Of a stretch of DNA of 64,000 nucleotides, positions 1-64,000 are shown in pieces; position 1 is the stretch's first letter; each line of letters opens with the position of its first letter. The notes under the pieces are model-generated. The model saw only the letters and a program-made list of their open reading frames with translations, was not told the DNA's origin and ran no database searches. The DNA comes from Chlorobiota bacterium (GTDB taxonomy: Bacteria; Bacteroidota; Ignavibacteria; OLB7). The stretch is from contig JAQBOZ010000007.1 in the NCBI GenBank assembly GCA_028287785.1, positions 1-64,000 of the forward strand, given 5' to 3'. The position numbers and the translations under genes are program-made.

Positions 1-140
1 TCCGTATCCACCTTGTCGGTCGAGATCTCCGCGATCACTTCATCACGCTCGATCGCATCGCCCGGCTGCTTCAACCACCGCAGTATCGTTCCTTCCTGTA
101 CCGATTCGCCCATCTTGGGCATCAGAACATCAATTGCCAT
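1..140 (-). CDS. 2-oxoacid dehydrogenase E2 component, N-terminal lipoyl domain (partial)
   Basis: Only the first 46 codons are present; the gene runs off the left edge. The peptide begins [20 protein letters not shown] and reaches EISTDKVDT, which is the classic biotinyl/lipoyl-attachment fold of dihydrolipoamide acyltransferases. The DK pair of the 'TDKV' turn carries the lysine that receives lipoate. E2 proteins are the swinging-arm core of pyruvate, 2-oxoglutarate or branched-chain 2-oxoacid dehydrogenase complexes in the cytosol. The lipoyl domain alone does not tell which complex this is. A biotin carrier protein is less likely because biotin domains have AMKM rather than TDKV. The ATG at 140 is preceded on its own strand by a short purine stretch (CCAGGAGAG). 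Confidence 0.88.
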
Positions 141-449
141 TGTCTTGTGCTCTCCTGGGTAAAACGTCCTGTTCTCTGAATAACGATGCCCTCCAACGTC
201 ATATGGAGCGCATCGAGCCCGCTCGTGGAGCGCGTCGGCTCCGCCATGAACGATCCGCCGGCATGGCATGAGATACGGATAGTCACGTCAATTTACGAAG
301 CAGCCGTCTCTCTTTGTGCTTTGATCTTATTGCAATTGGAATCTGTTGTGGAAGAAAAAGCAAGCGACCTCAGGCATGGAAGGTCGTGAAATGGGGGGAG
401 CCTGCGGAGATGCGGCCGGGAGACGATGCCTCACCGGCCGCATGGAATG
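141..449. other. Intergenic region between E2 start and the OmpA-like gene end
   Basis: This 309-bp stretch lies upstream of the E2 gene and downstream of the OmpA-like gene, both on the minus strand. It should contain the E2 promoter. A relatively AT-rich patch at about 280-360 is the best candidate location, but no clear -35/-10 pair or strong terminator hairpin stands out. Short open frames here show no recognisable protein features. Confidence 0.4.
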
Positions 450-2120
450 CTATCGCGGCCTGGCCGGAATGGTCACCATGATCACCACGCGACGATTGCG
501 GGCGCGGCCGGCGGGGGTGTCGTTGCTGGCAACGGGGCTGGATTCCCCCTGGCCGGCAAGCAGGATGTCCCCCCCTGGGTCCCCCTGAATGCCGTTGCTC
601 CGCAGCCACTGAAGCACGCTGTTCGCGCGGGACAGGCTCAGCACATGATTGCTGTCGTTCTCGCCGGTATCGTCGGTATAGCCGATCACCCGGACCTTCC
701 CGCCTTCATGAGCGAGCGCATCGCGGAGAACCTGGAGCGATTTCGTCAGCCTGGGGATTCCCGCTTTCGGCACCTCCGATGAGCCGATCGCGAAGCCATC
801 GACATCGGTCTGGTAGAGAATTTCGCGATCATCCCCCGGCCCGCGCCTGACAACCGATGTATCGCGGATCGGGACGCCATCCGCCAACGCAAGCATCACG
901 CTCAGCGGGCTGTCATCGGCTTTCCGCGCATCGACGGTGGCGAACACCTCACCGTGCCCGGCTCCCCATCCGGTGACGCGGTACTCCGACCCGGCGGGAA
1001 GCTCGAAGCGAAATCCTCCCCCCTCATCGCTCGTCACCGACCCGACCACCGCCCGCTCGGGCAGCCGTTCCACGCGGACAAGCCCCCGGATTCCACGTCC
1101 CCCGGCCGTCAGCCGACCGGCCAGCTCCCGGTAGACCTGCGGGCGGGAGGAGTCATCCAGGTTCATGCGGTAGATATCGGACTGGCCGTATGTGGCATCC
1201 CCCATCAGCCCGACGCCGCTGATATAGGCGTGGGTGCCTCCCGCCGGTATCGATATCGAAGCCTCGTAACCGGCGGTGTTGATGATCGGGCCCAGGTTGA
1301 CCGGCATCGACCATTTCTGCCATGTGTCATCGAGCCGCCGGCTGATAAAGAGATCGGTGGCGCCATATCCGCCGTGCCCGCCGGAGGCAAAGTAAAGGGT
1401 GTGATTGTCCGACGCGATCCACGGCGCCCATTCCGAACCGGGGGAGTTGACGCTGTCACCAAGGCTCACCGGCGCCCCCCAGTGCATATAGTCGTTGCCG
1501 ATGGCCGGGCATGAGTAGATATCGAGATTCTCCGGGTTTCCCGGGTCACGGCTGTAGGCAACCAGCAGCCGGCTGCCGTCCGGCGATATGTTGGCGTGAT
1601 AGCCCTCGCTGATCTCGCTGAGATTTCCGAGGCCGGCAATCGAAATGGGCTTCGGCGCTCCCCATGTCCCGTTGGAACGTCTGGAGATCGCCAGCCCGAG
1701 CGTCCTGCCGTTGACCTTCCCGCCGTTGTGAACCAGCGCGGTGTTCCCGTCGGCGGAGATCCAGAAGAGGACATCGGAGCCGGGGGTGTTCAGGGGAGGG
1801 CCAAGGTTCTTTGCCGGCAGCCAGGCGCCGTTGGGGCCGAGCGTGCTGTAATAGATATCATCCTCATCGTTCATCCCACCGACATTTCCCCTGCTGTATT
1901 TCCGGTCGAAGTAGATGGTCTTTTCATCGGGGCTGACGATCGGAAGGATCTCGATGCTCCCGGAGTTGATGGCGGGGCCCAGGTTCTGGCGATCCGTGTT
2001 GATGTGGTTCCCCGATCCGATCGCCGGAGGGTTCTGCGGCTGTGCCGACAGAGGAAGCCCGAACGAGAGGGCCGCGGAGAAGATGGCTATCGGGAGGATC
2101 TGATTGAAACGGTCGCGCAT
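450..2120 (-). CDS. OmpA-family outer-membrane protein with PD40 beta-propeller repeats
   Basis: The 556-residue product starts with a signal peptide (MRDRFNQILPIAIFSAALSF, then LPLSAQ). Residues about 40-330 hold repeated 'sPDg..iyF' strands, for example ILPIVSPDEKTIYF and YHANISPDGSRLLV, which are WD40-like PD40 repeats of the TolB/OmpA type. A short carboxypeptidase-regulatory-like beta-sandwich follows (LAGRLTAGGRGIRGLVRV). The C-terminal 110 residues form an OmpA-like peptidoglycan-binding domain with VIGYTDDTGEND, LSLSRANSVLQWL and RARNRRV. Such proteins sit on the periplasmic face of the outer membrane and tether it to peptidoglycan; in Bacteroidota, paralogues accompany the T9SS and gliding machinery. 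The open frame extends 85 codons further upstream, but that part lacks protein character; the ATG at 2120 starts the signal peptide and is chosen. Confidence 0.88.
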   Translation of the reverse strand: MRDRFNQILPIAIFSAALSFGLPLSAQPQNPPAIGSGNHINTDRQNLGPAINSGSIEILPIVSPDEKTIYFDRKYSRGNVGGMNDEDDIYYSTLGPNGAWLPAKNLGPPLNTPGSDVLFWISADGNTALVHNGGKVNGRTLGLAISRRSNGTWGAPKPISIAGLGNLSEISEGYHANISPDGSRLLVAYSRDPGNPENLDIYSCPAIGNDYMHWGAPVSLGDSVNSPGSEWAPWIASDNHTLYFASGGHGGYGATDLFISRRLDDTWQKWSMPVNLGPIINTAGYEASISIPAGGTHAYISGVGLMGDATYGQSDIYRMNLDDSSRPQVYRELAGRLTAGGRGIRGLVRVERLPERAVVGSVTSDEGGGFRFELPAGSEYRVTGWGAGHGEVFATVDARKADDSPLSVMLALADGVPIRDTSVVRRGPGDDREILYQTDVDGFAIGSSEVPKAGIPRLTKSLQVLRDALAHEGGKVRVIGYTDDTGENDSNHVLSLSRANSVLQWLRSNGIQGDPGGDILLAGQGESSPVASNDTPAGRARNRRVVIMVTIPARPR

Positions 2121-2620
2121 GGATGATCGGGAAGATGACGTTCTGAGGAATATCGCCGGACGCTCCACCGGCATTCGAGGGCCGGGCCGGAGGCATCTCA
2201 TCGACGCCGGATGGCGAGCGATGTCACATCGACAGCCGGTCGCGGAATATAACCGTTCCCGCGGTTGGCCCGTCATGGATGCAGGAAGGACGTTTCCGGC
2301 GCGCCCGGTCGTGCACGGTATAAAGACACCAGAGCCCGGCGATGGTCGCAGGCCCCCCGTAAACGCACAAGGCACTCGACGGCCCCATATGCCGTCGAGT
2401 GCCCGCGCCGATCATCCGCGACGTTTCAGTCACCGGCCCTCCCGCCAGTGGTGAGGCGCCGCGGATAACCCCTCCATCATCCATCAATCATCATCATTCA
2501 CCGAGCGATCCTCGGGGACATCAGCGGCCGCCGGAAACCGAACCAGTTGGAACGGAACGGCCGGCTTCCAGCGGCGCCGATGATGTAAGAGCGATGCTAT
2601 CGCCCCCCGAGCATCGCGAC
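2121..2620. other. Intergenic region between OmpA-like start and TonB receptor stop
   Basis: About 500 bp between two minus-strand genes. Besides the perfect hairpin at 2371-2403 (separate entry) nothing specific is visible. The part next to 2120 presumably carries the promoter of the OmpA-like gene. Open frames on both strands here have no recognisable features. Confidence 0.4.
2371..2403. terminator. 13-bp perfect hairpin, probable terminator of the TonB receptor transcript
   Basis: GGCACTCGACGGC at 2371-2383 is the exact reverse complement of 2391-2403, with a 7-nt spacer. It lies about 220 bp downstream of the receptor stop on the minus strand. There is no T-run on either side, so it is not a textbook intrinsic terminator and could equally be an RNA-stabilising stem. 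Confidence 0.5.
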
Positions 2621-4996
2621 TCACAATTGCAGGCTGGTCGTCAGGCAGAACATCCGGGGAGCCACCGGGTTCAGGCTGTTGTCGTCATGCACGTAATAGC
2701 TCAGCACATTGAAGAGATTGGACACCTTGGCCCGCACCGCCAGCTTGCTGAACTGATAGCCGGCCGAGATATCGAACTGCGTGAAGTTGGGAAGCGCGAA
2801 CAGCTTGAAGGCGTCGTCCTTCACCGTGAGCCGCGTGGAGCGTCCGGCCTCGCGATCCCCCACGTAGAGGAGGCTTGCCCCCAGGTTCAGCCCGTTGAGC
2901 CAGCCATCGCTGCTTACGGTGTAATTGATGCTGGCGTTCGCGGTGTGGTTCGGGTTGTAGGGAAGCTCGCTCCCAACGATATACGTGTTGCTCCTGGTAT
3001 ACGTGGTCTTGTTGTAGCTGTACCCGGCGATGAACGTAAACCCGTAATACGGCCGGCTCATGATATCCAGCTCGATTCCCCTGCTCGTCACCTCGCCCGC
3101 CAGCTCCTTGATATTGGCATCCGTGTTACCATTGGCCTGGCTGGTCTGCGCCAGATTGCTGTTCCTGATCTGATAGACGGTGACATTGGCGGAGAGCGCG
3201 CCATCGAGCAGATCGCTCTTCACCCCCACCTCATACTGGTTGATGTAGGAAGGATCGAGCGACTTGCCGTCGATATCGACCCCCTTGTTGAGCGTGAAGG
3301 AGTTGGAGTAGCTTGCGAAGAGCGAGAGCATGGAGAAGGGCTGATAGACGATGCCGAATCGCGGCGTGACGGCGGCGTCATAATTGGTCGTGGTCCCGGT
3401 GGAATCGTTCGCGTAGGTCAGCACGTTGCTGACGGTCTGCTGGTAGCTCCAGCGTGCCCCGGCAAGCACCTTCAGCCAGTCCGCGACGGCGATAAGATCC
3501 TGCGCGTAGACGCCGGCCCGGTTGAGCGGGCTCTCGGTCTTCGTTCTCGGAGTTACCGAAGGTATGTCACCGCGCTGCTTGAACGCATCCATGTTGAAGA
3601 TGTTGACCGAATCGTATTTGGTGAGGCCGTTATAGGCCACCGTCTGCGTGCTGTATTTATCGGCATCGACTCCCACCAGCAGCGTGTGCCCCAGGAAGCC
3701 GGTGTTCAGGCGACCGGAGAAATCGATCTGGCCGACATAATATTTCTCATCCACCACGCTCCGCTGGATTCCCCGGACCCAGTTTCCATTGGCCTGCACC
3801 GTTGTTCCGGAGTTCGGCCGGGTGGTGCCGAACAGATCGTTTTTGTAGCTCTGGTATCCCCCCACGCCGCGTATCTGCCAGTTCTCATCGAAGTGGTGCG
3901 TGATCGTCGCCGTCGCGCTTCCCTGGCTTGTATGATAATAGGACCAGCTTGCGCCGAGGAACTGATTTCTGGGGACCTCCGCGATCGCATAGTTGATGGA
4001 GCCGGTGCCGTAATCGACGGTTCGATGATCGCGCAGATAATCCCCCTCGAGCAGCACCTGTGTATTGCCGGCCATGTTGACGAGGAACGACGGGTTGAGA
4101 TAGATGCGGTCGGAGGTGACGCTGTCGCGGAAGCTCTCGGCGTTCTCGTAGGAGGCGTTCACTCTGTAGGCGACATCCTCGCTGTTGAGCACCGGCCCGT
4201 AGACATCGATCGACGGCTTGTAGAGGTTGTAGCTTCCCACGCGCATGCTCACCTCGCCGCCGGGGGTGAACTTCGGCTTCTTGGTCACCAGATTGATCAC
4301 GCCTCCGGCGGCCACGTTACCGAACAGAATGGCGCTGCTCCCCTTCATCACCTCCATCCGTTCGAGCGAGCTCACCTCCGGCATGGAGCTGTTGTTGAAG
4401 CGCACGCCGTTCTTGAACGTGTTGCTGCTGCCGAACGCGAAGCCACGTCCGGCGATCTCCTCCTGAATTCCACCGGTCCCCCCCATCTGATAGACGCCGT
4501 TCACATTCTTCAGCACATCGCTCAGATGCAGCGCCTGCTGCTGCTCGATGACGGTCCGGTCCACCGTGGCGATACTCTGCGGCAGATCCATCGGCGCGAT
4601 ATTCACCTTGCCGATCGATACAGGGACCTCGTTGCGGCTTTTGTTCGCCGTCACCGTCACCCCGTCGGATTCCAGCACGCTTGCCCGCATCTCGAAATCG
4701 AGCCTGGTGGCCCCGCCGGCAACCACCACCACATCCCTCTCCTGCGCCTCCAGCCCCACGTGCGTGGCAACGATGGTGTATTTCCCCGCCTGGATATCCT
4801 TGAGGATATAGGCGCCATCCCTTCCGGTCATCCCCTTCTTTCTGGCCCCCTTGACAACCACGGTCACCGATGACGCCGGATCTCCGTCGGTCGTGGTGAT
4901 GGTGCCCTGCACGCTCCCCGTGGATTGTGCCTTCGCGATGTGGATCTGCAGGACTGCGAACGCGCAGACCAGGAGCATGGTAGTTGTGGAACGCAT
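2621..4996 (-). CDS. TonB-dependent siderophore-type outer-membrane receptor
   Basis: The 791-residue protein has a signal peptide (MRSTTTMLLVCAFAVLQIHI, AKA|QS). A carboxypeptidase-regulatory-like domain follows at about 27-110 (GSVQGTITTTDGDPASSVTV), common on Bacteroidota TonB receptors. The plug is at about 115-260: VTVTANKSRNEVPVSIGKV, QALHLSDVLKNVNGVYQMG, then ERMEVMKGSSAILFGNVA and GGVINLVTKKP, which are hallmark plug motifs. The remaining roughly 530 residues alternate aromatic strands and end in a short barrel strand. The motif set and the single-polypeptide layout without a SusD partner are those of ferri-siderophore (FhuA/FpvA-like) receptors. It would import a chelated metal across the outer membrane using TonB/ExbBD energy. 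The substrate cannot be named. Two TGGAC dyads lie upstream, and an AraC regulator sits two genes away. Confidence 0.93.
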   Translation of the reverse strand: MRSTTTMLLVCAFAVLQIHIAKAQSTGSVQGTITTTDGDPASSVTVVVKGARKKGMTGRDGAYILKDIQAGKYTIVATHVGLEAQERDVVVVAGGATRLDFEMRASVLESDGVTVTANKSRNEVPVSIGKVNIAPMDLPQSIATVDRTVIEQQQALHLSDVLKNVNGVYQMGGTGGIQEEIAGRGFAFGSSNTFKNGVRFNNSSMPEVSSLERMEVMKGSSAILFGNVAAGGVINLVTKKPKFTPGGEVSMRVGSYNLYKPSIDVYGPVLNSEDVAYRVNASYENAESFRDSVTSDRIYLNPSFLVNMAGNTQVLLEGDYLRDHRTVDYGTGSINYAIAEVPRNQFLGASWSYYHTSQGSATATITHHFDENWQIRGVGGYQSYKNDLFGTTRPNSGTTVQANGNWVRGIQRSVVDEKYYVGQIDFSGRLNTGFLGHTLLVGVDADKYSTQTVAYNGLTKYDSVNIFNMDAFKQRGDIPSVTPRTKTESPLNRAGVYAQDLIAVADWLKVLAGARWSYQQTVSNVLTYANDSTGTTTNYDAAVTPRFGIVYQPFSMLSLFASYSNSFTLNKGVDIDGKSLDPSYINQYEVGVKSDLLDGALSANVTVYQIRNSNLAQTSQANGNTDANIKELAGEVTSRGIELDIMSRPYYGFTFIAGYSYNKTTYTRSNTYIVGSELPYNPNHTANASINYTVSSDGWLNGLNLGASLLYVGDREAGRSTRLTVKDDAFKLFALPNFTQFDISAGYQFSKLAVRAKVSNLFNVLSYYVHDDNSLNPVAPRMFCLTTSLQL

Positions 4997-5107
4997 TGTG
5001 TTCGGGTTTTGAGGTTAACGGGTTGAAATTGCTGTCGATCTCCGCTCACGCCGATCTGCGAGCCCGGCCGGGCCACGGTTGCCGAGGGAACAGTTCAAAT
5101 ATGGATT

Positions 5108-5275
5108 TGGACTGAATCCAGATGTCTACCTGTCAGAAGCTCTCCGCCCTTCCACGGAGTGCCTCGTATCCGACCTTCTCTCCAGCGCATCGCTTTCCGG
5201 GCCTGCATCTTCTCCGGGCGGTTCCGATTACCCAGGATATCGTTTCAGCAGGATCTTTTATATGGACTTTGTCCA
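5108..5275. promoter_or_regulatory. Two dyad boxes (TGGAC-N3-GTCCA type) upstream of the TonB receptor
   Basis: TGGACTGAATCCA at 5108-5120 and TGGACTTTGTCCA at 5263-5275 are near-identical palindromic 13-mers, 112 and 267 bp upstream of the receptor start. They lie in the 459-bp gap 4997-5455, which has an AT-rich core around 5255-5310. They may be operators for a dimeric repressor such as a metal or redox regulator, but they match no operator I recognise with confidence. The rest of the gap holds the terminator-like hairpin at 5388-5425. Confidence 0.3.
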
Positions 5276-5387
5276 AATATAAACATCAAGACCCTGGGAA
5301 TTGTAAAGTGTCGCACGGAGGAGGAAAAAATCCGAGATGGCAACAAATTCTTCGGGACGCCGGGTGACGTGGGTGGTGGGCTGAAGC

Positions 5388-5425
5388 TCAGAGGCGTCCC
5401 GGCGGAAAGGCCGGGACGCCTCTGA
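5388..5425 (-). terminator. 15-bp perfect hairpin downstream of the T9SS protein gene
   Basis: TCAGAGGCGTCCCGG at 5388-5402 pairs exactly with 5411-5425 across an 8-nt loop, starting 30 bp past the stop of the upstream minus-strand gene. No T-run follows, but the strength and position suggest a 3'-end structure for that transcript. Confidence 0.6.
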
Positions 5426-5455
5426 TGATGGTACCATATGCATCAACGAGGGGCG

Positions 5456-6457
5456 CTATCGCCGGATCACCTTCCCGCTATAGATATCTCCATCGAGATC
5501 GACGGCCACGATGTAGACGCCACTTGGAACCGCGGAGAGATCGATCATCCTGTTCCCATCGCGAAGCGCCTCCTCCCGGACCAGATGCCCCGCAACATCG
5601 GTCACCCTGAGGGAAGCTCCCGGCGGCACCTCGCGATCAATGCGAAGGGTCACGCGGTCGCCGGTCGGGTTGGGGGAGAGATCGATCATCCCCGAGTGCT
5701 TCTTTGCCGCCGGCATGCCGAGCGACCCTCGGGGCGTCAGGCGAAGAATGGTCCCGGAGGCGGGAAGGCTCTTGATCCTGTTGAATGTGAAGTTATGGCT
5801 GACATCGAAGGTCGGCTTGGAGAGATCCCCCACGATCCAGCATTTCTCGATGATGTAATCGAAGTTCTGCGGGGAGATAAACGTCCCCATCCACGCACCG
5901 ACGGTGGTCCCCAGGCCGGGGGCGGAGCCGGGACCGATGCGTATCTCGATAACGCCGGTCTTCTGATAGAGCCAGACCTGGAAGTTCGCTGAATCGCTAG
6001 CGGTTCCCGTCCTGAACCCCGCGTTCTTCCACTGCACCTTCACCACCAGATTCCCCGGCCCTCCCTCCACGACATAGGAGATCCCCGAGCTGGCATCGCG
6101 CGAAACCAGCTCGCCGAAGATCCCATCGACGATCACAAGCGAGGTATCGTTATCGATCCTCAGATTGCCGTAACCGGTGATCTGAATCCCCATGGAGTCC
6201 TTCAGCCAGTAGGGTCTGCGGAACAGGCTGAACGCGGCACCCCCCAGGTCGATGAAGTGCGTATGGACCGAATCGCCGATCTCGATGCTCGCCCTTGTCC
6301 CTCCCTGAAGATCCTGATATGTCCCGCTCTCCGTGCCGAGAGAATACGACTGAGCCATCATGGCCCCCGCCGGCATCAGAGCAAGCAGACAGCCCGCGGC
6401 GATCGACCGCATGACTGCCCGGCCACGCGCGTGAGTACGAACGATAAATCCCTTCAT
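5456..6457 (-). CDS. Secreted protein with T9SS type A sorting domain
   Basis: This 333-residue product begins MKGFIVRTHARGRAVMRSIA followed by a hydrophobic stretch and AGAMMAQ, a signal peptide. The middle (about 40-240) is a beta-rich region with no domain I can name (GTRASIEIGDSVHTHFIDLG, GVIEIRIGPGSAPGLGTTVG). The last 75 residues are a T9SS type A C-terminal domain: DLSPNPTGDRVTLRID, LRVTDVAGHLVREEAL, VPSGVYIVAVDLDGD, KVIRR. Proteins with this tail cross the outer membrane through the type IX system and are anchored or released after cleavage. The frame remains open upstream, but the ATG at 6457 gives a proper signal peptide. The role is unknown. It lies between the TonB receptor and the AraC regulator, all on the minus strand. 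Confidence 0.85.
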   Translation of the reverse strand: MKGFIVRTHARGRAVMRSIAAGCLLALMPAGAMMAQSYSLGTESGTYQDLQGGTRASIEIGDSVHTHFIDLGGAAFSLFRRPYWLKDSMGIQITGYGNLRIDNDTSLVIVDGIFGELVSRDASSGISYVVEGGPGNLVVKVQWKNAGFRTGTASDSANFQVWLYQKTGVIEIRIGPGSAPGLGTTVGAWMGTFISPQNFDYIIEKCWIVGDLSKPTFDVSHNFTFNRIKSLPASGTILRLTPRGSLGMPAAKKHSGMIDLSPNPTGDRVTLRIDREVPPGASLRVTDVAGHLVREEALRDGNRMIDLSAVPSGVYIVAVDLDGDIYSGKVIRR

Positions 6458-6645
6458 TGTGTGCATCTCATCCACGAATTGTATGCGGCGGGGGCCCCTC
6501 CTCCCCGCCTCGGGGGCGTTGAAATCGCGGGACGGACACATCGCCATGCGAAGCGCCGGACTGAAGGGACGCGCGATAATGCACGAAGGATACGGGAGCG
6601 GTGGTATCGGAATTTGCTTTTTCGAACGCGGTCGCGGCCGATGGC

Positions 6646-7563
6646 TCAGCCGGTGCCGAACCGCCTGCGATACTCGGTCGGCGGGATGCCATGAAAACGT
6701 CTGAAGAGGAGGCTGAACGATTTTGAACTTTCGAACCCGAGCGTCCTGCATATCCCGGCGACCGGCAGATCGGTTGTGATCAGGAGATATCCGGCCCGCT
6801 CAAGACGAAGTCGCGAGATATACTGATGAGGGGTAACGCCGAACGCATCTCTGAAGAGCCTCAGGAAATGATAGACCGAGAGATGCGCCTCCCGCGCCAT
6901 ATCCGCCAGCGTGATTCGCGCATCGAAATTGCTCTCGACGAAATCCCGCGCGCGGCTCAGCCTGCGATACACCTCCACCCGCGTCGACAACCGAATCGAC
7001 GGCAGCCTGCGAATCTCCGTGAGGATATCCCGATGGCCCGCAAGCATGCCGTGAAGAAGGGCGTGGAGCTGTTCCTCCATCCATCCCCTCTCCGGCATCC
7101 CCTGTTTGAGCGTATCGTAGATACCGGCAAGTCGTGGGGTGACAAGAGCGTTGGGACGATAGAGCTTTTCGAAGAAATGGACCGGCTCATCGTGCGGCCG
7201 CGACGGGTCATCGAGAAGCGCGTCATCCGGCCTGATCAGGCTCCCGAGCGACTCCTCCGCGAACCCAGGCCGGAAGAAGATGCAGAGCGATTCCGCGCCC
7301 GCTCTGGGATCGACGGTGCTCGAATACCTCTGTCCATGATTAAGGATCAGATAATTCCCCTGGCCCACCGGCAGCCGGTTCCCATCCACCTGGTAGGTTT
7401 CCTTTCCACCGAACGCGCATTTGATCGAGAGCGTCCCCTGCGTCTCCGGCGACCAGGGATCGGTGGGCCGCGTAAGGGCGACGATATTCGACCACGCCAT
7501 TTCCGGGCAGACGAAATCCATATCGGACGCGACGGGCGGAGCATCGGGAAGGAGAAGGATCAT
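6646..7563 (-). CDS. AraC-family transcriptional regulator
   Basis: The 305-residue protein has an N-terminal cupin-like sensing half (GNYLILNHGQRYSST around residue 75-90) and a C-terminal double helix-turn-helix of the AraC/XylS type at about 205-300. The first HTH reads ITLADMAREAHLSVYHFLRL. The second, with the family signature, reads ICRTLGFESSKSFSLLFRRF then HGIPPTEYRRRF. AraC proteins usually activate neighbouring genes in response to a small ligand. The gene shares its strand with the T9SS protein and TonB receptor downstream and may control them; that link is inferred from position only. The ATG at 7563 was kept because the cupin half begins soon after it. Confidence 0.9.
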   Translation of the reverse strand: MILLLPDAPPVASDMDFVCPEMAWSNIVALTRPTDPWSPETQGTLSIKCAFGGKETYQVDGNRLPVGQGNYLILNHGQRYSSTVDPRAGAESLCIFFRPGFAEESLGSLIRPDDALLDDPSRPHDEPVHFFEKLYRPNALVTPRLAGIYDTLKQGMPERGWMEEQLHALLHGMLAGHRDILTEIRRLPSIRLSTRVEVYRRLSRARDFVESNFDARITLADMAREAHLSVYHFLRLFRDAFGVTPHQYISRLRLERAGYLLITTDLPVAGICRTLGFESSKSFSLLFRRFHGIPPTEYRRRFGTG

Positions 7564-7801
7564 GCTGATACGGGGCTACAGGAATGGAGTAATAGTGCTG
7601 ACACACCGTGCCGCGCCAGAAGCGCTATCGCCCACGGACCGACGAAATACAAACGTAACGGAGAAAGGTTACAAGGAAGAGGGGTTTGAATAAGGCCAGA
7701 GGATATTGCTTTGTGGTGAAGCTCGATAGAAACTGCCAGGTTTCATGACAGTTCTCATGCTTACCAAGAGAGTACGCCAAAGTTTGTGGAATAGGGAACG
7801 A

Positions 7802-7822
7802 GATTCAAACTGAGACACTACC
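7802..7822 (-). repeat. Solo terminal inverted-repeat end of the dispersed hairpin repeat
   Basis: On the minus strand the site reads GGTAGTG followed by TCTCAGTTTGAATC. The same end occurs at 31250, 32509, 37497 and (minus strand) 36359. The internal hairpins of the full repeat are missing here, so this is an orphan end or the end of a different element that shares it. Confidence 0.6.
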
Positions 7823-7970
7823 CTGCCTAGTTCTGCCGACAAGCTGCACGAACCATTCACTGAACCCAACATCTTACTCAATCGTTGGTTATCTTCTTCT
7901 ATGTCATCCAATACAGGCAGGTTCAGATGCTGAATATTATACTATAGCACTGCTACGCGATAAATTCTTT

Positions 7971-8078
7971 TTATTGAACCCGGTTATTGACTGCTGACCG
8001 ACCGACATCACCGGGCTTGCCGGCCAGCAGGTGTTCGATGCGGGCGTACTGCGTATCGGTTATCTCATAACGTCGCAT
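7971..8078 (-). pseudogene. IS5-family transposase, N-terminal fragment
   Basis: The ATG at 8078 opens a 35-codon frame, MRRYEITDTQYARIEHLLAG then KPGDVGRSAVNNR, ending at a premature stop. This matches the conserved N-terminus of IS5/IS1031-group transposases (pattern MRRYELTDEQWARIEPLLPGK..GR...DNR). The rest of the DDE transposase is absent. The sequence just upstream of the start, GAGTGTGTTGACAAATAGCC on the minus strand at about 8089-8113, probably represents the decayed left end of the element. It cannot transpose. Confidence 0.75.
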
Positions 8079-8255
8079 GACCCCAAGATAACAACCGGCT
8101 ATTTGTCAACACACTCTAGAGCGCCGTTCGAACCATTCGGAGGCTCAGCAAGTATCCCGGAAAAGTAAATGCCTGGAATAGAGCGAAATTCAAATCTTTT
8201 GCACTCCAGTTAGTATCATATTGCTTAGATCGTACTGAGCCGAACACGAGCTGCA

Positions 8256-8510
8256 TCACTTCCACCGAAAATGCACAAACAACCGACCAAAATTCTTCGA
8301 GTCCTTCTCCACTCTGTGGTATAATGCCTTGATCTCCTTCTGGTCAAGAAATCGAAGCACTTTTTTCTTGAGCTGGCCGGAGCCCTTGCCGGGGATGATC
8401 TCCACCAGCGGCGCCTTCTTTTCCACGGCCTCCCGGATAATCCCGTTCAACGCCCGGTCGATATCCTGACCCTTGTTGTAGATGTCATGCAGATCAAGCT
8501 TCAGTTTCAT
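8256..8510 (-). CDS. Small Smr-domain protein
   Basis: An 84-residue stand-alone Smr domain: LKLDLHDIYNKGQDIDRALN, then VEIIPGKGSGQLKKKVLRFL. The LDLH motif and the GKGSG.L loop are the two signatures of the Smr family (MutS2 C-terminus and small MutSR proteins), which bind or nick DNA or RNA at branched or collided structures. The ATG at 8510 is chosen because it follows AAAGGGACGGCA, a usable ribosome-binding site, and because the upstream in-frame extension has no Smr character. It lies 112 bp downstream of nadA on the same strand. The cellular target is unknown; recent work on related proteins points to ribosome rescue or mRNA cleavage. Confidence 0.8.
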   Translation of the reverse strand: MKLKLDLHDIYNKGQDIDRALNGIIREAVEKKAPLVEIIPGKGSGQLKKKVLRFLDQKEIKALYHRVEKDSKNFGRLFVHFRWK

Positions 8511-8622
8511 TGCCGTCCCTTTGACGTTTAACGCCTCGCTCCCCTGTTCTTCCAGAGACGGAACGGAATGGCCCGCTCGTCGAAATCCTTCCACCTATCA
8601 TAACCCTGTGCACGCCATCCGC

Positions 8623-9633
8623 TCAGGCGCTCATCTGCAGCATCCGCTCCAGCGAACGCTCCGCGCCACGCATCACCTCGTCGGGAAGGTTGATCTCCGG
8701 AGACCTGTTGCGCATGCAGAGATAGATCTTCTCCAGCGTGTTCAGCTTCATGTACGGACAGTCGTTGCAGTTGCAGCTTTCCTCCTGCGGAGGGGCCGCC
8801 ACAAACAGCTTTCCGGGGGAAAGCCGCTGCATCTGATGAAGGATGCCGGACTCCGTTGCCACGATAAACTCCCGCGCGTCCGACTCCTGCGTGAATTTGA
8901 GAAGCGCGCTGGTCGATCCGATGAAATCCGCCCGGTTGAGGAGCGACTCCTCGCACTCCGGATGAGCAATCAACAGCGCATCGGGATGGCGATGCCGCAG
9001 CTCGATGATCTTCCGCTCGCTGAACGTCTCGTGGACAATGCACGTCCCCTGCCAGAGAAGCATCTTCCGCCCTGTCTTCTTCATCAGATATCCCCCCAGA
9101 TTCCTGTCCGGAGCGAAGAGAATCTTCTGATCCATCGGGATCTGGTTGATGATCTTCTCGGCCGATGACGACGTGCAGATGATATCGCTCAACGCCTTCA
9201 CTTCGGCGGAACAGTTGATATAGGTGATGGCGATATGATCCGGGTGAAGCTCGCGGAACCGTTTGAACTCCGGCGCCGGACAGCCGGAAGCCAGCGAACA
9301 GCCGGCCGCCATGTCGGGAATCAGCACCTGCTTGGCAGGGTTGAGAATCTTCGCGGTTTCCGCCATGAAATGAACGCCGGCAAAGATGATGACCTCAGCG
9401 CTGGTCTCCTGCGAGCGCCGCGCCAGCTCCAGCGAGTCACCGATGTAATCCGCGATGTCCTGAATCTCCGGCTCCTGATAATAGTGAGCCAGAAGCACCG
9501 CGTTCATCTCCCGCTTCAGCCGCATGATCTCATCGGCAAGATCGAGCCGCAGGTCGATCTGATCGACTCGTATCCGGGACTGATCGGGATCGGTGGCGAT
9601 CGTCACCGGGGCCGTTACATCGAATTCGAGCAT
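8623..9633 (-). CDS. nadA: Quinolinate synthase A
   Basis: NadA condenses iminoaspartate with dihydroxyacetone phosphate to quinolinate, the first committed step of de novo NAD synthesis. The 336-residue frame shows [36 protein letters not shown], and the three cysteines that ligate the oxygen-sensitive 4Fe-4S cluster: C112 in [12 protein letters not shown]198 in WQGTCIVHE and C292 in [11 protein letters not shown]. The length is normal. The ATG at 9633 follows GAGAGTGAAGG, a good ribosome-binding site; the 80-codon upstream extension lacks similarity to NadA. NadB and NadC are not in the window. Confidence 0.95.
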
Positions 9634-9933
9634 GCCTTCACTCTCTCTGATTGGATGACAAACCTTCATCTCCATCACGCGAACGTGGGAGCTTCCGCCT
9701 CGGGCAGGCTCCGCAAGGGAAACCGGCCAAGTATAATGGATGTTCACAAGCTGTACAACCGGGAGCCTGCAAACACGGCCGGGCAATGCATACGGTATGA
9801 CGAACGAGGATCGGGAATGCTGTTGGGGAAGATGGGAGCAGGCGGCGGATGGAGATGATGCTGCGCGCGACAAACGGACGCGGGACGACCGAATCGAGAC
9901 GAAAGGAAATCACGGAAGGAGATGACCGGACCG

Positions 9934-10154
9934 TCAAAAAACAATCGACGGGCGGCGAGGGTGGCGCCCCGCCGCCCGTGATTGGACTATGCCCGTCGTG
10001 CCTAGCTCATAGGGAGGTCCAGACCCACGAGTATTAAAGCCGTTCTCCGCGATTAACTTTATGAGAGGTCCAGAATCATAAAAGCGTCGCGGCGACTCGG
10101 CCGACGTTGGTTTCCAACAGGAACTACATAGTGCGTCGTTGGAAATGCCTAGCC
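9934..10154 (-). ncRNA. Candidate small RNA with twin hairpin loops and intrinsic terminator
   Basis: On the minus strand a sigma70-like promoter (10161-10190) is followed by about 220 nt packed with stems. They are TTTCCAAC/GTTGGAAA; then a stem closed by TTATGA/TCATAA with loop TCTGGACCTC; then a stem closed by CTC..GGG/CCC..GAG presenting the same loop TCTGGACCTC. The transcript would end in a 10-bp GC hairpin (9948-9957 with 9970-9979) followed by TTGTTTTTTG, a textbook intrinsic terminator. No gene lies on this strand between nadA (start 9633) and 10318. An open frame spans the same interval but has no coding character or start context. It does not match 6S, tmRNA, SRP or RNase P RNA patterns. 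The repeated C-rich loop could pair with Shine-Dalgarno regions; function is unknown. Confidence 0.5.
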
Positions 10155-10160
10155 AATGCG

Positions 10161-10190
10161 AATATACAGAGTTTTGCCCCCCATGGGCAA
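10161..10190 (-). promoter_or_regulatory. Sigma70-like promoter for the candidate small RNA
   Basis: Read on the minus strand, TTGCCC (10185-10190) and TATATT (10161-10166) are separated by 18 bp. Transcription would start near 10154, just before the first stem of the candidate RNA. The match to consensus is 4/6 and 5/6. Confidence 0.4.
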
Positions 10191-10317
10191 CTTCAATGTA
10201 AAAAAAATTTCTGCGGGCGTTTTCTTCTCTTAAAACAGGGGGATTTCCCGCAGGCTTCGTAGTTTTCGACGCTACGAACAGATCAAGATTGTGTAATCTA
10301 CTAAATCTCAATCATTC

Positions 10318-11721
10318 ATGCTAACTGGCAGGCCAGGAACCATCATCCCCAAGATCCTGCTGATCGATGATGATAGAAGCTTTCTCGATACCGTTGCCGA
10401 GCTGCTGAGACGGGCCGGCTATACCGTCATCACCGCCGAGGGAGGGGAGCGCGGGCTCCGGACGCTTGGCGAAGAGGCCGCATCCGTCGCCCTGGTCCTC
10501 CTCGATATGAGGATGCCGGACATCGACGGGCAGGAGGTGCTGGAACGGATCGTCAGATTCCATCCATCGATCCCGGTGATCATGCTGACCGGCGAAAACT
10601 CCATCGATCTGGTGGTCGGCGCCATGAAGAGCGGCGCCACCAACTATATCTACAAGGGATCGAGCCCCAACGATCTCCTCACCGCCGTGGCAACGGCGCT
10701 GGAACGGGGACAGCACCGCGGGACCGCCCCCGGCGCCACCGATGATCTGGAACGCTACGGGATCGTGGGACGCAGCCCTATCATCCAGCGGCTTCTGACC
10801 GATGCGGCGATGTGCGCCAATACCACCATCTCCGTCCTCGTCACCGGCGAAACCGGCGTCGGCAAGGATGTGCTGGCACGCGCCATCCACGCGATGAGCC
10901 CGCGGAAGCTGAAGCCGTTCGTGGTGATCGATGTGCCGAACATCCCGGCAACGATGTTCGAGAGCGAGCTGTTCGGCCATACGCGCGGCGCGTTTACGGG
11001 CGCCACCGATGCCAAGACCGGCCTGGTGCAGTCCGCCGATACCGGCACGGTCTTCCTCGATGAGATCGGTGAGTTTCCCATCGAGCTCCAGGCCAAGTTC
11101 CTCCGGTTTCTCGACTCGCAGTCCGTCCGCCGGCTCGGCTCCACCACGTCCGACATTATCGACGTGCGGATCATATCGGCCACCAACCGCAACCTGCTGG
11201 AAGCGGTCCGCTCGCGGATATTCCGCGAGGATCTTCTCTACAGGCTCCGCGGCATCGAGATCTATGTCCCCCCGCTTCGGGAACGAAAGGAGGATATCGA
11301 GCCGCTGGCAACCCATTTCCTCAACCTGTTCGCCACCAAGAACGGCATCCCCGTAAAGCGACTCAGCAACTCCGCGGTGGATCTCCTCGAGCGGCAGCGG
11401 TGGCCGGGAAATATCCGCGAGCTGCGCCGCGCGATCGAGGCGGCAGCGGTGATGTCGCCGGAGGAATTGATCGACCATACCGATATCGCCAGGGTGATGG
11501 AACGCGCCGATCCCTTCCGTCCGGCGGAGATGACCGTGGTGCAGGATTATAACGATGTGCAGATGCTCGCCAAGCAGACCAAGAAGGATGAGCTGATGAA
11601 GGTGCTGGACCGGAATGACTGGAATATCACGCGCGCCGCGGCGGAGCTGGATATCGACCGCTCCACCCTTTCCAAGCAGATGAAGACGCTCGGCATCAAC
11701 AAGCCGAAAATGCGGATGTGA
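10318..11721 (+). CDS. NtrC-type sigma54-dependent response regulator
   Basis: The 467-residue protein has the three NtrC modules in order. The receiver domain (10-128) has the acidic pair in LLIDDDR and phosphoacceptor D63 in LLDMRMP. The AAA+ domain (about 148-380) carries Walker A GETGVGKD (177-184), the sigma54-contact loop GAFTGA (224-229) and Walker B VFLDEIG (245-251). The C-terminal Fis-type HTH (about 425-465) includes NITRAAAELDIDRSTLSKQM. It should open sigma54-RNA polymerase complexes at enhancer-dependent promoters when phosphorylated. No cognate kinase is adjacent, so it is an orphan here. The start at 10318 has no Shine-Dalgarno; an in-frame start a few codons later is possible. 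The C-terminal end is followed by a hairpin terminator at 11765. Confidence 0.95.
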   Translation: MLTGRPGTIIPKILLIDDDRSFLDTVAELLRRAGYTVITAEGGERGLRTLGEEAASVALVLLDMRMPDIDGQEVLERIVRFHPSIPVIMLTGENSIDLVVGAMKSGATNYIYKGSSPNDLLTAVATALERGQHRGTAPGATDDLERYGIVGRSPIIQRLLTDAAMCANTTISVLVTGETGVGKDVLARAIHAMSPRKLKPFVVIDVPNIPATMFESELFGHTRGAFTGATDAKTGLVQSADTGTVFLDEIGEFPIELQAKFLRFLDSQSVRRLGSTTSDIIDVRIISATNRNLLEAVRSRIFREDLLYRLRGIEIYVPPLRERKEDIEPLATHFLNLFATKNGIPVKRLSNSAVDLLERQRWPGNIRELRRAIEAAAVMSPEELIDHTDIARVMERADPFRPAEMTVVQDYNDVQMLAKQTKKDELMKVLDRNDWNITRAAAELDIDRSTLSKQMKTLGINKPKMRM

Positions 11722-11764
11722 GCGCCGGAATGCCACGCGGCAAACCGGCGCGGCAGCACGCGAA

Positions 11765-11804
11765 CGAGCCATGCTCTCTCCATTCGAGGAGGAAGCATGG
11801 CTCG
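11765..11804. terminator. Bidirectional hairpin between convergent genes
   Basis: CGAGCCATGCT at 11765-11775 pairs with 11794-11804 (11 bp). It sits between the ends of the NtrC-type gene (+) and the GlsB-like gene (-) and probably terminates both. No strong T-run is present. Confidence 0.6.
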
Positions 11805-11858
11805 CTCATGAAAATACTTGACAGGAAACCCGGAAGATCTACCGGACGTATCCCGCAA

Positions 11859-12128
11859 TCAATCGTGTTTCAGAATTCCGATGGTCCGCAGGATCAGGAT
11901 CAGCAGCACCGCGCCGCCAATGCTGATCAGAAGGCTTCGAATGGAAAACGCACCGGTCGACGACGCCACAGAGGCAAAGAACCGTTGCGCGATCCAATGA
12001 CCAAGCGCCGCGCCGAGAACACCGACAACGATATTCCAGAGGCACCCCATCTGGTTGTTCGTCCGGGCGATAATGCTTGCCAGCCACCCGATGACCGCGC
12101 CAACCACGATATTGATGATCAATCCCAT
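11859..12128 (-). CDS. GlsB/YeaQ/YmgE-family small membrane protein
   Basis: This 89-residue, three-helix membrane protein begins MGLIINIVVGAVIGWLASII, followed by QMGCLWNIVVGVLGAALGHW and a last helix LLISIGGAVLLILILRTIG. This is the conserved pattern of the transglycosylase-associated (GlsB/YeaQ/YmgE) family, small inner-membrane proteins linked to stress responses whose biochemical role is not settled. The ATG at 12128 follows AAGGAGAATAGAGTT, a strong ribosome-binding site. It lies 68 bp downstream of the CheY-like gene on the same strand and may be co-transcribed with it. Confidence 0.88.
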   Translation of the reverse strand: MGLIINIVVGAVIGWLASIIARTNNQMGCLWNIVVGVLGAALGHWIAQRFFASVASSTGAFSIRSLLISIGGAVLLILILRTIGILKHD

Positions 12129-12196
12129 AACTCTATTCTCCTTGCCGGTAATATACCGCGCAGTGCCATCCATGAACAAAAAACGTTCTCCGAACG

Positions 12197-12565
12197 TCAG
12201 TTCAGTGCTCCATCGACCGCGTGGGCGCGGATAATCCCGATAAGGGATTTGTTGCTGAACGGCTTTGCAAGCACCCCATCGGCGCAGGCTTCCCCCGCAA
12301 GTTCCTCGATATCCCCGTCGGCCGAAACCAGAATCACCGGGATGTGCTTTGTCTCGCCATCCCTCTTCAGCTTCCTGCATGCCTCGATTCCATCGAGGCC
12401 CGGCAGACGCACATCCATCAGGATGATGGAGGGCGCCCATGTGCGCGCAAGTTCGAAGCATCCCTCGTCGGCGCATGCTTCCACCAGAAAGCCCTCCCGC
12501 TCCAGCAGGATACGTGTGACTTTCACAATGGAGAGATTATCCTCAACGATCAGAACCTTTGTCAA
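12197..12565 (-). CDS. Single-domain (CheY-like) response regulator
   Basis: A 122-residue receiver domain with no output module: VLIVEDN with the acidic pair E8/D9, phosphoacceptor D51 in IILMDVRLPGLDG, a Ser in the VILVSADG switch position and the conserved lysine in VLAKPF. The start codon is TTG at 12565, supported by AAGGGACG six bases upstream and by the frame starting exactly at the first beta strand. Such proteins pass phosphate within relays or act on partner proteins. No kinase is adjacent. It precedes the GlsB-like gene on the same strand. Confidence 0.9.
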   Translation of the reverse strand: MTKVLIVEDNLSIVKVTRILLEREGFLVEACADEGCFELARTWAPSIILMDVRLPGLDGIEACRKLKRDGETKHIPVILVSADGDIEELAGEACADGVLAKPFSNKSLIGIIRAHAVDGALN

Positions 12566-12843
12566 TGTCGTCCCTTGCCTGAGTAATACATATCTTTCTG
12601 ACTTGGAAGAATTTCTTCCGGCAGCATGTTCGAACGGTCAACAAAGATCATTTCGGCGGGGTTCGGTTTAAGCGGATCATCTCTCGTTACATCCCGGCAT
12701 CGGCCTCAGCAGACGCTGCCATCATGCTGAAAATCGCGATCGGACGTGGGGCCGGTATCGCCCCCCGGCCGATGCGAAACAGATCTGATACCGACCTCTG
12801 CATACTTCGTTTCCACGGCTTTCCGCAGCCCAATGCTCTCTTC

Positions 12844-13971
12844 ATGAAGATACTCGTCATCAACTGGCAGGACTGGACAAACCCTCTCTCCGGCGGCGCG
12901 GAGGTTCATCTTCACCAGACGTTCTGCCGCATCGCCGCCATGGGCCATGATGTCACCCTCTTCTGTTCGGCCTACCCCGGCGCCGCGCCCGAGGAGCGCG
13001 TGGACGGGATCAGGATCGTCCGGCGTGGAGGAAGGAACACGTTCAACTTCATCGTCCCCTACTATTACTCCACCATGTTGAGGAAGGAGGGATACGATGT
13101 CGTTGTCGACGATATCAACAAGATCCCGTTCTACACGCCGCTGTTTGTGCGGGGACCGCTGGTGGGGCTGAGCCATCACTTCTTCGGCCGATCGATTTTC
13201 ATGGAAGCGGGCCCGATCTTCGGAGGCTACGTCTACTCCTCGGAAGCGCTGGTCGATCGCGTCTATCGAAACACCCCGTTTCTGGTCGTCTCGCAGTCCA
13301 CACTTGATGAGTTCATCTCCCGCGGCTTTCGGCGGGAGATGTTCACGCTGGCGCTCAACTCGATCGATCACGACCGGCTCCATCCCACCGGCGTCGCGAA
13401 GTCCGCGCATCCCACCATCGGGTACTTCGGAAGGTTGAAGAAATATAAGAGTGTGGATCATGTTATCCGCGCATTCGCCAGGATTCGAGAGACGATTCCC
13501 GACGCGGAGCTGGTCATCATCGGCCGCGGCGATTATCAGCCGGAGCTTCGGAAGCTGGCCGCGGAGCTGGGCGTGACGGAGGCGACGCGCTTTACCGGGT
13601 TCGTGAGCGAGGAGGAGAAGCTCCGGCTTCTTCAGGAGTTGTGGGTCGTGGTCAACCCATCGATGAAGGAGGGATGGGGGATCGTCAACGTGGAGGCAAA
13701 CGCCTGCGGAACGCCCGCGGTGGCGGCCGACAGCCCCGGCCTGCGCGATTCGGTGCGCCACGGCGTCACCGGCGAACTCTATCCCTATGGAGATATCGAC
13801 GCTCTGGTGGACCGGCTGCTCCGGATTCTGCGCGACCGGGAACTCCGGGAGCGCTACACGGCCAGCGCAATGGAGTTCGCCAGGTCGATCACATGGGATG
13901 ATACCGCCCGCGCCACCATCGAGATGCTGGAGAGTGTGGTCGGGAACTACCGGGCAACGCACGCGAAGTAA
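12844..13971 (+). CDS. Glycosyltransferase family 4 (GT-B fold)
   Basis: The 375-residue protein starts MKILVINWQDWTNPLSGGAE, where the GGAE loop is typical of GT4 enzymes. The N-terminal Rossmann half reaches DNDVVVDDINKIPF-like acceptor residues. The C-terminal half has IGYFGRLKKYKSVDHVIRAF and the nucleotide-sugar site with the EX7E pattern in NPSMKEGWGIVNVEANACGT. It would transfer a sugar from a nucleotide donor to a lipid or polysaccharide acceptor on the cytoplasmic side of the inner membrane. The acceptor is unknown. The ATG at 12844 is chosen because the core fold begins there; 40 upstream in-frame codons lack similarity. The sirtuin gene follows 42 bp later on the same strand. Confidence 0.92.
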   Translation: MKILVINWQDWTNPLSGGAEVHLHQTFCRIAAMGHDVTLFCSAYPGAAPEERVDGIRIVRRGGRNTFNFIVPYYYSTMLRKEGYDVVVDDINKIPFYTPLFVRGPLVGLSHHFFGRSIFMEAGPIFGGYVYSSEALVDRVYRNTPFLVVSQSTLDEFISRGFRREMFTLALNSIDHDRLHPTGVAKSAHPTIGYFGRLKKYKSVDHVIRAFARIRETIPDAELVIIGRGDYQPELRKLAAELGVTEATRFTGFVSEEEKLRLLQELWVVVNPSMKEGWGIVNVEANACGTPAVAADSPGLRDSVRHGVTGELYPYGDIDALVDRLLRILRDRELRERYTASAMEFARSITWDDTARATIEMLESVVGNYRATHAK

Positions 13972-14013
13972 CGGCAACGGACACCGGAGGCGCCGGCCCC
14001 CACGGAACATGTC

Positions 14014-14766
14014 ATGAATGGAACGATGATCTCCAATACCCTTATCGATCGACTTGCCAATGCCAGGCTGGTTGTGGCGTTCACCGGCGCGGGAGTTTCC
14101 GCCGAGAGCGGCGTTGCCACGTTCCGCGCCACCGATGGCCTCTGGAGCAGATTCAAGCCGGAGGAGCTGGCAAACGTGCAGGCATTTCTCGCCAACCCGC
14201 AGATGGTCTGGGAATGGTATCAGGCGCGCCGCGATGTGATCCTGAACGCCCGCCCCAACCCCGGCCATATCGCAATCGCGGAGCTGGAAGAGCTGGTGCC
14301 GAAGGTGAGCGTGATCACGCAGAATATCGACGGGCTGCACGCCGCCGCCGGATCGAGCGAGGTGATAGAACTGCACGGCACCATCCGGAAGAACTTCTGC
14401 CAGAGCTGCGGAAAGCGCTACGATGACGACGCGCTGCTGACCGTGGAGGATGTTCAGCGATGCGGGTGCGGCGGGATGATCCGCCCGCAGGTGGTGTGGT
14501 TCGGCGAGAACCTGCCGGAGGACGCGGTGACGCTGGCCGAGGAGCGGAGCATTGCCGCGTCGGTCTTCCTCTCCATCGGCACGTCATCGGTGGTCTACCC
14601 CGCCGCGGGGCTGCCGCTGATCGCGCGCGAATACGGCGCCTACCTCGTGGAGGTGAACCCCGAGGAGACGCCGCTGAGCCATTCCATGCACGAGACGATC
14701 CGCCTGGCGAGCGGAGAAGCATTGCCGGAGATCGTCGCGCGGCTGCGAACGCTGAAATCGGCATAG
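14014..14766 (+). CDS. cobB: NAD-dependent protein deacylase, sirtuin class III-like
   Basis: Sirtuins remove acyl groups from lysines using NAD. The 250-residue protein contains the NAD-binding GAGVSAESGVATFR, TQNIDGLH, catalytic H121 in IELHG and four zinc cysteines (C129, C132, C150, C152). Y69 and R72 in WEWYQARR form the Tyr-x-x-Arg pair that in CobB/SIRT5 contacts succinyl or malonyl groups, so desuccinylase activity is likely as well as deacetylation. Length fits CobB. The start at 14014 has a second in-frame ATG at 14026; either is possible. It is probably co-transcribed with the glycosyltransferase and ends 10 bp from the convergent ureohydrolase gene. Confidence 0.93.
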   Translation: MNGTMISNTLIDRLANARLVVAFTGAGVSAESGVATFRATDGLWSRFKPEELANVQAFLANPQMVWEWYQARRDVILNARPNPGHIAIAELEELVPKVSVITQNIDGLHAAAGSSEVIELHGTIRKNFCQSCGKRYDDDALLTVEDVQRCGCGGMIRPQVVWFGENLPEDAVTLAEERSIAASVFLSIGTSSVVYPAAGLPLIAREYGAYLVEVNPEETPLSHSMHETIRLASGEALPEIVARLRTLKSA

Positions 14767-14776
14767 CCGGATCTTA

Positions 14777-15775
14777 TCAGCCCTGGGGAACCTCCTCGAC
14801 GGACGCCACGGCCCCCTTTTTCCGCGATGCTTTTGTCGCGGCGCCATCCAGCGCATCGAGACGCGGACAGGCTGGAACCGATTTCGCAAACGCGAAGTTC
14901 AGCATCTTGTAGACCAGCCGCGCCGCCAGCAGATCGGGATGCGATACCCCTTTCACCGGCGCCAGCTCCACGACATCGAAACCGACGATCTTCCTTCCGG
15001 AGCGGAGGATGGTTCTGAACAGATCGAGCGTCTCCGAGTAGAGAAATCCATCGGGCTCCGGCGTGCCGGTGGATGGCATGATCGATGGATCGAAGTAATC
15101 GACATCGAACGTCACGTAGACCTGCTCGCCGAGCGTATCCACCGCCGTCTTCTGCCAGTACTCACCATGCACGCCGCGCCGTATCGCGTTAGCGTAGAAC
15201 GTCCTCACGCCGCTGCTCCTGATAAACTCCGCCTCCTCGCGGCACTGTGCCCTGATTCCCACCTGCGTAATCCGTTCGGGACGCATCAGCTCCGCCACGC
15301 GGGCGGCAAAGCTGGCGTGGGAATACTTCGAGCCCTCGTAGCTGTCGCGAAGGTCGGAGTGGGCATCGAAATGAAGGAGGCTCATCTCCGGGTACTTCTC
15401 CAGATGCGCCAGGATGGGCGCCGTGGAGATGGTGTGTTCGCCGCCGAGCGTCACCACGAACTTCCCGGCATCGAGCAGCGCTGTCACATTCTTCGCGATC
15501 AGCTCCAGCGCCTCACCATCCACCCGCTTGCCGAAATCGATCGGCCGCACCGTGGCGATGCCCGTCTCGAAGCATAGCTCCCGGTCGAACTCGTCATCGT
15601 AAAATTCCACGTACGCCGATGCGTCGATGATCCCCCGAGGGCCGAGAGCCGCGCCGCCTCCGTAGCTGACCGTATGCTCGTACGGCGCGGAGAGGACGGC
15701 AATGCCCGAAGTATCGAGTGAGGAGAACTTCTCCTCGATGGCGAGGAAATTCTTTTTGGGACCGAGTGTTTTCAT
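14777..15775 (-). CDS. speB: Ureohydrolase, agmatinase-like
   Basis: A 332-residue member of the arginase/agmatinase/formiminoglutamase family. The two-manganese site is complete: H114 in TLGGEHT, the DAHSD motif (D137, H139, D141) and the DVDYFDP motif (D224, D226). The N-terminal FSSLDTSGIAVLSAPYEHTV and GGGAALGPRGII match agmatinases, which split agmatine into putrescine and urea. Substrate assignment within the family is uncertain from motifs alone. About 20 residues at the C-terminus (KASRKKGAVASVEEVPQG) are an unusual charged extension. It may supply polyamine metabolism together with the deoxyhypusine-synthase-like protein at 36.4-37.4 kb; that pairing is an inference. Confidence 0.85.
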   Translation of the reverse strand: MKTLGPKKNFLAIEEKFSSLDTSGIAVLSAPYEHTVSYGGGAALGPRGIIDASAYVEFYDDEFDRELCFETGIATVRPIDFGKRVDGEALELIAKNVTALLDAGKFVVTLGGEHTISTAPILAHLEKYPEMSLLHFDAHSDLRDSYEGSKYSHASFAARVAELMRPERITQVGIRAQCREEAEFIRSSGVRTFYANAIRRGVHGEYWQKTAVDTLGEQVYVTFDVDYFDPSIMPSTGTPEPDGFLYSETLDLFRTILRSGRKIVGFDVVELAPVKGVSHPDLLAARLVYKMLNFAFAKSVPACPRLDALDGAATKASRKKGAVASVEEVPQG

Positions 15776-15975
15776 AGCGTGAAGTTCCTCCGGTATTGTC
15801 CGGGTTCGGGACCGTTTCCGGTGGCGATAAAAAAAATTTCAGATGGCTTTAAACTCGTCATGTGCCCCCCTGTCATAATCCCCAAATTCAAGTATGCCGC
15901 GCGGCACGATGCTCACAAGGCCAGCGGATGACAACAGGATCAGTTCACATAACAAGCATTGGAGTTAGGACTAAC

Positions 15976-16446
15976 ATGACAAAAATCTTTGTAACCCGCG
16001 CCCTCCTGATCGCCGGACTTGCCATCGCCGGTTCGGCCGCCAGCTTCGCACAGACTTCCATGGCCTCCTCGGTTCGCCGCGTTGATCCCAGCAAGGAGAA
16101 TCAGCAGCCGGTTCCCGCCAGCACGGTCCTCGTGGCAAACATGAGCGCGCTCAACCTGACGGCCCAGCAGCAGACACAGGTGGCATCGATGGACAAGGAA
16201 GTGGCGGCCCTTACGGCGGAGCGGGCACAGTTGTGGTCGGAGTACCGCGCAATCAAGGCGCGTCCGGACTTCAGCGATGATATGGCAGCAGCCGAGGCCG
16301 CTCCCCGCATGCATCGCATCGTGGCAATCAACGCCCAGCTTGCTCCAGTGGCGGCACGGCAGGATGGACAGGTCGCGGCTCTTCTGAGCTCCAATCAGTA
16401 CGGGGCATTCAGGAAGATGGTGGCTTCGGCCAAATCGAGCCTCTAA
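15976..16446 (+). CDS. Periplasmic protein with LTxxQ-type motif (Spy/CpxP-like?)
   Basis: The 156-residue product has a signal peptide (MTKIFVTRALLIAGLAIAGS, then SFAQ). The mature part is helical with ALNLTAQQQTQVASMDKEVA, resembling the LTxxQ repeat of Spy/CpxP periplasmic chaperones, and a second conserved-looking helix AAPRMHRIVAINAQLAPVAA. Such proteins buffer unfolded proteins or sense envelope stress. The similarity is short, so this is tentative. The ATG at 15976 follows GGAGTTAGGACTAAC. It is divergent from the ureohydrolase gene and ends in a strong hairpin terminator. Confidence 0.6.
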   Translation: MTKIFVTRALLIAGLAIAGSAASFAQTSMASSVRRVDPSKENQQPVPASTVLVANMSALNLTAQQQTQVASMDKEVAALTAERAQLWSEYRAIKARPDFSDDMAAAEAAPRMHRIVAINAQLAPVAARQDGQVAALLSSNQYGAFRKMVASAKSSL

Positions 16447-16493
16447 GCTTGAACGTATAACGGCCATGTGGAAGTGAGCAGACCGCTCAGCAA

Positions 16494-16527
16494 AGCGCCC
16501 CGATCCTGTACAAAGATCGGGGCGCTT
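16494..16527. terminator. 12-bp perfect hairpin between convergent genes
   Basis: AGCGCCCCGATC at 16494-16505 pairs exactly with 16515-16526 across a 9-nt loop. It separates the LTxxQ protein gene (+) from the topoisomerase gene (-) and probably terminates both. Confidence 0.75.
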
Positions 16528-16582
16528 GCATACCAGGCATTCCCATTCGCAGCGCGGAAAAAGAGATCGTCCGCAATCGCCG

Positions 16583-17683
16583 TCAGGCGGCGACCCGCTC
16601 GATCCGTCCACGCAACAGCAGCATCACCCGTCGCTCCTCCGGCTGCAGGTCGGCCGGAACTTCTCCCCTCTCCGATCCCTGTTCCCCGATATCCAGATCC
16701 GCCAGCGATCCGTCGAGATAGGCATCCAGCACGGCGGGATGGATATAACATTTACGGCAGATGGCGGGGGTGTTCCCAAGACGATCGGAAGCCGCCTCGA
16801 CGGCGCGAAGGATATTCCGTTTCTTTTCAGCCTCGGAATCGCACGGCTCGCAGGCGCTCAACATTGCCGCCGCGTGCACCGTCCCGGCCCATGTCCGGAA
16901 ATCCTTGGCGGTGAACTCCTCGCCACTGATCTCGCGGAGATATGCGTTGATATCGCCGGAGCCGATGGAGTGATGTTCCCCGGCGTCATCCAGGAACTGA
17001 AAAAGCTCGTGTCCCGGAATCTCGCGGCACCGCTTCACGATCCGCGCCAGCCGGCGATCGGCCAGATCGATCCGGTGACGAACGCCGCTCTTGCCACGAA
17101 ACGAAAATCGGAGATGCGAGCCATCGACCCGCACATGATGGTTGCGGAGCGTGGTCAGCCCGTACGATCTGTTCTCCCTGGCATACTCCTCATTCCCCAC
17201 GCGGATCAGCGTCAGCTCCAGAAGCTGCACGATCGTCGCCAGCACTTTCTCCCGCGGAAGGCCGGGAAGGCCGATCGCATCGGCGGCCCGACGGCGGATG
17301 ATCGGCAGCGACTGGCCGAAGAGGAGCATGCGGTGATACTTCGTCTCGTCGCGGATCTCGCGCCAGCGCGCATGGTAGCGATACTGCTTTCGCCCACGCG
17401 CATCGCGGCCGGTGGCCTGGAGATGCCCGTTGGCGCGCGGCGATATCCATACATCGGTCCACGCCGGTGGAATTGCCAGCTTCCTGATACGGGTCAGCTC
17501 ATCGGGATCGCGAATCACCTTTCCGTCGGTTCCAATGTAGAGGACGCTCTCCCCTTCCATCCTGCGCCCAATACCCGGAACCGTATCATTCATATATCTG
17601 AGCCCGGCGGCCCTCGCCGATTCGACGGGATCGGTGATGATCCTCAGGTCCGGCTCTTCAGGTTTCATCGATAATCTTCCCAT
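16583..17683 (-). CDS. DNA topoisomerase IB (poxvirus type)
   Basis: Relaxes supercoils by transient single-strand cleavage through a 3'-phosphotyrosine. The 366-residue protein has the N-terminal DNA-clamp domain (IPPAWTDVWISPRANGHLQA, RKQYRYHARW) and the catalytic domain: R161 in LIRVGNEEYARENRSYGL, K198 in FSFRGKSG, the EFTAKDFRTWAGT motif around 257-269, and nucleophile Y313 in NTPAICRKCYIHP. All catalytic positions are present. Bacterial homologues of the vaccinia enzyme are scattered across phyla. A second ATG lies at 17668 and gives a protein five residues shorter; neither start has a strong ribosome-binding site. Confidence 0.93.
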   Translation of the reverse strand: MGRLSMKPEEPDLRIITDPVESARAAGLRYMNDTVPGIGRRMEGESVLYIGTDGKVIRDPDELTRIRKLAIPPAWTDVWISPRANGHLQATGRDARGRKQYRYHARWREIRDETKYHRMLLFGQSLPIIRRRAADAIGLPGLPREKVLATIVQLLELTLIRVGNEEYARENRSYGLTTLRNHHVRVDGSHLRFSFRGKSGVRHRIDLADRRLARIVKRCREIPGHELFQFLDDAGEHHSIGSGDINAYLREISGEEFTAKDFRTWAGTVHAAAMLSACEPCDSEAEKKRNILRAVEAASDRLGNTPAICRKCYIHPAVLDAYLDGSLADLDIGEQGSERGEVPADLQPEERRVMLLLRGRIERVAA

Positions 17684-17738
17684 GCCCGCACTTCATGCAA
17701 GCCAGGTGCCATAACAGAATGGCCGACTGGCAACGGGA

Positions 17739-18881
17739 TCAGAGGCGCTTCGCGTACTCCGGCACGTCGATTTCGGCAGCTCCGCTCGCTCCATTACCGG
17801 CGGAAGCCCCAACCGCGCCATTCCCCTTTGCATTGTCATCGGCACTATTGCTATCCGCGCCGGCCCGCATGGTCTTATCCGGCTTCCCGCCTTTCGGGTC
17901 CTTTGCGCCGGCGGGGCTTTTGCTGTCGTCGGGCCCATCATACTTTCCTCCTCCCTCCACGGCTTTTTCGGCGATCTCCTCCGCGGCCTCCCGATCGCAA
18001 CTGGCCTCGCGCACCGCCACCGCGTTCTTCGACGGCTTGATCCGCGTGCCGAACCGCTCGGCATACACCTGCGTGAACTCGGCACCGAACAGCAGGATCT
18101 GCGATGTGTAATAAACCCAGACCAGCAGCACCACCACGGACCCGGCCGCGCCATAGGTGGAGGCGATGCTGCTGTTCCCCAGATACAGCCCGATCAGGAA
18201 CTTGCCGATCGTAAAGAGCACCGAGGTAACGCATGCGCCGATCCAGACATCCTTCCAGTCCAGCTCCACATCGGGAAGGATCTTGTAGATCATGGCGAAC
18301 AGAAGGGTGATCACGCCAAATGAAATGACCTGGTTGACCCCCTGCCAGATCAGGGCCGAGCCGGCGAACGAGTTGCCGAGATATGTTCCCAGCGCTGTCA
18401 GCGCGGCGCTCAGCACCAGCGAAACCAGCAGGAGGAACCCCACGCCGATCACGATCCCGAACGAGAGAAGCCGATCCTTCAGCAACCCCATGATCCCCCG
18501 CCCCGGCTTTGCCATCACATCCCAGATGGTGTTGAGGGAGTCCTGCAACTCCACGAACGCGCCGGTGGCACCCACCAGCAGCGTCACAAACCCGATGATG
18601 GTGGCGATGATGCTGTCGGACGGATGCCGGGCGTTTTCAAGCATCGTCTGGACCGCCTTGGCCCCCTCCACCCCCACCAGCCCGCGAAGCTGCTCCACGA
18701 TCTGCCCGCGTGCCGCCTCGTCACCGAAGAGCATCCCGGCGATTGCGATCGCGATCACCAGCACGGGCGCCAGCGAGAAGAGGGTATAGTAGGACAGGGC
18801 CGCGCCAAGCCGGGGACACTTGTCCTTGTCCCATTCGACCGCGGTTGATTTGATCATTTCCCAGAGGTTCTTCAGCTTCAT
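17739..18881 (-). CDS. YihY/BrkB-family inner-membrane protein
   Basis: The 380-residue protein begins MKLKNLWEMIKSTAVEWDKD and CPRLGAALSYYTLFSLAPVL, the family signature, followed by five further hydrophobic segments (for example IIATIIGFVTLLVGATGAFV and VVVLLVWVYYTSQILLFGAE). The family was once called RNase BN, but no nuclease activity has been established; it is thought to be a transporter or lipid-related membrane protein. The last 90 residues form a low-complexity hydrophilic tail rich in Asp, Lys, Gly and Ala, absent from most relatives. The ATG at 18881 follows GGAGAATGACAT. The topoisomerase gene follows 55 bp downstream on the same strand. Confidence 0.9.
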   Translation of the reverse strand: MKLKNLWEMIKSTAVEWDKDKCPRLGAALSYYTLFSLAPVLVIAIAIAGMLFGDEAARGQIVEQLRGLVGVEGAKAVQTMLENARHPSDSIIATIIGFVTLLVGATGAFVELQDSLNTIWDVMAKPGRGIMGLLKDRLLSFGIVIGVGFLLLVSLVLSAALTALGTYLGNSFAGSALIWQGVNQVISFGVITLLFAMIYKILPDVELDWKDVWIGACVTSVLFTIGKFLIGLYLGNSSIASTYGAAGSVVVLLVWVYYTSQILLFGAEFTQVYAERFGTRIKPSKNAVAVREASCDREAAEEIAEKAVEGGGKYDGPDDSKSPAGAKDPKGGKPDKTMRAGADSNSADDNAKGNGAVGASAGNGASGAAEIDVPEYAKRL

Positions 18882-19076
18882 ATGTCATTCTCCACGTATA
18901 TCCTCCATGCCATGCAATCTCCGTACCGTGTGACGGAAACCCCACACGACGGGGAACCGCGGGCTGCTGAACCGTGTTGAAATGTGATTCCTTTTGCCGG
19001 GTCGCCGCTCCAGGGCTACATTGCGTCACTTGCAGAATCAAACTGTTCTTCCATCAAACCTCGAACGACGCCTGCC

Positions 19077-20135
19077 ATGATTGAACGTATTCAGGAGCTT
19101 CTCGGAAACGACGCGGACTCTCTGCTCAACCATACCTGCACGACCATCCCGAAGGAATCGATTCATCTTCCCGGCCCGGACTTCATCGACCGCATCTTCG
19201 TGCCGTCGGACAGGAATATCCGCGTGCTCAATAATCTCGCGTGGATCTACGGCACCGGCCGCCTGGCGAAGACCGGGTATGTCTCCATCCTTCCGGTCGA
19301 TCAGGGGATCGAGCATTCCGCGGGGGCATCGTTCGCCCCGAACCCCGAATACTTCGATCCCGAGAACATCGTCCGCCTGGCGATCGAGGGGGGATGCAAC
19401 GCGGTGGCATCCACATTCGGCGTGCTGGGGATGACGGCAAGGAAGTACGCGCACAAGATCCCGTTCATCGTCAAGATCAATCATAACGAGCTGCTCACCT
19501 ATCCCAACAAGTTCGATCAGGTGATGTTCGGCACCATCGATCAGGCGCGCGACATGGGCGCGGCCGCGGTCGGCGCCACCATCTATTTCGGTTCCGATGA
19601 GGCAACCCGGCAGCTTACCGAGGTGGCCGAGTCGTTCGCCTATGCCCACGAGCTGGGGCTTGCCACCATCCTCTGGTGCTACCTCCGGAACCCGGCGTTC
19701 AACGTGAAGGGGGATAAGGACTATCATGTCTCCGCCGATCTCACCGGCCAGGCAAACCATCTCGGCGTCACCATCCAGGCCGATATCATCAAGCAGAAGC
19801 TCCCGGAGAACAACGGCGGCTATAACGCGCTCGGCTTCGGCAAGACCAGCAAACTGGTCTATGAGAAGCTGACCACCGATCACCCGATCGACCTGACCCG
19901 CTATCAGGTGGCGAACTGCTATATGGGACGCGCCGGGCTTATCAACTCCGGCGGCGCAAGCTCCGGCGAGGGGGATCTGGCGGAAGCGGTGAAGACGGCA
20001 GTGATCAACAAGCGCGCGGGAGGCACCGGCCTTATCAGCGGACGCAAGGCATTCCAGCGCCCGATGAAGGAAGGCGCCGGGCTCCTCAACGCGATTCAGG
20101 ATGTCTATCTGGATGCGGCGGTGACGGTGGCATAG
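19077..20135 (+). CDS. fbaB: Class I fructose-bisphosphate aldolase (FbaB/DhnA type)
   Basis: Cleaves fructose 1,6-bisphosphate in glycolysis, or runs in reverse in gluconeogenesis, using a Schiff-base lysine rather than a metal. The 352-residue TIM barrel shows [42 protein letters not shown] and the lysine K239 in [12 protein letters not shown], the usual DhnA-type Schiff-base position. The tail [20 protein letters not shown] is also conserved. The ATG at 19077 is chosen because similarity begins there; the open frame extends 31 codons upstream. It is monocistronic, ending at a hairpin before the convergent dprA. Confidence 0.93.
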
Positions 20136-20149
20136 AAGAAAAGGTCGTG

Positions 20150-20172
20150 GGGGGTGCCATACGGACACCCCC
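20150..20172. terminator. Hairpin between convergent aldolase and dprA genes
   Basis: GGGGGTG (20150-20156) pairs with CACCCCC (20166-20172) in the 41-bp gap between two convergent stops. Its position argues for a shared terminator. Confidence 0.6.
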
Positions 20173-20176
20173 TTCC

Positions 20177-21265
20177 TCACCCCCGCAAAAACATCTTCCC
20201 CGCCATCTGCCGCACAAGCCCCTTGAACTCCAGCGAAAGAAGATTCACCAGCACCTCGTTCGATGCCATCTCCGTCGCGTCGCAGATTGCGTCCACGTGA
20301 ACCGGCTCGCCGCCGAGCACGTCGTAGATCTGCTGTTCAAAGAGGGAAAGATCCGGCGCGGGCGCGGCGCCATCCCTTTCGGGAATGGGGATATGATAGC
20401 CGACCGCGTCCAGCAGATCCTCCGGCGACTGCGTCAGCCGCGCACGGTCCGTCCGTATCAGCATATTGGTCCCCCGGCTCTTCGGCGATGAGATAGGCCC
20501 CGGCACGGCGAACACCTCGCGCCCCTGATCCAGCGCGAACCCCGCCGTTATCAGCGCGCCTCCACGCTCGTCGCTCTCCACCACCACCGTCCCGGCCGAT
20601 ATCCCGCTCACAATCCTGTTCCGCTGCGGGAAGTAGGGGCGCAGCGCCTTCACCCCGAACGGATATTCGCTGATTACCGCGCCATGATCCCTGATCCTCT
20701 CCGCCAGCCCGGCGGAAATCGCCGGCTGAATCGCGTCAAGCCCGGAGGCTATCACCGCGATCGTTCGTCCGCCGGCCCGCATTGCCGCAGCGTGGGCGTA
20801 CGTGTCGATCCCACGGGCAAGCCCGCTTACCACCGTTACCCCCGCGAACGCGAACCGCTCGGCGTATCTCTCCGCCGCCAGGCGCCCGTACACGCTTGCC
20901 CCGCGCGTCCCCACGATGGCAATGGCGCGCGCATCCCCCTCCTGGATCTCTCCCATCACATAGAGCGTGATCGGCGGGGCGTAGATCTGCCGGAGCGCAT
21001 CGGGATAGCGATCGTCCCAGAACTGAATGATCGCCGCCCCGAGCTTTGCCGCCATCCCGACCTGCGCCGCGGCACGCTCCATGTACGGCTCCGACGCGCG
21101 TATCGCGGAGAGCGCGGCACGCCGCAGGCCAAGCGCCGCCAGCTCCTCGTCCGGCGCGGTGATGATCTCCCGGAAGGATGCTCCGCTCTCGGCCAGCGCG
21201 CGGAGCGCCGCCGACGTAATCCCCGGCAGATAGCCGAGCGCCAGAATATCGGGTTGCGACAGCAT
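20177..21265 (-). CDS. dprA: DNA-processing protein DprA
   Basis: DprA (Smf) binds incoming single-stranded DNA and loads RecA during natural transformation. The 362-residue protein has an N-terminal helix-hairpin-helix-like part, a Rossmann-like core with VVSGLARGIDTYAHAAAMRA, TIAVIASGLD and GGALITAGFALDQGREVFAV, and a C-terminal winged helix (about 300-362, LSLFEQQIYDVLGGEPVHVD). All regions normally found are present. It lies 31 bp downstream of the phosphohexomutase gene, likely in one transcript. Other competence genes are not in the window. Confidence 0.95.
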   Translation of the reverse strand: MLSQPDILALGYLPGITSAALRALAESGASFREIITAPDEELAALGLRRAALSAIRASEPYMERAAAQVGMAAKLGAAIIQFWDDRYPDALRQIYAPPITLYVMGEIQEGDARAIAIVGTRGASVYGRLAAERYAERFAFAGVTVVSGLARGIDTYAHAAAMRAGGRTIAVIASGLDAIQPAISAGLAERIRDHGAVISEYPFGVKALRPYFPQRNRIVSGISAGTVVVESDERGGALITAGFALDQGREVFAVPGPISSPKSRGTNMLIRTDRARLTQSPEDLLDAVGYHIPIPERDGAAPAPDLSLFEQQIYDVLGGEPVHVDAICDATEMASNEVLVNLLSLEFKGLVRQMAGKMFLRG

Positions 21266-21296
21266 CGGGCCAGCCCCTGAATGGAATGATGGTTGA

Positions 21297-22697
21297 TTAC
21301 CGCATCGTCGCGGGATGTTCCGTCATCAGGCGGATCTTCGCCAGGAATGTATCGGCCAGCTCCTCCGCCTCCGCCCGCGTGGGGGCCTCGGCAATCACCC
21401 GGATGATCGGCTCCGTGTTCGATGCGCGCAGGTGAACCCACGACCGCTCGAAATCGATCTTCAGGCCATCATCGGTGGTGATGCGCGCGCCATCGCCGGC
21501 GGCCGATTCCATCCCCTTCAGCATCGTCGCGGTATCGGTTCCCGGCGCCAGATCGGCCCTCCGCTTGACGATTTCGTACGACGGCAGATCGCCCCGCAGC
21601 ATGGAGAGCGTGCCGCCATGTTCCAGCAGATGCTGAAGAGTGATGATGATCCCCGCCAGCGAATCGCGACCGTAGTGGAGCTCCGGGAGAATCACCCCCC
21701 CCGATCCCTCGCCGCCGATCACCGCCCCCGACTCCTTCATCCTTCGCGCCACATTGATCTCGCCGACCGGCGTCCTGAGCACGCGTGCGCCGTATCTGGC
21801 CGCCACATCCTCCACGGCCCGCGTCGTTGAAAGGTTGACCACCGCGAGCAGCTCCGCGTCGGCATCGCGGCCACGCTCCCAGCGGAGGATGAAATCGGCG
21901 GCCTGCGTGATGGTGTATTCCTCGCCGAACGGCGCCCCGTTCTCATCGATCAGCACCAGGCGATCGGCGTCCGGATCGACCGCGATGCCCAGATCCGCGC
22001 CGCCGGCGATCACGGCATCCGCCAGCAGGGTGAGGTTCTCCGGCAGCGGCTCCGGCGTGTGAGGAAAGCTCCCGCTCCCATCGCAGAACAGAGGGATCAC
22101 CTCGCAGCCGCAGCGTTCCAGCAGCCGCGGCACGATCACCGATCCCGAGGCGTTGACGGCATCGACGACAACCTTGAAGGCGCGCCCCTGAAGGCCGTCC
22201 ACGGTCACGAACGGAAGCGCCAGCGCCAGCTCGATATGCCGGTTCAGATCCCCCTCCGCGTCGGCGCGGGAACCGATTTCCCTCCAGCCCGCGTACGAGC
22301 GCGGCTCCCGCCGATCGGCGATGGCGAAGAAGCGGACGCAATCCTCGGGGCTCAGAAATATCCCGTCGCCGTTGAGGAACTTCAGCCCGTTCCACTCCGA
22401 GGGATTGTGTGATGCGGTGATCGATATCCCCCCGACCGCCTCCGACTTCTCGGTCGCAAGCTGCACGGTGGGAGTCGGGGCCACGCCGATGACGCGAGCC
22501 TTGGAGCCGCAGGCCCGCACCGTGCCCACCACGATCTCCTCGATCCAGCTCCCGCTGGGGCGCCCGTCGCGGCCAACGACGATGATTCCCGTCCCCGCAT
22601 ATTCGGTGAACGCCGCAACGTAGCGGACGATAAGATCCGGTATAAGCCCGTCACCAATGGTGCCGCGGAGGCCCGATATTGAACGTATGAATGGCAT
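21297..22697 (-). CDS. glmM: Phosphohexomutase, phosphoglucosamine mutase-like
   Basis: The 466-residue protein belongs to the alpha-D-phosphohexomutase superfamily: RSISGLRGTIGDGL at the start, the active-site phosphoserine S96 in ITASHNPSEWNGLK, the metal loop DPDADR (241-246), the sugar-binding GGEGSGG and the phosphate-binding RASNTEPIIRV near the end. The best guess is GlmM, which makes glucosamine 1-phosphate for peptidoglycan, but phosphomanno- and phosphoglucomutases share these motifs. The ATG at 22697 begins the conserved N-terminus; the upstream open extension is ignored. dprA follows 31 bp downstream; ptsN is divergent. Confidence 0.88.
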   Translation of the reverse strand: MPFIRSISGLRGTIGDGLIPDLIVRYVAAFTEYAGTGIIVVGRDGRPSGSWIEEIVVGTVRACGSKARVIGVAPTPTVQLATEKSEAVGGISITASHNPSEWNGLKFLNGDGIFLSPEDCVRFFAIADRREPRSYAGWREIGSRADAEGDLNRHIELALALPFVTVDGLQGRAFKVVVDAVNASGSVIVPRLLERCGCEVIPLFCDGSGSFPHTPEPLPENLTLLADAVIAGGADLGIAVDPDADRLVLIDENGAPFGEEYTITQAADFILRWERGRDADAELLAVVNLSTTRAVEDVAARYGARVLRTPVGEINVARRMKESGAVIGGEGSGGVILPELHYGRDSLAGIIITLQHLLEHGGTLSMLRGDLPSYEIVKRRADLAPGTDTATMLKGMESAAGDGARITTDDGLKIDFERSWVHLRASNTEPIIRVIAEAPTRAEAEELADTFLAKIRLMTEHPATMR

Positions 22698-22888
22698 TGC
22701 GTGATTTCGATTGTGCGATTGAAACGGCCCCGATGGTCCGGCGCGCGCGCCGCCGCCGGAGGGGCCGGGGCGAAGATACGGGTTCGGATGCAACAGATGG
22801 TGTTATCCAATCCGGTTGCGGGGAGCTTCACGGGAGTTTTTTCGTATGTTTGCCGTCCTTAAACTCTCAACCTTCGAGCGTATCCCTT

Positions 22889-23359
22889 ATGCATATCTCC
22901 TCCATCCTCGAAGAGCAGTTCATTGCGATCAAGCTCCCGGCGACGACCAAGGAACAGGCCCTCAACAGCATTATCGACATGCTTGGCACTTCCGGGAAAG
23001 TCACCAACCTGGAGAAGGTCCGCACGGCGATTCTGGAACGCGAAAAGCTGATGAGCACCGGCGTGGGGCACGGCTTCGCGATCCCGCACGGCAAGACCGA
23101 CGCATTGCAGGATATCGTCGCCGCGTTCGCGATCACCGAACAGCCGATCGACTTTCAGGCGCTGGACAACCAGCCGGTTCAGTTGATCTTCCTGCTGGTC
23201 GGCAAGGAGACGCATGTGGGGACCCATCTCAAGCTGCTGAGCCGCATCAGCCGGCTTATGAACAACGAATCGTTCCGCCATCAGCTTCTTGAGGCAACGA
23301 CCCCGGCGGAGGTTCTCCATCTGTTCGATCAGGAAGAGCATCGTTATTTCGAATCATGA
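22889..23359 (+). CDS. ptsN: PTS IIA-like nitrogen-regulatory protein
   Basis: A 156-residue IIA-fructose/nitrogen-type domain. H67 in GVGHGFAIPHGKTDAL is the phosphorylated histidine, followed by the conserved IAAFAITEQPIDFQALDNQP and VQLIFLLVGKE. In most bacteria PtsN acts in a regulatory phosphorelay rather than sugar import, influencing potassium and nitrogen homeostasis. No EI or HPr gene is nearby. The ATG at 22889 is chosen because the domain starts there. It shares a divergent promoter region (22698-22888) with the phosphohexomutase gene and ends at an intrinsic terminator. Confidence 0.9.
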   Translation: MHISSILEEQFIAIKLPATTKEQALNSIIDMLGTSGKVTNLEKVRTAILEREKLMSTGVGHGFAIPHGKTDALQDIVAAFAITEQPIDFQALDNQPVQLIFLLVGKETHVGTHLKLLSRISRLMNNESFRHQLLEATTPAEVLHLFDQEEHRYFES

Positions 23360-23405
23360 AACGGAAGGCGCGCTGATCACCGTGTTCGATAGAGGTTCCT
23401 TTCGC

Positions 23406-23430
23406 CGCCCTTCCATGAAGGGCGTTTTCA
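23406..23430 (+). terminator. Intrinsic terminator after ptsN
   Basis: CGCCCTT (23406-23412) pairs with AAGGGCG (23418-23424) across a 5-nt loop and is followed by TTTTCATT. It lies between ptsN and hisS, so hisS likely has its own promoter or depends on read-through. Confidence 0.75.
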
Positions 23431-23452
23431 TTCAGATTCCATCCCGCGTGCT

Positions 23453-24790
23453 ATGACCTATCAATCCCTCAAGGGCTTCCCCGATATCCTTCCCGATGCG
23501 GCCGCCGGCTGGCGCAGGCTTGAAAGCGTGATCCACGAGCTGGCCCGCAGGTTCGGCTACGGCGAAATCCGGCTCCCGATGCTGGAATCCACCGACCTCT
23601 TCGCCCGCGGCGTTGGCGAGGGAACCGATATCGTCGGCAAGGAGATGTACAGCTTTCTCGACAAATCGGACCCGCCGGAATCGTTGACGCTGCGGCCGGA
23701 GCTTACCGCCAGCGCGGCGCGCGCGTTCGTGCAGCACAGCATGGCGCAGGCGCAGCCGATCACCAAATGGTATTACATCGGCCCGATGTTCCGCTACGAG
23801 CAGCCGCAGGCGGGTCGGTTCCGGCAGTTCCATCAGTTCGGCCTGGAGCTCTACGGCTCGCCGAACCCGGAGGCTGACGCCGAGGTGATCATCGCGGGCG
23901 CGGAGCTGCTCCGGATGCTGGGGCTTACCAACTACAAACTCCGCCTCAACTCGATAGGCACGGCGGAGGAACGGGCGGCCTATCGCACGGCGCTGCTTGA
24001 GTATCTGACGCCCCTCAGCGGCGATCTGAGCCAGGAGAGCGTGCGCCGGATGGAGAAGAACCCCCTGCGCGTGCTCGACTCGAAAAAGGCGGAGGATATC
24101 CGTGCCACGGCCGATGCGCCGAAGATCCTCGACGTTCTCCAGGAGGAATCGCGCGAGCATTTCGAGCGGGTCAAGGGGTTGCTGGCGGCCTCCGGCGTGG
24201 AGTTCACGATCGACCACCGTCTGGTGCGCGGGCTGGATTACTACACGCGGACGGCGTTCGAGTTCCAGGGGCTGGATCTGGGGGCGCAGGATGCTCTGGG
24301 CGGCGGAGGGCGCTACGATATGCTGATCGAGCAGGTCGGCGGGAAGAGCACGCCGGCGGTCGGGTTCAGTTTCGGGATGGAGCGGCTGCTGATCGCGCTT
24401 CAGCACGCGGGGCTGGCCGGCGATATGGCGCCGGAGGAAGATGTCTATGTGATCGGCCTGGATGACGCATCGCGGGCATGGGCGGCAACGGCAACAGCGG
24501 AATTCCGCGCCGCCGGCCTCTCCGCCGAATGCGACCTCCTCCGCCGCTCGATGAAGGCGCAGATGCGCGAGGCGAACAGGCGCGGCGCGCGCGCGGTGGT
24601 GATCGTTGGCGGCGATGAGCTGGCCGGGCGGCACGCGCAGGTGAAGGATCTGGCGAGCGGCGATCAGAAAGCCATCGGCTTCGACGATCTGCTGGGCGAG
24701 CTGAAGGGGCTGCTGGCACGTCCGGCGGCTCCGCACACGGTTCCGGCCCCGGTGCAGCCCGACAGGACCGAGCCGATATCGGAATCGTAA
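23453..24790 (+). CDS. hisS: Histidyl-tRNA synthetase
   Basis: Charges tRNA-His with histidine. The 445-residue class II synthetase shows motif 1 around RFGYGEIRLPMLESTDLFAR, GVGEGTDIVGKEMYSF, motif 2 in TKWYYIGPMFRYEQPQAGRF, the HisRS-specific RGLDYYTRTAFEF and motif 3 in GFSFGMERLLIAL. The anticodon-binding domain is at about 330-425. A roughly 20-residue Pro-rich tail (PAAPHTVPAPVQPDRTEP) extends beyond the usual end. It begins a run of plus-strand genes that continues through the PKD/Ig protein. Confidence 0.96.
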   Translation: MTYQSLKGFPDILPDAAAGWRRLESVIHELARRFGYGEIRLPMLESTDLFARGVGEGTDIVGKEMYSFLDKSDPPESLTLRPELTASAARAFVQHSMAQAQPITKWYYIGPMFRYEQPQAGRFRQFHQFGLELYGSPNPEADAEVIIAGAELLRMLGLTNYKLRLNSIGTAEERAAYRTALLEYLTPLSGDLSQESVRRMEKNPLRVLDSKKAEDIRATADAPKILDVLQEESREHFERVKGLLAASGVEFTIDHRLVRGLDYYTRTAFEFQGLDLGAQDALGGGGRYDMLIEQVGGKSTPAVGFSFGMERLLIALQHAGLAGDMAPEEDVYVIGLDDASRAWAATATAEFRAAGLSAECDLLRRSMKAQMREANRRGARAVVIVGGDELAGRHAQVKDLASGDQKAIGFDDLLGELKGLLARPAAPHTVPAPVQPDRTEPISES

Positions 24791-24851
24791 ACCGGGATAT
24801 GGCGGGCGAAGGAACCATCGGCCGGACCATCTCACACTCAATCGATCATCG

Positions 24852-25250
24852 ATGACCCTCGCCGAATTCACGATCACGCTCCGCCTCCGTCGCGAGGAGG
24901 AGAGCAACCGCACCTGGACGGTATTCCGCGTGGCGACCGTCCGGGAGTTCCGGATGTTCCGCTACAGGATTCAGATGGACGGCGGGCTGGATGCCGGCGC
25001 AAGGACGTTCGATTTCCGCATCCACGGTGTGCAGGCGCCCACCAACCTGATGCCGGAGACCGGCGCGGCGTTCACGGAGCTTGCCTTCCCGGATCTCGAC
25101 GGCGAGTACCGCGTGCGGCTGGCCGGCGCCAGGAACGCCGAGGAGTTCTCATTTATCGTATCGGCGGGGAGGATCGCGCTGCTTCCGCTTCCGGCCGGGA
25201 GCACGCTGAGCGTGGGGATTGAAAAAGAGGTTGAGAACGTTCGCCAGTAA
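24852..25250 (+). CDS. Hypothetical protein
   Basis: A 132-residue soluble protein that I do not recognise. It is rich in charged and aromatic residues (TLRLRREEESNRTWTVFRVA, MFRYRIQMDGGLDAGARTFD) and predicted mostly beta, with no signal peptide, membrane helix or cysteine. It sits 61 bp after hisS and 138 bp before a histidine kinase on the same strand. Codon usage resembles its neighbours, and the antisense frame is shorter and less protein-like, which supports it as real. Confidence 0.55.
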   Translation: MTLAEFTITLRLRREEESNRTWTVFRVATVREFRMFRYRIQMDGGLDAGARTFDFRIHGVQAPTNLMPETGAAFTELAFPDLDGEYRVRLAGARNAEEFSFIVSAGRIALLPLPAGSTLSVGIEKEVENVRQ

Positions 25251-25388
25251 CGCGATCTTGGCGACCCGTTCGTCGAATAGACGACATATCGGCGGGCGTG
25301 AACGCTCAGGGCCATTGTTCGCGGCCTCGGCCGATCGCAGCTTCATGGAATCGCAATTCCGCGCCCGCTCTTACCTGAATTCCCTCGG

Positions 25389-26744
25389 ATGGCGACACTA
25401 CTGAAAACCATCAGACGCCCCGTTTCGGCCAACATCAAGATTGCGCTGGTGATTCTGGCGTTCCTGATCGTGGCCGGCACGCTCTTCTTCACCAATCGGC
25501 TGGTGGGTGAGCTGAAGACGAGAGAGAACAGAACCATCCAGTTCTACGCGAACACCTATCGCAGCCTTGCAAGCGTTCAGGAGGTGTCGGAGGAGGCGAT
25601 GCATTCCACCGACGTTCTCTCCGGCGTCCTCTACGATATCACGAAGATGATCGACTTCCCGATGATCACCACCGATGCCGATCGGAAGATTCAGGGACGG
25701 CTGGACACCATCACCGGCAAGGTGAAATCGTACGATGATCAGGTTCGGAATGTCGATTACGACTCCGGCGCGCCGATAGAGCAACAGCGGGTGGAACTCC
25801 AGAACAGAATCGTCGAGATGGGGCAGTATCACGACCCTATTCCCATCTACTATATCCAGAACAGTGATTCGACGGTCATCAATTACGTCTACTATGATGA
25901 ATCCAGCATCATCAAGGAGATCCGTCTGCTCCCCTATGTGGGGATCGTGATCATCTCGATGTTCATCTTCGTCGGCTATATCAGCTTCAGCCATGTGAAG
26001 CGGAACGAGCAGTCGAATATCTGGGTGGGGATGGCGAAGGAGACGGCGCATCAGCTCGGCACGCCGCTCAGTTCGCTGCTTGGCTGGATAGAGCTGCTTC
26101 GCTACACGCCGGAGGATACCGATCAGGTGCTGGAGGCGGCCGACGAGATGCAGCGGGATGTGGAGCGGCTGAACAAGATCGCCCATCGATTCTCGAAGAT
26201 CGGCTCGGCGGCGGAGGTGAAGGTGGTGGAGCTGAACGCCGTCCTCAGGCACGTGGTCACCTATTTCGAGCGACGACTTCCGCATCTGGGAAAGAAGGTG
26301 GCGCTGACGCTTGATGAATCGGCCCCCGCATATGTGGCGATCAACACCGACCTGTTCGAATGGGTGTTCGAGAATCTGGTCCGCAACGCGGCGGACGCGA
26401 TCGACCATCCGGACGGGAAGATCAGAATGCGCGTCCATGAGGTGCGCGGGGTGGTGGTGATCGACGTAAGCGACAACGGTCGCGGGATCGACCCGAAGAA
26501 CAAGAAGGACATCTTCCGTCCCGGCTTCTCCACCAAGACGCGTGGCTGGGGTCTGGGGCTCTCGCTGGCGAAGCGGATCGTGGAGGAGTATCACGGTGGG
26601 AGGATCTTCGTCAAGAACTCCTCATCGTCCGGGACCACGTTCAGGATACGCCTTCCGGCGGTGGAGGCGGAGATCATCAACGGCAAACCGAAGCAGAAGA
26701 TCAGCCCGTTCCGGATGAGGCTTGAGGAGCTGCGCGCCAGGTAG
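25389..26744 (+). CDS. Membrane sensor histidine kinase
   Basis: The 451-residue protein has TM1 at about 18-36, a periplasmic loop of about 145 residues (37-179) with no named fold, and TM2 at about 180-200. The dimerisation/phosphoacceptor region has H221 in AKETAHQLGTPLSSLLGWIE, a motif typical of Bacteroidota/Chlorobi kinases. The ATPase domain carries N-box FENLVRNAADAID, G1 DVSDNGRGID and G2 GWGLGLSLAKRI. No response regulator is adjacent; it may partner with the orphan NtrC-type or CheY-like regulators elsewhere in the window, but nothing in the sequence links them. Confidence 0.93.
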   Translation: MATLLKTIRRPVSANIKIALVILAFLIVAGTLFFTNRLVGELKTRENRTIQFYANTYRSLASVQEVSEEAMHSTDVLSGVLYDITKMIDFPMITTDADRKIQGRLDTITGKVKSYDDQVRNVDYDSGAPIEQQRVELQNRIVEMGQYHDPIPIYYIQNSDSTVINYVYYDESSIIKEIRLLPYVGIVIISMFIFVGYISFSHVKRNEQSNIWVGMAKETAHQLGTPLSSLLGWIELLRYTPEDTDQVLEAADEMQRDVERLNKIAHRFSKIGSAAEVKVVELNAVLRHVVTYFERRLPHLGKKVALTLDESAPAYVAINTDLFEWVFENLVRNAADAIDHPDGKIRMRVHEVRGVVVIDVSDNGRGIDPKNKKDIFRPGFSTKTRGWGLGLSLAKRIVEEYHGGRIFVKNSSSSGTTFRIRLPAVEAEIINGKPKQKISPFRMRLEELRAR

Positions 26745-26905
26745 CGGCGCATGCTCCGGCCGGTTCGAAAGAAATTGCAGCGGGCGTGGAGATCCCTTCG
26801 GTTGCGGTTATATTGATGGTCCTTCTCCGCGCCGCGGGCCGTAATCCTTCAATCGTTCGCATGGAAGGGGCCGCTCCTCCGGTTCATCCAGAATTCACAA
26901 ACGAC

Positions 26906-27910
26906 ATGTCCGAACCCATTACCTACAAATCCGCCGGCGTCGATGTCGAGGCCGGCGAAGAGATGGTCAACCGCATCAAACCGCTTGTCCGCGCAACGTT
27001 CAACAGCAACGTGCTTGCGGAGATCGGCGGCTTCGGCGGCCTGTACGATGTCTCCTTCCTGAAGAAGTTCGATCACCCCGTCCTTGTCTCCTCCGTCGAT
27101 GGCGTCGGCACCAAGCTGAAGGTCGCGTTCATGGCGAAGCGCTACGACACCGTTGGGCAGGATCTGGTGAACCACTGCGTTAATGATATCGCGGTCTGCG
27201 GCGCGCTCCCGATCTACTTCCTGGACTACTTCGCCACGGGAGCGCTGGAGCCGGATGTGGCGGTGGAGGTGATCGCCGGGTTCTCGGGGGCATGCCGCGA
27301 GAACAACTGCGCGCTGATCGGCGGAGAGACGGCGGAGATGCCATCGATGTATCAGGCCGGGGAGTTCGATCTGGCCGGCACGGTGGTCGGCGTGGTGGAG
27401 CGGGAGCGGATCGTCAACGGCGCCGATTCCGCCGCGGGAGATATCCTGCTCGGGCTTCCGTCGACGGGACTTCACACCAACGGCTACTCGCTGGCCCGCG
27501 CCGCCCTCTTCCCGAAGCACACGCTTGATGAGATGATGCCGGATGGCAGCGGAACCATCGGCGATGCGCTGCTCGCGGTTCATCGCTCCTACCTGAAGGC
27601 GATCCAGGAGACGCTGGGCATGGAGGGGGTTCACGCCTATTCCCATATCACCGGCGGCGGGATCATCGGCAACACGACGCGCGTTGTGCGTAGCCCGCTG
27701 GAGCTGAAGATCGACTGGAACGCGTGGACGCGCCCGGAGATCTTCAACCTGATCCAGCGCGCCGGCAACGTCCCGGAGGATGCTCTGCGGCAGGCGATGA
27801 ACCTCGGCATCGGGCTGGTGATCGTGGTTGCCCGCGATGGCGCCGATGCCGTCATGGAGCGCCTTCGCGGGATCGGCGAGCACCCGATTGTCATCGGCGA
27901 AGTGGTGTAG
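26906..27910 (+). CDS. purM: Phosphoribosylformylglycinamidine cyclo-ligase
   Basis: AIR synthetase closes the imidazole ring in purine synthesis with ATP. The 334-residue protein shows TYKSAGVDVEAGEEMVNRIK, the metal/ATP motif SSVDGVGTKLKVAF, GQDLVNHCVNDIAVCGALPI, the GGETAEMPSMYQAGEFDLAG signature and SHITGGGIIGNTTRV. Length is normal. The ATG at 26906 begins the conserved start; an upstream extension of 40 codons is not supported. Other purine genes are not in the window, so it is separated from its pathway. Confidence 0.96.
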   Translation: MSEPITYKSAGVDVEAGEEMVNRIKPLVRATFNSNVLAEIGGFGGLYDVSFLKKFDHPVLVSSVDGVGTKLKVAFMAKRYDTVGQDLVNHCVNDIAVCGALPIYFLDYFATGALEPDVAVEVIAGFSGACRENNCALIGGETAEMPSMYQAGEFDLAGTVVGVVERERIVNGADSAAGDILLGLPSTGLHTNGYSLARAALFPKHTLDEMMPDGSGTIGDALLAVHRSYLKAIQETLGMEGVHAYSHITGGGIIGNTTRVVRSPLELKIDWNAWTRPEIFNLIQRAGNVPEDALRQAMNLGIGLVIVVARDGADAVMERLRGIGEHPIVIGEVV

Positions 27911-27969
27911 AGCAAGGGGGGACTCCAGGGGGGGCGCAACCGTATTTCCATACGAAAGGAGACTCCCTC

Positions 27970-30900
27970 ATGGTCGGAAGATTCTGGCTACTTCTCCTTC
28001 TTGCCGGGTGCCTGGCGGCGCCATCGGCCGGCTACGCGCAGAGAGAAAACTACAAGTGGTATTTCGGGAACAAGGGCGCCATCGACTTCAGCGGCGGAGC
28101 CCCGGTGGAAACGCCGACATCCCGGATGTCCACGGAGGAGGGCTGTTCCTCGATCGCCGATCCGGCCACGGGAGATCTGCTCTTCTATACCGATGGCGTA
28201 AGCGTCTGGAACCGGGCTCATAATGTGATGAAGAACGGCCTTGGGATGTTCGGCCATTTCTCATCGACCCAGTCGGCGCTGATCGTCCCCCTGCCGGGGA
28301 GCACCACCATCTACTATATCTTCACGGCGGGCGTGGGCCCGTATGAGCCCGCGGTCGGCTTTGGGATCTGCTACTCCGTGGTCGACATGAGCCTGGACAG
28401 CGGCTATGGCGCCGTCATCATGAAGAACGTGTTGATCGGCCCCCAGACATGCGAGAAGCTCACCGCCATCAGGTTCTGCGGCCCCTACCGGAACGGATAC
28501 TGGGTCATCGCTCATGGATGGCAATCGAACAATTTCCTCGCCTGGCCGCTCGAATCGAACGGGGTGGGAGCGCCCGTGATCTCCACCACCGGCCTGACCC
28601 CCGACGGAGTCCCTTCCGGCACGATAGGCTATCTGAAGGCCTCCCCCGATGGCACCCGTCTGGCGATGGCGACGTACAGTTTCAGCGAGCTTCAACTCTT
28701 TCATTTCGACAGGATGACCGGCGTCGTGACCCTTGATTTCGGCCTGGGGATCGGGCCGGGCAGCTACGGCGTCAGCTTCTCGCCGAACAACTCAAAGCTC
28801 TACGTCTCACAGGGATCGCTTGCCACCAGCCCCTTCACGAAATTATATCAGTTCGACCTGTCGGCGGGCGGGCCAGGCGCCGTGGCGTTATCGAAGAAGG
28901 TGATTGCGACCGGAGGAGCGGCCGGGGGCATGCAGATCGGGCCTGATCGAAAGCTCTATATCGCGCTTCGCGGGATAGGCATGGGGATCATCGACGACCC
29001 GGATGTCTCGGCGGAAGTGTCCCATTACCATATCCTTCAGATGAACTACGGCGCCCCGATCTACGGGATACCGAATCTCATCGATGCCCGCGAGTGCCGC
29101 ATTCTCCCGAAGGCCGGCTTTGCCGTCACCGACAGCGACATCTGCCAGGGGGAGTGCATCACAATCTTCGATACGACATCCCCCGCCACGGCGCAACGGA
29201 TCTGGCATTTTGAGGGGACGGATAAATCGACATCGACCGCCGCCATCGTCCGCCTCTGCTATCAGACGCCCGGCACCTATTCCATCACGCTCGATGCGTC
29301 CACCTCCGATGGAACCGATCGCGCCGTCAAGATGATCACCGTCCATCCCCCTCCCCAACTCTCCGTCAGCCCCGATACCACGTTCTGCATCGGAGGGACC
29401 GCCAGCCTGGTTGCCGATGGCGCCGAACATTATCGATGGCAGCCGGATGATCATCTCTCCTGCGCGACCTGCCCCGCAATCACGGTGGCGCCGCTCAGGA
29501 CCACGACCTATACCGTGATAGGGACCAGCGCCGCGGGATGCGCCGATACCGCGAGAGTGACGGTGTGGGTGGATACGCTCCTGACCATCGAAGCGGGAAC
29601 GGACACGGTGATCATGCACGGCGACAGCACGGAGATATGGGTTTCGCAGGGGCCATATGCACGATATCGCTGGACGCCGGCGGCGGGACTGAGCTGTACC
29701 GACTGCCAGGTGCCAACCGCCAGGCCCGATACCACCACCACATACTACGTCGTGGTCACGGCGCCGGGGGCCTGCCCCGCGATGGATTCGGTACGGGTGG
29801 AGGTGCGACGAAGGAATGGCATCGATGCCGGACCGGATATCGCCGTCTGCCGCGGCGACAGCGCCCGCCTCCATGTAACCGGCGGGACCAGCTTCGTCTG
29901 GACCCCCGCGACCGGGCTCTCCTGCGCCAACTGCCCCGATCCGGTAGCCGCGCCGGACGCCACGACAACCTATGAGGTCACGACCACGAACCCCGATGGC
30001 AGCCGCTCCCGCGATTCCATCACCCTCACCGTCCTCTCCCCTCCCAACGCCCACGCCGGGCCAGGCGTCACGATCGACTCCGGCAAGGCAACACGGCTCT
30101 CCGCCTCCGGGGGGACGATCTACCAATGGAAGCCCGCCAGGGGGCTGAGCTGCGCCGATTGCCCCGATCCCATCGCCGCGCCCGATTCCACGACAACCTA
30201 TCTCCTCCTGGTCACCGACTCATCAGGTTGCTGGGCGCGCGATTCCATCACCGTCACCGTCCGGCGCCCCTCAGTCGTCGTCATCGATCCTCCGTTCATA
30301 CTCTCGGCCGGACGCGATACCGCCATCTGCCGTGGCGACAGCATCAGCCTCACCGCCACCGGTGCCATTGCCTATCGCTGGACGCCCGACTCCGCGCTTG
30401 CATGCCCGTCGTGTGCCGCCACCATCGCCCATCCGATGGCGACCACCGCCTATATCGTCCGCGGCACCGATTCCATCGGCCGCGTCGCGCTCGATACGGT
30501 CATCGTCACCGTCCTGCCGGCCGGAACCTTCGTGGCTCACATCGACCGCGATCACACCATCTTCCCCGGCTCCAGCAAGACCATCCCGGTCCTGCTGGAC
30601 GCGCCCGCCGATCCGATGGCGATCTCCGCCTTCGGCTTCACGATCCGCTATCAGCCGCATATCCTCCGCCTGGCGCCGATCCGGACCGATGGCACGCTCC
30701 TCAGCCGATGGGCCATCACCACCATCCAGCGCGATGACACGGTCGGCATCCTCCGCGCCACCGCGCAGGCTCCCCCCGGCGAAATCCTCACCGGGGCCGG
30801 AACGCTCATCGATCTGCCGTTCACCGCCTATCTCAACCGGATCGATACCTCCTCGATCGTGTTCGAGATCGATCTGCCGGATGGGCCATGCACCGACCAA

Positions 30901-31236
30901 AGAATCAGCCCCGGCTTTATGAAGCTCGACTCGATCTGCGGGCTGAACTTCCGATTGATCGAGGCAACGTCCAGCCTTTACGGTATCAAGCCGGTGACGC
31001 CGAACCCGTTCGGGCCGGTGGGGGAAATCGGTTTTTCGCTGGGGCTGGATGGGATGACGAGCGTGGAGATCTTCAATGGCGGCGGTGAGCGCGTGGCGCT
31101 GCTGGCGCATGGGATGATGGGGCCGGGTCGCTACGGCGTGAAGTGGGATGCGTCGGCATATCCGGCCGGGATGTACTTCTGCCGCATCGTCTCGGGCGAC
31201 TGGAGCGGCATCGTCAAATTCATCATGATCAGGTAG
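27970..31236 (+). CDS. Large secreted protein: propeller, PKD, five Ig-like Cys repeats, cohesin-like, T9SS tail
   Basis: A 1088-residue secreted protein. The signal peptide ends in SAGYAQ. Residues about 25-370 contain propeller-like strands (IADPATGDLLFYTDGVSVWN, LKASPDGTRLAMATY). A PKD-like domain at about 375-460 is followed by five tandem 70-80-residue Ig-like units sharing C.G......Y.W.P...LSC..CP.P.A.P..TTTY, at about 462-855. A cohesin-like beta-sandwich (VAHIDRDHTIFPGSSKTIPV, FGFTIRYQPHILRLAPI) spans roughly 860-985. The end is a T9SS type A tail (VTPNPFGPVGEIGFSLGL, YPAGMYFCRI). The start at 27970 follows AAAGGAGACTCCCTC. It is likely a cell-surface adhesin or matrix protein; the activity is unknown. 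Confidence 0.88.
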   Translation: MVGRFWLLLLLAGCLAAPSAGYAQRENYKWYFGNKGAIDFSGGAPVETPTSRMSTEEGCSSIADPATGDLLFYTDGVSVWNRAHNVMKNGLGMFGHFSSTQSALIVPLPGSTTIYYIFTAGVGPYEPAVGFGICYSVVDMSLDSGYGAVIMKNVLIGPQTCEKLTAIRFCGPYRNGYWVIAHGWQSNNFLAWPLESNGVGAPVISTTGLTPDGVPSGTIGYLKASPDGTRLAMATYSFSELQLFHFDRMTGVVTLDFGLGIGPGSYGVSFSPNNSKLYVSQGSLATSPFTKLYQFDLSAGGPGAVALSKKVIATGGAAGGMQIGPDRKLYIALRGIGMGIIDDPDVSAEVSHYHILQMNYGAPIYGIPNLIDARECRILPKAGFAVTDSDICQGECITIFDTTSPATAQRIWHFEGTDKSTSTAAIVRLCYQTPGTYSITLDASTSDGTDRAVKMITVHPPPQLSVSPDTTFCIGGTASLVADGAEHYRWQPDDHLSCATCPAITVAPLRTTTYTVIGTSAAGCADTARVTVWVDTLLTIEAGTDTVIMHGDSTEIWVSQGPYARYRWTPAAGLSCTDCQVPTARPDTTTTYYVVVTAPGACPAMDSVRVEVRRRNGIDAGPDIAVCRGDSARLHVTGGTSFVWTPATGLSCANCPDPVAAPDATTTYEVTTTNPDGSRSRDSITLTVLSPPNAHAGPGVTIDSGKATRLSASGGTIYQWKPARGLSCADCPDPIAAPDSTTTYLLLVTDSSGCWARDSITVTVRRPSVVVIDPPFILSAGRDTAICRGDSISLTATGAIAYRWTPDSALACPSCAATIAHPMATTAYIVRGTDSIGRVALDTVIVTVLPAGTFVAHIDRDHTIFPGSSKTIPVLLDAPADPMAISAFGFTIRYQPHILRLAPIRTDGTLLSRWAITTIQRDDTVGILRATAQAPPGEILTGAGTLIDLPFTAYLNRIDTSSIVFEIDLPDGPCTDQRISPGFMKLDSICGLNFRLIEATSSLYGIKPVTPNPFGPVGEIGFSLGLDGMTSVEIFNGGGERVALLAHGMMGPGRYGVKWDASAYPAGMYFCRIVSGDWSGIVKFIMIR

Positions 31237-31249
31237 GCGGAGACGGGAT

Positions 31250-31556
31250 GGTAGTAACTCGGTTTGCATCCACTCTTCCGTCCGCTGAACGCTCATCGAG
31301 CGGCGATCCCTGCTTCACTCTTCAAGCTCCGTAGGAGCGCGCCGGTTGTAGCAACGACGGTTCCGTGGTTCCTCAAGCTCCATCGGAGCGTACCATTCTT
31401 CATGAGTGCGGGGATGGTACGCTCCGATGGAGCTTGGAATCATGGAAGGCGTGGCATCACTACAACTGGTACGCCCCGCTGGGGCTGGAAGGAGAGATGC
31501 CGAATGCCTCCATGAGCCCGAACAGCATGAGCCTTATCCCCAACCGAGTCACTACC
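31250..31556 (+). repeat. Dispersed hairpin repeat, copy A (MITE/REPIN-like)
   Basis: The 307-bp unit begins GGTAGTAACTCGGTTTGCAT and ends in the imperfect inverse (CAACCGAGTCACTACC, 31541-31556). Inside are short 5-bp stems of the form GCTCC-N3-GGAGC and GCCCC-N3-GGGGC, plus a perfect 23-bp inverted repeat (31374-31396 with 31414-31436). Copies B and C share this order. It fills the gap between two convergent genes, so it can also act as a terminator. No open frame is conserved among copies. Confidence 0.8.
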
Positions 31557-31563
31557 AATGGGA

Positions 31564-32460
31564 TCACCCCATCCTGCGGCGCTTGTTGAGGTATTCCACC
31601 AGCGCCACATCGTAGGGGATGGAGGTATCCAGAAGGAGATAATCGATATTGTGCTGCCGGCATTCCCGCTTGATCCGTTCGGTGAACCCGGTCATCGCCT
31701 CGGCGTAGGCTTTTCTGATCTGATACGGCTGCGTCACCATCTCCTCGCCGGTTTCCATGTCGCGGAATGTGGCATCGGTGCCGAAGTTGAAGGTCCGCTC
31801 CATCGGGTCCAGGATCTGAAGGGCAAGCACCTCGTTCTGCTTGTGGCGGAAATGCTTCAGCGCGTTGATCACCTCATCCGGCTCGTCGAAGAAATCGCTC
31901 AGCACCACCACCAGCCCGCGCCGCTTGATCCGCTCGGCCAGCCTGTTCAGCGAACGCGCGGTTCCGGTGCCGCTGGACGGCTTCGCGGCGGAGAGCATCT
32001 TGAGCACTTCCTGGAGATATGAGGCCCGCGAGTGCGGCGGAAGGAAGCCGCGCAGCTCGGTATCGTACACCGCCCCGCCGACAGCATCCTGCTGCTTGAT
32101 CATCAGGAAGGAGAGCGCCGCCGCGAGCGAGAGCGCGTAATCGAACTTGGTCACCCGCCCCTGCGACCCGTATCCCATCGATGCCGAGGAATCCAGGATA
32201 ACGTACCCCTTCAGGTTCGTCTCCTCCTCGTACTGCTTGATGTAGTAGCGGTTGGTGCGGCCATACACCTTCCAGTCGATATAACGGATCTCATCCCCCG
32301 GCATATACTGCCGGTGCTCCGCGAACTCCACGGAGAAGCCATGATAGGGGGATTTGTGGAGCCCGGTGATAAACCCCTCCACCACCATCCGCGCGCGCAG
32401 ATCCAGTGAGGCGAGCTTGGAAACCACCTCCGGCCGAAGATATTCCCGATAGTCTTTCAT
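31564..32460 (-). CDS. DUF58 (vWA-like) domain protein
   Basis: The 298-residue protein has the DUF58 signature YMPGDEIRYIDWKVYGRTNR followed by a von Willebrand A-like domain whose metal site is intact (D90-x-S92-x-S94 in VILDSSASMGYG). These proteins are usually encoded next to a MoxR-type AAA+ ATPase, which may insert metal or remodel partners. Here neither neighbour is a MoxR gene. No signal peptide or membrane helix is seen. It is flanked on both sides by copies of the dispersed hairpin repeat, with copy A ending 8 bp from its stop. Confidence 0.9.
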   Translation of the reverse strand: MKDYREYLRPEVVSKLASLDLRARMVVEGFITGLHKSPYHGFSVEFAEHRQYMPGDEIRYIDWKVYGRTNRYYIKQYEEETNLKGYVILDSSASMGYGSQGRVTKFDYALSLAAALSFLMIKQQDAVGGAVYDTELRGFLPPHSRASYLQEVLKMLSAAKPSSGTGTARSLNRLAERIKRRGLVVVLSDFFDEPDEVINALKHFRHKQNEVLALQILDPMERTFNFGTDATFRDMETGEEMVTQPYQIRKAYAEAMTGFTERIKRECRQHNIDYLLLDTSIPYDVALVEYLNKRRRMG

Positions 32461-32508
32461 GACGCCAAGATACGGGTCGGACGGATATCATTTCGCCGGC
32501 AATCGACA

Positions 32509-32812
32509 GGGAGTGTCTCGGTTTGAATCCATCCTTCGAGCTGCTGACCGATCATCGATCGTTAGTTTCTTCAGACCTCTCCAAGCTCCATCGGAGCGCG
32601 CCGGCTGTGGCAGCGATGCTCCCATTTCCCGCTCAAGCTCCAGAGGAGCGAACCATCCCCGCATTCATGAAGTACAGTACGCTCCGATGGAGCTTGAGAG
32701 CATGCAGGACGTGGCCGATGCTACAACCGGTCCGCCCCGCTGGGGCTGTCAAGCCGGATGCCCGATGCGTGGGGTGATGGCAAGCATCATCCCACGCATC
32801 GAGTCACTACCC
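32509..32812 (+). repeat. Dispersed hairpin repeat, copy B
   Basis: A 304-bp copy starting GGGAGTGTCTCGGTTTGAAT and ending GAGTCACTACCC. It keeps the series of GCTCC-loop-GGAGC stems, the long dyad (AAGCTCCAGAGGAGCGAACC against GTACGCTCCGATGGAGCTTG, now imperfect) and the final GCCCCGCTGGGGC stem. It lies between divergent genes (DUF58 and enoyl-CoA hydratase), upstream of both starts. Confidence 0.8.
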
Positions 32813-32957
32813 GACATGGGCCGGGAATTCCATCGGGTCGCGATGGAAGCCGCGCGGCGGCAGCGACGGAATCATCATCCGATGTAGTATCTTCGCCGCT
32901 TTGCGGGCCGAACCGCCCCCTCATCTCTCTTTTTCACGAACATTCCGACTCCGAACG

Positions 32958-33743
32958 ATGTCCTACGAAACAATCTCCATCGAGCGCAAACCGGAGGGCT
33001 ATGTGGTCCTCACGCTCAACCGTCCCGACAAACTGAACGCGCTGAACATCCAGCTTCTCGACGAGCTTCGCGAGGCGATCGCCGAGGTAAGCCGTGATGA
33101 ATCGATCCGTGGCGTGATCATCACCGGCGCCGGGGAGAAGGCGTTTGCCGCCGGCGCGGATATCGCCGAGCTGAACCGGCTTGATGGCTCCACCGGCCGT
33201 GAATACTCGGAGCGCGGGCAGCGGGTCTTTTCGATGATCGAACAACTGGACCGGCCGGTGATCGCGGCGGTGAACGGCTTTGCGCTCGGCGGCGGCTGCG
33301 AGCTGGCGATGGCCTGCCATATCCGCCTCGCGAGCGAGAAGGCGCGGTTCGGCCAGCCCGAGGTAAATCTGGGGATCATCCCCGGCTTCGGCGGCACGCA
33401 GCGCCTGACGCGCCTGGTGGGGCCGGCACGCTCCGCCGAGTATAATCTCACCGGCGATATGATCGACGCCGCCACCGCCGACCGCATCGGCCTTGCCAAT
33501 CATGTCTATCCCCCGGATCAGCTTATGGCAAAGGCGGAGGAGATGATGCTGAAGATCCTGGCGAAAGGCCCGCTCGCGGTCAGAAAAACTCTGGAGGCGG
33601 TGGTGGCATCGGTGGACGCGACGATCGATGATGGGCTTGCGATCGAGGCGGAGAAGTTCGGCGAGTGCTGCGGGACGGAGGATTTCAAGGAGGGGACGCT
33701 GGCGTTCCTGGAGAAGCGGCCGGCCGGGTTCACGGGGCGTTAG
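32958..33743 (+). CDS. Enoyl-CoA hydratase/isomerase
   Basis: A 261-residue crotonase-fold enzyme: LTLNRPDKLNALN, the oxyanion loop AGADIAELNR, and FALGGGCELAMACHIRLASE carrying one catalytic glutamate (E115), with the second (E135) in GQPEVNLGIIPGFGGTQRL. Both acids needed for hydration of 2-enoyl-CoA are present, so a beta-oxidation hydratase is more likely than an isomerase-only enzyme. No other fatty-acid genes are adjacent. The ATG at 32958 begins the family start. A strong hairpin terminator follows. Confidence 0.92.
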   Translation: MSYETISIERKPEGYVVLTLNRPDKLNALNIQLLDELREAIAEVSRDESIRGVIITGAGEKAFAAGADIAELNRLDGSTGREYSERGQRVFSMIEQLDRPVIAAVNGFALGGGCELAMACHIRLASEKARFGQPEVNLGIIPGFGGTQRLTRLVGPARSAEYNLTGDMIDAATADRIGLANHVYPPDQLMAKAEEMMLKILAKGPLAVRKTLEAVVASVDATIDDGLAIEAEKFGECCGTEDFKEGTLAFLEKRPAGFTGR

Positions 33744-33800
33744 GTTCCCATCTTCTCCGCACAGAGAAGATCGCGCGGAGGCCATCGGAACCATCAATAG

Positions 33801-33832
33801 AAAGGGGCACGGCAGCAATGCCGCGCCCCTTG
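33801..33832. terminator. Bidirectional hairpin between convergent genes
   Basis: AAGGGGC-A-CGGCA and TGCCG-C-GCCCCTT pair with one mismatch around a GCAA tetraloop, with A-rich and T-rich flanks. It lies between the enoyl-CoA hydratase stop (+) and the transthyretin-like protein stop (-). Confidence 0.75.
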
Positions 33833-33865
33833 TACGTTGGCGATCGATCGGGTCGAATCCTCCGC

Positions 33866-35710
33866 TTACACGGTGTGCTTGCAGAAGGCGATCTGATCGG
33901 GGACATCATTCGGATTGCCATCTCCGGTGGTCAGCAGGAGTTGGGCCGAGAGCGAGACGATATAGGCGCAGTCCGCCAGATCGCCGAGCGCCCAGCCGTT
34001 CGGGATGGCCGTTCCATGCTGATCCGCGGGATCGGCCGGAACGGGAAGGGTGAAGCTGTAGCTGCCGCCGCCACCGACCATCGAGATGGTAACAGCGCCC
34101 AGGTTCGGATGCGCCGCCGTGAAGAGGACATCGAGCTGGGTCGTGATCTCATCGCATCCACCCACAAGCTGCGCCACGTTGATCATCGCCAGCCCGAACT
34201 GTCCCGATATCGGGTTGGGGCCGCTCCACGCCGGATGCGAGAGGATGTTATTGTAGATCGTGTTCTCGACCGCGATATGATGGCACGTCCCGCCGATCGT
34301 GGCGCTGCCGGCAACGCCCTGCTCGCGAACCCACATCCTGATGGCGAAATGCCTGTTGTGCGCGAGCGGCGCCACCGCCGTCTGCGACTGCCCCGTCACC
34401 AGCCCGGTCAGGTCGATCGGAGCGAATGTGGCAAGCTGCGTGGTGTTGAGCATGATCAGGTTGTTGTTCGTTGCGAACGCCCCCGCCGCCGAGTTGATAT
34501 CGGTCATCTGCGGCACCTTGATCCAGCCGTCGGCCGTGAAATCGACGTTGCTGAGGAAGTACGGGGTCATCTTGACCGGGTTGGAGCCGGGAGGATTCGG
34601 CGGCGAGATGAACCTGGTGATATCGCCGATCTGCGTCCCCGCCACCTGCGCCACCGGCACCTGCGTCCACGAGCCGAGCGGGTTGCCATCCACGTCGGTT
34701 GGCCGCACCTCGAACATATATTCCACGGGGTTGCCGTTGCGGCGCTGCGAGAGAATGCCGTTGAGACGAAGCGATTCGAAGAAGGCGCGGTGATCGGCGA
34801 TCGTCTTGCCGTCCCCCGGCGCAAAGCTGTTCACCTGCGTCTCGTAATACAGCCCACCGATCTTCGTGAAGACCGACGGAAGCTCCGTTGGCGTGTGCGG
34901 CGGAATCTTTTTCGGATCGACGCAGAGGGTAACGCAGAAGCAGGTGCCGACGTTCTCGCGTCCCGGCTTGCGACCATCCGCCTGGTTCTCCTTCAGCAGC
35001 ACGATCGCCCCCGGCACCGTCTCCACGCTGAAGTAGAGATCCGGCCCGCTCGTCAGCTCCACGTTGACGCCGAGCCATGAGAACGGGGTCTTCTCGAATG
35101 ATGACTTGGAGTAGTAGATCCGGAACTTCCCCTGGGCGTCCGTCATGGCCGAGCCGAGCGAATCATCCTGGAGCCAGTCCGCGTCGAACGCCTTTACCCG
35201 CACGCCGCTGATCGGCGTCTTCGTCTCGCAGTCCACCACCTTGCCGCAGATCACCCACGCGCCGAACCGGGAGCGGATCAGGCACCAGTAGCGGAAGGGA
35301 ATGCAGTACTCCCATCCGGCCACCTGGCCGTTCTCCGTCTTCCTCCACGCCGGCTGGATCGTCGTCAGCGTAACCTGCACCGGCTCGTGATCCCCCTTCG
35401 GCGCGTTCGGAACCGTCTCGCAGTAGACATCGATCTCGAACGCCTCACCGCCGTATCCCCTGTTATCCCCCAGCTCGAACGTGAAGTTTCCATCGTCATC
35501 GGTCCGCGTCTCGGCGATCAGATCGCCCTTCTTCCGCTCCACCTCGTCCGGCGTCAGAACCCGGAACGTATCCTTTGCATTGGCGCCGACCAGCGCGGCC
35601 ACGTTCTGCTCCTCCCGGTTCCGGTAAAGGCGAACGATGACACTTGACAGAGCCTCCGAACACTCCGCGCAGATATATCCGCAGAGTCGTCCCTTGAACA
35701 GGTAAGCCAT
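33866..35710 (-). CDS. Multidomain protein with transthyretin-like domains, no signal peptide
   Basis: A 614-residue protein beginning MAYLFKGRLCGYICAECSEA. The first 130 residues form a carboxypeptidase-regulatory-like beta-sandwich (RTDDDGNFTFELGDNRGYGG). A clear transthyretin-like unit follows at about 150-245: CGKVVDCETKTPISGVRVKA, FDADWLQDDSLGSAMTDAQG, SGPDLYFSVE. Residues about 270-614 are an unclassified beta-rich region with repeated strands. Nothing resembles a signal peptide or a T9SS tail, although TTR-like modules are usually extracellular. Proteins of this layout are known from unclassified Bacteroidota clusters, sometimes next to contractile injection systems, but no such genes are here. 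The ATG at 35710 is preceded by ACGAGGTATTGAA. Function unknown. Confidence 0.7.
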   Translation of the reverse strand: MAYLFKGRLCGYICAECSEALSSVIVRLYRNREEQNVAALVGANAKDTFRVLTPDEVERKKGDLIAETRTDDDGNFTFELGDNRGYGGEAFEIDVYCETVPNAPKGDHEPVQVTLTTIQPAWRKTENGQVAGWEYCIPFRYWCLIRSRFGAWVICGKVVDCETKTPISGVRVKAFDADWLQDDSLGSAMTDAQGKFRIYYSKSSFEKTPFSWLGVNVELTSGPDLYFSVETVPGAIVLLKENQADGRKPGRENVGTCFCVTLCVDPKKIPPHTPTELPSVFTKIGGLYYETQVNSFAPGDGKTIADHRAFFESLRLNGILSQRRNGNPVEYMFEVRPTDVDGNPLGSWTQVPVAQVAGTQIGDITRFISPPNPPGSNPVKMTPYFLSNVDFTADGWIKVPQMTDINSAAGAFATNNNLIMLNTTQLATFAPIDLTGLVTGQSQTAVAPLAHNRHFAIRMWVREQGVAGSATIGGTCHHIAVENTIYNNILSHPAWSGPNPISGQFGLAMINVAQLVGGCDEITTQLDVLFTAAHPNLGAVTISMVGGGGSYSFTLPVPADPADQHGTAIPNGWALGDLADCAYIVSLSAQLLLTTGDGNPNDVPDQIAFCKHTV

Positions 35711-36438
35711 TTCAATACCTCGTAACATTGAAGATGTGAACAGGATGCACGGCCTCCTCGGCTGGGGGACCGATTCAGTACTTCGTGATGATATATCTAT
35801 CGAGACCACGCGACGGTGGCCGTTGATATTCCTATCAGGCTGTTGAATTTCTACGAGCTGTGCTCGATGCGCCATAGCGCAGAAACCGGTCGTGGCGGAT
35901 TACGCCAGCGAACCATTGGGGGATTATTCGCCGCGGTTTCCTTTCGCGAATCAGACAGTGCGAACCTACGAAATGGTGGTCCCGAAATCGTGCTCAACGG
36001 GTGTGGTGCCCGCGTTATTCGACAACGACAATACCGCGTAACCATGCGGCCTGCGTGGCAATCGTCCAAACAATCAGAATTATTTCGGCGTGATGATATT
36101 CTCCCGTTGCCTCGGGTTCCGAAGCGCACACATGATATTTATTTCGCGATAATGACAAGGCGGGGATACGTGAAATATCTGGCGGAAAGGAAGTGATTAC
36201 TCATGGTGAGATGGGCGTCATGAAACACGGCATCATGTGAAGCATCCCTCCGGAGCTTCGGCGGAAAGAAGGGACATCGATGCTGCAACCGGCGCGCTCC
36301 TACGGAGCTTGAAGAGTGGTGAATCGATGGGTGATGAATGGTAGCGCCGCACACTGGAGATTCAAACTGGCTCACTGCCGAATGAAATCGGCCACCGGCC
36401 AATGAACCAGATCATTCCGGTGGCGATGACGCCGCAAC
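35711..36438. other. Gene-poor, lower-GC region with a truncated hairpin repeat
   Basis: About 730 bp between two minus-strand genes. The first half (to about 36190) is less GC-rich than its surroundings and contains no convincing open frame; it should carry the promoter of the transthyretin-like gene. The second half holds the truncated repeat copy D. Confidence 0.5.
36200..36379 (-). repeat. Dispersed hairpin repeat, truncated copy D
   Basis: Read on the minus strand it starts AGTGAGCCAGTTTGAATC (36359-36376), then shows CAAGCTCCGTAGGAGCGCGC and GGTTGCAGCATCGATG as in copy A, followed by a degenerate GCTCCGGAGGGAT stem. The distal half of the unit is lost, so only about 180 bp remain. Its left edge is approximate. 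Confidence 0.65.
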
Positions 36439-37443
36439 TCATGTCGATTCGCGTGCGATGCCGCCGGCCTGTCCGCCGATGGACGATCCCTCCCTCGCGA
36501 TCATTGATTTGATCATCGCAAATACGAGGGGGATCATGATCTCGTGATGTCCCGTAAAGGAAAACCCCCTGCCGCTCTCCTGCGTGGGACGCCCCACCAC
36601 GTTGACGCGCGGGCGATAATGCTGGATCATATCGAAGTTCGCCGTGGTGAAATCGAAGGCGGGAGCGCCAAGATTCCGGGCGACCGTCAGCGCTTTCAGG
36701 AAGATCTCCGGCAGGATCACCGCGGAGCCGACGTTCATCACGACGCCACCGGAGCCAAGGCTGTTCAACTGATGACAGAGCGCGCGGAAATCGCGGAAGG
36801 AAAGCTCGCCCGTCGCCTCACCGCTCATCGACGGCTGCTGGTGGATGATATCGGTGCCGAGCGCCGCGTGGATCGTGATCGGCAGGCCGAGACGCACGCA
36901 GGTCGCCATGATCGACGGCCGGCCGGGATTCGCCTCGATGATCGCCTCCCCCACCGCCTCGCCAAAGCCGATCTCCCTGTCCTCCGAGGTATACGCCCGG
37001 TAAAGCGCGCCGTTGATGAACTCCCCGGTCTCCCGCGACATCCCGAACGTCCCGTCGGTGATCGTGGCCGCCACATCCTCCGATGTCTCCCCGAACAGCG
37101 CCGACTCGGTATCGTGGATCGCGCCGGCGGAGTTCATCGCGACTCCGGTCAGGATCTTCCGTTCCAGAAGGTCGCAGACGAGCGGCGCCAGCCCCACCTT
37201 CACCACGTGCGCCCCCATCATCAGGATGAGCGGCTTTCCCAGCCCGACGGCACGCACCGCCAGCTCCGCGAACGCACGGAGATCGCGGGCAATCAGGATG
37301 TCCGGGAGGGAGTCGATAAACTCATCGAACGTGCTCCCAGGCTCCAGCGGGCTGGCCCAGTCCCCGGCCGCAACCTTGCTTTCGCGGCCGGCGATGGAGA
37401 TGAGCTTGATCTGCGACAGGTCGGTCTTCGGAAAACGTGACAT
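36439..37443 (-). CDS. Deoxyhypusine synthase-like protein
   Basis: A 334-residue protein resembling the deoxyhypusine synthase (DHS) NAD-dependent fold: GKPLILMMGAHVVKVGLAPL, GVAMNSAGAIHDTESAL and GEAIIEANPGRPSIMATCVR. Eukaryotic and archaeal DHS modify eIF5A with spermidine; bacteria lack eIF5A, and their DHS-like proteins are assigned to homospermidine or other polyamine steps or remain uncharacterised. I do not see the canonical GG.PKH lysine motif; the aligned stretch reads VGSAVILPEIFLKALTVARN, so the catalytic mechanism may differ. No signal peptide. It sits alone between hairpin-repeat copies D and C. Confidence is moderate for the fold and low for the activity. Confidence 0.6.
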   Translation of the reverse strand: MSRFPKTDLSQIKLISIAGRESKVAAGDWASPLEPGSTFDEFIDSLPDILIARDLRAFAELAVRAVGLGKPLILMMGAHVVKVGLAPLVCDLLERKILTGVAMNSAGAIHDTESALFGETSEDVAATITDGTFGMSRETGEFINGALYRAYTSEDREIGFGEAVGEAIIEANPGRPSIMATCVRLGLPITIHAALGTDIIHQQPSMSGEATGELSFRDFRALCHQLNSLGSGGVVMNVGSAVILPEIFLKALTVARNLGAPAFDFTTANFDMIQHYRPRVNVVGRPTQESGRGFSFTGHHEIMIPLVFAMIKSMIAREGSSIGGQAGGIAREST

Positions 37444-37496
37444 AGGGCGCGAAGATAGGGACGGCCGGGGGCGCTTTCAAACCGGTCCCGCCTATC

Positions 37497-37788
37497 GGTC
37501 CTGACTCAGTTTGAATCCATCCTTCGATCTGCACGCTGAACGATCATCGATCGGCGAGACCTTGATCCCTCTTCAAGCTCCATCGGAGCGCACCGGTTAT
37601 AGCTACGATGAGTTCTTTCTTCCCAAGCTCCAGAGGAGCGAACCATCCCCGCATCCATGAACAACGGTACGCTCCGATGGAGCTTGAGATCACGGAAGGG
37701 GATGGCAGTGCGACAACCGGTACGCCCCGATGGGGCGGAGAACGGCAGATGGGGGATGCCAGGCATCATCACCCTCATCCAGTCACTC
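37497..37788 (+). repeat. Dispersed hairpin repeat, copy C
   Basis: A 292-bp copy starting GGTCCTGACTCAGTTTGAAT and ending near CAGTCACTCCT. The order of stems matches copies A and B: GCTCCATCGGAGC, the AAGCTCCAGAGGAGC/GCTCCGATGGAGCTT dyad, then GCCCCGATGGGGC. It lies between the start of the DHS-like gene and the stop of the propeller gene. Confidence 0.8.
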
Positions 37789-37794
37789 CTCCGC

Positions 37795-39075
37795 CTACCG
37801 CGCCTTTACCACCGGCACCACGCGGATCTCCCCACCCATTCGGACGCGCGCGTAGTAGACACCGCTTGCCACCTGCGCCCCCGACGCATCCCTCCCGTTC
37901 CAGACGATCGCGTGCCGCCCCGCCTGAAGATTTCCCTCGAACAGACGGCGGACATCGGCTCCACGCACGTCCACGATATCGGCAGCCACCCGGCTCCCGG
38001 CCGGCAGATCGAGCACGATATCCGACGATTCGGAAAATGGGTTCGGCATTGCCTCGATGCCCCGCATGGCGGCAGCCACGGGCGCAACCGCTGCGACGAC
38101 GGCGCTCCGGTAGCGGACCATCCCCAGGCCATGCACCGAGAGCCAGGGATGCCCCGCGGTATCCACCGCCAGCCCCCACGCATTCATGCGCTGGAACGGG
38201 AGCGTGATCGTGGTGGTTTTCATGAGCCCATCGAACCGGACGATCTGCGGGGCCGATGGATCGGTATGGGCGCCGGGATAGACCCAGATGCCGCCGCTCC
38301 GCTCCACCACGATATCCCCGACAACCGGAAGCGGAAGCCCCGCCGGCCCCACGCCGATGCGATCCCACACGCCGTTCCGGTAGCGGACAAGCCCCTGATC
38401 TGTTCCGATCCAGATCTCCCCCCTGATCCCCGCCACAATGCCCGTGATCGTGTTCGATGGGATCGTGGTATCGCTCGCCGTGATGTTGGTGATCTGCGTT
38501 CCCTTCAGCCTGTAGAGCCCCTTCTCCCGCGTGCCGATCCAGACCACGTCGGCGCTGTCCACCGCAAGCGCGCTGACGCCGCCGGTGAGCGGGAGCCTGG
38601 TTGATGTCCACTTCGCCCCGTTGTACATGTCGGCGGCGACCTGGGTGATGTTGAACGGCACAAGCCCCGGCTCCAGCAGCGTCCAGACCGCGCCGGTGTT
38701 CCTGCTCACGGCGATATAATAAACCTCGTTGAAACCGGCCGTCCCGATGTTCTTCCACCCGCTGGAATCGCGACGCCGCAGCTCACCGTTGGAGAACGCC
38801 CAGACGCGCCCCTGCCGGTCCACCGTAAGCGCCATGATCCACTCCTGCCCCAGCTCGTGCGTCCAGCGCGTTCCATCATAGTGGTCGATTCCCTGATAGT
38901 GCCCTCCCGCCCAGATTCCGCCGGCACTGTCGGCAACAACGATGCCCTCGTACGCCAGCGCCGAATCCGCGCCGGCCGGGGCGAAGTGCTGCCAGTCATC
39001 GGGGTTCTGCGCCGCGGCGGTCGCGATACACAGGAGGAAAAGCGCAATGAACGGGAGAAATCGAATGGAGGACAT
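37795..39075 (-). CDS. Secreted two-component-regulator-type propeller protein with T9SS tail
   Basis: The 426-residue product has a signal peptide (MSSIRFLPFIALFLLCIATA, then AAQ). Residues about 30-330 consist of repeated propeller blades with W.a...G.vW..t..gl pattern, for example GGIWAGGHYQGIDHYDGTRW, VVWIGTREKGLYRLKG and EIWIGTDQGLVRYRNGVWDR, as in reg_prop repeats. The end is a T9SS type A tail (PNPFSESSDIVLDLPAGSR, ASGVYYARVRMGGEIR). It is exported and surface-exposed; the ligand is unknown. A start seven codons earlier at 39096 is possible, but the chosen one gives a clean signal peptide. Confidence 0.85.
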   Translation of the reverse strand: MSSIRFLPFIALFLLCIATAAAQNPDDWQHFAPAGADSALAYEGIVVADSAGGIWAGGHYQGIDHYDGTRWTHELGQEWIMALTVDRQGRVWAFSNGELRRRDSSGWKNIGTAGFNEVYYIAVSRNTGAVWTLLEPGLVPFNITQVAADMYNGAKWTSTRLPLTGGVSALAVDSADVVWIGTREKGLYRLKGTQITNITASDTTIPSNTITGIVAGIRGEIWIGTDQGLVRYRNGVWDRIGVGPAGLPLPVVGDIVVERSGGIWVYPGAHTDPSAPQIVRFDGLMKTTTITLPFQRMNAWGLAVDTAGHPWLSVHGLGMVRYRSAVVAAVAPVAAAMRGIEAMPNPFSESSDIVLDLPAGSRVAADIVDVRGADVRRLFEGNLQAGRHAIVWNGRDASGAQVASGVYYARVRMGGEIRVVPVVKAR

Positions 39076-39344
39076 GATGGCCGGTTGCTGCTGCATGGTT
39101 ATCGGAAATTATGCCGCAATATCACGCGGAACCGGAGCGAGGCCAAACCAGAATTCCCGAAACCAAAGGATTCCAACGGGCGCAATCGGCCACGTCCGCA
39201 ATGTCCCAACATCCCCCCGCCCGTCTTATATTGGACGCGGTCTTCCAACCCGTCACTTGCCATGTCCAACCCTGCGAGGGAACTGCGGAATGGGCCACCG
39301 GCCCGTTGAGGGGGGTCCTTCCAGGCCATATCGTTATCAGCTCT

Positions 39345-40976
39345 ATGGATCGCTATCAGTTTTTTCTGAGACGAAACCCGGATATGCCGGAGGGGGAGCC
39401 GGAACGTTCGTCCGCGACCGTCACGCCAAGCCTCGCGAAATATTCCGGCCCGTGGAACCGACGGACCATCGCCCATCTTCTCCGCCGCGCCGTCGTGGCG
39501 CCGACGTATGCGGAGATGCAGGCCGCGTCCACGAAGAGCATGGATGAGCTGATCGATATGCTCCTGAGCCCGAACGCGGCAGCAACGGCCCCGCACGGCT
39601 GGTGTGGCGACTGCGTCGGCAACCCCAACGTCCCGTGGTATGACCAGCGGTTCGATCTGATCGACGCATTCAACATCGAGCTGCGGCGCTGGTGGTATCA
39701 GCAGATGGTGAACACCAATCTCTCGCTCCAGGAGCGGATGACCATCTTCTGGCATAACCACTTCGCCACCAACGCGATCGTGCTCTATGACCCGCGCCTG
39801 ATCTATTTCCAGAACCAGATTCTCCGGCAGCGCGCGCTGGGGAGCTTCCGCGATCTGGTCCGCGCCGTGACGATGGACAAGTCGATGCTGATGTTCCTGG
39901 ATGGGAAGTACAGCAAGAACAACGGCTACGTGAACGAGAACTACGCCCGCGAACTTCAGGAGCTGTTCACCATCGGCATCAGCGACAACGACGGCACGCC
40001 GAACTACACGCAGGCCGATATCCGCGAGGCCGCGCGCACGCTCACCGGCTGGGACTGGCTGGGCTACGGGCCCGCCGGCGGCGATCCCGCATCGAACCTG
40101 CTGACCGGACACGATCCAACCGACAAGAAGCTCTACGGCCGCACGATCACCGGCAACACCGATGGCGCCCCGGAGCTGGAGCAACTGCTCGACATCATCT
40201 TCAACCGCGAGGAGACCGCGCGCTACGTCATCCGCAAGCTCTACCGGTTCCTTGTGCACACCGATGTCACCCTCACGCCGGTCTACCCGATAGCGCCGGA
40301 GATCGAGGAGAATATCATCGCCCCGCTCGCGACCGAGTTCCGCTCCGCCAACTGGAACATCTCGGTGGTGCTCCGCCGCCTTCTGACATGCGAACATTTC
40401 TACGAGGATGATATCATCGGCTCCACGCTGAAAAGCCCCACCGATCTGCTGGTCGGCGCGGTACGGGGGATGCGGACCGCCCCGCTGGCGGGCAACCCCG
40501 GAGATCATGTGTTCGAGATCATGCAGGACCGCGCGGTCACTCTGGGGCAGAAGCTCTTCTTTCCTCCCGGCGTGCAGGGATGGAAGCATTACCGGAACTG
40601 GATCAGCACGTCCACGCTGCCGCAGCGGCATCTCTATACCGATCAGCTTATCAACGGCGTCCCGGTCACGCTCACCATCAGGCCCGCCGCCCTCTTCCCG
40701 GACTCCGTGCAGTTCGCGTCGGGCACCGCGATCATCGACACGCTCGCGTTCGCGAAACAGTTTCCGTCGTTCTCCGATCCGGAGGCGCTGGTTGCCGATA
40801 TCGCCGGCCATATGCTGGCGTACGCGCCGTCGCAGAAGCTTCTCGACAGGCTCCTCTACGAGCTTGTCGCCGACCGGGCATATGAATGGAAGGATGCTCC
40901 CGATGAGGCGAAGACGATCCGCCTCCGGGCGATGCTGCGCTATCTGATGCGCTCGACCAACTACCAGTTGATGTAA
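39345..40976 (+). CDS. DUF1800 domain protein
   Basis: A 543-residue protein of the DUF1800 family: IAHLLRRAVVAPTYAEMQAA near the start, ERMTIFWHNHFATN, MLMFLDGKYSKNNGYVNENY, ARELQELFTIGI and TLTGWDW. DUF1800 genes are almost always next to DUF1501 genes, as here, and both are common in Bacteroidota and Planctomycetes, but no function is established. No signal peptide is evident at the chosen ATG (39345, MDRYQFFLRRNPDMPEGEPE), so it may stay inside the cell or use an unusual export route. The DUF1501 gene follows 118 bp later on the same strand. Confidence 0.9.
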   Translation: MDRYQFFLRRNPDMPEGEPERSSATVTPSLAKYSGPWNRRTIAHLLRRAVVAPTYAEMQAASTKSMDELIDMLLSPNAAATAPHGWCGDCVGNPNVPWYDQRFDLIDAFNIELRRWWYQQMVNTNLSLQERMTIFWHNHFATNAIVLYDPRLIYFQNQILRQRALGSFRDLVRAVTMDKSMLMFLDGKYSKNNGYVNENYARELQELFTIGISDNDGTPNYTQADIREAARTLTGWDWLGYGPAGGDPASNLLTGHDPTDKKLYGRTITGNTDGAPELEQLLDIIFNREETARYVIRKLYRFLVHTDVTLTPVYPIAPEIEENIIAPLATEFRSANWNISVVLRRLLTCEHFYEDDIIGSTLKSPTDLLVGAVRGMRTAPLAGNPGDHVFEIMQDRAVTLGQKLFFPPGVQGWKHYRNWISTSTLPQRHLYTDQLINGVPVTLTIRPAALFPDSVQFASGTAIIDTLAFAKQFPSFSDPEALVADIAGHMLAYAPSQKLLDRLLYELVADRAYEWKDAPDEAKTIRLRAMLRYLMRSTNYQLM

Positions 40977-40990
40977 CCGGACTGTTGAAC

Positions 40991-41075
40991 AACGCCATCT
41001 GCGGCGTTGGCGGAACCATCTTCCCAAGCCCCCGAGGGGCGCAATTCCCGGTGCACAGGGCATCGACCTGTGCAC
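40991..41075 (+). repeat. Cluster of three short palindromic stems before the DUF1501 gene
   Basis: AACGCC/GGCGTT (40991-41008), GCCCC-CGA-GGGGC (41028-41040) and GTGCACAGG/CCTGTGCAC (41051-41075) follow each other in the 118-bp gap. The middle stem has the same 5-bp stem/3-nt loop design as the dispersed hairpin repeat. They may form a REP-like element or an mRNA processing structure that sets different levels of the two genes. Confidence 0.5.
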
Positions 41076-41094
41076 GTATCCCGGAGCCGAGCAT

Positions 41095-42657
41095 ATGAAA
41101 CGTCGCACATTCCTCAGTAGAAGCACATCGCTCCTGGCCGCGCCGATCCTCCTGAACGGCATGCGTCTCAGCGCCTGGACGGCGCCGACGGAGTGGCTGG
41201 CAGGCCTTGCCGGCGCCAGCGGCCGCGTGCTGGTGATCATCCAGCTTGAAGGAGGAAATGACGGGCTCAACATGGTGATCCCGGCGGAGGATGATCGATA
41301 CTACACATATCGCCCCACGCTTGGCATCGCGAAGTCCTCGGCGCTTCCGCTGGCCGGCCAGCCGCTTCTCCGCCTTCACCCGGCGATGAGCGGCGTCAGA
41401 AGCCTGTTCGACAGCGGGCTGCTGGCGATCGTGGAGAACATCGGCTATGATGGGATGAACCTCTCCCACTTCACCGGCACCGAAATCTGGAACACGGCGT
41501 CCGGCAACCGGAAGGAGGAGTTCCTCCAGACCGGCTGGATAGGCCGCTATCTCCAGCATGAGTATCCCGATTTCCCGGCCGTCCTTCCGGCCGATCCTCC
41601 CGCCATCGAGATCAGCCTTGCCACCTCCACCGTCTTCACGGTGCAGGGAGCATCGATCGGCATGTCGCTGACCGACCCGCAGCAGTTCTACGATCTGGTC
41701 AACGGCGGCGCCATCGTCCGCGATGATCAGGCGCCCGACAACCGCTCCGGCCGGGAATGGAACTTCGTGGACTCCATCAACAACCAGTCGCAGGTCTACA
41801 GCGAGGTGGTACGGGCAGCGGCTCAGAAGGGATCGAACAAGGTGAGCTATCCCGACGGCAACCTTCTGGCGCAGTCGCTCGGGATTATCGCCCGTCTGGT
41901 GGCCGGCGGGCTCGGGACCAGGATCTACAAGGTGACGCTTGGAGGGTTCGACACGCACTCCACGCAGGCCCCGCAGCACGAGAAGCTCCTGACAACGTTG
42001 AGCGATGCGATCAAGGCCTTCCAGGATGATCTGATCGCGCTGGGCATCGGCGACCGGGTGGTGGGGATGACGTACTCGGAGTTCGGACGGCGGGCCGGCG
42101 AGAATGGCAGCGGAACCGATCATGGCACCGCCGCTCCCCATTTCGTCTTCGGCTCGTCGATCGATGGCGGCAGGGTCTTCGGCGGCGTCCCGGATCTCGG
42201 CGCGCTCGACGCCAACGGAAATCTCCCGGCGGCTGTCGATTTCCGATGCTACTACTCCTCGATCTTCGCCCCCCTCTTCAATCTCGATGCGAAGGCGATG
42301 GCGACGGTGCTGCCGCTTCACCCATGCGATCTTCCCAACTATCTCCCACTCTTCCGCGTTCCCCCGAGCGGCGCCGATTCCTCCGCCACGACGCCGGCAG
42401 CGGCCTCGGTGACGGTGGAGCCCAACCCGGTCTCCGGCGACGCGCGCATCACCCTCCGATCACCACGCCGGGGGATGGCAACCATTACACTCACATCGGC
42501 TCGCGGAGAGCGGGTGCGAAGGCTCTATCGCGGCGACCTGGAGATGGGAAGCACGATGCTGCGATGCGATCTCTCCGGCGTGCCGGCGGGAAGCTATATC
42601 GTGACCGCGGAGATCGGGGGAGCGATGGCGACATCAAAGGTGACGGTGATACGATAG
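41095..42657 (+). CDS. DUF1501 domain protein with T9SS tail
   Basis: A 520-residue protein of the DUF1501 (sulfatase-like fold) family: VLVIIQLEGGNDGLNMVIPA, LPLAGQPLLRLHPAMSGVRS, ENIGYDGMNLSHFTG, VTLGGFDTHSTQ and GMTYSEFGRRAGENGSGTDH. It starts MKRRTFLSRSTSLLAAPILL, a Tat-like signal with RR in place but no full SRRxFLK consensus. The last 80 residues are a T9SS type A domain (VEPNPVSGDARITLRSPRRG, VPAGSYIVTAEIGG). So this partner is clearly directed outside the cell. Function unknown, paired with DUF1800. Confidence 0.9.
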   Translation: MKRRTFLSRSTSLLAAPILLNGMRLSAWTAPTEWLAGLAGASGRVLVIIQLEGGNDGLNMVIPAEDDRYYTYRPTLGIAKSSALPLAGQPLLRLHPAMSGVRSLFDSGLLAIVENIGYDGMNLSHFTGTEIWNTASGNRKEEFLQTGWIGRYLQHEYPDFPAVLPADPPAIEISLATSTVFTVQGASIGMSLTDPQQFYDLVNGGAIVRDDQAPDNRSGREWNFVDSINNQSQVYSEVVRAAAQKGSNKVSYPDGNLLAQSLGIIARLVAGGLGTRIYKVTLGGFDTHSTQAPQHEKLLTTLSDAIKAFQDDLIALGIGDRVVGMTYSEFGRRAGENGSGTDHGTAAPHFVFGSSIDGGRVFGGVPDLGALDANGNLPAAVDFRCYYSSIFAPLFNLDAKAMATVLPLHPCDLPNYLPLFRVPPSGADSSATTPAAASVTVEPNPVSGDARITLRSPRRGMATITLTSARGERVRRLYRGDLEMGSTMLRCDLSGVPAGSYIVTAEIGGAMATSKVTVIR

Positions 42658-42772
42658 GCGAATCGCCGGGCTCGCGCGACCGTATCCCCGGGCCCATGAA
42701 GGTTTCTCCATCGACAATCTCATGCGAAAGATCATCCATATCGACATGGACGCGACATAAAGTAAAAATCCA

Positions 42773-42831
42773 GATTTTCATCGGGGCCTTTTTGTCTCGG
42801 TACAGCATGGGTACAACAAGCAGGGGCTTAC
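42773..42831 (+). repeat. Att-like direct repeat R1
   Basis: GGTACAGCATGGGTACAACA and its flanks resemble R2 at 43589-43645 over about 55 bp, including the preceding terminator-like TTTTCATC.GGGGCCTTTTT. R1 lies just after the DUF1501 gene, R2 next to the remnant integrase. They probably mark integration joints of a lost element. Confidence 0.5.
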
Positions 42832-43036
42832 CGCCTGTTGAAAACGGGCGACGTAGATCGGTTCTTGTCCAATCTGGAAGATCGGCCGATTCAGCAGCCG
42901 TGACGAGCAGGACGGCGCGGGATATGCCGAGACAACGGAAATCATCTCCCATGCTTGGCTGAACATTGATTTCCATGGCACTCTTTCATCGTAACTTGGA
43001 CGGGCTCACAGATTGACAAAAGAGGAGATTCAGACG

Positions 43037-43519
43037 ATGGTCAGAAATGTCATTTGCCTTTGGTACGACGGCACGGCAGAAGAAGCCGCCCGGTTCTATG
43101 CTCAAACCTTCCCAGACAGTGCCATGACCGCGGTTCACCGCGCCCCCGGCGATTACCCGGCTGGCAAGGAGGGACAGGTGCTCACGGTCGAATTTACCGT
43201 GCTCGGCATACCCTGCCTCGGCCTCAATGGTGGCCCGGCCTTCAAACACAGTGAAGCGTTCTCGTTTCAGGTGATCACCGAAGATCAAGCCGAGACCGAT
43301 CGTTACTGGAATGCGATCGTCGATAACGGGGGGGCTGAAAGCGATTGCGGGTGGTGCAAGGACCGATGGGGCTTGTCCTGGCAGATCACCCCGCGGGTAC
43401 TCCTGGAAGCAACGACCAGTCACGACCAGGCGGCCGCCAAGCGCGCGTTCGACGCCATGATGCACATGCAAAAAATCGACATAGCCGCGATTGAAGCGGC
43501 ACGGGACGGTGTATCGTAA
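43037..43519 (+). CDS. VOC-superfamily (PhnB-like) protein
   Basis: The 160-residue protein reads MVRNVICLWYDGTAEEAARF, then FPDSAMTAVHRAPGDYPAGK, GIPCLGLNGGPAFKHSEAFS and WGLSWQITPRVL, the pattern of the PhnB/3-demethylubiquinone methyltransferase-like branch of the vicinal-oxygen-chelate superfamily. Many such proteins have no assigned substrate; antibiotic resistance, dioxygenase and glyoxalase roles all occur in the superfamily. The ATG at 43037 is chosen because AGAGGAG lies just upstream; a TTG eight codons earlier is also in frame. It sits between two att-like repeats, and very close relatives are common in Proteobacteria, so lateral transfer is likely. Confidence 0.88.
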   Translation: MVRNVICLWYDGTAEEAARFYAQTFPDSAMTAVHRAPGDYPAGKEGQVLTVEFTVLGIPCLGLNGGPAFKHSEAFSFQVITEDQAETDRYWNAIVDNGGAESDCGWCKDRWGLSWQITPRVLLEATTSHDQAAAKRAFDAMMHMQKIDIAAIEAARDGVS

Positions 43520-43578
43520 ACGGCCCGCCGCTATTGTAGCATTTCCAGCGCGGCTTAAAGAACACGCTCAAGCAGAAG

Positions 43579-43611
43579 AAAAAGCCCGGACTTTCATCCG
43601 GGCTTTTTCTT
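43579..43611 (+). terminator. Intrinsic terminator after the VOC gene, overlapping R2
   Basis: AAAAAGCCCGGA (43579-43590) pairs exactly with TCCGGGCTTTTT (43597-43608) around a 6-nt loop, followed by CTT. It is a textbook intrinsic terminator that works in both directions. Confidence 0.88.
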
Positions 43612-43645
43612 CTGGTACAACATGGTCCAACAATCAGGAGTTTAC
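43589..43645 (+). repeat. Att-like direct repeat R2
   Basis: Reads from the terminator into GGTACAACATGGTCCAACAA then TCAGGAGTTTAC. It matches R1 at most positions and overlaps the last codons of the remnant integrase, the usual position for the attachment site of a P4-type element. Confidence 0.55.
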
Positions 43646-44011
43646 TGGGGGAGGTGTAGATGAATTCTCAGGCCCTCCTTCCACCGCCTCAAGCTCCAAA
43701 GCCTGCACCACGACCTTCCCTGTCGTTGCCATACCATCCAGATCATCCGCCCATGCCTGCATCATGACCGTGCGTTGCTTAGGAAAGGTTGCACGATCAT
43801 ATGCATCCCTTAGCCTGTCTAATCTTGCCGGTCCTGTGAAGGTCAGCATCGAGAGTTTGACAGCCCGGGGCGTCCGGTCATAAAGACGCTCATCGCTCTC
43901 CAAAGCCTTCAGAAGCTCAAGGGGCGCCCTTGTATCGATCCCGCAGCGGAGAGGAGTAATAAGCATGCCATAGGGCGGTCGCGTGATTCTTTGGCCGAGT
44001 AAACATATCAA
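43634..44011 (-). pseudogene. P4-type tyrosine integrase, internally deleted remnant
   Basis: The 125-codon frame joins two parts of a P4-family integrase. PLELLKALESDERLY plus RAVKLSMLTFTGP correspond to the start of the catalytic domain (where intact enzymes have ALKL..LTFVRPGELR), and DAYDRATFPKQRTVMMQAWA then DDLDGM is the typical extreme C-terminus (pattern YNRAEYLEERRRMMQAWADYLD). The region that should contain the catalytic Arg, His and Tyr residues is gone, so the protein is inactive. The 3' end abuts R2. No N-terminal DUF4102 domain remains. Confidence 0.75.
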
Positions 44012-44219
44012 GTCAGATACGGCAACAAGAAATAAAGCAAAGAAAAAGGGCTTTTCAAATCAAATGGGCCTGCCGCACCCGCGGCTCAACTGATTTTATG
44101 AACCGGGATCATGGTCAGCCTCCTCGGCTCCGCTTGCATGACACATCGCCTACAACGCCTCATCATCCGCTGCAGTGGATTCCACACACATTCCATTAAC
44201 ATTTTCCTGCATACACATC

Positions 44220-44640
44220 ATGCGAAAGAATATCCGGCAGGCTCTTGCGGCAATGACAGCGATCTTTATCCTCCCGGCCGCCGCATATGCACAGTTCGAA
44301 ACGGCATCGGCGCCACGGTTGATTACTGGAGCTGGAGCGGCGATGGGGCGATGGCTATTACTGGGTGCTGGTCGGCGCATTCGGCGCATACCATTTTGTT
44401 CTCCCCAACAGGAAATGGGATCTGTTCGCCGGTCTTGGCCTCGGCTACCTCATCGTGCATACGTCGTGACACAGGCCGGACGGCGGCATAACTGAAGCGA
44501 GTCCGGCATCCTGCGCCAGCACTCTCTACTCGAACGGCGTCGCCGGAGCGCGTTACTTCTTCTCACCGTCGCTTGTATTGCATGCCCGCCTCGGATTTGG
44601 CGCATCGCTGCTATCAACAGGCCTCAACGTAACGCTCTGA
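44220..44640 (+). pseudogene. Broken outer-membrane beta-barrel protein gene
   Basis: The ATG at 44220 opens a signal peptide (MRKNIRQALAAMTAIFILPA, AAYAQ) but the frame then breaks. In a second frame come GYYWVLVGAFGAYHFVLPNR and KWDLFAGLGLGYLIVHTS, typical beta-barrel strands. In a third segment come GVAGARYFFSPSLVLHARLG and FGASLLSTGLNVTL before a stop at 44640. Together they spell an OmpW/opacity-like barrel interrupted by frameshifts and a small deletion. It lies beside the dead integrase, in a decayed island. Confidence 0.75.
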
Positions 44641-44949
44641 TATAAGGAACGGTTTCAGAAACCCGGATGAACGGTTTGAACGGTGGCAAATCAGACCCAT
44701 GTGAACGCCCGCCGTCCTTGTGCGGGTCCGACCTTCCGCAAGGCGACGCTGCTTCACAAACGATGGTTATCAAAACAGAAGATTATGCGGAACCGGGCGA
44801 AGAGCACACGGGAATTCATCTCAGCAATAATATTCGCATCCTGTTGTAACGGCATGCTCAAAGGCATAATTCGCTTGCATGGATGCGTAACGTTCCATAC
44901 GTTGACCGGTGTAATCTCCCATGCACCTCTTTATTAGGGAGTTCATCGT
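44641..44949. other. Intergenic stretch in the decayed island
   Basis: About 310 bp with only short frames. One plus-strand frame ends KTEDYAEPGEEHTGIHLSNN, which looks protein-like but matches nothing I recognise and may be another gene relic. The end presumably holds the promoter of the small protein at 44950. Confidence 0.35.
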
Positions 44950-45171
44950 ATGAAGACCAGCCATTTCTTTTCTCTCCTGACTGTTGTTGCAGCCGTGCTC
45001 TGTTGGTGCGGTAAAATATCCGAGACGCCGTCGGTTGTCGATCCGCCGGGAACGATGATCGTAAAAGACCTGACTTTTGCGGGGCAGGATATCCAGATCA
45101 CCGCCGATGTTGCGACATGTGCTGCCGGTTATGGTCTTCCTCCCCAGGGCGTACATTCTTTCAGCTTATGA
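44950..45171 (+). CDS. Short secreted protein or truncated gene
   Basis: A 73-residue frame starting MKTSHFFSLLTVVAAVLCWC, a signal-peptide-like segment with Cys residues near its end that could serve as a lipobox, followed by about 50 residues (ISETPSVVDPPGTMIVKDLT). The domain ends abruptly, so this may be the 5' fragment of a longer lipoprotein gene damaged like its upstream neighbours. It precedes the FG-GAP protein by 37 bp. Confidence 0.4.
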   Translation: MKTSHFFSLLTVVAAVLCWCGKISETPSVVDPPGTMIVKDLTFAGQDIQITADVATCAAGYGLPPQGVHSFSL

Positions 45172-45208
45172 TTGCAATCCGATTCATCAAACAATAGTCA
45201 CCACCGCT

Positions 45209-46891
45209 ATGATGAACGTTATTCAGAAAACCATTAGGGAAGCAAGATCTTATCTGCTGCGGCTGTCAGTGCTCTTGATGATCGGTTCGGCTGTCCATGC
45301 CCAGTCGGGCAAGGTGACCGCTAATCCAGCAGCGCAACGGTTGCATGAGATCTGGAGGCTAAGGGGAAATAGCAATGACTATGTGGGCCTTATTGCCGGT
45401 CCTGTCGGCGATATCAATGGCGACTCCCTTGCCGATTTTGCCGTTAGCATTGGCTGGCAAGGGCAGGTGTTCCTCGGCGCAAGTGGCAAGCCACAATTAG
45501 CGCCGATTTGGACGTTTGATTCATTGGTTGGGGTTATAAGCTCACCAATTAATGGGAATTTTCTAGGACACGGTAGCCGTAGCTTAGGGTTCATGAAATA
45601 TGAGACCATCGTCATCAACGGCAGCAGCAATTACCTCTCCAAACTCGCGATATTTTCGATTGATTCCGGGCATATCTCAGCTTCACCGGTTGCTGTTCTC
45701 GACCCCTATCGAACACCTTCCAGAGCGCAGATATTTCCGAAAAATCTATTTGTGGAGGATATCGATCATGATGGCATCGATGATATTCTTTTCAGCATGG
45801 AAGGAAGTCGCGTAAACGGCATCAATAATGACAACCCGCAGATCTGGATCTACCGTGGCGGTGCTGGTTTTCCCGCCGACACCCCAACGGTCATTATTAA
45901 GGACACCGAACCCATTGGTGGAGCGCAGTTCTTCTATACGGCGATTGGCGACTTCGATCATGATGGCGCAATCGATATCCTCGCCTCCGGCGAATACACC
46001 GTCGATCATCAGCAACTGCAGCGGCTCAAATTCTATTTCGGTTCCCCAGACACCCCTTGGGATTGGAGTGCGCCACCCCGCATCATTACGATTAACGATT
46101 CGATCCATCCCACAACGAATGGAAGCGTCGTTACGCTTGACTGTGACGGCGATCACATTCCTGATATCTGGATGCCAGCCAACGACGGCAAATGCTACGT
46201 CTTCCGATCCGGTACCGGCAAAAACCCGCGCACACGTTCCTTTACGATCGATGACGCCGATCAGTCATTTTCGGTTCTCCCATCGGGTTTCAATGCTCCC
46301 GTCGCGCTCGGCTATCTCAGCGACTCATCACGGCACTATCAGACCGGCGGTATTATCGGCATGAGCGAAAGCGGCAATGTCGCGATGCTCGCATTCAATG
46401 GTGGACCGAACGGGCCGAACACCACCTACGATGCCAGCTTCGATGATGGTCTTGATGACATCTTCGTGCACGTCGTCCCCATCGGCGATTGCAACGGGGA
46501 TGGATGGGAGGATATTCTATGCTCCAATCCCTATTACTTTACCGGGTCATCAGGCATCGCCGTGATCCTCGCGGGCGGGCCGTATATCCCGCGCGATAGC
46601 ATAGCCGGTGTCGAGGATATCAGCACCGGTGAGAAACAACGCGCCATCAGCCTGTGGCCGAATCCCGTTACCACGGAACTCAACATCGCGTGGCGGGGCG
46701 ATCTGAAGCGCCCGCCGTGCCGGTTTATCATTTCCGACATGCTCGGCCGTGAGATCGCTTCCGGCGATGTCGACCCGTCGATCGGCGCCGCGCTCTGGCG
46801 GTGTGATGATGCGCCCGCCGGAGCATTGACCCTCACGATATACGACCGGGACGGACGTTTCATCGCCGCGCATCGCTTCATCCGGCAATAG
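45209..46891 (+). CDS. Secreted FG-GAP/VCBS repeat protein with T9SS tail
   Basis: A 560-residue protein with a signal peptide ending in SAVHAQ. Five calcium-loop repeats are visible: GDINGDSLADFAVS, EDIDHDGIDDILFS, GDFDHDGAIDILAS, DCDGDHIPDIWMP and GDCNGDGWEDILCS. These are FG-GAP/VCBS blades as in integrin-alpha-like propellers, spread over residues about 60-460. The tail is a T9SS type A domain (LWPNPVTTELNIAWRG, IISDMLGREIASGDV). Such proteins bind surfaces or carbohydrates, but the target is unknown. M45209 is one codon before a second ATG; the longer open frame upstream is not protein-like. Confidence 0.88.
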   Translation: MMNVIQKTIREARSYLLRLSVLLMIGSAVHAQSGKVTANPAAQRLHEIWRLRGNSNDYVGLIAGPVGDINGDSLADFAVSIGWQGQVFLGASGKPQLAPIWTFDSLVGVISSPINGNFLGHGSRSLGFMKYETIVINGSSNYLSKLAIFSIDSGHISASPVAVLDPYRTPSRAQIFPKNLFVEDIDHDGIDDILFSMEGSRVNGINNDNPQIWIYRGGAGFPADTPTVIIKDTEPIGGAQFFYTAIGDFDHDGAIDILASGEYTVDHQQLQRLKFYFGSPDTPWDWSAPPRIITINDSIHPTTNGSVVTLDCDGDHIPDIWMPANDGKCYVFRSGTGKNPRTRSFTIDDADQSFSVLPSGFNAPVALGYLSDSSRHYQTGGIIGMSESGNVAMLAFNGGPNGPNTTYDASFDDGLDDIFVHVVPIGDCNGDGWEDILCSNPYYFTGSSGIAVILAGGPYIPRDSIAGVEDISTGEKQRAISLWPNPVTTELNIAWRGDLKRPPCRFIISDMLGREIASGDVDPSIGAALWRCDDAPAGALTLTIYDRDGRFIAAHRFIRQ

Positions 46892-46981
46892 TTTTAAGAC
46901 AACGCACACCCAACGGATCAGGAGCCACCCACCGTCGCTCCACAGTTCTCTATTCCCTTCATCAAACCTGAGAGGTATGCG

Positions 46982-49900
46982 ATGAGAACGTCGTATGTCC
47001 GTTCCCTTCGGCAACGCCCCTGCTTTTATCAGCCAGGCAGGGCATCATGTGCGGTCGCCATCCTTTGCTTTGTGGCGGTGCTTGTCTTCAGCGCCACTGT
47101 CACCGCACAGCAAATCGACACGGCAAAACCATTGTCGCCGGTCTATAACTGGCCGCCCAGCGGATTTATTATCAATCCCGGACTCGGATTGAATACCCCG
47201 CTCACCAGGCTCCACAACAATCAGCGTGGCTTCGAGATCGATTATTGGCTCTACGTTCATCAATACGGCGGCAATTGTGCGGGAGCCACGGAGGTCGAGG
47301 ATGTCGATGCGCTCCACAACTCTCCATATCGCGATACAGCCAACGATCGCTTCGGGCTTGGGGCCGGGCGCGCCTCACGCCAGTTCCGGGCGGGGTTCGG
47401 ACGCGAGGTGCAGTTCTATCCGTTCGATTCAGTGCAGGCCCCAAGTTATCACTGTCAATTTTATATCCGCAATGGTGGCGATACAATCCGCAGCGCTCCC
47501 GGCGTGCGCCTTGAGAGATGGCCCAATCGAGCCTTTATCGAGACGTTCTACGACAGCAGCAACGCATCGACAACGCAGCCGATCCTTGCAAACCCGCTCT
47601 ACTACTATGATTCATCGCGCGCGATCTATTTGATGGATCGCTATCCCGGCGATGACAGCGCCCGCGATGCCTCGGATTTTCTTGTGCAGACCTACGACCA
47701 CGACGATCTGAAATACTCGTCGCGGCAGTTCTATTTCGTGACGACCGCGCATCTGTTCGATAATCCTCCCTATCCGGCGGCGGACAGCGACGCGATCCTC
47801 AAACTTGAGGTCAGTCACGAAATCCCGGCAGGATACAAATACTCTGTCAAGACCGGCGGCACATATACCCTTGTCACCGCCGCCGTCGATACCTCAATTC
47901 TCTGTGATACGTTCCTTATCAGCCGGAAAGAACTTCGTGACGGTCCACCGGACCTCAACCAATACCGCATCATCTCCCGTGGCACCGATCTTCGTACGCG
48001 GCAGATCGATGGCGGGCCGGGACCGTTTCATGCAAGCCAGGCACCGCTCGGCAGCGGCGGCTCCCTTCGCATGGATCTCCGCGTCTTCTGGACCGGCAAG
48101 GAGAAGGTCGCCATTCAGAACATTGCCGTCCGCGACTATGTCGGCGAACTAGTGCTTGGCGACGAACCGGACGCGCAGGATTTCCGTCAGAGCATCATCG
48201 ACGATCTCTGGTACAAGCTCTATGGAACCGATGACCGGGCCGTCTCGCCCGATCAGTTCCGCCGCGAGATCATCGGCATCGAAGTCGGTCGCGAAGCCGA
48301 TGACGTCCCCACCGAGTACGCGGGTTTCGTCGAGATGAACCGCATCCTGAAGGATACGTTCAACCTTGCCGACTGGAAATCCCTGCACGGCCTTCCGCTC
48401 GTCACCGGTGACAGCCTCGGAGCCTCGCAGATCAACAAGGGGAATCGCCCAAGCACGGACTATCTGCTTCAGCCAACCACGATCAGTTGCGAGGTCTCGT
48501 ACACGGATAACCGCGACACATCCATCGCCTTCGTCGACAGCGCGCATCAGTCGCGCACCATCTTTGAGACACCCCACCACGCCATTCCGACCTTCAAGCA
48601 GCACAACGGCGGACGCGGACAACTGCCGATCTTGATGGATCTCGATTCGGTCGGCCTCTCGCCAGCCTACGACGCGACGCTACCGGCGAAGATCGAAGAC
48701 TACGAAACCACATTTCAGCGGATGCAGCTTGGGCGGAGTGATGTCGGCAAGGAGAGTTTCTACTTCGATCGTCATGCCGCACTGGGCTCCATGGCGGGCG
48801 CTATCGCGGGATCGGCACGAAAGGGACGCGTTGCCGGACGACAGGTGGGATCGGTGATCTACACTTATGCAAGCTTGCAGGGACGATGGAACCCGGTGCA
48901 GAACCAGTACGACACATTGTTAATGCACCGCCCGGAACCGGCCGAGCTTCGGGCATCGGCCAATCTGATGCTGGCCTACGGCGTGCATTCGTTCGCATGG
49001 GGCGGCATGTCCGATTACACCACCGTGGGCATGGAGACCAAGACCGTTGGCGGGGTAACGTATTACTCCAATACCGGCGTCGATAATTCCTGCTGCTTCG
49101 GTTCCAGCGGCTATTACACGCCGAGCGACACGATCAACCTCATCACCTCCTATGATCTGTACTCAGGAGGCGTTCCCCGCATCAAGTTTCCCAACCTGTG
49201 GATCGGATGGCAGAACACGCATGGGGAGATCAAGCACTATGACACGACGTATCTGGCGAAGATCGGCCCCGAGCTTGCGAAGCTCCGCTGGCGCGATGGC
49301 TACAGTATGCACTTCACCACGCCGTGGCCCGGACTGGCGCATGATACCGCCTCGCGTCCGCTGCCATCGACCGAGCTGGTGAACAATGTTCAGACGTTCG
49401 CCCCCGGTTCGTCAACGCCCGATTCAGCGCATCGCACCTTCGTCGAGCTTTCCTTCTTCGACGTGAAGAACGCGACAAACAAGGCCGTGCTCGACACGCA
49501 GCACATCTTTGTTGTCAACCGCCGCACGTTCGAGCGTCCACCGGAGATATCCGCCACCAGCGCCGCCGGTCGCAAGCTCGACAGCCTCGCCGAGACGCGG
49601 AGGATTCGCCTGAGCTTTAACATGCGGCACCCCGATCCGCTCGCCTACAACTACATCCACGTGCGCGAGGTGATGCCGGATACCAATCGTATTCCGCTGG
49701 CAGAGACCTTCCGCAAGGGGCTCGACACGGTCGTTTATGGGGACAAGGATGTCAATCTGACATTACGTCCCGGCGGAGCCGCGCTGCTGGAGGTCACCTA
49801 CTGGCAGCCGGGGATGAATATGGCCGGTGGCAATATTCGCTTCAACAACCAGCGCAAGCTCATCGGCGACAGCAACCGCTACTATGCCGTCTACTTCCAC

Positions 49901-52084
49901 AAGATCAAATACTACTGGCCGTTCGAGGATATGCCCGGACAGCCAAAGAAGAAGATCCCCCGCTTCGAGGATCAGGTCTTCATGCGGCGCTCCCTGCCGA
50001 TGGCCGATACCGTCCGGGGCATCCGGTGGGAGCCGAACGAGTTCCTCGTCTCGGACACGACGGCCGATTCAAGCATCCGGGAAAATCGCTACCCCTCGAT
50101 CACCGAACGGATCGTCGGCGCGGATACGGTCATCACGGCTGTGTGGGATGGCTACGGCAACGATGGGCGGGTGATCTGGATGAAAAATGTCCGGTATCAT
50201 GACACGCTGCCCCCCGATGCTTCGCAGCAGGTGCATATCGGCACACATAGCTATGCGTGGAGCCTCGACACGCTCTGGGGAACCCCGGTTGTGAGTCATC
50301 TTCATGGTGGTGACATTGTTGCATGGAGCGATACGCTGGCCGGTATCGTATCGCGGTTCCGATCCTTGGGAAGTGGAACGAACTGGTGGAAGGAATTTGC
50401 ATCCGGCGTTTCCTATTCGGGATTCGATACAGTCAGCAAGCCCTTCACATTGTCGTATGGGCCGGGGCTGTATCCGTCGATGCCGCCGTTCGCGCATATC
50501 GCGGGGAAGGACTCCAACATCGCGATCGTCTGGCAGCAGCCGACGGCATTGAACCGGATCGCCATCAAGTACATCCGCATGGTCGATACCGTGCAGACGG
50601 GCACGCACAAGATCAGGAACGTCCTGCCATATCTGACCGTCAGTCACAACGAAGACTCGATCAACCTGCATCCGTCGATCGACATGACGCAGGATGTCTG
50701 GTACGGCGCACAGGAGGGGGTGACGTGGGAGAGTTTCGACCAACCGTTCACCAGCCCCGCGAAGACCACCCGGCAGACGACTGTGCATGTCAGCAGTCTT
50801 TGGACGACAACGCATCATCTCGATCCCAACTATTCGCCGGAGTATGACTCCATCGGCGTCACCAGCCAATGGACCTACAACACGTTCATCGCCGCGCAAC
50901 CCTATGCGATGGTGCCGCCGCCGTACCAGTACGTCTATCCAAGCATCAGCTCGATCAATGACCGGTTCGACACGCTTCATCAGCACGAGTTGATCTCCTT
51001 CGCGCTGGCGCTGGCTCCCGTGACGACTGGCAACGATCAGCACCCGATGCGGCAGACGATGGTGCAGTATGCGGTGCATGATCCGCTGTTGCCGCTCGAC
51101 TACATCGATCTCGGCACCGCCACGCTCGATCCGAACGGCGCGGGATCGATGAAACGGCAATCGAACCGCCACGCGGTGCTCTATGTCGAGAACCCCGGGA
51201 CCAGCCCGGTCATGCTGAATTCCTCGCGTCAGTTCTACGCGCTGAAGGGGGCCCGTCCAAGCGGATATGCGGCGAAGGGACGGCAGCTTTATTTCCGCAT
51301 CGACGATTCGCTGAACACCGGCATGACCGCCATGCTCCACGACGTATGGATTGCCGGTGCCGAAACCGGGCAAGCGCTTGCGATGACGCCGCGACCGGAA
51401 CGCCTGCGCGTCACCGATTCTCTCGACGAGGTGCGCGATCTCTTCCGCACGGCGAACTTCACGGCGCATGATTCAACGACGATCGGATGGACGATAAAGG
51501 GGCGATGTATCGCTGATTCCGCCAGTGCCGTCGGCATGAGCGCGACGTTCGTGACCGAGGTGATCGACTCGGCAACGGGCCATGTGGTAGCGACCATCGA
51601 TTCATTCCAGACGGCTCCAGGCATCGCCCCCTACTGGTCGGAACGGGACTCGACGTTGGATCTGTTGAGCGGCACCTACTATGTGCGGATGCGGATTGAG
51701 ACGGAAGGATTGCCGACTCTGACGGTAGCGGGAGATTCGCGATACCCGGTGGAGGAAGTCGCGAGCTTCGTGCCGGGCGTGCGGCTCGGGAAGGTGCAGC
51801 GCATCGATGCCGTCGCTGGCGCAACCGGCCGCTTGTCGGTTCATCCCAATCCAACAGTGGGACCAGCGGAGATCCTTTTCTCCGTACCGGAGCAGGGACC
51901 GGTCAGCGTGACGATCTATGACGCACGCGGGCAACGGATCGCACAGCCGATGGACGGCAGGATCACCGAAGCCGGACGCTACGCGATCGACATCGACGGC
52001 GGAACACTCGCAGCGGGAACATACCTGATCGAGTTCCGCTACGGTGAGAACCGGCTGGTGGAGAAGCTGGTGGTCGTTCAATAG
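46982..52084 (+). CDS. Very large secreted protein (1700 residues), possible TIM-barrel segment, T9SS tail
   Basis: This giant protein begins with about 17 basic residues, then a hydrophobic signal segment (ASCAVAILCFVAVLVFSATV, TAQ). I cannot assign an overall family. Residues about 580-760 look like part of a TIM-barrel glycoside hydrolase: GSVIYTYASLQGRWNPVQNQ, RASANLMLAYGVHSFAWGGM and NLWIGWQNTHGEIKHYD followed by KIGPELAKLRW, where such enzymes have 'ALAYGAKGLLYF' and 'V..IN.EL..L'. Long beta-rich regions flank it. The end is a T9SS type A domain (VHPNPTVGPAEILFSVPEQG, AAGTYLIEFRYGE). The ATG at 46982 follows GAGAGGTATGCG. It could be a surface-bound polysaccharide-active enzyme or a structural protein; the first is only an inference. 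Confidence 0.8.
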   Translation: MRTSYVRSLRQRPCFYQPGRASCAVAILCFVAVLVFSATVTAQQIDTAKPLSPVYNWPPSGFIINPGLGLNTPLTRLHNNQRGFEIDYWLYVHQYGGNCAGATEVEDVDALHNSPYRDTANDRFGLGAGRASRQFRAGFGREVQFYPFDSVQAPSYHCQFYIRNGGDTIRSAPGVRLERWPNRAFIETFYDSSNASTTQPILANPLYYYDSSRAIYLMDRYPGDDSARDASDFLVQTYDHDDLKYSSRQFYFVTTAHLFDNPPYPAADSDAILKLEVSHEIPAGYKYSVKTGGTYTLVTAAVDTSILCDTFLISRKELRDGPPDLNQYRIISRGTDLRTRQIDGGPGPFHASQAPLGSGGSLRMDLRVFWTGKEKVAIQNIAVRDYVGELVLGDEPDAQDFRQSIIDDLWYKLYGTDDRAVSPDQFRREIIGIEVGREADDVPTEYAGFVEMNRILKDTFNLADWKSLHGLPLVTGDSLGASQINKGNRPSTDYLLQPTTISCEVSYTDNRDTSIAFVDSAHQSRTIFETPHHAIPTFKQHNGGRGQLPILMDLDSVGLSPAYDATLPAKIEDYETTFQRMQLGRSDVGKESFYFDRHAALGSMAGAIAGSARKGRVAGRQVGSVIYTYASLQGRWNPVQNQYDTLLMHRPEPAELRASANLMLAYGVHSFAWGGMSDYTTVGMETKTVGGVTYYSNTGVDNSCCFGSSGYYTPSDTINLITSYDLYSGGVPRIKFPNLWIGWQNTHGEIKHYDTTYLAKIGPELAKLRWRDGYSMHFTTPWPGLAHDTASRPLPSTELVNNVQTFAPGSSTPDSAHRTFVELSFFDVKNATNKAVLDTQHIFVVNRRTFERPPEISATSAAGRKLDSLAETRRIRLSFNMRHPDPLAYNYIHVREVMPDTNRIPLAETFRKGLDTVVYGDKDVNLTLRPGGAALLEVTYWQPGMNMAGGNIRFNNQRKLIGDSNRYYAVYFHKIKYYWPFEDMPGQPKKKIPRFEDQVFMRRSLPMADTVRGIRWEPNEFLVSDTTADSSIRENRYPSITERIVGADTVITAVWDGYGNDGRVIWMKNVRYHDTLPPDASQQVHIGTHSYAWSLDTLWGTPVVSHLHGGDIVAWSDTLAGIVSRFRSLGSGTNWWKEFASGVSYSGFDTVSKPFTLSYGPGLYPSMPPFAHIAGKDSNIAIVWQQPTALNRIAIKYIRMVDTVQTGTHKIRNVLPYLTVSHNEDSINLHPSIDMTQDVWYGAQEGVTWESFDQPFTSPAKTTRQTTVHVSSLWTTTHHLDPNYSPEYDSIGVTSQWTYNTFIAAQPYAMVPPPYQYVYPSISSINDRFDTLHQHELISFALALAPVTTGNDQHPMRQTMVQYAVHDPLLPLDYIDLGTATLDPNGAGSMKRQSNRHAVLYVENPGTSPVMLNSSRQFYALKGARPSGYAAKGRQLYFRIDDSLNTGMTAMLHDVWIAGAETGQALAMTPRPERLRVTDSLDEVRDLFRTANFTAHDSTTIGWTIKGRCIADSASAVGMSATFVTEVIDSATGHVVATIDSFQTAPGIAPYWSERDSTLDLLSGTYYVRMRIETEGLPTLTVAGDSRYPVEEVASFVPGVRLGKVQRIDAVAGATGRLSVHPNPTVGPAEILFSVPEQGPVSVTIYDARGQRIAQPMDGRITEAGRYAIDIDGGTLAAGTYLIEFRYGENRLVEKLVVVQ

Positions 52085-52096
52085 TATATCCGCGAT

Positions 52097-52128
52097 CGCG
52101 ACGGGCTTGGTGGTTACTGCCCGTCGCG
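52097..52128 (+). terminator. Hairpin after the 1700-residue gene
   Basis: CGCGACGGGC (52097-52106) pairs exactly with GCCCGTCGCG (52119-52128) starting 13 bp past the stop. No T-run follows. Confidence 0.6.
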
Positions 52129-52212
52129 CCAATCACGCGCTCGCTGCTCCGCCCCCAGATCGGCGGGCGCGTGGTGTTTCGCAAAGGTCGTATACGTCGC
52201 CACTCGTGCAAT

Positions 52213-52386
52213 GGCTGGCAATGCCCAGCTCGCGTGCGATCTGAGCGACCGTTTTACCGCTCGTCACTGTCAGCCGTACCGCTTCATCGCGGAACTCCTG
52301 CGTGTACGTCCGTTGGCCCTCGGACGTTGTATCCTTGTTGTTCATGAACACCTCCGGAGGGACGTTACCCCTCTTTTTTGTGTCCA
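52213..52386 (-). mobile_element. IS3-family element remnant: left end and orfA fragment
   Basis: The minus strand shows a typical IS3 terminus, TGGACACAAAAAAGAGGGGT (starting at 52386), followed by TCCGGAGGTGTTC and the ATG of orfA at 52345. The peptide MNNKDTTSEGQRTYTQEFRD, then EAVRLTVTSGKTVAQIAREL, is the helix-turn-helix of IS3/IS911-type OrfA. After about residue 44 the similarity stops and the frame runs into unrelated codons. OrfB and the other end are missing. Confidence 0.75.
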
Positions 52387-52401
52387 CTATACCGGGGCAA
52401 C

Positions 52402-52655
52402 ATCGCCGCGGAGGTGGCCCGGCGTCTGAGATCCATCTCCACCACCGGCCGCACGGTGACACTGAAGATCGAGTACCACGATTTCACGATATCGACCCGG
52501 AGCGGGGCCATCTACAACGGCGTCGCCGGAGCGGATGAAGCTGCTGGCGATCGCCGCCGAAGCGCGCGGTGCGGCTGCTGGGGCTGACGGTATCGGGTCT
52601 GCGGGAGGCCGGGAGGGAGATGGAACCGGGGCAGATGGCGCTGGAGTTGGGGTGA
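52402..52655 (+). pseudogene. dinB (DNA polymerase IV) C-terminal remnant
   Basis: EVARRLRSISTTGRTVTLKI then EYHDFTISTRSG correspond to the little-finger domain of DinB/Pol IV (pattern VA.RLR..GL.GRTVTLK.RY.DF.T.TRS). A different frame continues with KRAVRLLGLTVSGLREA and ends at 52655, matching DinB's RPVRLLGV.VSGL. The intervening residues are frameshifted and partly deleted. The remnant starts 16 bp from the IS3 end, so the IS probably inserted into dinB and the rest was lost. Confidence 0.75.
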
Positions 52656-52845
52656 TGGATTATCGGTCCGACCTCCCCGCGAGCCCCTCCTGGATGCCCG
52701 CTTCAGCGGGCTCAAAACCCATTTCGTTATAAATTCCCCAAAAACGAAGAATCCAGCCCAATCTTTCCCCTTTCGCGCCTTGCGGAAATCACTATCTTCC
52801 CTTACCCCCACGTAGATCCAGTACTCCATACTTAGGAGAATTCTG

Positions 52846-55800
52846 ATGAACTCCTGTACCATTCCCAGACGCCGGCGATTCCGGACAGCCCTACTAGCCC
52901 TGCCGATCGTCGCGCTTCTCATCTGTCTCTTTGCACATTCCCTGACGGCCCAGACCAATGGAATCACGCTGACTCTCAGCAAGGCACATAACGCGCCCAC
53001 GCCGGTTCCGTCAGGACAGACATTCACCTACACACTGGCCTACGGCTGGTCCGGCGGAGTCCCCGGCTCACTGGTCATCAGCGACATTGTTCCGCCGGAA
53101 CTGGACGTGTTGAGCGCCCTTCCGGGAACGCCTGCCTCGACGATCGTCGGGAACACTGTCACCTTCACCCTCTCCGGGCTCACCGCGAGCGCCGGCGCCG
53201 GCACGGTACAGATCAACGTCCGGTTCAAGCCGGGCGTTACCTGCTCCGGCACGCGCGCCTGCAATTCCGCGACGATCCAGGTGCAGGGAGACAACAATTC
53301 CAAGGTCACCTCGAACTCCGTCTGCGCCACCGCCACGGCGGCAAACAAATGGACATTCGAGAAGGCCCTCGTGGCCGGCTGCGCCGTCGATAACGACGTG
53401 ATCTTCAGAATCTGCGTCATGAACCCATCCGGCGGCGATGTCGGCGGGTTGAACCTGACAAGCGCGCAGCTCACCGATGTGGTTCCGACGGGAGCCATCG
53501 TCACATCGGTCTCGGGAAGCTGGACCGGCTTTACGCAGCTCGGCACGAACGTCACGCTCACCGGCGGGCCATCGACCCTGCCGGTTTCACCGTGGAACGC
53601 GTGGTACTGCGTGTATCTCCATGTCACCTTCCCATCCCCCACGTTCCAGCAGGGGAACACGGTGATCAACCGCGCCACGCTCTCCTACAAGACGCCGTGC
53701 GATACCATCAAGGCGCAGACCTACACCGATACCGCGGCCGTCACGCTCTGCGCTGCCAACCCGTCCGGATCGCTCTGGAAGGGGCTGTCGATCAACATCT
53801 ACTTCCCATCGAACCCGTACTACTACCCATCGTTCTCCCCCGGCTGCTGCGGGAGCTATACGCTCTCCTATTATAACAGCGGCAACGTCGCTCAGTCGGG
53901 AGTGGTGATGGAGGATATCCTGCCGACCACGCTCGACGTCACGTCGATCAAGACCAACGTGATATCGGGCACCACGCCCGTGACGCTGGATGTCTTCTGC
54001 TGGAGCGCGGGCGTCTGCAGCGCCGCGCCATGCACGACGGTGGTCTACACAACGCCGGGATTCCAGACGCTCTCGACACTTCCAACCAACGTCTGCAAGG
54101 TGCGGTGGACCTACGGTGGCCCGCTCCCGATTGCCACGTCGGTGCAGAATTATCTGGATGTCTGCGTCCGCACGGCCAGCTACGCATCGCCGTTCACGGC
54201 CGTGACGGCGGGGCAGAACATCATCAACACGGTGACGGCGCAGGCCACGGGCGTGCCGCTGATCACCGCGACAAACGTCAAGCCGGTGGATTCGCTCAAG
54301 CCGAAGATCCTGGCAACGAAGTTCTTCATGGGATCGTGCGGGCCAAGCTGTTCGCCGCTGAACGCGGGCCCGTTCATTCCGGGCAATATCGTCAGGTGGA
54401 GGATGGCCGTTTCCAACGTGGGAAACACCAATGCATCCCCCTGCACGATCACCGATCTCCTCCCGACCGGGCTTACCTACGTCGGCAACCCGACCTACTT
54501 CTACGGCACGTTCAGCTGGATGGCGAACCAGTACAACCCGCCCTGCTGCTCGCTTGCAACCACGGTCCCCGCGCAGATCGGAGGGACGATAACATCCCCG
54601 GCGGCCGGGGCAACCAGCCTTACCTGGACATTCCCGACGCTCCCCTATCGATGCGACGGAACCGTGGATTATCTGATCATCGAGTTCGATGTGAAGATCA
54701 GCGACAGCCCCCCCGCGCCTCCGGGGAACTACGACAATACGTTCACATTCTCCGCCGGCAATCTGACAACGCCGGTGACATCGAACATCGCCACGCTCAC
54801 CGTGAACGCGGTGGCGCAGTTGACGCTTCAGAAACAGGTGCGGCAGAAACCGAGCGGCACCTTCGGGCCAAACGTCACGGTGCCGGCGGGATCGCAGGTG
54901 GAGTTCGGCATGAGGCTGAAGAACACCGGCAATCTATCGCTCACCAATATCTGCCTGCTTGATATCATGCCGCACATCGGCGATATCATGGTGCTGCCGG
55001 GCTACTCGGCGCGCAACAGCCAGTTCGATCTTCCGCTGACAACCGGAGGAAGCGTGGTGGTTCCGGCCGGATACGTGGCAGGCTACAACACCTTCTCCAA
55101 CACGAAAAACCCGCGAAGGACCACGGCATGCATCGGGTTCTGCGGCGTGACCGATCCCACAACCGGCGTTCCTCCGCTGGTCAATGGCAGCTTCGGCACC
55201 TTCGGCGGAACAACCTATTCATTCGATGTGGAGGGGAACACGACCACCCTCGCGCCGGGTGCAACGCTCGATGTCTTCGCCACGGCAACCGTGCCGGCGG
55301 GGACGGCAAACGGGTTGAACGCCTGCAACAACATCGCGGTGAAGGCCATTCCGGTGGGGACAACGACCTGCCTTGCAACGCAGTCCACGACAAGCTGCGT
55401 AACCGTGGGACAGGCGCCGTCAAGCCCCTGCAAGGAGCTCTGGCTGGAAGGACACGCCGATAGCTGCTGCAGCTATCACATGATCCTCTCCAACTCGCTC
55501 GGGGCGCTCGCAACGCTTCAGTACAACGTCCTCTCGGGCGGCGTGGTGACGGCGGTGCAGACACCCCCCTGCCCCCCAACGTCGACAGTGCCGACAAGCC
55601 TGGCAAACACGACAACGGGCCAGTTGAACTTCAACATGGCATGCACCGGGGCGGCTCCGATCAACCTTCAGATCGACGCATCGAGCACCACGGCAAGCGG
55701 CCAGATCTGCATCGAGCTGATCGCCACGGTGGTCAGAAACGGCGTCAAGACCGAGTGTCGCGATACGGTCTGCTTCCACTGCAAACGCGCGCCGCAGTTC

Positions 55801-56877
55801 CGTTGCGACTCGATGTCGGTGAAGCCGTTCCCGTATCCCGATCTGGACCTGAGCGGGCGCACCTTCACGGTCTACAACCTGAAGTCCCCGACATCGCCGA
55901 TCTGCAGCGTGAAGATCGTCGTGACGCCGCCGCCGGCCGGGCCGGGCGTTAACGGCGGTGGCCTCTACGTGGACGGCGTCTGGAAGTCGTGGCCGTACGG
56001 AACCTCCGTGGCATACACGCAGATCCTTGCGGTGCATGGCCTTCCGGCCACCAACACCGTGCAGTTCAACCTCGGCATCGATTACACGATCGGCTGGGTG
56101 GGGAATGTGAGCGTCACCGCATACCATTGCGATGGCGATTCATGCTCGATGACCTACGGGCCGTGGAAGGCGACGAAGAAGGATATCATCCTGATAGGGA
56201 CGCCGATCGATATCAAGGAGAAGGCGAACCTCAGGGTCTACCGACTGACGTTCCCGCGCGACAAGGCACGCGGCAAGGATATCAGAACCATCGCCATCCG
56301 GCACAGCAGCCAGGTGACGTCGATCGTGGCGGTGACAGGGGCATCGTTCCCATGCGATTCCTCCGGCGACTGCGATGATCTGTTCGATGTCCTCCGGGTG
56401 AAGAACCGGACGGTGGTGATCGATCTCCGCCATCCGCTCGACGCCGGCACCGGCGCAACCGATCCGGCGGTAACGGTTCTCTATACCGCTCAGGATACGA
56501 AGAACCCGTCGCTCGAAATCGTCTACTACGACGCCAGCGGTCAGGAACTCGGGCACGATTCCACGGTCGTCACCGGAGGCGCGCTCCTCGACGAACAGGG
56601 TGGAACGGGCGGATTCCTCGGCTCGCTCGAAGCACGGCCAAATCCGACCAGCGGACGCTGCGATATCGGGTTCACGCTGCCGGCTGTCTCCACGGTCGAT
56701 CTGGACCTGCTGGATGCGCTCGGCAACAAGGTGGCAACCGTGATCAGGGGAGAGCGGATCGAGGCGGGCGAGCATCATCGCACGATCGATCTTACCTCGC
56801 TCGCGAACGGCAGCTACCTGGCGGCCCTCCGCGTCAACGGCATACCGACGGTCATCAGGATCGAGGTGATACGGTGA
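52846..56877 (+). CDS. Very large secreted DUF11-repeat protein, Cys-rich, T9SS tail
   Basis: A 1343-residue secreted protein. The signal peptide is basic then hydrophobic (FRTALLALPIVALLICLFAH, SLTAQ). The body consists of DUF11-type beta-sandwich repeats with 'tyTl...N.G......v.DilP.gl.' strands, for example TFTYTLAYGWSGGVPGSLVI, SDIVPPELDVLSALPGTPAS, VRWRMAVSNVGNTNASPCTI and TDLLPTGLTYVGNPT. Between them are many paired cysteines (GCCGSYTLSYYNSG, NPPCCSLAT, DSCCSYHMIL), suggesting disulfide-stabilised surface modules. The end is a T9SS type A domain (ARPNPTSGRCDIGFTLPAVS). The ATG at 52846 follows TAGGAGAATTCTG. It ends with a strong intrinsic terminator. It is probably a cell-surface stalk or adhesin. 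Confidence 0.88.
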   Translation: MNSCTIPRRRRFRTALLALPIVALLICLFAHSLTAQTNGITLTLSKAHNAPTPVPSGQTFTYTLAYGWSGGVPGSLVISDIVPPELDVLSALPGTPASTIVGNTVTFTLSGLTASAGAGTVQINVRFKPGVTCSGTRACNSATIQVQGDNNSKVTSNSVCATATAANKWTFEKALVAGCAVDNDVIFRICVMNPSGGDVGGLNLTSAQLTDVVPTGAIVTSVSGSWTGFTQLGTNVTLTGGPSTLPVSPWNAWYCVYLHVTFPSPTFQQGNTVINRATLSYKTPCDTIKAQTYTDTAAVTLCAANPSGSLWKGLSINIYFPSNPYYYPSFSPGCCGSYTLSYYNSGNVAQSGVVMEDILPTTLDVTSIKTNVISGTTPVTLDVFCWSAGVCSAAPCTTVVYTTPGFQTLSTLPTNVCKVRWTYGGPLPIATSVQNYLDVCVRTASYASPFTAVTAGQNIINTVTAQATGVPLITATNVKPVDSLKPKILATKFFMGSCGPSCSPLNAGPFIPGNIVRWRMAVSNVGNTNASPCTITDLLPTGLTYVGNPTYFYGTFSWMANQYNPPCCSLATTVPAQIGGTITSPAAGATSLTWTFPTLPYRCDGTVDYLIIEFDVKISDSPPAPPGNYDNTFTFSAGNLTTPVTSNIATLTVNAVAQLTLQKQVRQKPSGTFGPNVTVPAGSQVEFGMRLKNTGNLSLTNICLLDIMPHIGDIMVLPGYSARNSQFDLPLTTGGSVVVPAGYVAGYNTFSNTKNPRRTTACIGFCGVTDPTTGVPPLVNGSFGTFGGTTYSFDVEGNTTTLAPGATLDVFATATVPAGTANGLNACNNIAVKAIPVGTTTCLATQSTTSCVTVGQAPSSPCKELWLEGHADSCCSYHMILSNSLGALATLQYNVLSGGVVTAVQTPPCPPTSTVPTSLANTTTGQLNFNMACTGAAPINLQIDASSTTASGQICIELIATVVRNGVKTECRDTVCFHCKRAPQFRCDSMSVKPFPYPDLDLSGRTFTVYNLKSPTSPICSVKIVVTPPPAGPGVNGGGLYVDGVWKSWPYGTSVAYTQILAVHGLPATNTVQFNLGIDYTIGWVGNVSVTAYHCDGDSCSMTYGPWKATKKDIILIGTPIDIKEKANLRVYRLTFPRDKARGKDIRTIAIRHSSQVTSIVAVTGASFPCDSSGDCDDLFDVLRVKNRTVVIDLRHPLDAGTGATDPAVTVLYTAQDTKNPSLEIVYYDASGQELGHDSTVVTGGALLDEQGGTGGFLGSLEARPNPTSGRCDIGFTLPAVSTVDLDLLDALGNKVATVIRGERIEAGEHHRTIDLTSLANGSYLAALRVNGIPTVIRIEVIR

Positions 56878-56908
56878 TCGGATAGATCGCCGAGGTGATT
56901 GATAGACG

Positions 56909-56948
56909 AAGGCCGGGGCGTGATGTGAATCGCGCCCCGGCCTTTTTT
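56909..56948 (+). terminator. Intrinsic terminator after the DUF11 protein gene
   Basis: AAGGCCGGGGCG (56909-56920) pairs exactly with CGCCCCGGCCTT (56933-56944) and is followed by TTTTTTG. Canonical intrinsic terminator. Confidence 0.9.
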
Positions 56949-57232
56949 GCGCCCACCACCCCGGCAAAGAAAAGGGAACGAACCTTCCGGCGCGTTCCCG
57001 CGATACATCGTCATCGATCGACATGAACATCATCCAGCCCTCTTCCCCCCTTCTCCGCTGCCTACGGTGAGCAGGGGGTGATACGAAGCTCGATACAGCC
57101 CGTAATCGCATTCACGGAGACATTGACCGATATACTATGCCGCATCTGATGATCGGCGGAGAAGCGGGTGGTGGAGATGAAGGAGAAGCTGATTTCCCGG
57201 AGATGGTTTCATGAGGCCGGGACGCTCGCTTC

Positions 57233-57985
57233 CTACTCGATCTCCACCCCGACCGGACAGTGATCGGAGCCCATCACCTCGGGGAGGATGAACGCGTTCT
57301 TCAGCCGGGCGCGGAGGCCGCCGGAGACCATCACATAATCGATCCGCCAGCCGACATTCCGCGGCCGGCAGTTCCCCATGACGCTCCACCAGGTGTAATG
57401 TCCCCCCTCCCGCTGATACTCGCGGAAGCTGTCCACAAACCCCGCGTCGATCACATTATCCATCCCGCGCCGCTCCTCCGGCGTAAACCCGTGGGTCCTT
57501 ACGTTGGCCTTCGGGTGTGTCAGGTCGATCTCCCTGTGCGCCACATTCAGATCGCCGCAGAACACCACCGGCTTCCTCTTCTCCAGCGTTCTGACGTACT
57601 TCAGAAAATCGACATCCCACTCGTCGCAACGGTAGCCGAGCCGGGAGAGATCGCGTTTGGCGTTGGGGACGTAGACGTTCACCACATAGAGATCCCGAAG
57701 CTCGCAGGTGAGCACACGCCCCTCCGCGTCATGCTTCCCATTCCCGATCCCCTCGGTTACGCTTATCGGCGGCGCGCGCAGGAACGTGGCGGTCCCGGAG
57801 TAGCCCTTCCGCTCGGCATGGCTCCAGTGGGCGTGATATCCCGGAAGCGTAAGATCGATCGGGCTTCCCGGCGTCTTCGTCTCCTGAAGGCAGAGGATAT
57901 CGGGTTGATGGGTATCGACATAATCCGTGAAGCCCTTCTTCAACACGGCGCGGAGGCCGTTGACATTCCACGAGTGGAGTTTCAT
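57233..57985 (-). CDS. xthA: Exodeoxyribonuclease III
   Basis: An AP endonuclease and 3'-5' exonuclease of base-excision repair. The 250-residue protein starts MKLHSWNVNGLRAVLKKGF and has the metal-binding glutamate in LCLQETKT, GYSGTATFLR, the tyrosine-containing VVNVYVPNAKRDLSRLGYR, VVFCGDLNVAH with the catalytic Asp/Asn, and the end motif VMGSDHCPVGVEIE. Length and motifs are normal. The ATG at 57985 begins the fold; no clear ribosome-binding site precedes it, and a start 21 codons earlier is open but unsupported. It is followed by 285 bp with no recognised feature before the DUF11 gene terminator. Confidence 0.94.
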   Translation of the reverse strand: MKLHSWNVNGLRAVLKKGFTDYVDTHQPDILCLQETKTPGSPIDLTLPGYHAHWSHAERKGYSGTATFLRAPPISVTEGIGNGKHDAEGRVLTCELRDLYVVNVYVPNAKRDLSRLGYRCDEWDVDFLKYVRTLEKRKPVVFCGDLNVAHREIDLTHPKANVRTHGFTPEERRGMDNVIDAGFVDSFREYQREGGHYTWWSVMGNCRPRNVGWRIDYVMVSGGLRARLKNAFILPEVMGSDHCPVGVEIE

Positions 57986-58100
57986 GGCGGAGACGGGAGC
58001 ATTGATAAACGGAGCGGAGCCCGGCGACTGATTTCTCGCCGTGCCCATGATGGCCGAAGATAGAAAGAAAGTCCAGTATCAATGGTTGCCGATGGTTATG

Positions 58101-58131
58101 AAAAAGGGATCACAATGCGGCTTGTGATCCC
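58101..58131 (-). terminator. Intrinsic terminator of the STAND regulator gene
   Basis: On the minus strand GGGATCACAA and TTGTGATCCC (58122-58131 and 58106-58115) form a perfect 10-bp stem followed by TTTTTCAT. It lies 33 bp after the stop of the regulator. Confidence 0.9.
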
Positions 58132-58163
58132 TCCGATATCTCCAGCCACAGCGTGGCACGGGC

Positions 58164-61100
58164 CTACGAAACCTCCCTGGCGATCAGCTCCTTCCGAAGC
58201 CGCAGCGTCTCCCGCTCCGGCTCCACGCCGAACTCCCTCTTGATCAGCCTGCGGCACTTCTCCAACTGCTTCAGCGCGGCGATCCTGTTGCCGCTCTCCT
58301 TGAACAGTCGGATCAGCGCGCGATGCGCCTCCTCGTCGAACTGGTCGCGGGTGAGCTGCGCGTTGATCGCCTCGATGCCGGCCTGGTAGAGCCCCGTCCG
58401 GAGCGCGATTCTTGCAACCGCCAGGGCCGCGCGACGAACGGCATCGCTCAGCTTCATCCGCGCCGCCTCGATCCACTCCGCGTGGATATCGGCGGCGAAC
58501 TCCCCCTTGCGGGCCAGCATCAGCGCGCGCTGGTATTCATCGAACGCCGCGCCGTGCTCTCCGGCTCTATCCAGCTCGCCGCCGTGGCGAACGGCGCGGA
58601 GGATCTCCAGCGCATCCACCCAGACGCTCCCTTCAAGATCGGGGTTGATGTTCAACTCAAGGTTGTTCGCGCCGATATTGAGGATGCTGTTCAGCGAGCC
58701 GCACGCGGCACGGGCCGCGCTGGCTGCATTGTAGAGCGCCTTTTTCTGCTGCTCCGGCGAGCGCGCCTTCAGGGCAACGCACGCCGCGATCTCCTCCCGT
58801 GTCGGCGCGCGATCCAGCACCGCGGCCGCCACCAGCACGATCAGCACCGTCCGCGCCGCCTCCCGACCGAACGCGCTTTCGGAGATCTCCATGTACGAGT
58901 GGGAGCGCATCAGCCGCAGAGGCCCCATCACAAAGAGCCGCGCCCTGTCGATTGGCCCCGCCTCCGCCGAACGGCTGTTCCGCATCACGACGTGCGCCGC
59001 CGTCTGCGCCGCGGCCCCCATCCGCTCGAACTGCCCGGCGTAGTCGCGGTGGGACGCGCCGGCAATCAGATGCGCCTCCTCGCGGAACAGCTCCGCGACC
59101 TGCGCCACCCGCAGCGCCATCCCCCGCTCCGCCATCATCGAGCAGAGATCGCGCGCCATATCGATCGCTTCATTGACAAGCGCCTCCACCATCTCCGGCG
59201 CGAACTGCGCCCATCGGAGCCGGAGCGTGATGCGGGAGATTCTGATCTCGAGATCATATCGCCAGTCATACATCTGCTTGCATGCCTCGGCCGCCATGTC
59301 GAGCAGCCGCATCGCCTCGGGAAAATTCTTTTCGGCGCATTCGATCATCGCCAGGAGCGTTCCGGCGAAGAACCGGGGAGGCGGCGAAACGCCCGTCATG
59401 GTGTCGTGGCAGAATCGGCGGAAGCGTTCGCCCGCCTCGGCCGCGGCGCCGCTGTCGTATGCCGGAGGAAGGCCCGGAGCATCGGATTCGCGCGCCGGGA
59501 TATCGCGCGGCCAGCAGAGGGAGATCGCCGCGTCGGCCGGGAGAAGACAGCGCCAGCGGAGCCAGAAGTTGAAGAGGCCCAGCACGTATGGGGAATCGGG
59601 AAGATTGGTGTCGTGATTCCCCACCATCTGCTCGCTCACCTCGGCCGCCTCGGTATAACGCCCGGCGGCAATCAGCGACTGCATCATGGTGATCTGGAGC
59701 GCCGCGTGGATAAAGCTGATATTCCAGAACGGGGATCGCGTGGACGCGGAATATTCCAGAAACTCCTTCCTCCCGCTCAATGCGGCATCGGCCGCTATCG
59801 AGGGGCGACCGTCGATCAGCGCGAAGAGGGCGGTCAGGTAGCAATGCCGCACGTACTCGCCGGCGCCGAGCGGGGCCAGACGGCTGGAGAGCGCCTCGAA
59901 GATCTCGCGGGCAAGGAAGATATCGCCGATTGCGATCGCCGCGCGGACCGTGTTGATCACGGTGTTGAAGAGCTGCGATTTGGCGCCGGTCCCGGAGCGG
60001 AGATCCCGCAGAAGATCGGCGCAGAAAAGCCTGAGCTGTTCATCGTCGCGGATTCTGGCGGTGTGGATGGCGAGCGTCCCCAGCATGCTGTAGCGCTCCT
60101 CGTGCATGCCGAGCTGTTCGGCCAGATGGCAGAACCGGCGCGCGTAGGCAACGCCCTCCTGCAGCCTGTTCACCGGAACGATTGTCACGCGGAGCTTCAG
60201 AATCTGCATCTCCGCCACCATCCGTTCGCGCGGGTCGCCGATGCGGTCGATCGCCCCGGCGGCCTCCTTCAGCAGATCGGAAACATCGGTCGTGCGATCG
60301 CGGAAGAACCGGGCAATCCCGAGCGACGCGCAGCTTTCGGCGAGAAGATCGGCGCACGACGACTCGGACGAAGCCAGCCTGTAGAACTCCTCGGCCTTTT
60401 CCACGGCATCGGCCAGCCGGTCCTCGCTGAAGAAATCGAGCGATGAGGCGATCACCAGAATCCGGGCCAGCTCCCGCGGGGCAAGCAGCGCGCGCTCCGC
60501 CAGGATGGCCTCGTGAACCTCGATCCAGTGCTGAAGCTGGTCGAGGATCTTGTACATCGGGATCGGCGTGGTGAAATGGGCCAGCACCTCCCGTCGCTCG
60601 GCGGAATCGCCGGTTGGAAGCGCTCTGAGGATCAGCCGGAAAAGATCGGTGTCGTAGGTCCACCGGTCGATATTCTCCCGCAGCTCCGCGCTCATCACAA
60701 TCATCCTGGCGACATCGGCAAGATCATCCTCCGACCGCAGTTCCCGCTCCGCCTCGCTGATGCTGTCGTGGACGAACGTCACCTGATCAGGATCGGCGAA
60801 GACCGGTTTGAGAAGCCCGTAGTGTTCAAGCCGCGCAACGATATCCTTCCCATCGCTCTCTTCGCCGCTCACGTCGGCTCCGCCGTTCGCGCCGCCGGGG
60901 AGCATCCCGAACCAGCTTGCCAGCTCATCGCGCCGGGCAACGCCGCTGGCGCAGTTGAGCAGAAGAAGCGTCCGCACCTCGTCACGATCCAGCTTCCGCG
61001 CCCGCTCCGCGATGCCCCCTTCCTCCGCCAGCATCCGGCGGTGGTAGCCCGGCGAGACGCGCCAGTTCCCCGCGTGTCCATCGATCAGCACACCGCGATC

Positions 61101-61904
61101 GACGAGGGCCCGGAGTATCTCCACGGCCCGCATCGGCACTCCCTCGGACAGATGGGCGATATCGGCGGCGATCTGCGAGCTGGCCTGCGCGCCATACATC
61201 TCCGTCACCAGCGCGGCGATATCCGACGGCGTCAGTGGCGGGAGGTAGAGATCGTCCAGCGAAAGTTTGCGGAGCGCATCGCGAAGAGGGGCGGGCTCAC
61301 CACCGCCGTCGCGGCGCATTGTTGCAAGGATCAGGACCGGGGCGTTGTGGAAGCCGGAGTTCAGCGCATGCATCGTCTCCAGATCCTCCAGGGGCATCCA
61401 CTGAATATCATCCAGCAGCAGCACGACCGGACGGAAGTGAGCCACATGCGCAAGGGCGGAGGCTATCAGCGCGGCAAGCATCGCGGGCTCCGCCGACCCG
61501 CCGCTGCCGTCGTGGGGCTCGTAACCGATTGCGCTGCTCAGCAGCGGCAGCCGTTCCAGCAGAGGATAGTATGTGGCATCGGTGAAGATCGAGCGGAGGT
61601 TTCGTTGCGCGAATCCCCCGACGAACAGACTGTCCAGCGCGTCGAGCAGCGGAGCAAGAATCGGCCGGCGGAGATAGGGGCTGTAGGCGCCGCGCGGCGT
61701 AAAGCTGCGCCCCTCCTGTTCAAGCGCCGAGAGGAACTCCTGCACAAGCGCGGTCTTCCCCACGCCGCTGAAGCCCTCGACCACAACCAGATGGCGGCCA
61801 CGCTCGCGGTTCCCTTCGAGATGGGAACGATGCAGAGCGAGACGCCGCAGCTCATCCCTTCGTCCAACGAATGGAATATGCCCGCGGTGGGAGATGGAGC
61901 CCAT
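58164..61904 (-). CDS. STAND-type AAA ATPase with C-terminal BTAD/TPR domain, probable transcriptional regulator
   Basis: A 1246-residue protein of the AAA_16/MalT-like STAND class. Near the N-terminus is FVGRRDELRRLALHRSHLEG followed by Walker A GFSGVGKT (44-51). The Walker B-like VVLLLDDIQWMPLEDLETMH is at about 175-190 and LILATMRRDG serves as sensor 1. The middle is a long run of helical TPR-like repeats. The last 250 residues resemble the bacterial transcriptional-activation domain of SARP regulators: IAACVALKARSPEQQKKALY, NLELNINPDLEGSVWVDALE, RALMLARKGEF and EEAHRALIRLFKESGNRIAA. A short winged-helix may precede BTAD around 1000-1060 (MRSHSYMEISESAFGREAAR), but I cannot confirm DNA binding. 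An in-frame TTG at 62045 would add 47 residues; the ATG at 61904 is preferred. Confidence 0.85.
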   Translation of the reverse strand: MGSISHRGHIPFVGRRDELRRLALHRSHLEGNRERGRHLVVVEGFSGVGKTALVQEFLSALEQEGRSFTPRGAYSPYLRRPILAPLLDALDSLFVGGFAQRNLRSIFTDATYYPLLERLPLLSSAIGYEPHDGSGGSAEPAMLAALIASALAHVAHFRPVVLLLDDIQWMPLEDLETMHALNSGFHNAPVLILATMRRDGGGEPAPLRDALRKLSLDDLYLPPLTPSDIAALVTEMYGAQASSQIAADIAHLSEGVPMRAVEILRALVDRGVLIDGHAGNWRVSPGYHRRMLAEEGGIAERARKLDRDEVRTLLLLNCASGVARRDELASWFGMLPGGANGGADVSGEESDGKDIVARLEHYGLLKPVFADPDQVTFVHDSISEAERELRSEDDLADVARMIVMSAELRENIDRWTYDTDLFRLILRALPTGDSAERREVLAHFTTPIPMYKILDQLQHWIEVHEAILAERALLAPRELARILVIASSLDFFSEDRLADAVEKAEEFYRLASSESSCADLLAESCASLGIARFFRDRTTDVSDLLKEAAGAIDRIGDPRERMVAEMQILKLRVTIVPVNRLQEGVAYARRFCHLAEQLGMHEERYSMLGTLAIHTARIRDDEQLRLFCADLLRDLRSGTGAKSQLFNTVINTVRAAIAIGDIFLAREIFEALSSRLAPLGAGEYVRHCYLTALFALIDGRPSIAADAALSGRKEFLEYSASTRSPFWNISFIHAALQITMMQSLIAAGRYTEAAEVSEQMVGNHDTNLPDSPYVLGLFNFWLRWRCLLPADAAISLCWPRDIPARESDAPGLPPAYDSGAAAEAGERFRRFCHDTMTGVSPPPRFFAGTLLAMIECAEKNFPEAMRLLDMAAEACKQMYDWRYDLEIRISRITLRLRWAQFAPEMVEALVNEAIDMARDLCSMMAERGMALRVAQVAELFREEAHLIAGASHRDYAGQFERMGAAAQTAAHVVMRNSRSAEAGPIDRARLFVMGPLRLMRSHSYMEISESAFGREAARTVLIVLVAAAVLDRAPTREEIAACVALKARSPEQQKKALYNAASAARAACGSLNSILNIGANNLELNINPDLEGSVWVDALEILRAVRHGGELDRAGEHGAAFDEYQRALMLARKGEFAADIHAEWIEAARMKLSDAVRRAALAVARIALRTGLYQAGIEAINAQLTRDQFDEEAHRALIRLFKESGNRIAALKQLEKCRRLIKREFGVEPERETLRLRKELIAREVS

Positions 61905-62035
61905 AGTTTCGACCAGCTTGCAAACCTGAGAGGGAGAAGGGGTTGCGATGGGCAGAGCAAGACGTGAATCCTCGGTGCGGCCTGTTGTCGCTTCACAATA
62001 CCCCCGAACGGTTGTCAATCTACATACTGCAAGTC

Positions 62036-62245
62036 TCAGGAGCAACGGCAGGCACCCCCCTTGTGGTGATCGGGGCCGGTAACGGGGGCGCAGGGAAGAT
62101 CAGGCCGTGAAACGGGGATGAAGTATCCATAAAAAAAACAAGCCCTTGCAGCACAGTTCAAAGAACCGGCGCAAGGGCCGCAGGTGTAAGCGCTTCCCCC
62201 CCGGCTGCGCTTACACAAGCTCTGCAAATCTCCCGGAGTCATCAT
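62036..62245 (-). CDS. Possible Cys-rich small peptide overlapping the leader hairpins
   Basis: A 69-codon frame on the minus strand reads MMTPGDLQSLCKRSRGGSAY then TCGPCAGSLNCAARACFFYG, with eight or so cysteines and a Gly-Gly followed by Ser. It is preceded in the same frame by an amphipathic stretch (EITRKDFDRLTRFLIE) without an ATG. This could be a precursor-peptide-like gene, but the same DNA folds into the hairpins and T-run described at 62131-62313, which would terminate transcription inside it. The RNA reading is favoured. Confidence 0.25.
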   Translation of the reverse strand: MMTPGDLQSLCKRSRGGSAYTCGPCAGSLNCAARACFFYGYFIPVSRPDLPCAPVTGPDHHKGGACRCS

Positions 62246-62313
62246 TTCGATCAGGAATCTGGTCAGCCTGTCGAAATCCTTCCGGGTTATTTCAGCGAAA
62301 AAGAATAATTATA
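62131..62313 (-). promoter_or_regulatory. Attenuator-like leader or small RNA upstream of the STAND regulator
   Basis: On the minus strand a perfect TATAAT (62308-62313) is followed by two stacked stems: GTGTAAGCGC/GCGCTTACAC (62184-62193 with 62207-62216), then GCCCTTGC/GCAAGGGC (about 62171-62178 with 62141-62148). The second is followed directly by TTGTTTTTTTTAT. This is an intrinsic terminator 227 bp before the ATG of the regulator on the same strand. It could be transcriptional attenuation of the regulator or the end of an independent RNA of about 170 nt. The -35 region is poor. Confidence 0.45.
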
Positions 62314-62723
62314 GCGTACTTCATCATCTGCGTGGCGATCGCCCGATGGAAGCGCAAAAAACACGCTGAGCGGCCGTAAGAACGCCCATAGCAGAATGGA
62401 ATTTGAACGAGGGGGTAGCTGTGCCATGAGCTATGTCAAATTGCACAAGGGGAATACAATGATACGCACAAAAGAATTTTATTGCTAACGTCCGACCGTA
62501 ATAAATTCGTAAAAAGTTGGCCGTATCCCCGTTTCTCTCACGTCCTGGCCGGTCTTGCCCGAAACCGGCCCGTCGCCACATCCCCCGGAATTGCGCAGCA
62601 ACCTTCTTCGAGACAGCCGGTTACTTCCGGTTCCCTTGTTCGGTAAACCGGCCGTGGATAAGTTCCCCGTCATCGCGCGGGCCACGGCCGGCGCCCCAGT
62701 CGAAATCGCAGGATGATCTACCG
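62314..62723. other. Intergenic region between the regulator leader and the protease gene
   Basis: About 410 bp with an AT-rich part around 62440-62520. It presumably holds the promoter of the protease gene. No hairpin or conserved frame was recognised apart from the ribosome-binding site at the end. Confidence 0.4.
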
Positions 62724-64000
62724 ATGCATCGATCTCCGGTCTGGTTCTCCATTGCTCTTCTTCTCCTGCTTCCCCGGCTGGCGCACGCATGCCCCCAGGA
62801 TACATCGGCAACCGGAAATATCGTCGTTCGCCTCATCGATTCGGGCCGGACGGATCTTGCCCTCGGCCTGTTCCAGCGGCTGAAGCTCGATGTCGTGACG
62901 ACGATCCGTCTGGGACCGCTTCGGATCTATTCGGTCCGCCCGGCCGCCGGAAACGATATCGCTGCAATGGAAGCCGCGCTGAAGCAGTCATCCCTCTTCG
63001 CCTGGATCGAGCCGGATCGGGTGATCGCGATGACGCCGGAAACCCCGCTTCATCCCATCGCTCCGCGGCGCGGACAACCGGCGCCATCGCTGGCATCGGG
63101 GAGCTTTCCACCGAACGACCCCTATTTCTCCGCCCAATACTCCCTCCGCAACCGTGGCGATGAGGCCGGAGCGGTGCCGGGTGCGGATATCAATATCAGC
63201 GATGCCTGGGCGATCACCGAGGGCTCGAAGGATGTTGTGGTTGCGATCGGCGAGGAGGGATTTCAGGGAACGCACCCGGAGCTGACGGGGCAGTTCGTGG
63301 ATGATCCCGACCAGTACGATCTGATGAACAATGATTTCCCCCATGGAACGCTGGTGGCCGGTGTCATCGCCGCGAAGAAGGGGAATGGAGAGGGAATCGC
63401 CGGGATCGCGCCGGGCTGCCGGATCGTGCTGGCGCACAGCCAGTACGGGACCACGCTCGTCGGCGTGCTGAAGGCGCTGGAGAAGGTGCTGGAATGGAAC
63501 GCCGCCGTCTTCACCAACAGCTGGGGATTTTTCCGTGCCCCCCTTCAGCCGCTTCAGGAGGCATACGATCTTGTGGCGCGCACGGGACGCAACGGGCTGG
63601 GGACGCTGATCATCTTCGCCGCCGGGAACGACGCCAGGCCGTGGGTCCATTACCCCGGCTGGTACGATCGCTTCCTCTGCGTCGGCGCCACCACCAGGGG
63701 CGATGACCGGTGGATCTCATCGAACTACGGACGGGAGATCGATCTCTGCGCGCCGGGCGAGGATATCATCACGACATCCCCCGGCTCCAATTATTCCCGC
63801 GTCTCCGGCACCTCCCTCGCCGCGCCCATCGTCGCGGGGGCCGCAGCGCTCGTCTTCTCCGCCAATCCGATGCTCACCGCCGACAGCGCCCGCGCCATCA
63901 TCGAGATGACATGCGACAAGGTCGGCGGCTATCGATACGATGAGATCCGGGAACATGGCTCCTGGTCCCCCTATACCGGCTACGGTCGCGTCAACGCAGG
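62724..64000 (+). CDS. Secreted subtilisin-like (S8) serine protease, partial; catalytic Asp replaced by Glu
   Basis: The gene runs off the right edge; 425 codons are visible. It has a signal peptide (MHRSPVWFSIALLLLLPRLA, HAC) and a propeptide-like N-terminal 110 residues. The S8 core follows: the strand that normally holds the catalytic Asp reads VVVAIGEEGFQGTHPEL instead of V..IDDGF...HPEL, so Glu replaces Asp. The catalytic His is intact in FPHGTLVAGVIAA, the oxyanion Asn in FTNSWG and the nucleophile in VSGTSLAAPIVAG. The ATG at 62724 follows GGATGATC. If Glu cannot replace Asp, the enzyme may be inactive or slow. The missing C-terminus may carry a T9SS tail, which cannot be seen here. 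Confidence 0.85.
   Translation, partial: MHRSPVWFSIALLLLLPRLAHACPQDTSATGNIVVRLIDSGRTDLALGLFQRLKLDVVTTIRLGPLRIYSVRPAAGNDIAAMEAALKQSSLFAWIEPDRVIAMTPETPLHPIAPRRGQPAPSLASGSFPPNDPYFSAQYSLRNRGDEAGAVPGADINISDAWAITEGSKDVVVAIGEEGFQGTHPELTGQFVDDPDQYDLMNNDFPHGTLVAGVIAAKKGNGEGIAGIAPGCRIVLAHSQYGTTLVGVLKALEKVLEWNAAVFTNSWGFFRAPLQPLQEAYDLVARTGRNGLGTLIIFAAGNDARPWVHYPGWYDRFLCVGATTRGDDRWISSNYGREIDLCAPGEDIITTSPGSNYSRVSGTSLAAPIVAGAAALVFSANPMLTADSARAIIEMTCDKVGGYRYDEIREHGSWSPYTGYGRVNA

Follow-up and report, generated by a model that had tools for sequence, protein, structure and literature searches.

A predicted small RNA with two identical exposed loops and its candidate multi-site partner RNA in a Chlorobiota bacterium

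The stretch of DNA analysed here (the window; 64,000 nucleotides, positions 1 to 64,000 of contig JAQBOZ010000007.1 of a Chlorobiota bacterium) contains, on the minus strand between nadA and a gene for an NtrC-type response regulator, a well-supported predicted RNA gene of approximately 219 nt (approx. 10154-9936) with the same 10-nt sequence in two hairpin loops. The RNA is a new RNA family, and what is unusual about it is the duplicated loop together with a candidate partner that carries several complementary sites. The most likely partner of the loops is a non-coding stretch on another contig, here called R2. That the small RNA acts in trans, its twin loops pairing with the several sites of R2 as a target or as a sponge, is suggested by complementarity and has, in our estimate, an even chance of being right. 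Few small RNAs have been characterised in Bacteroidota outside Bacteroides, and the one described here combines a clear anatomy and an unusual duplicated loop with a partner locus that can be named from sequence alone. The RbpB-associated small RNAs of Bacteroides may be a parallel case of Hfq-independent RNA control. Like them, for example FopS (PMC11697453), the present RNA is a candidate regulatory RNA of Bacteroidota.

Both neighbouring genes lie outside the RNA, nadA (quinolinate synthase; 8623-9672, minus strand) downstream of it and the NtrC-type gene (10318-11721, plus strand; Pfam Response_reg, Sigma54_activat and HTH_8) diverging from it. The RNA gene (9936-10154, minus strand), recognised from its fold, its homolog in the sister species and a covariance-model search, is preceded by a sigma-70-type promoter (10161-10190, minus strand), in which TTGCCC (10190-10185) and TATATT (10166-10161) are separated by an 18-nt spacer. 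It closes with an intrinsic terminator (9936-9982, minus strand), with a GC-rich stem of 13 pairs (9979-9948, extended slightly in the fold) and then TTTTTT at 9941-9936. The 5' end of the RNA is estimated from the promoter and the 3' end from the terminator U-run. In the predicted fold a short closing helix (GGCUA, 10154-10150, with UAGUC, 9989-9985) brings together a 5' hairpin (UUUCCAAC...GUUGGAAA, 10111-10145, minus strand) and a branched arm, whose inner helices lead to the two loop hairpins (closing and inner helices, 9985-10154, minus strand), and the terminator follows. Hairpin 1 (10057-10083, minus strand) has the loop UUCUGGACCUC, which contains UCUGGACCUC at 10074-10065, and hairpin 2 (10006-10031, minus strand) has the loop UCUGGACCUC at 10023-10014; at the level of the gene, TCTGGACCTC is found exactly twice, at these two places, each time inside a hairpin loop. 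Loop 1 has predicted unpaired probabilities of 0.91-1.0 throughout; those of loop 2 are 0.77-0.99, falling to 0.66 at its last base.

The energy of the fold is -89.4 kcal/mol against a mean of -71 for dinucleotide shuffles (z -3.78; 0 of 200 shuffles as good), and a smaller shuffle test gave z -6.1 for 217 nt. A first-pass annotation of the window had placed a promoter, stems and an intrinsic terminator on the minus strand of this gap, with coordinates and parts that proved correct, and had proposed a discrete small RNA of approximately 220 nt presenting one 10-nt loop on two hairpins; the RNA gene predicted here, with its own promoter and terminator, a fold below shuffles, a homolog in the sister species and two loops predicted to be open, agrees with that proposal. 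The loop had also been described as nearly self-complementary (GGTC/GACC), which needs correction: GGUC/GACC can be read in hairpin 2 only, where GGU is part of the stem, and the loop is not really self-complementary because on its own it gives just GG-A-CC with an A-A mismatch. When Rfam covariance models were run against the RNA (6S, tmRNA, SRP, RNase P, riboswitches and others), nothing reached the gathering threshold, which extends to every other Rfam family the earlier remark that the first four do not match; the best sub-threshold matches corresponded to the terminator stem and were at chance level.

Five genomes of the family were compared (G000 to G004), G000 being that of the window and G001 that of the one further species known in the genus. 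Outside G000, the small RNA was found among them in G001 only (G001:C4:208669-208905:-), in the same order of nadA, RNA and NtrC-type gene, the ortholog of the latter being 77% identical. The two RNAs are 85.5% identical, against 46% and 45% for the flanks. Both loops are unchanged, and predicted to be open in either species, while the stems vary; the 5' hairpin is nearly invariant and the terminator is conserved. The promoter of G001 has the same layout (TTGATC-18-TATATT), and AACTCTKTATATTCG is kept within an otherwise unalignable upstream flank. When the G000 RNA is folded by itself, 12 of the 17 pairs touched by a substitution are still paired, whereas random placement keeps 45% on average (P approx. 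0.002). In a joint fold of the two sequences all 71 of 71 pairs are kept, 12 of them through changes and one with both sides changed: the stem of hairpin 2 stays paired through a U-A to C-G and several G-U to A-U type changes (columns 132-157), and one pair of the closing helix is kept through a G-U to A-U change. The comparison gave what the first-pass annotation had proposed to look for, namely constant loops and varying stems with pairing preserved, and the covariation amounts to a single comparison, in which one pair is changed on both sides, because the RNA is known from two species only. A covariance-model search of 391 genomes of the class returned the G000 and G001 copies, the RNA being absent from the other 389, and the exact twin-loop pattern, sought in 99 genomes of the class, was matched in this genus only. 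As is expected of independent trans-acting small RNAs, the RNA lies between genes with a promoter and an intrinsic terminator of its own and has a structure conserved beyond chance, and its exposed loops are complementary to a partner RNA, the last property being dependent on the strand from which R2 is read. That it is a genus-specific, autonomous small regulatory RNA, taken jointly with pairing in trans to R2, is an evenly balanced judgement.

R2 is a non-coding stretch of 0.6-0.7 kb (G000:C28:60075-60773, minus strand) that follows a small secreted-protein gene on its 3' side and is bounded at its other end by a gene for an AAA ATPase. The surrounding island, whose further products include a MalT-like LuxR regulator and an HTH/LuxR protein, is syntenic in G001. 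In G000, a pattern requiring the loop twice within 60 bases matched the small RNA and one other place, G000:C28:60400-60486. Most of the R2 sequence has diverged between the two species. GAGGUCC, the complement of the loop core, is present four times in R2 of G000 and five times in that of G001, where approximately 0.05 would be expected; on the R2 gene strand GGTCC is found seven times in each species, against zero and one for GGACC. Three of the G000 sites are exact complements of the 10-nt loop and the core shared with G001 is of 7-8 nt, the full 10-nt match being found in the window's species only. When every 7-mer of the small RNA was compared with R2, complement counts above 2 came from loop 7-mers only (3-5 in G000; 5 for GGACCTC in G001). 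Motif counts were taken from approximately 1.3 Mb sampled of the genome. In the other intergenic DNA of this sample no tile of 700 nt contains GAGGTCC more than once, and GGACCTC, which ranks 4356 of 8176 in 237 kb of intergenic DNA, shows no over-representation. Predicted duplex energies between the small RNA and R2 are -18.7, -18.3, -18.3 and -14.5 kcal/mol in G000 and range from -12.8 to -15.8 at six sites in G001, and duplexes with the opposite strand of R2 reach -8.5 and -12.3 at best. The sites are not predicted to be especially open, accessibility does not separate the two strands, and without its end hairpins R2 is no more structured than shuffles.

Because R2 holds several exact loop complements in both species, pairing with it is the probable mode of action of the loops. 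In the mechanism proposed, the small RNA would be made and would accumulate, and its rigid branched fold would hold the UCUGGACCUC loops open as duplicated seeds. These would then pair with several of the R2 sites, which might accommodate several molecules of the small RNA or both loops of a single one. R2 itself could form the 3' UTR of the mRNA for the secreted protein, or else be an RNA that is processed or separate, and it would be either regulated by the small RNA or a sponge that titrates it. The trap for ChiX in the chbBC mRNA is an example of such a sponge or trap RNA; as there, a second RNA with complementary sites could titrate the small RNA, but R2, which lies 3' of a secreted-protein gene, repeats its site 4-7 times within a single RNA and may be a target rather than a sponge. 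An unlikely extension of this scheme is a two-RNA circuit new to biology, in which the rigid twin-loop small RNA would face a long complementary RNA with 4-7 sites, embedded in a signalling island that encodes regulators and a secreted protein, and a single word of 7-10 nt would underlie a network of competition between RNAs. In such a circuit R2 would titrate the small RNA or be cooperatively bound by it, and the small RNA would have competitors for R2 in the same-sense loop copies that precede the HTH and MalT-like genes. Pairing with R2, as a specific RNA-RNA circuit, is testable by two loop mutations, and it would provide an example of a multi-site partner as opposed to scattered mRNA targets.

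The strand of R2 decides between pairing and a protein motif shared by the two RNAs. The GAGGUCC strand is the probable one because the only conserved U-run terminator of R2 (CCCCCUUUUUUUU; GCCCUUUUUCU) is found on it in both species; the end hairpin of the opposite strand is without a U-run, and relative to shuffles the GAGGUCC strand folds better than the other, again in both species. On the opposite strand of G001, upstream of R2, there is a promoter with the layout of that of the small RNA (TTGATA-18-TATATTCG; L011:1877-1848, minus strand, G001:C70), from which another short RNA, with its end near a T5 run, may be transcribed.

The latter promoter lies on the GGACCUC strand and is among the observations that would suit a different reading, in which the GGACCU loops are the site of an RNA-binding protein and both the small RNA and R2, read from the GGACCUC strand, sequester it in the manner of CsrB or RsmZ. 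This strand of R2 repeats the motif 4-5 times, a hairpin with the hexaloop CUGGAC is found in G001, and in G000 the HTH and MalT-like genes are preceded, on the gene strand, by same-sense copies of UCUGGACCUC, those 5' of the HTH gene being in loops; a protein-binding motif would equally explain these copies. However, the conserved U-run terminator and the better fold belong to the other strand of R2, and the loops 5' of the HTH gene of G001 (AUGACCUAA and GAGACCUGA) are without GGA. Moreover, a search for CsrA (PF02599) gave no match in the five family genomes, although it does find the protein in 5 further genomes of this class and in controls from E. coli, B. subtilis and T. maritima; no other protein is known as a candidate. 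The small RNA resembles CsrB, RsmY and RsmZ in repeating a short GGA-containing motif in hairpin loops and differs from them in the missing CsrA match, in a motif that reads GGACCU(C) rather than ANGGA, and in related loops of the sister species that, in part, are without GGA; in place of the many ANGGA loops typical of CsrB and RsmZ, it has two loop copies that read CUGGACC. Titration of the CsrA/CsrB type was therefore rejected on the search in G000-G004, and sequestration of an RNA-binding protein more generally is retained as the main, though less likely, alternative.

Hairpins with loops related to those of the small RNA are found elsewhere in the island. Between the MalT-like and HTH genes of G000 (L009:8300-8494, corresponding to G000:C28:63299-63493, minus strand), perfect hairpins of 11-13 bp carry the 9-nt loops AGGACCUAA and UGGACCUGA, and in G001 (G001:C70 89790-90420) the loops AUGACCUAA and GAGACCUGA are borne by stems with G-U pairs, in a region ending in a strong terminator. 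The hairpins 5' of the HTH gene (loops GACCURA) are not claimed to be part of the same system because the sister species keeps a core of only 5-6 nt. Upstream of the ATPase gene, a long perfect hairpin (L009:4694-4724 in G000, L032:3775-3822 in G001) carries the word of the small RNA in its loop, which reads TGGACCC in G000 and TTGGACCTCGG in G001. The HTH protein, with an HTH_32-like N-terminus and a LuxR/GerE C-terminus, is one of a family with several copies per genome, matched 7 times in G000 and 11 times in G001, and a scan around its paralogs revealed no comparable motif array.

Redundant, exposed C-rich sites are known from Xanthomonas sX13 (PMC3771888) and Listeria LhrC (PMC4132741), for the activity of which Hfq is dispensable. 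With these RNAs and with S. aureus RNAIII, the present RNA shares stable stems, several exposed C-rich sites that are redundant within one molecule, and a proposed action through pairing with G-rich partner sequences. A general anti-Shine-Dalgarno role, in which ACCUC of the loops would repress many mRNAs as in RNAIII, LhrC and sX13, could be imagined from the complementarity of ACCUC to GAGGU and from the duplicated C-rich loops, which are typical of such RNAs. It is improbable: at 961 start regions (approx. 1.3 Mb sampled) GAGGTC is present 6 times against a mean of 13.7 for its composition class, and GAGGTCC sites at starts are few. General anti-Shine-Dalgarno action, which the first-pass annotation had hinted at in calling the loop anti-Shine-Dalgarno-like, was rejected on this lack of enrichment. 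By the same result, the earlier suggestion that duplicated loops point to protein titration or to pairing with many mRNAs loses its second half, and its first half is faced with the missing CsrA match. The present RNA also departs from RNAIII, sX13 and LhrC in having two identical 10-mer loops, with GGACCUC rather than UCCC and no sequence relation to them, and in complements that cluster in one non-coding RNA or 3' UTR instead of being enriched at ribosome-binding sites.

The position of the element on the strand of nadA, which it adjoins in both species, and its compact branched fold followed by a terminator would also be compatible with a transcription attenuator or leader of nadA responding to a ligand or to NAD status. 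Such a role is, to us, very doubtful: at least 264 poorly conserved bases (45%) separate the U-run from nadA, no Rfam riboswitch matches, nadA of the sibling genera (G003 and G004) is without the element, the gene upstream of it there being that of an EamA-like transporter, and the complementarity of both loops to R2, which pairing in trans accounts for, would be left unexplained. The nadA genes of the sibling genus have a conserved leader of their own, ACCGATTGCAGAAACTTCG.TGCTGGC.GGAACC.A.GAAAGGAATAGTTTAG (L067:1290-1420 and L068:3250-3380), for which an Rfam search gave no match.

It is scarcely credible that there is no RNA gene at all, the hairpins having arisen by chance or the minus-strand open frame of 125 codons (9934-10311) being coding, since this frame, although it covers the entire stretch, is interrupted in G001, with a 1-base gap inside the RNA, and the substitutions spare pairing and not codons.

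Between the NtrC-type gene and the promoter of the small RNA, the window also contains a hairpin (CTGCGGG...CCCGCAG) followed by a T8 run (AAATTTTTTTT; 10297-10195, minus strand), which might terminate a short leader or antisense RNA, and a T-run is found at the same relative place in G001.
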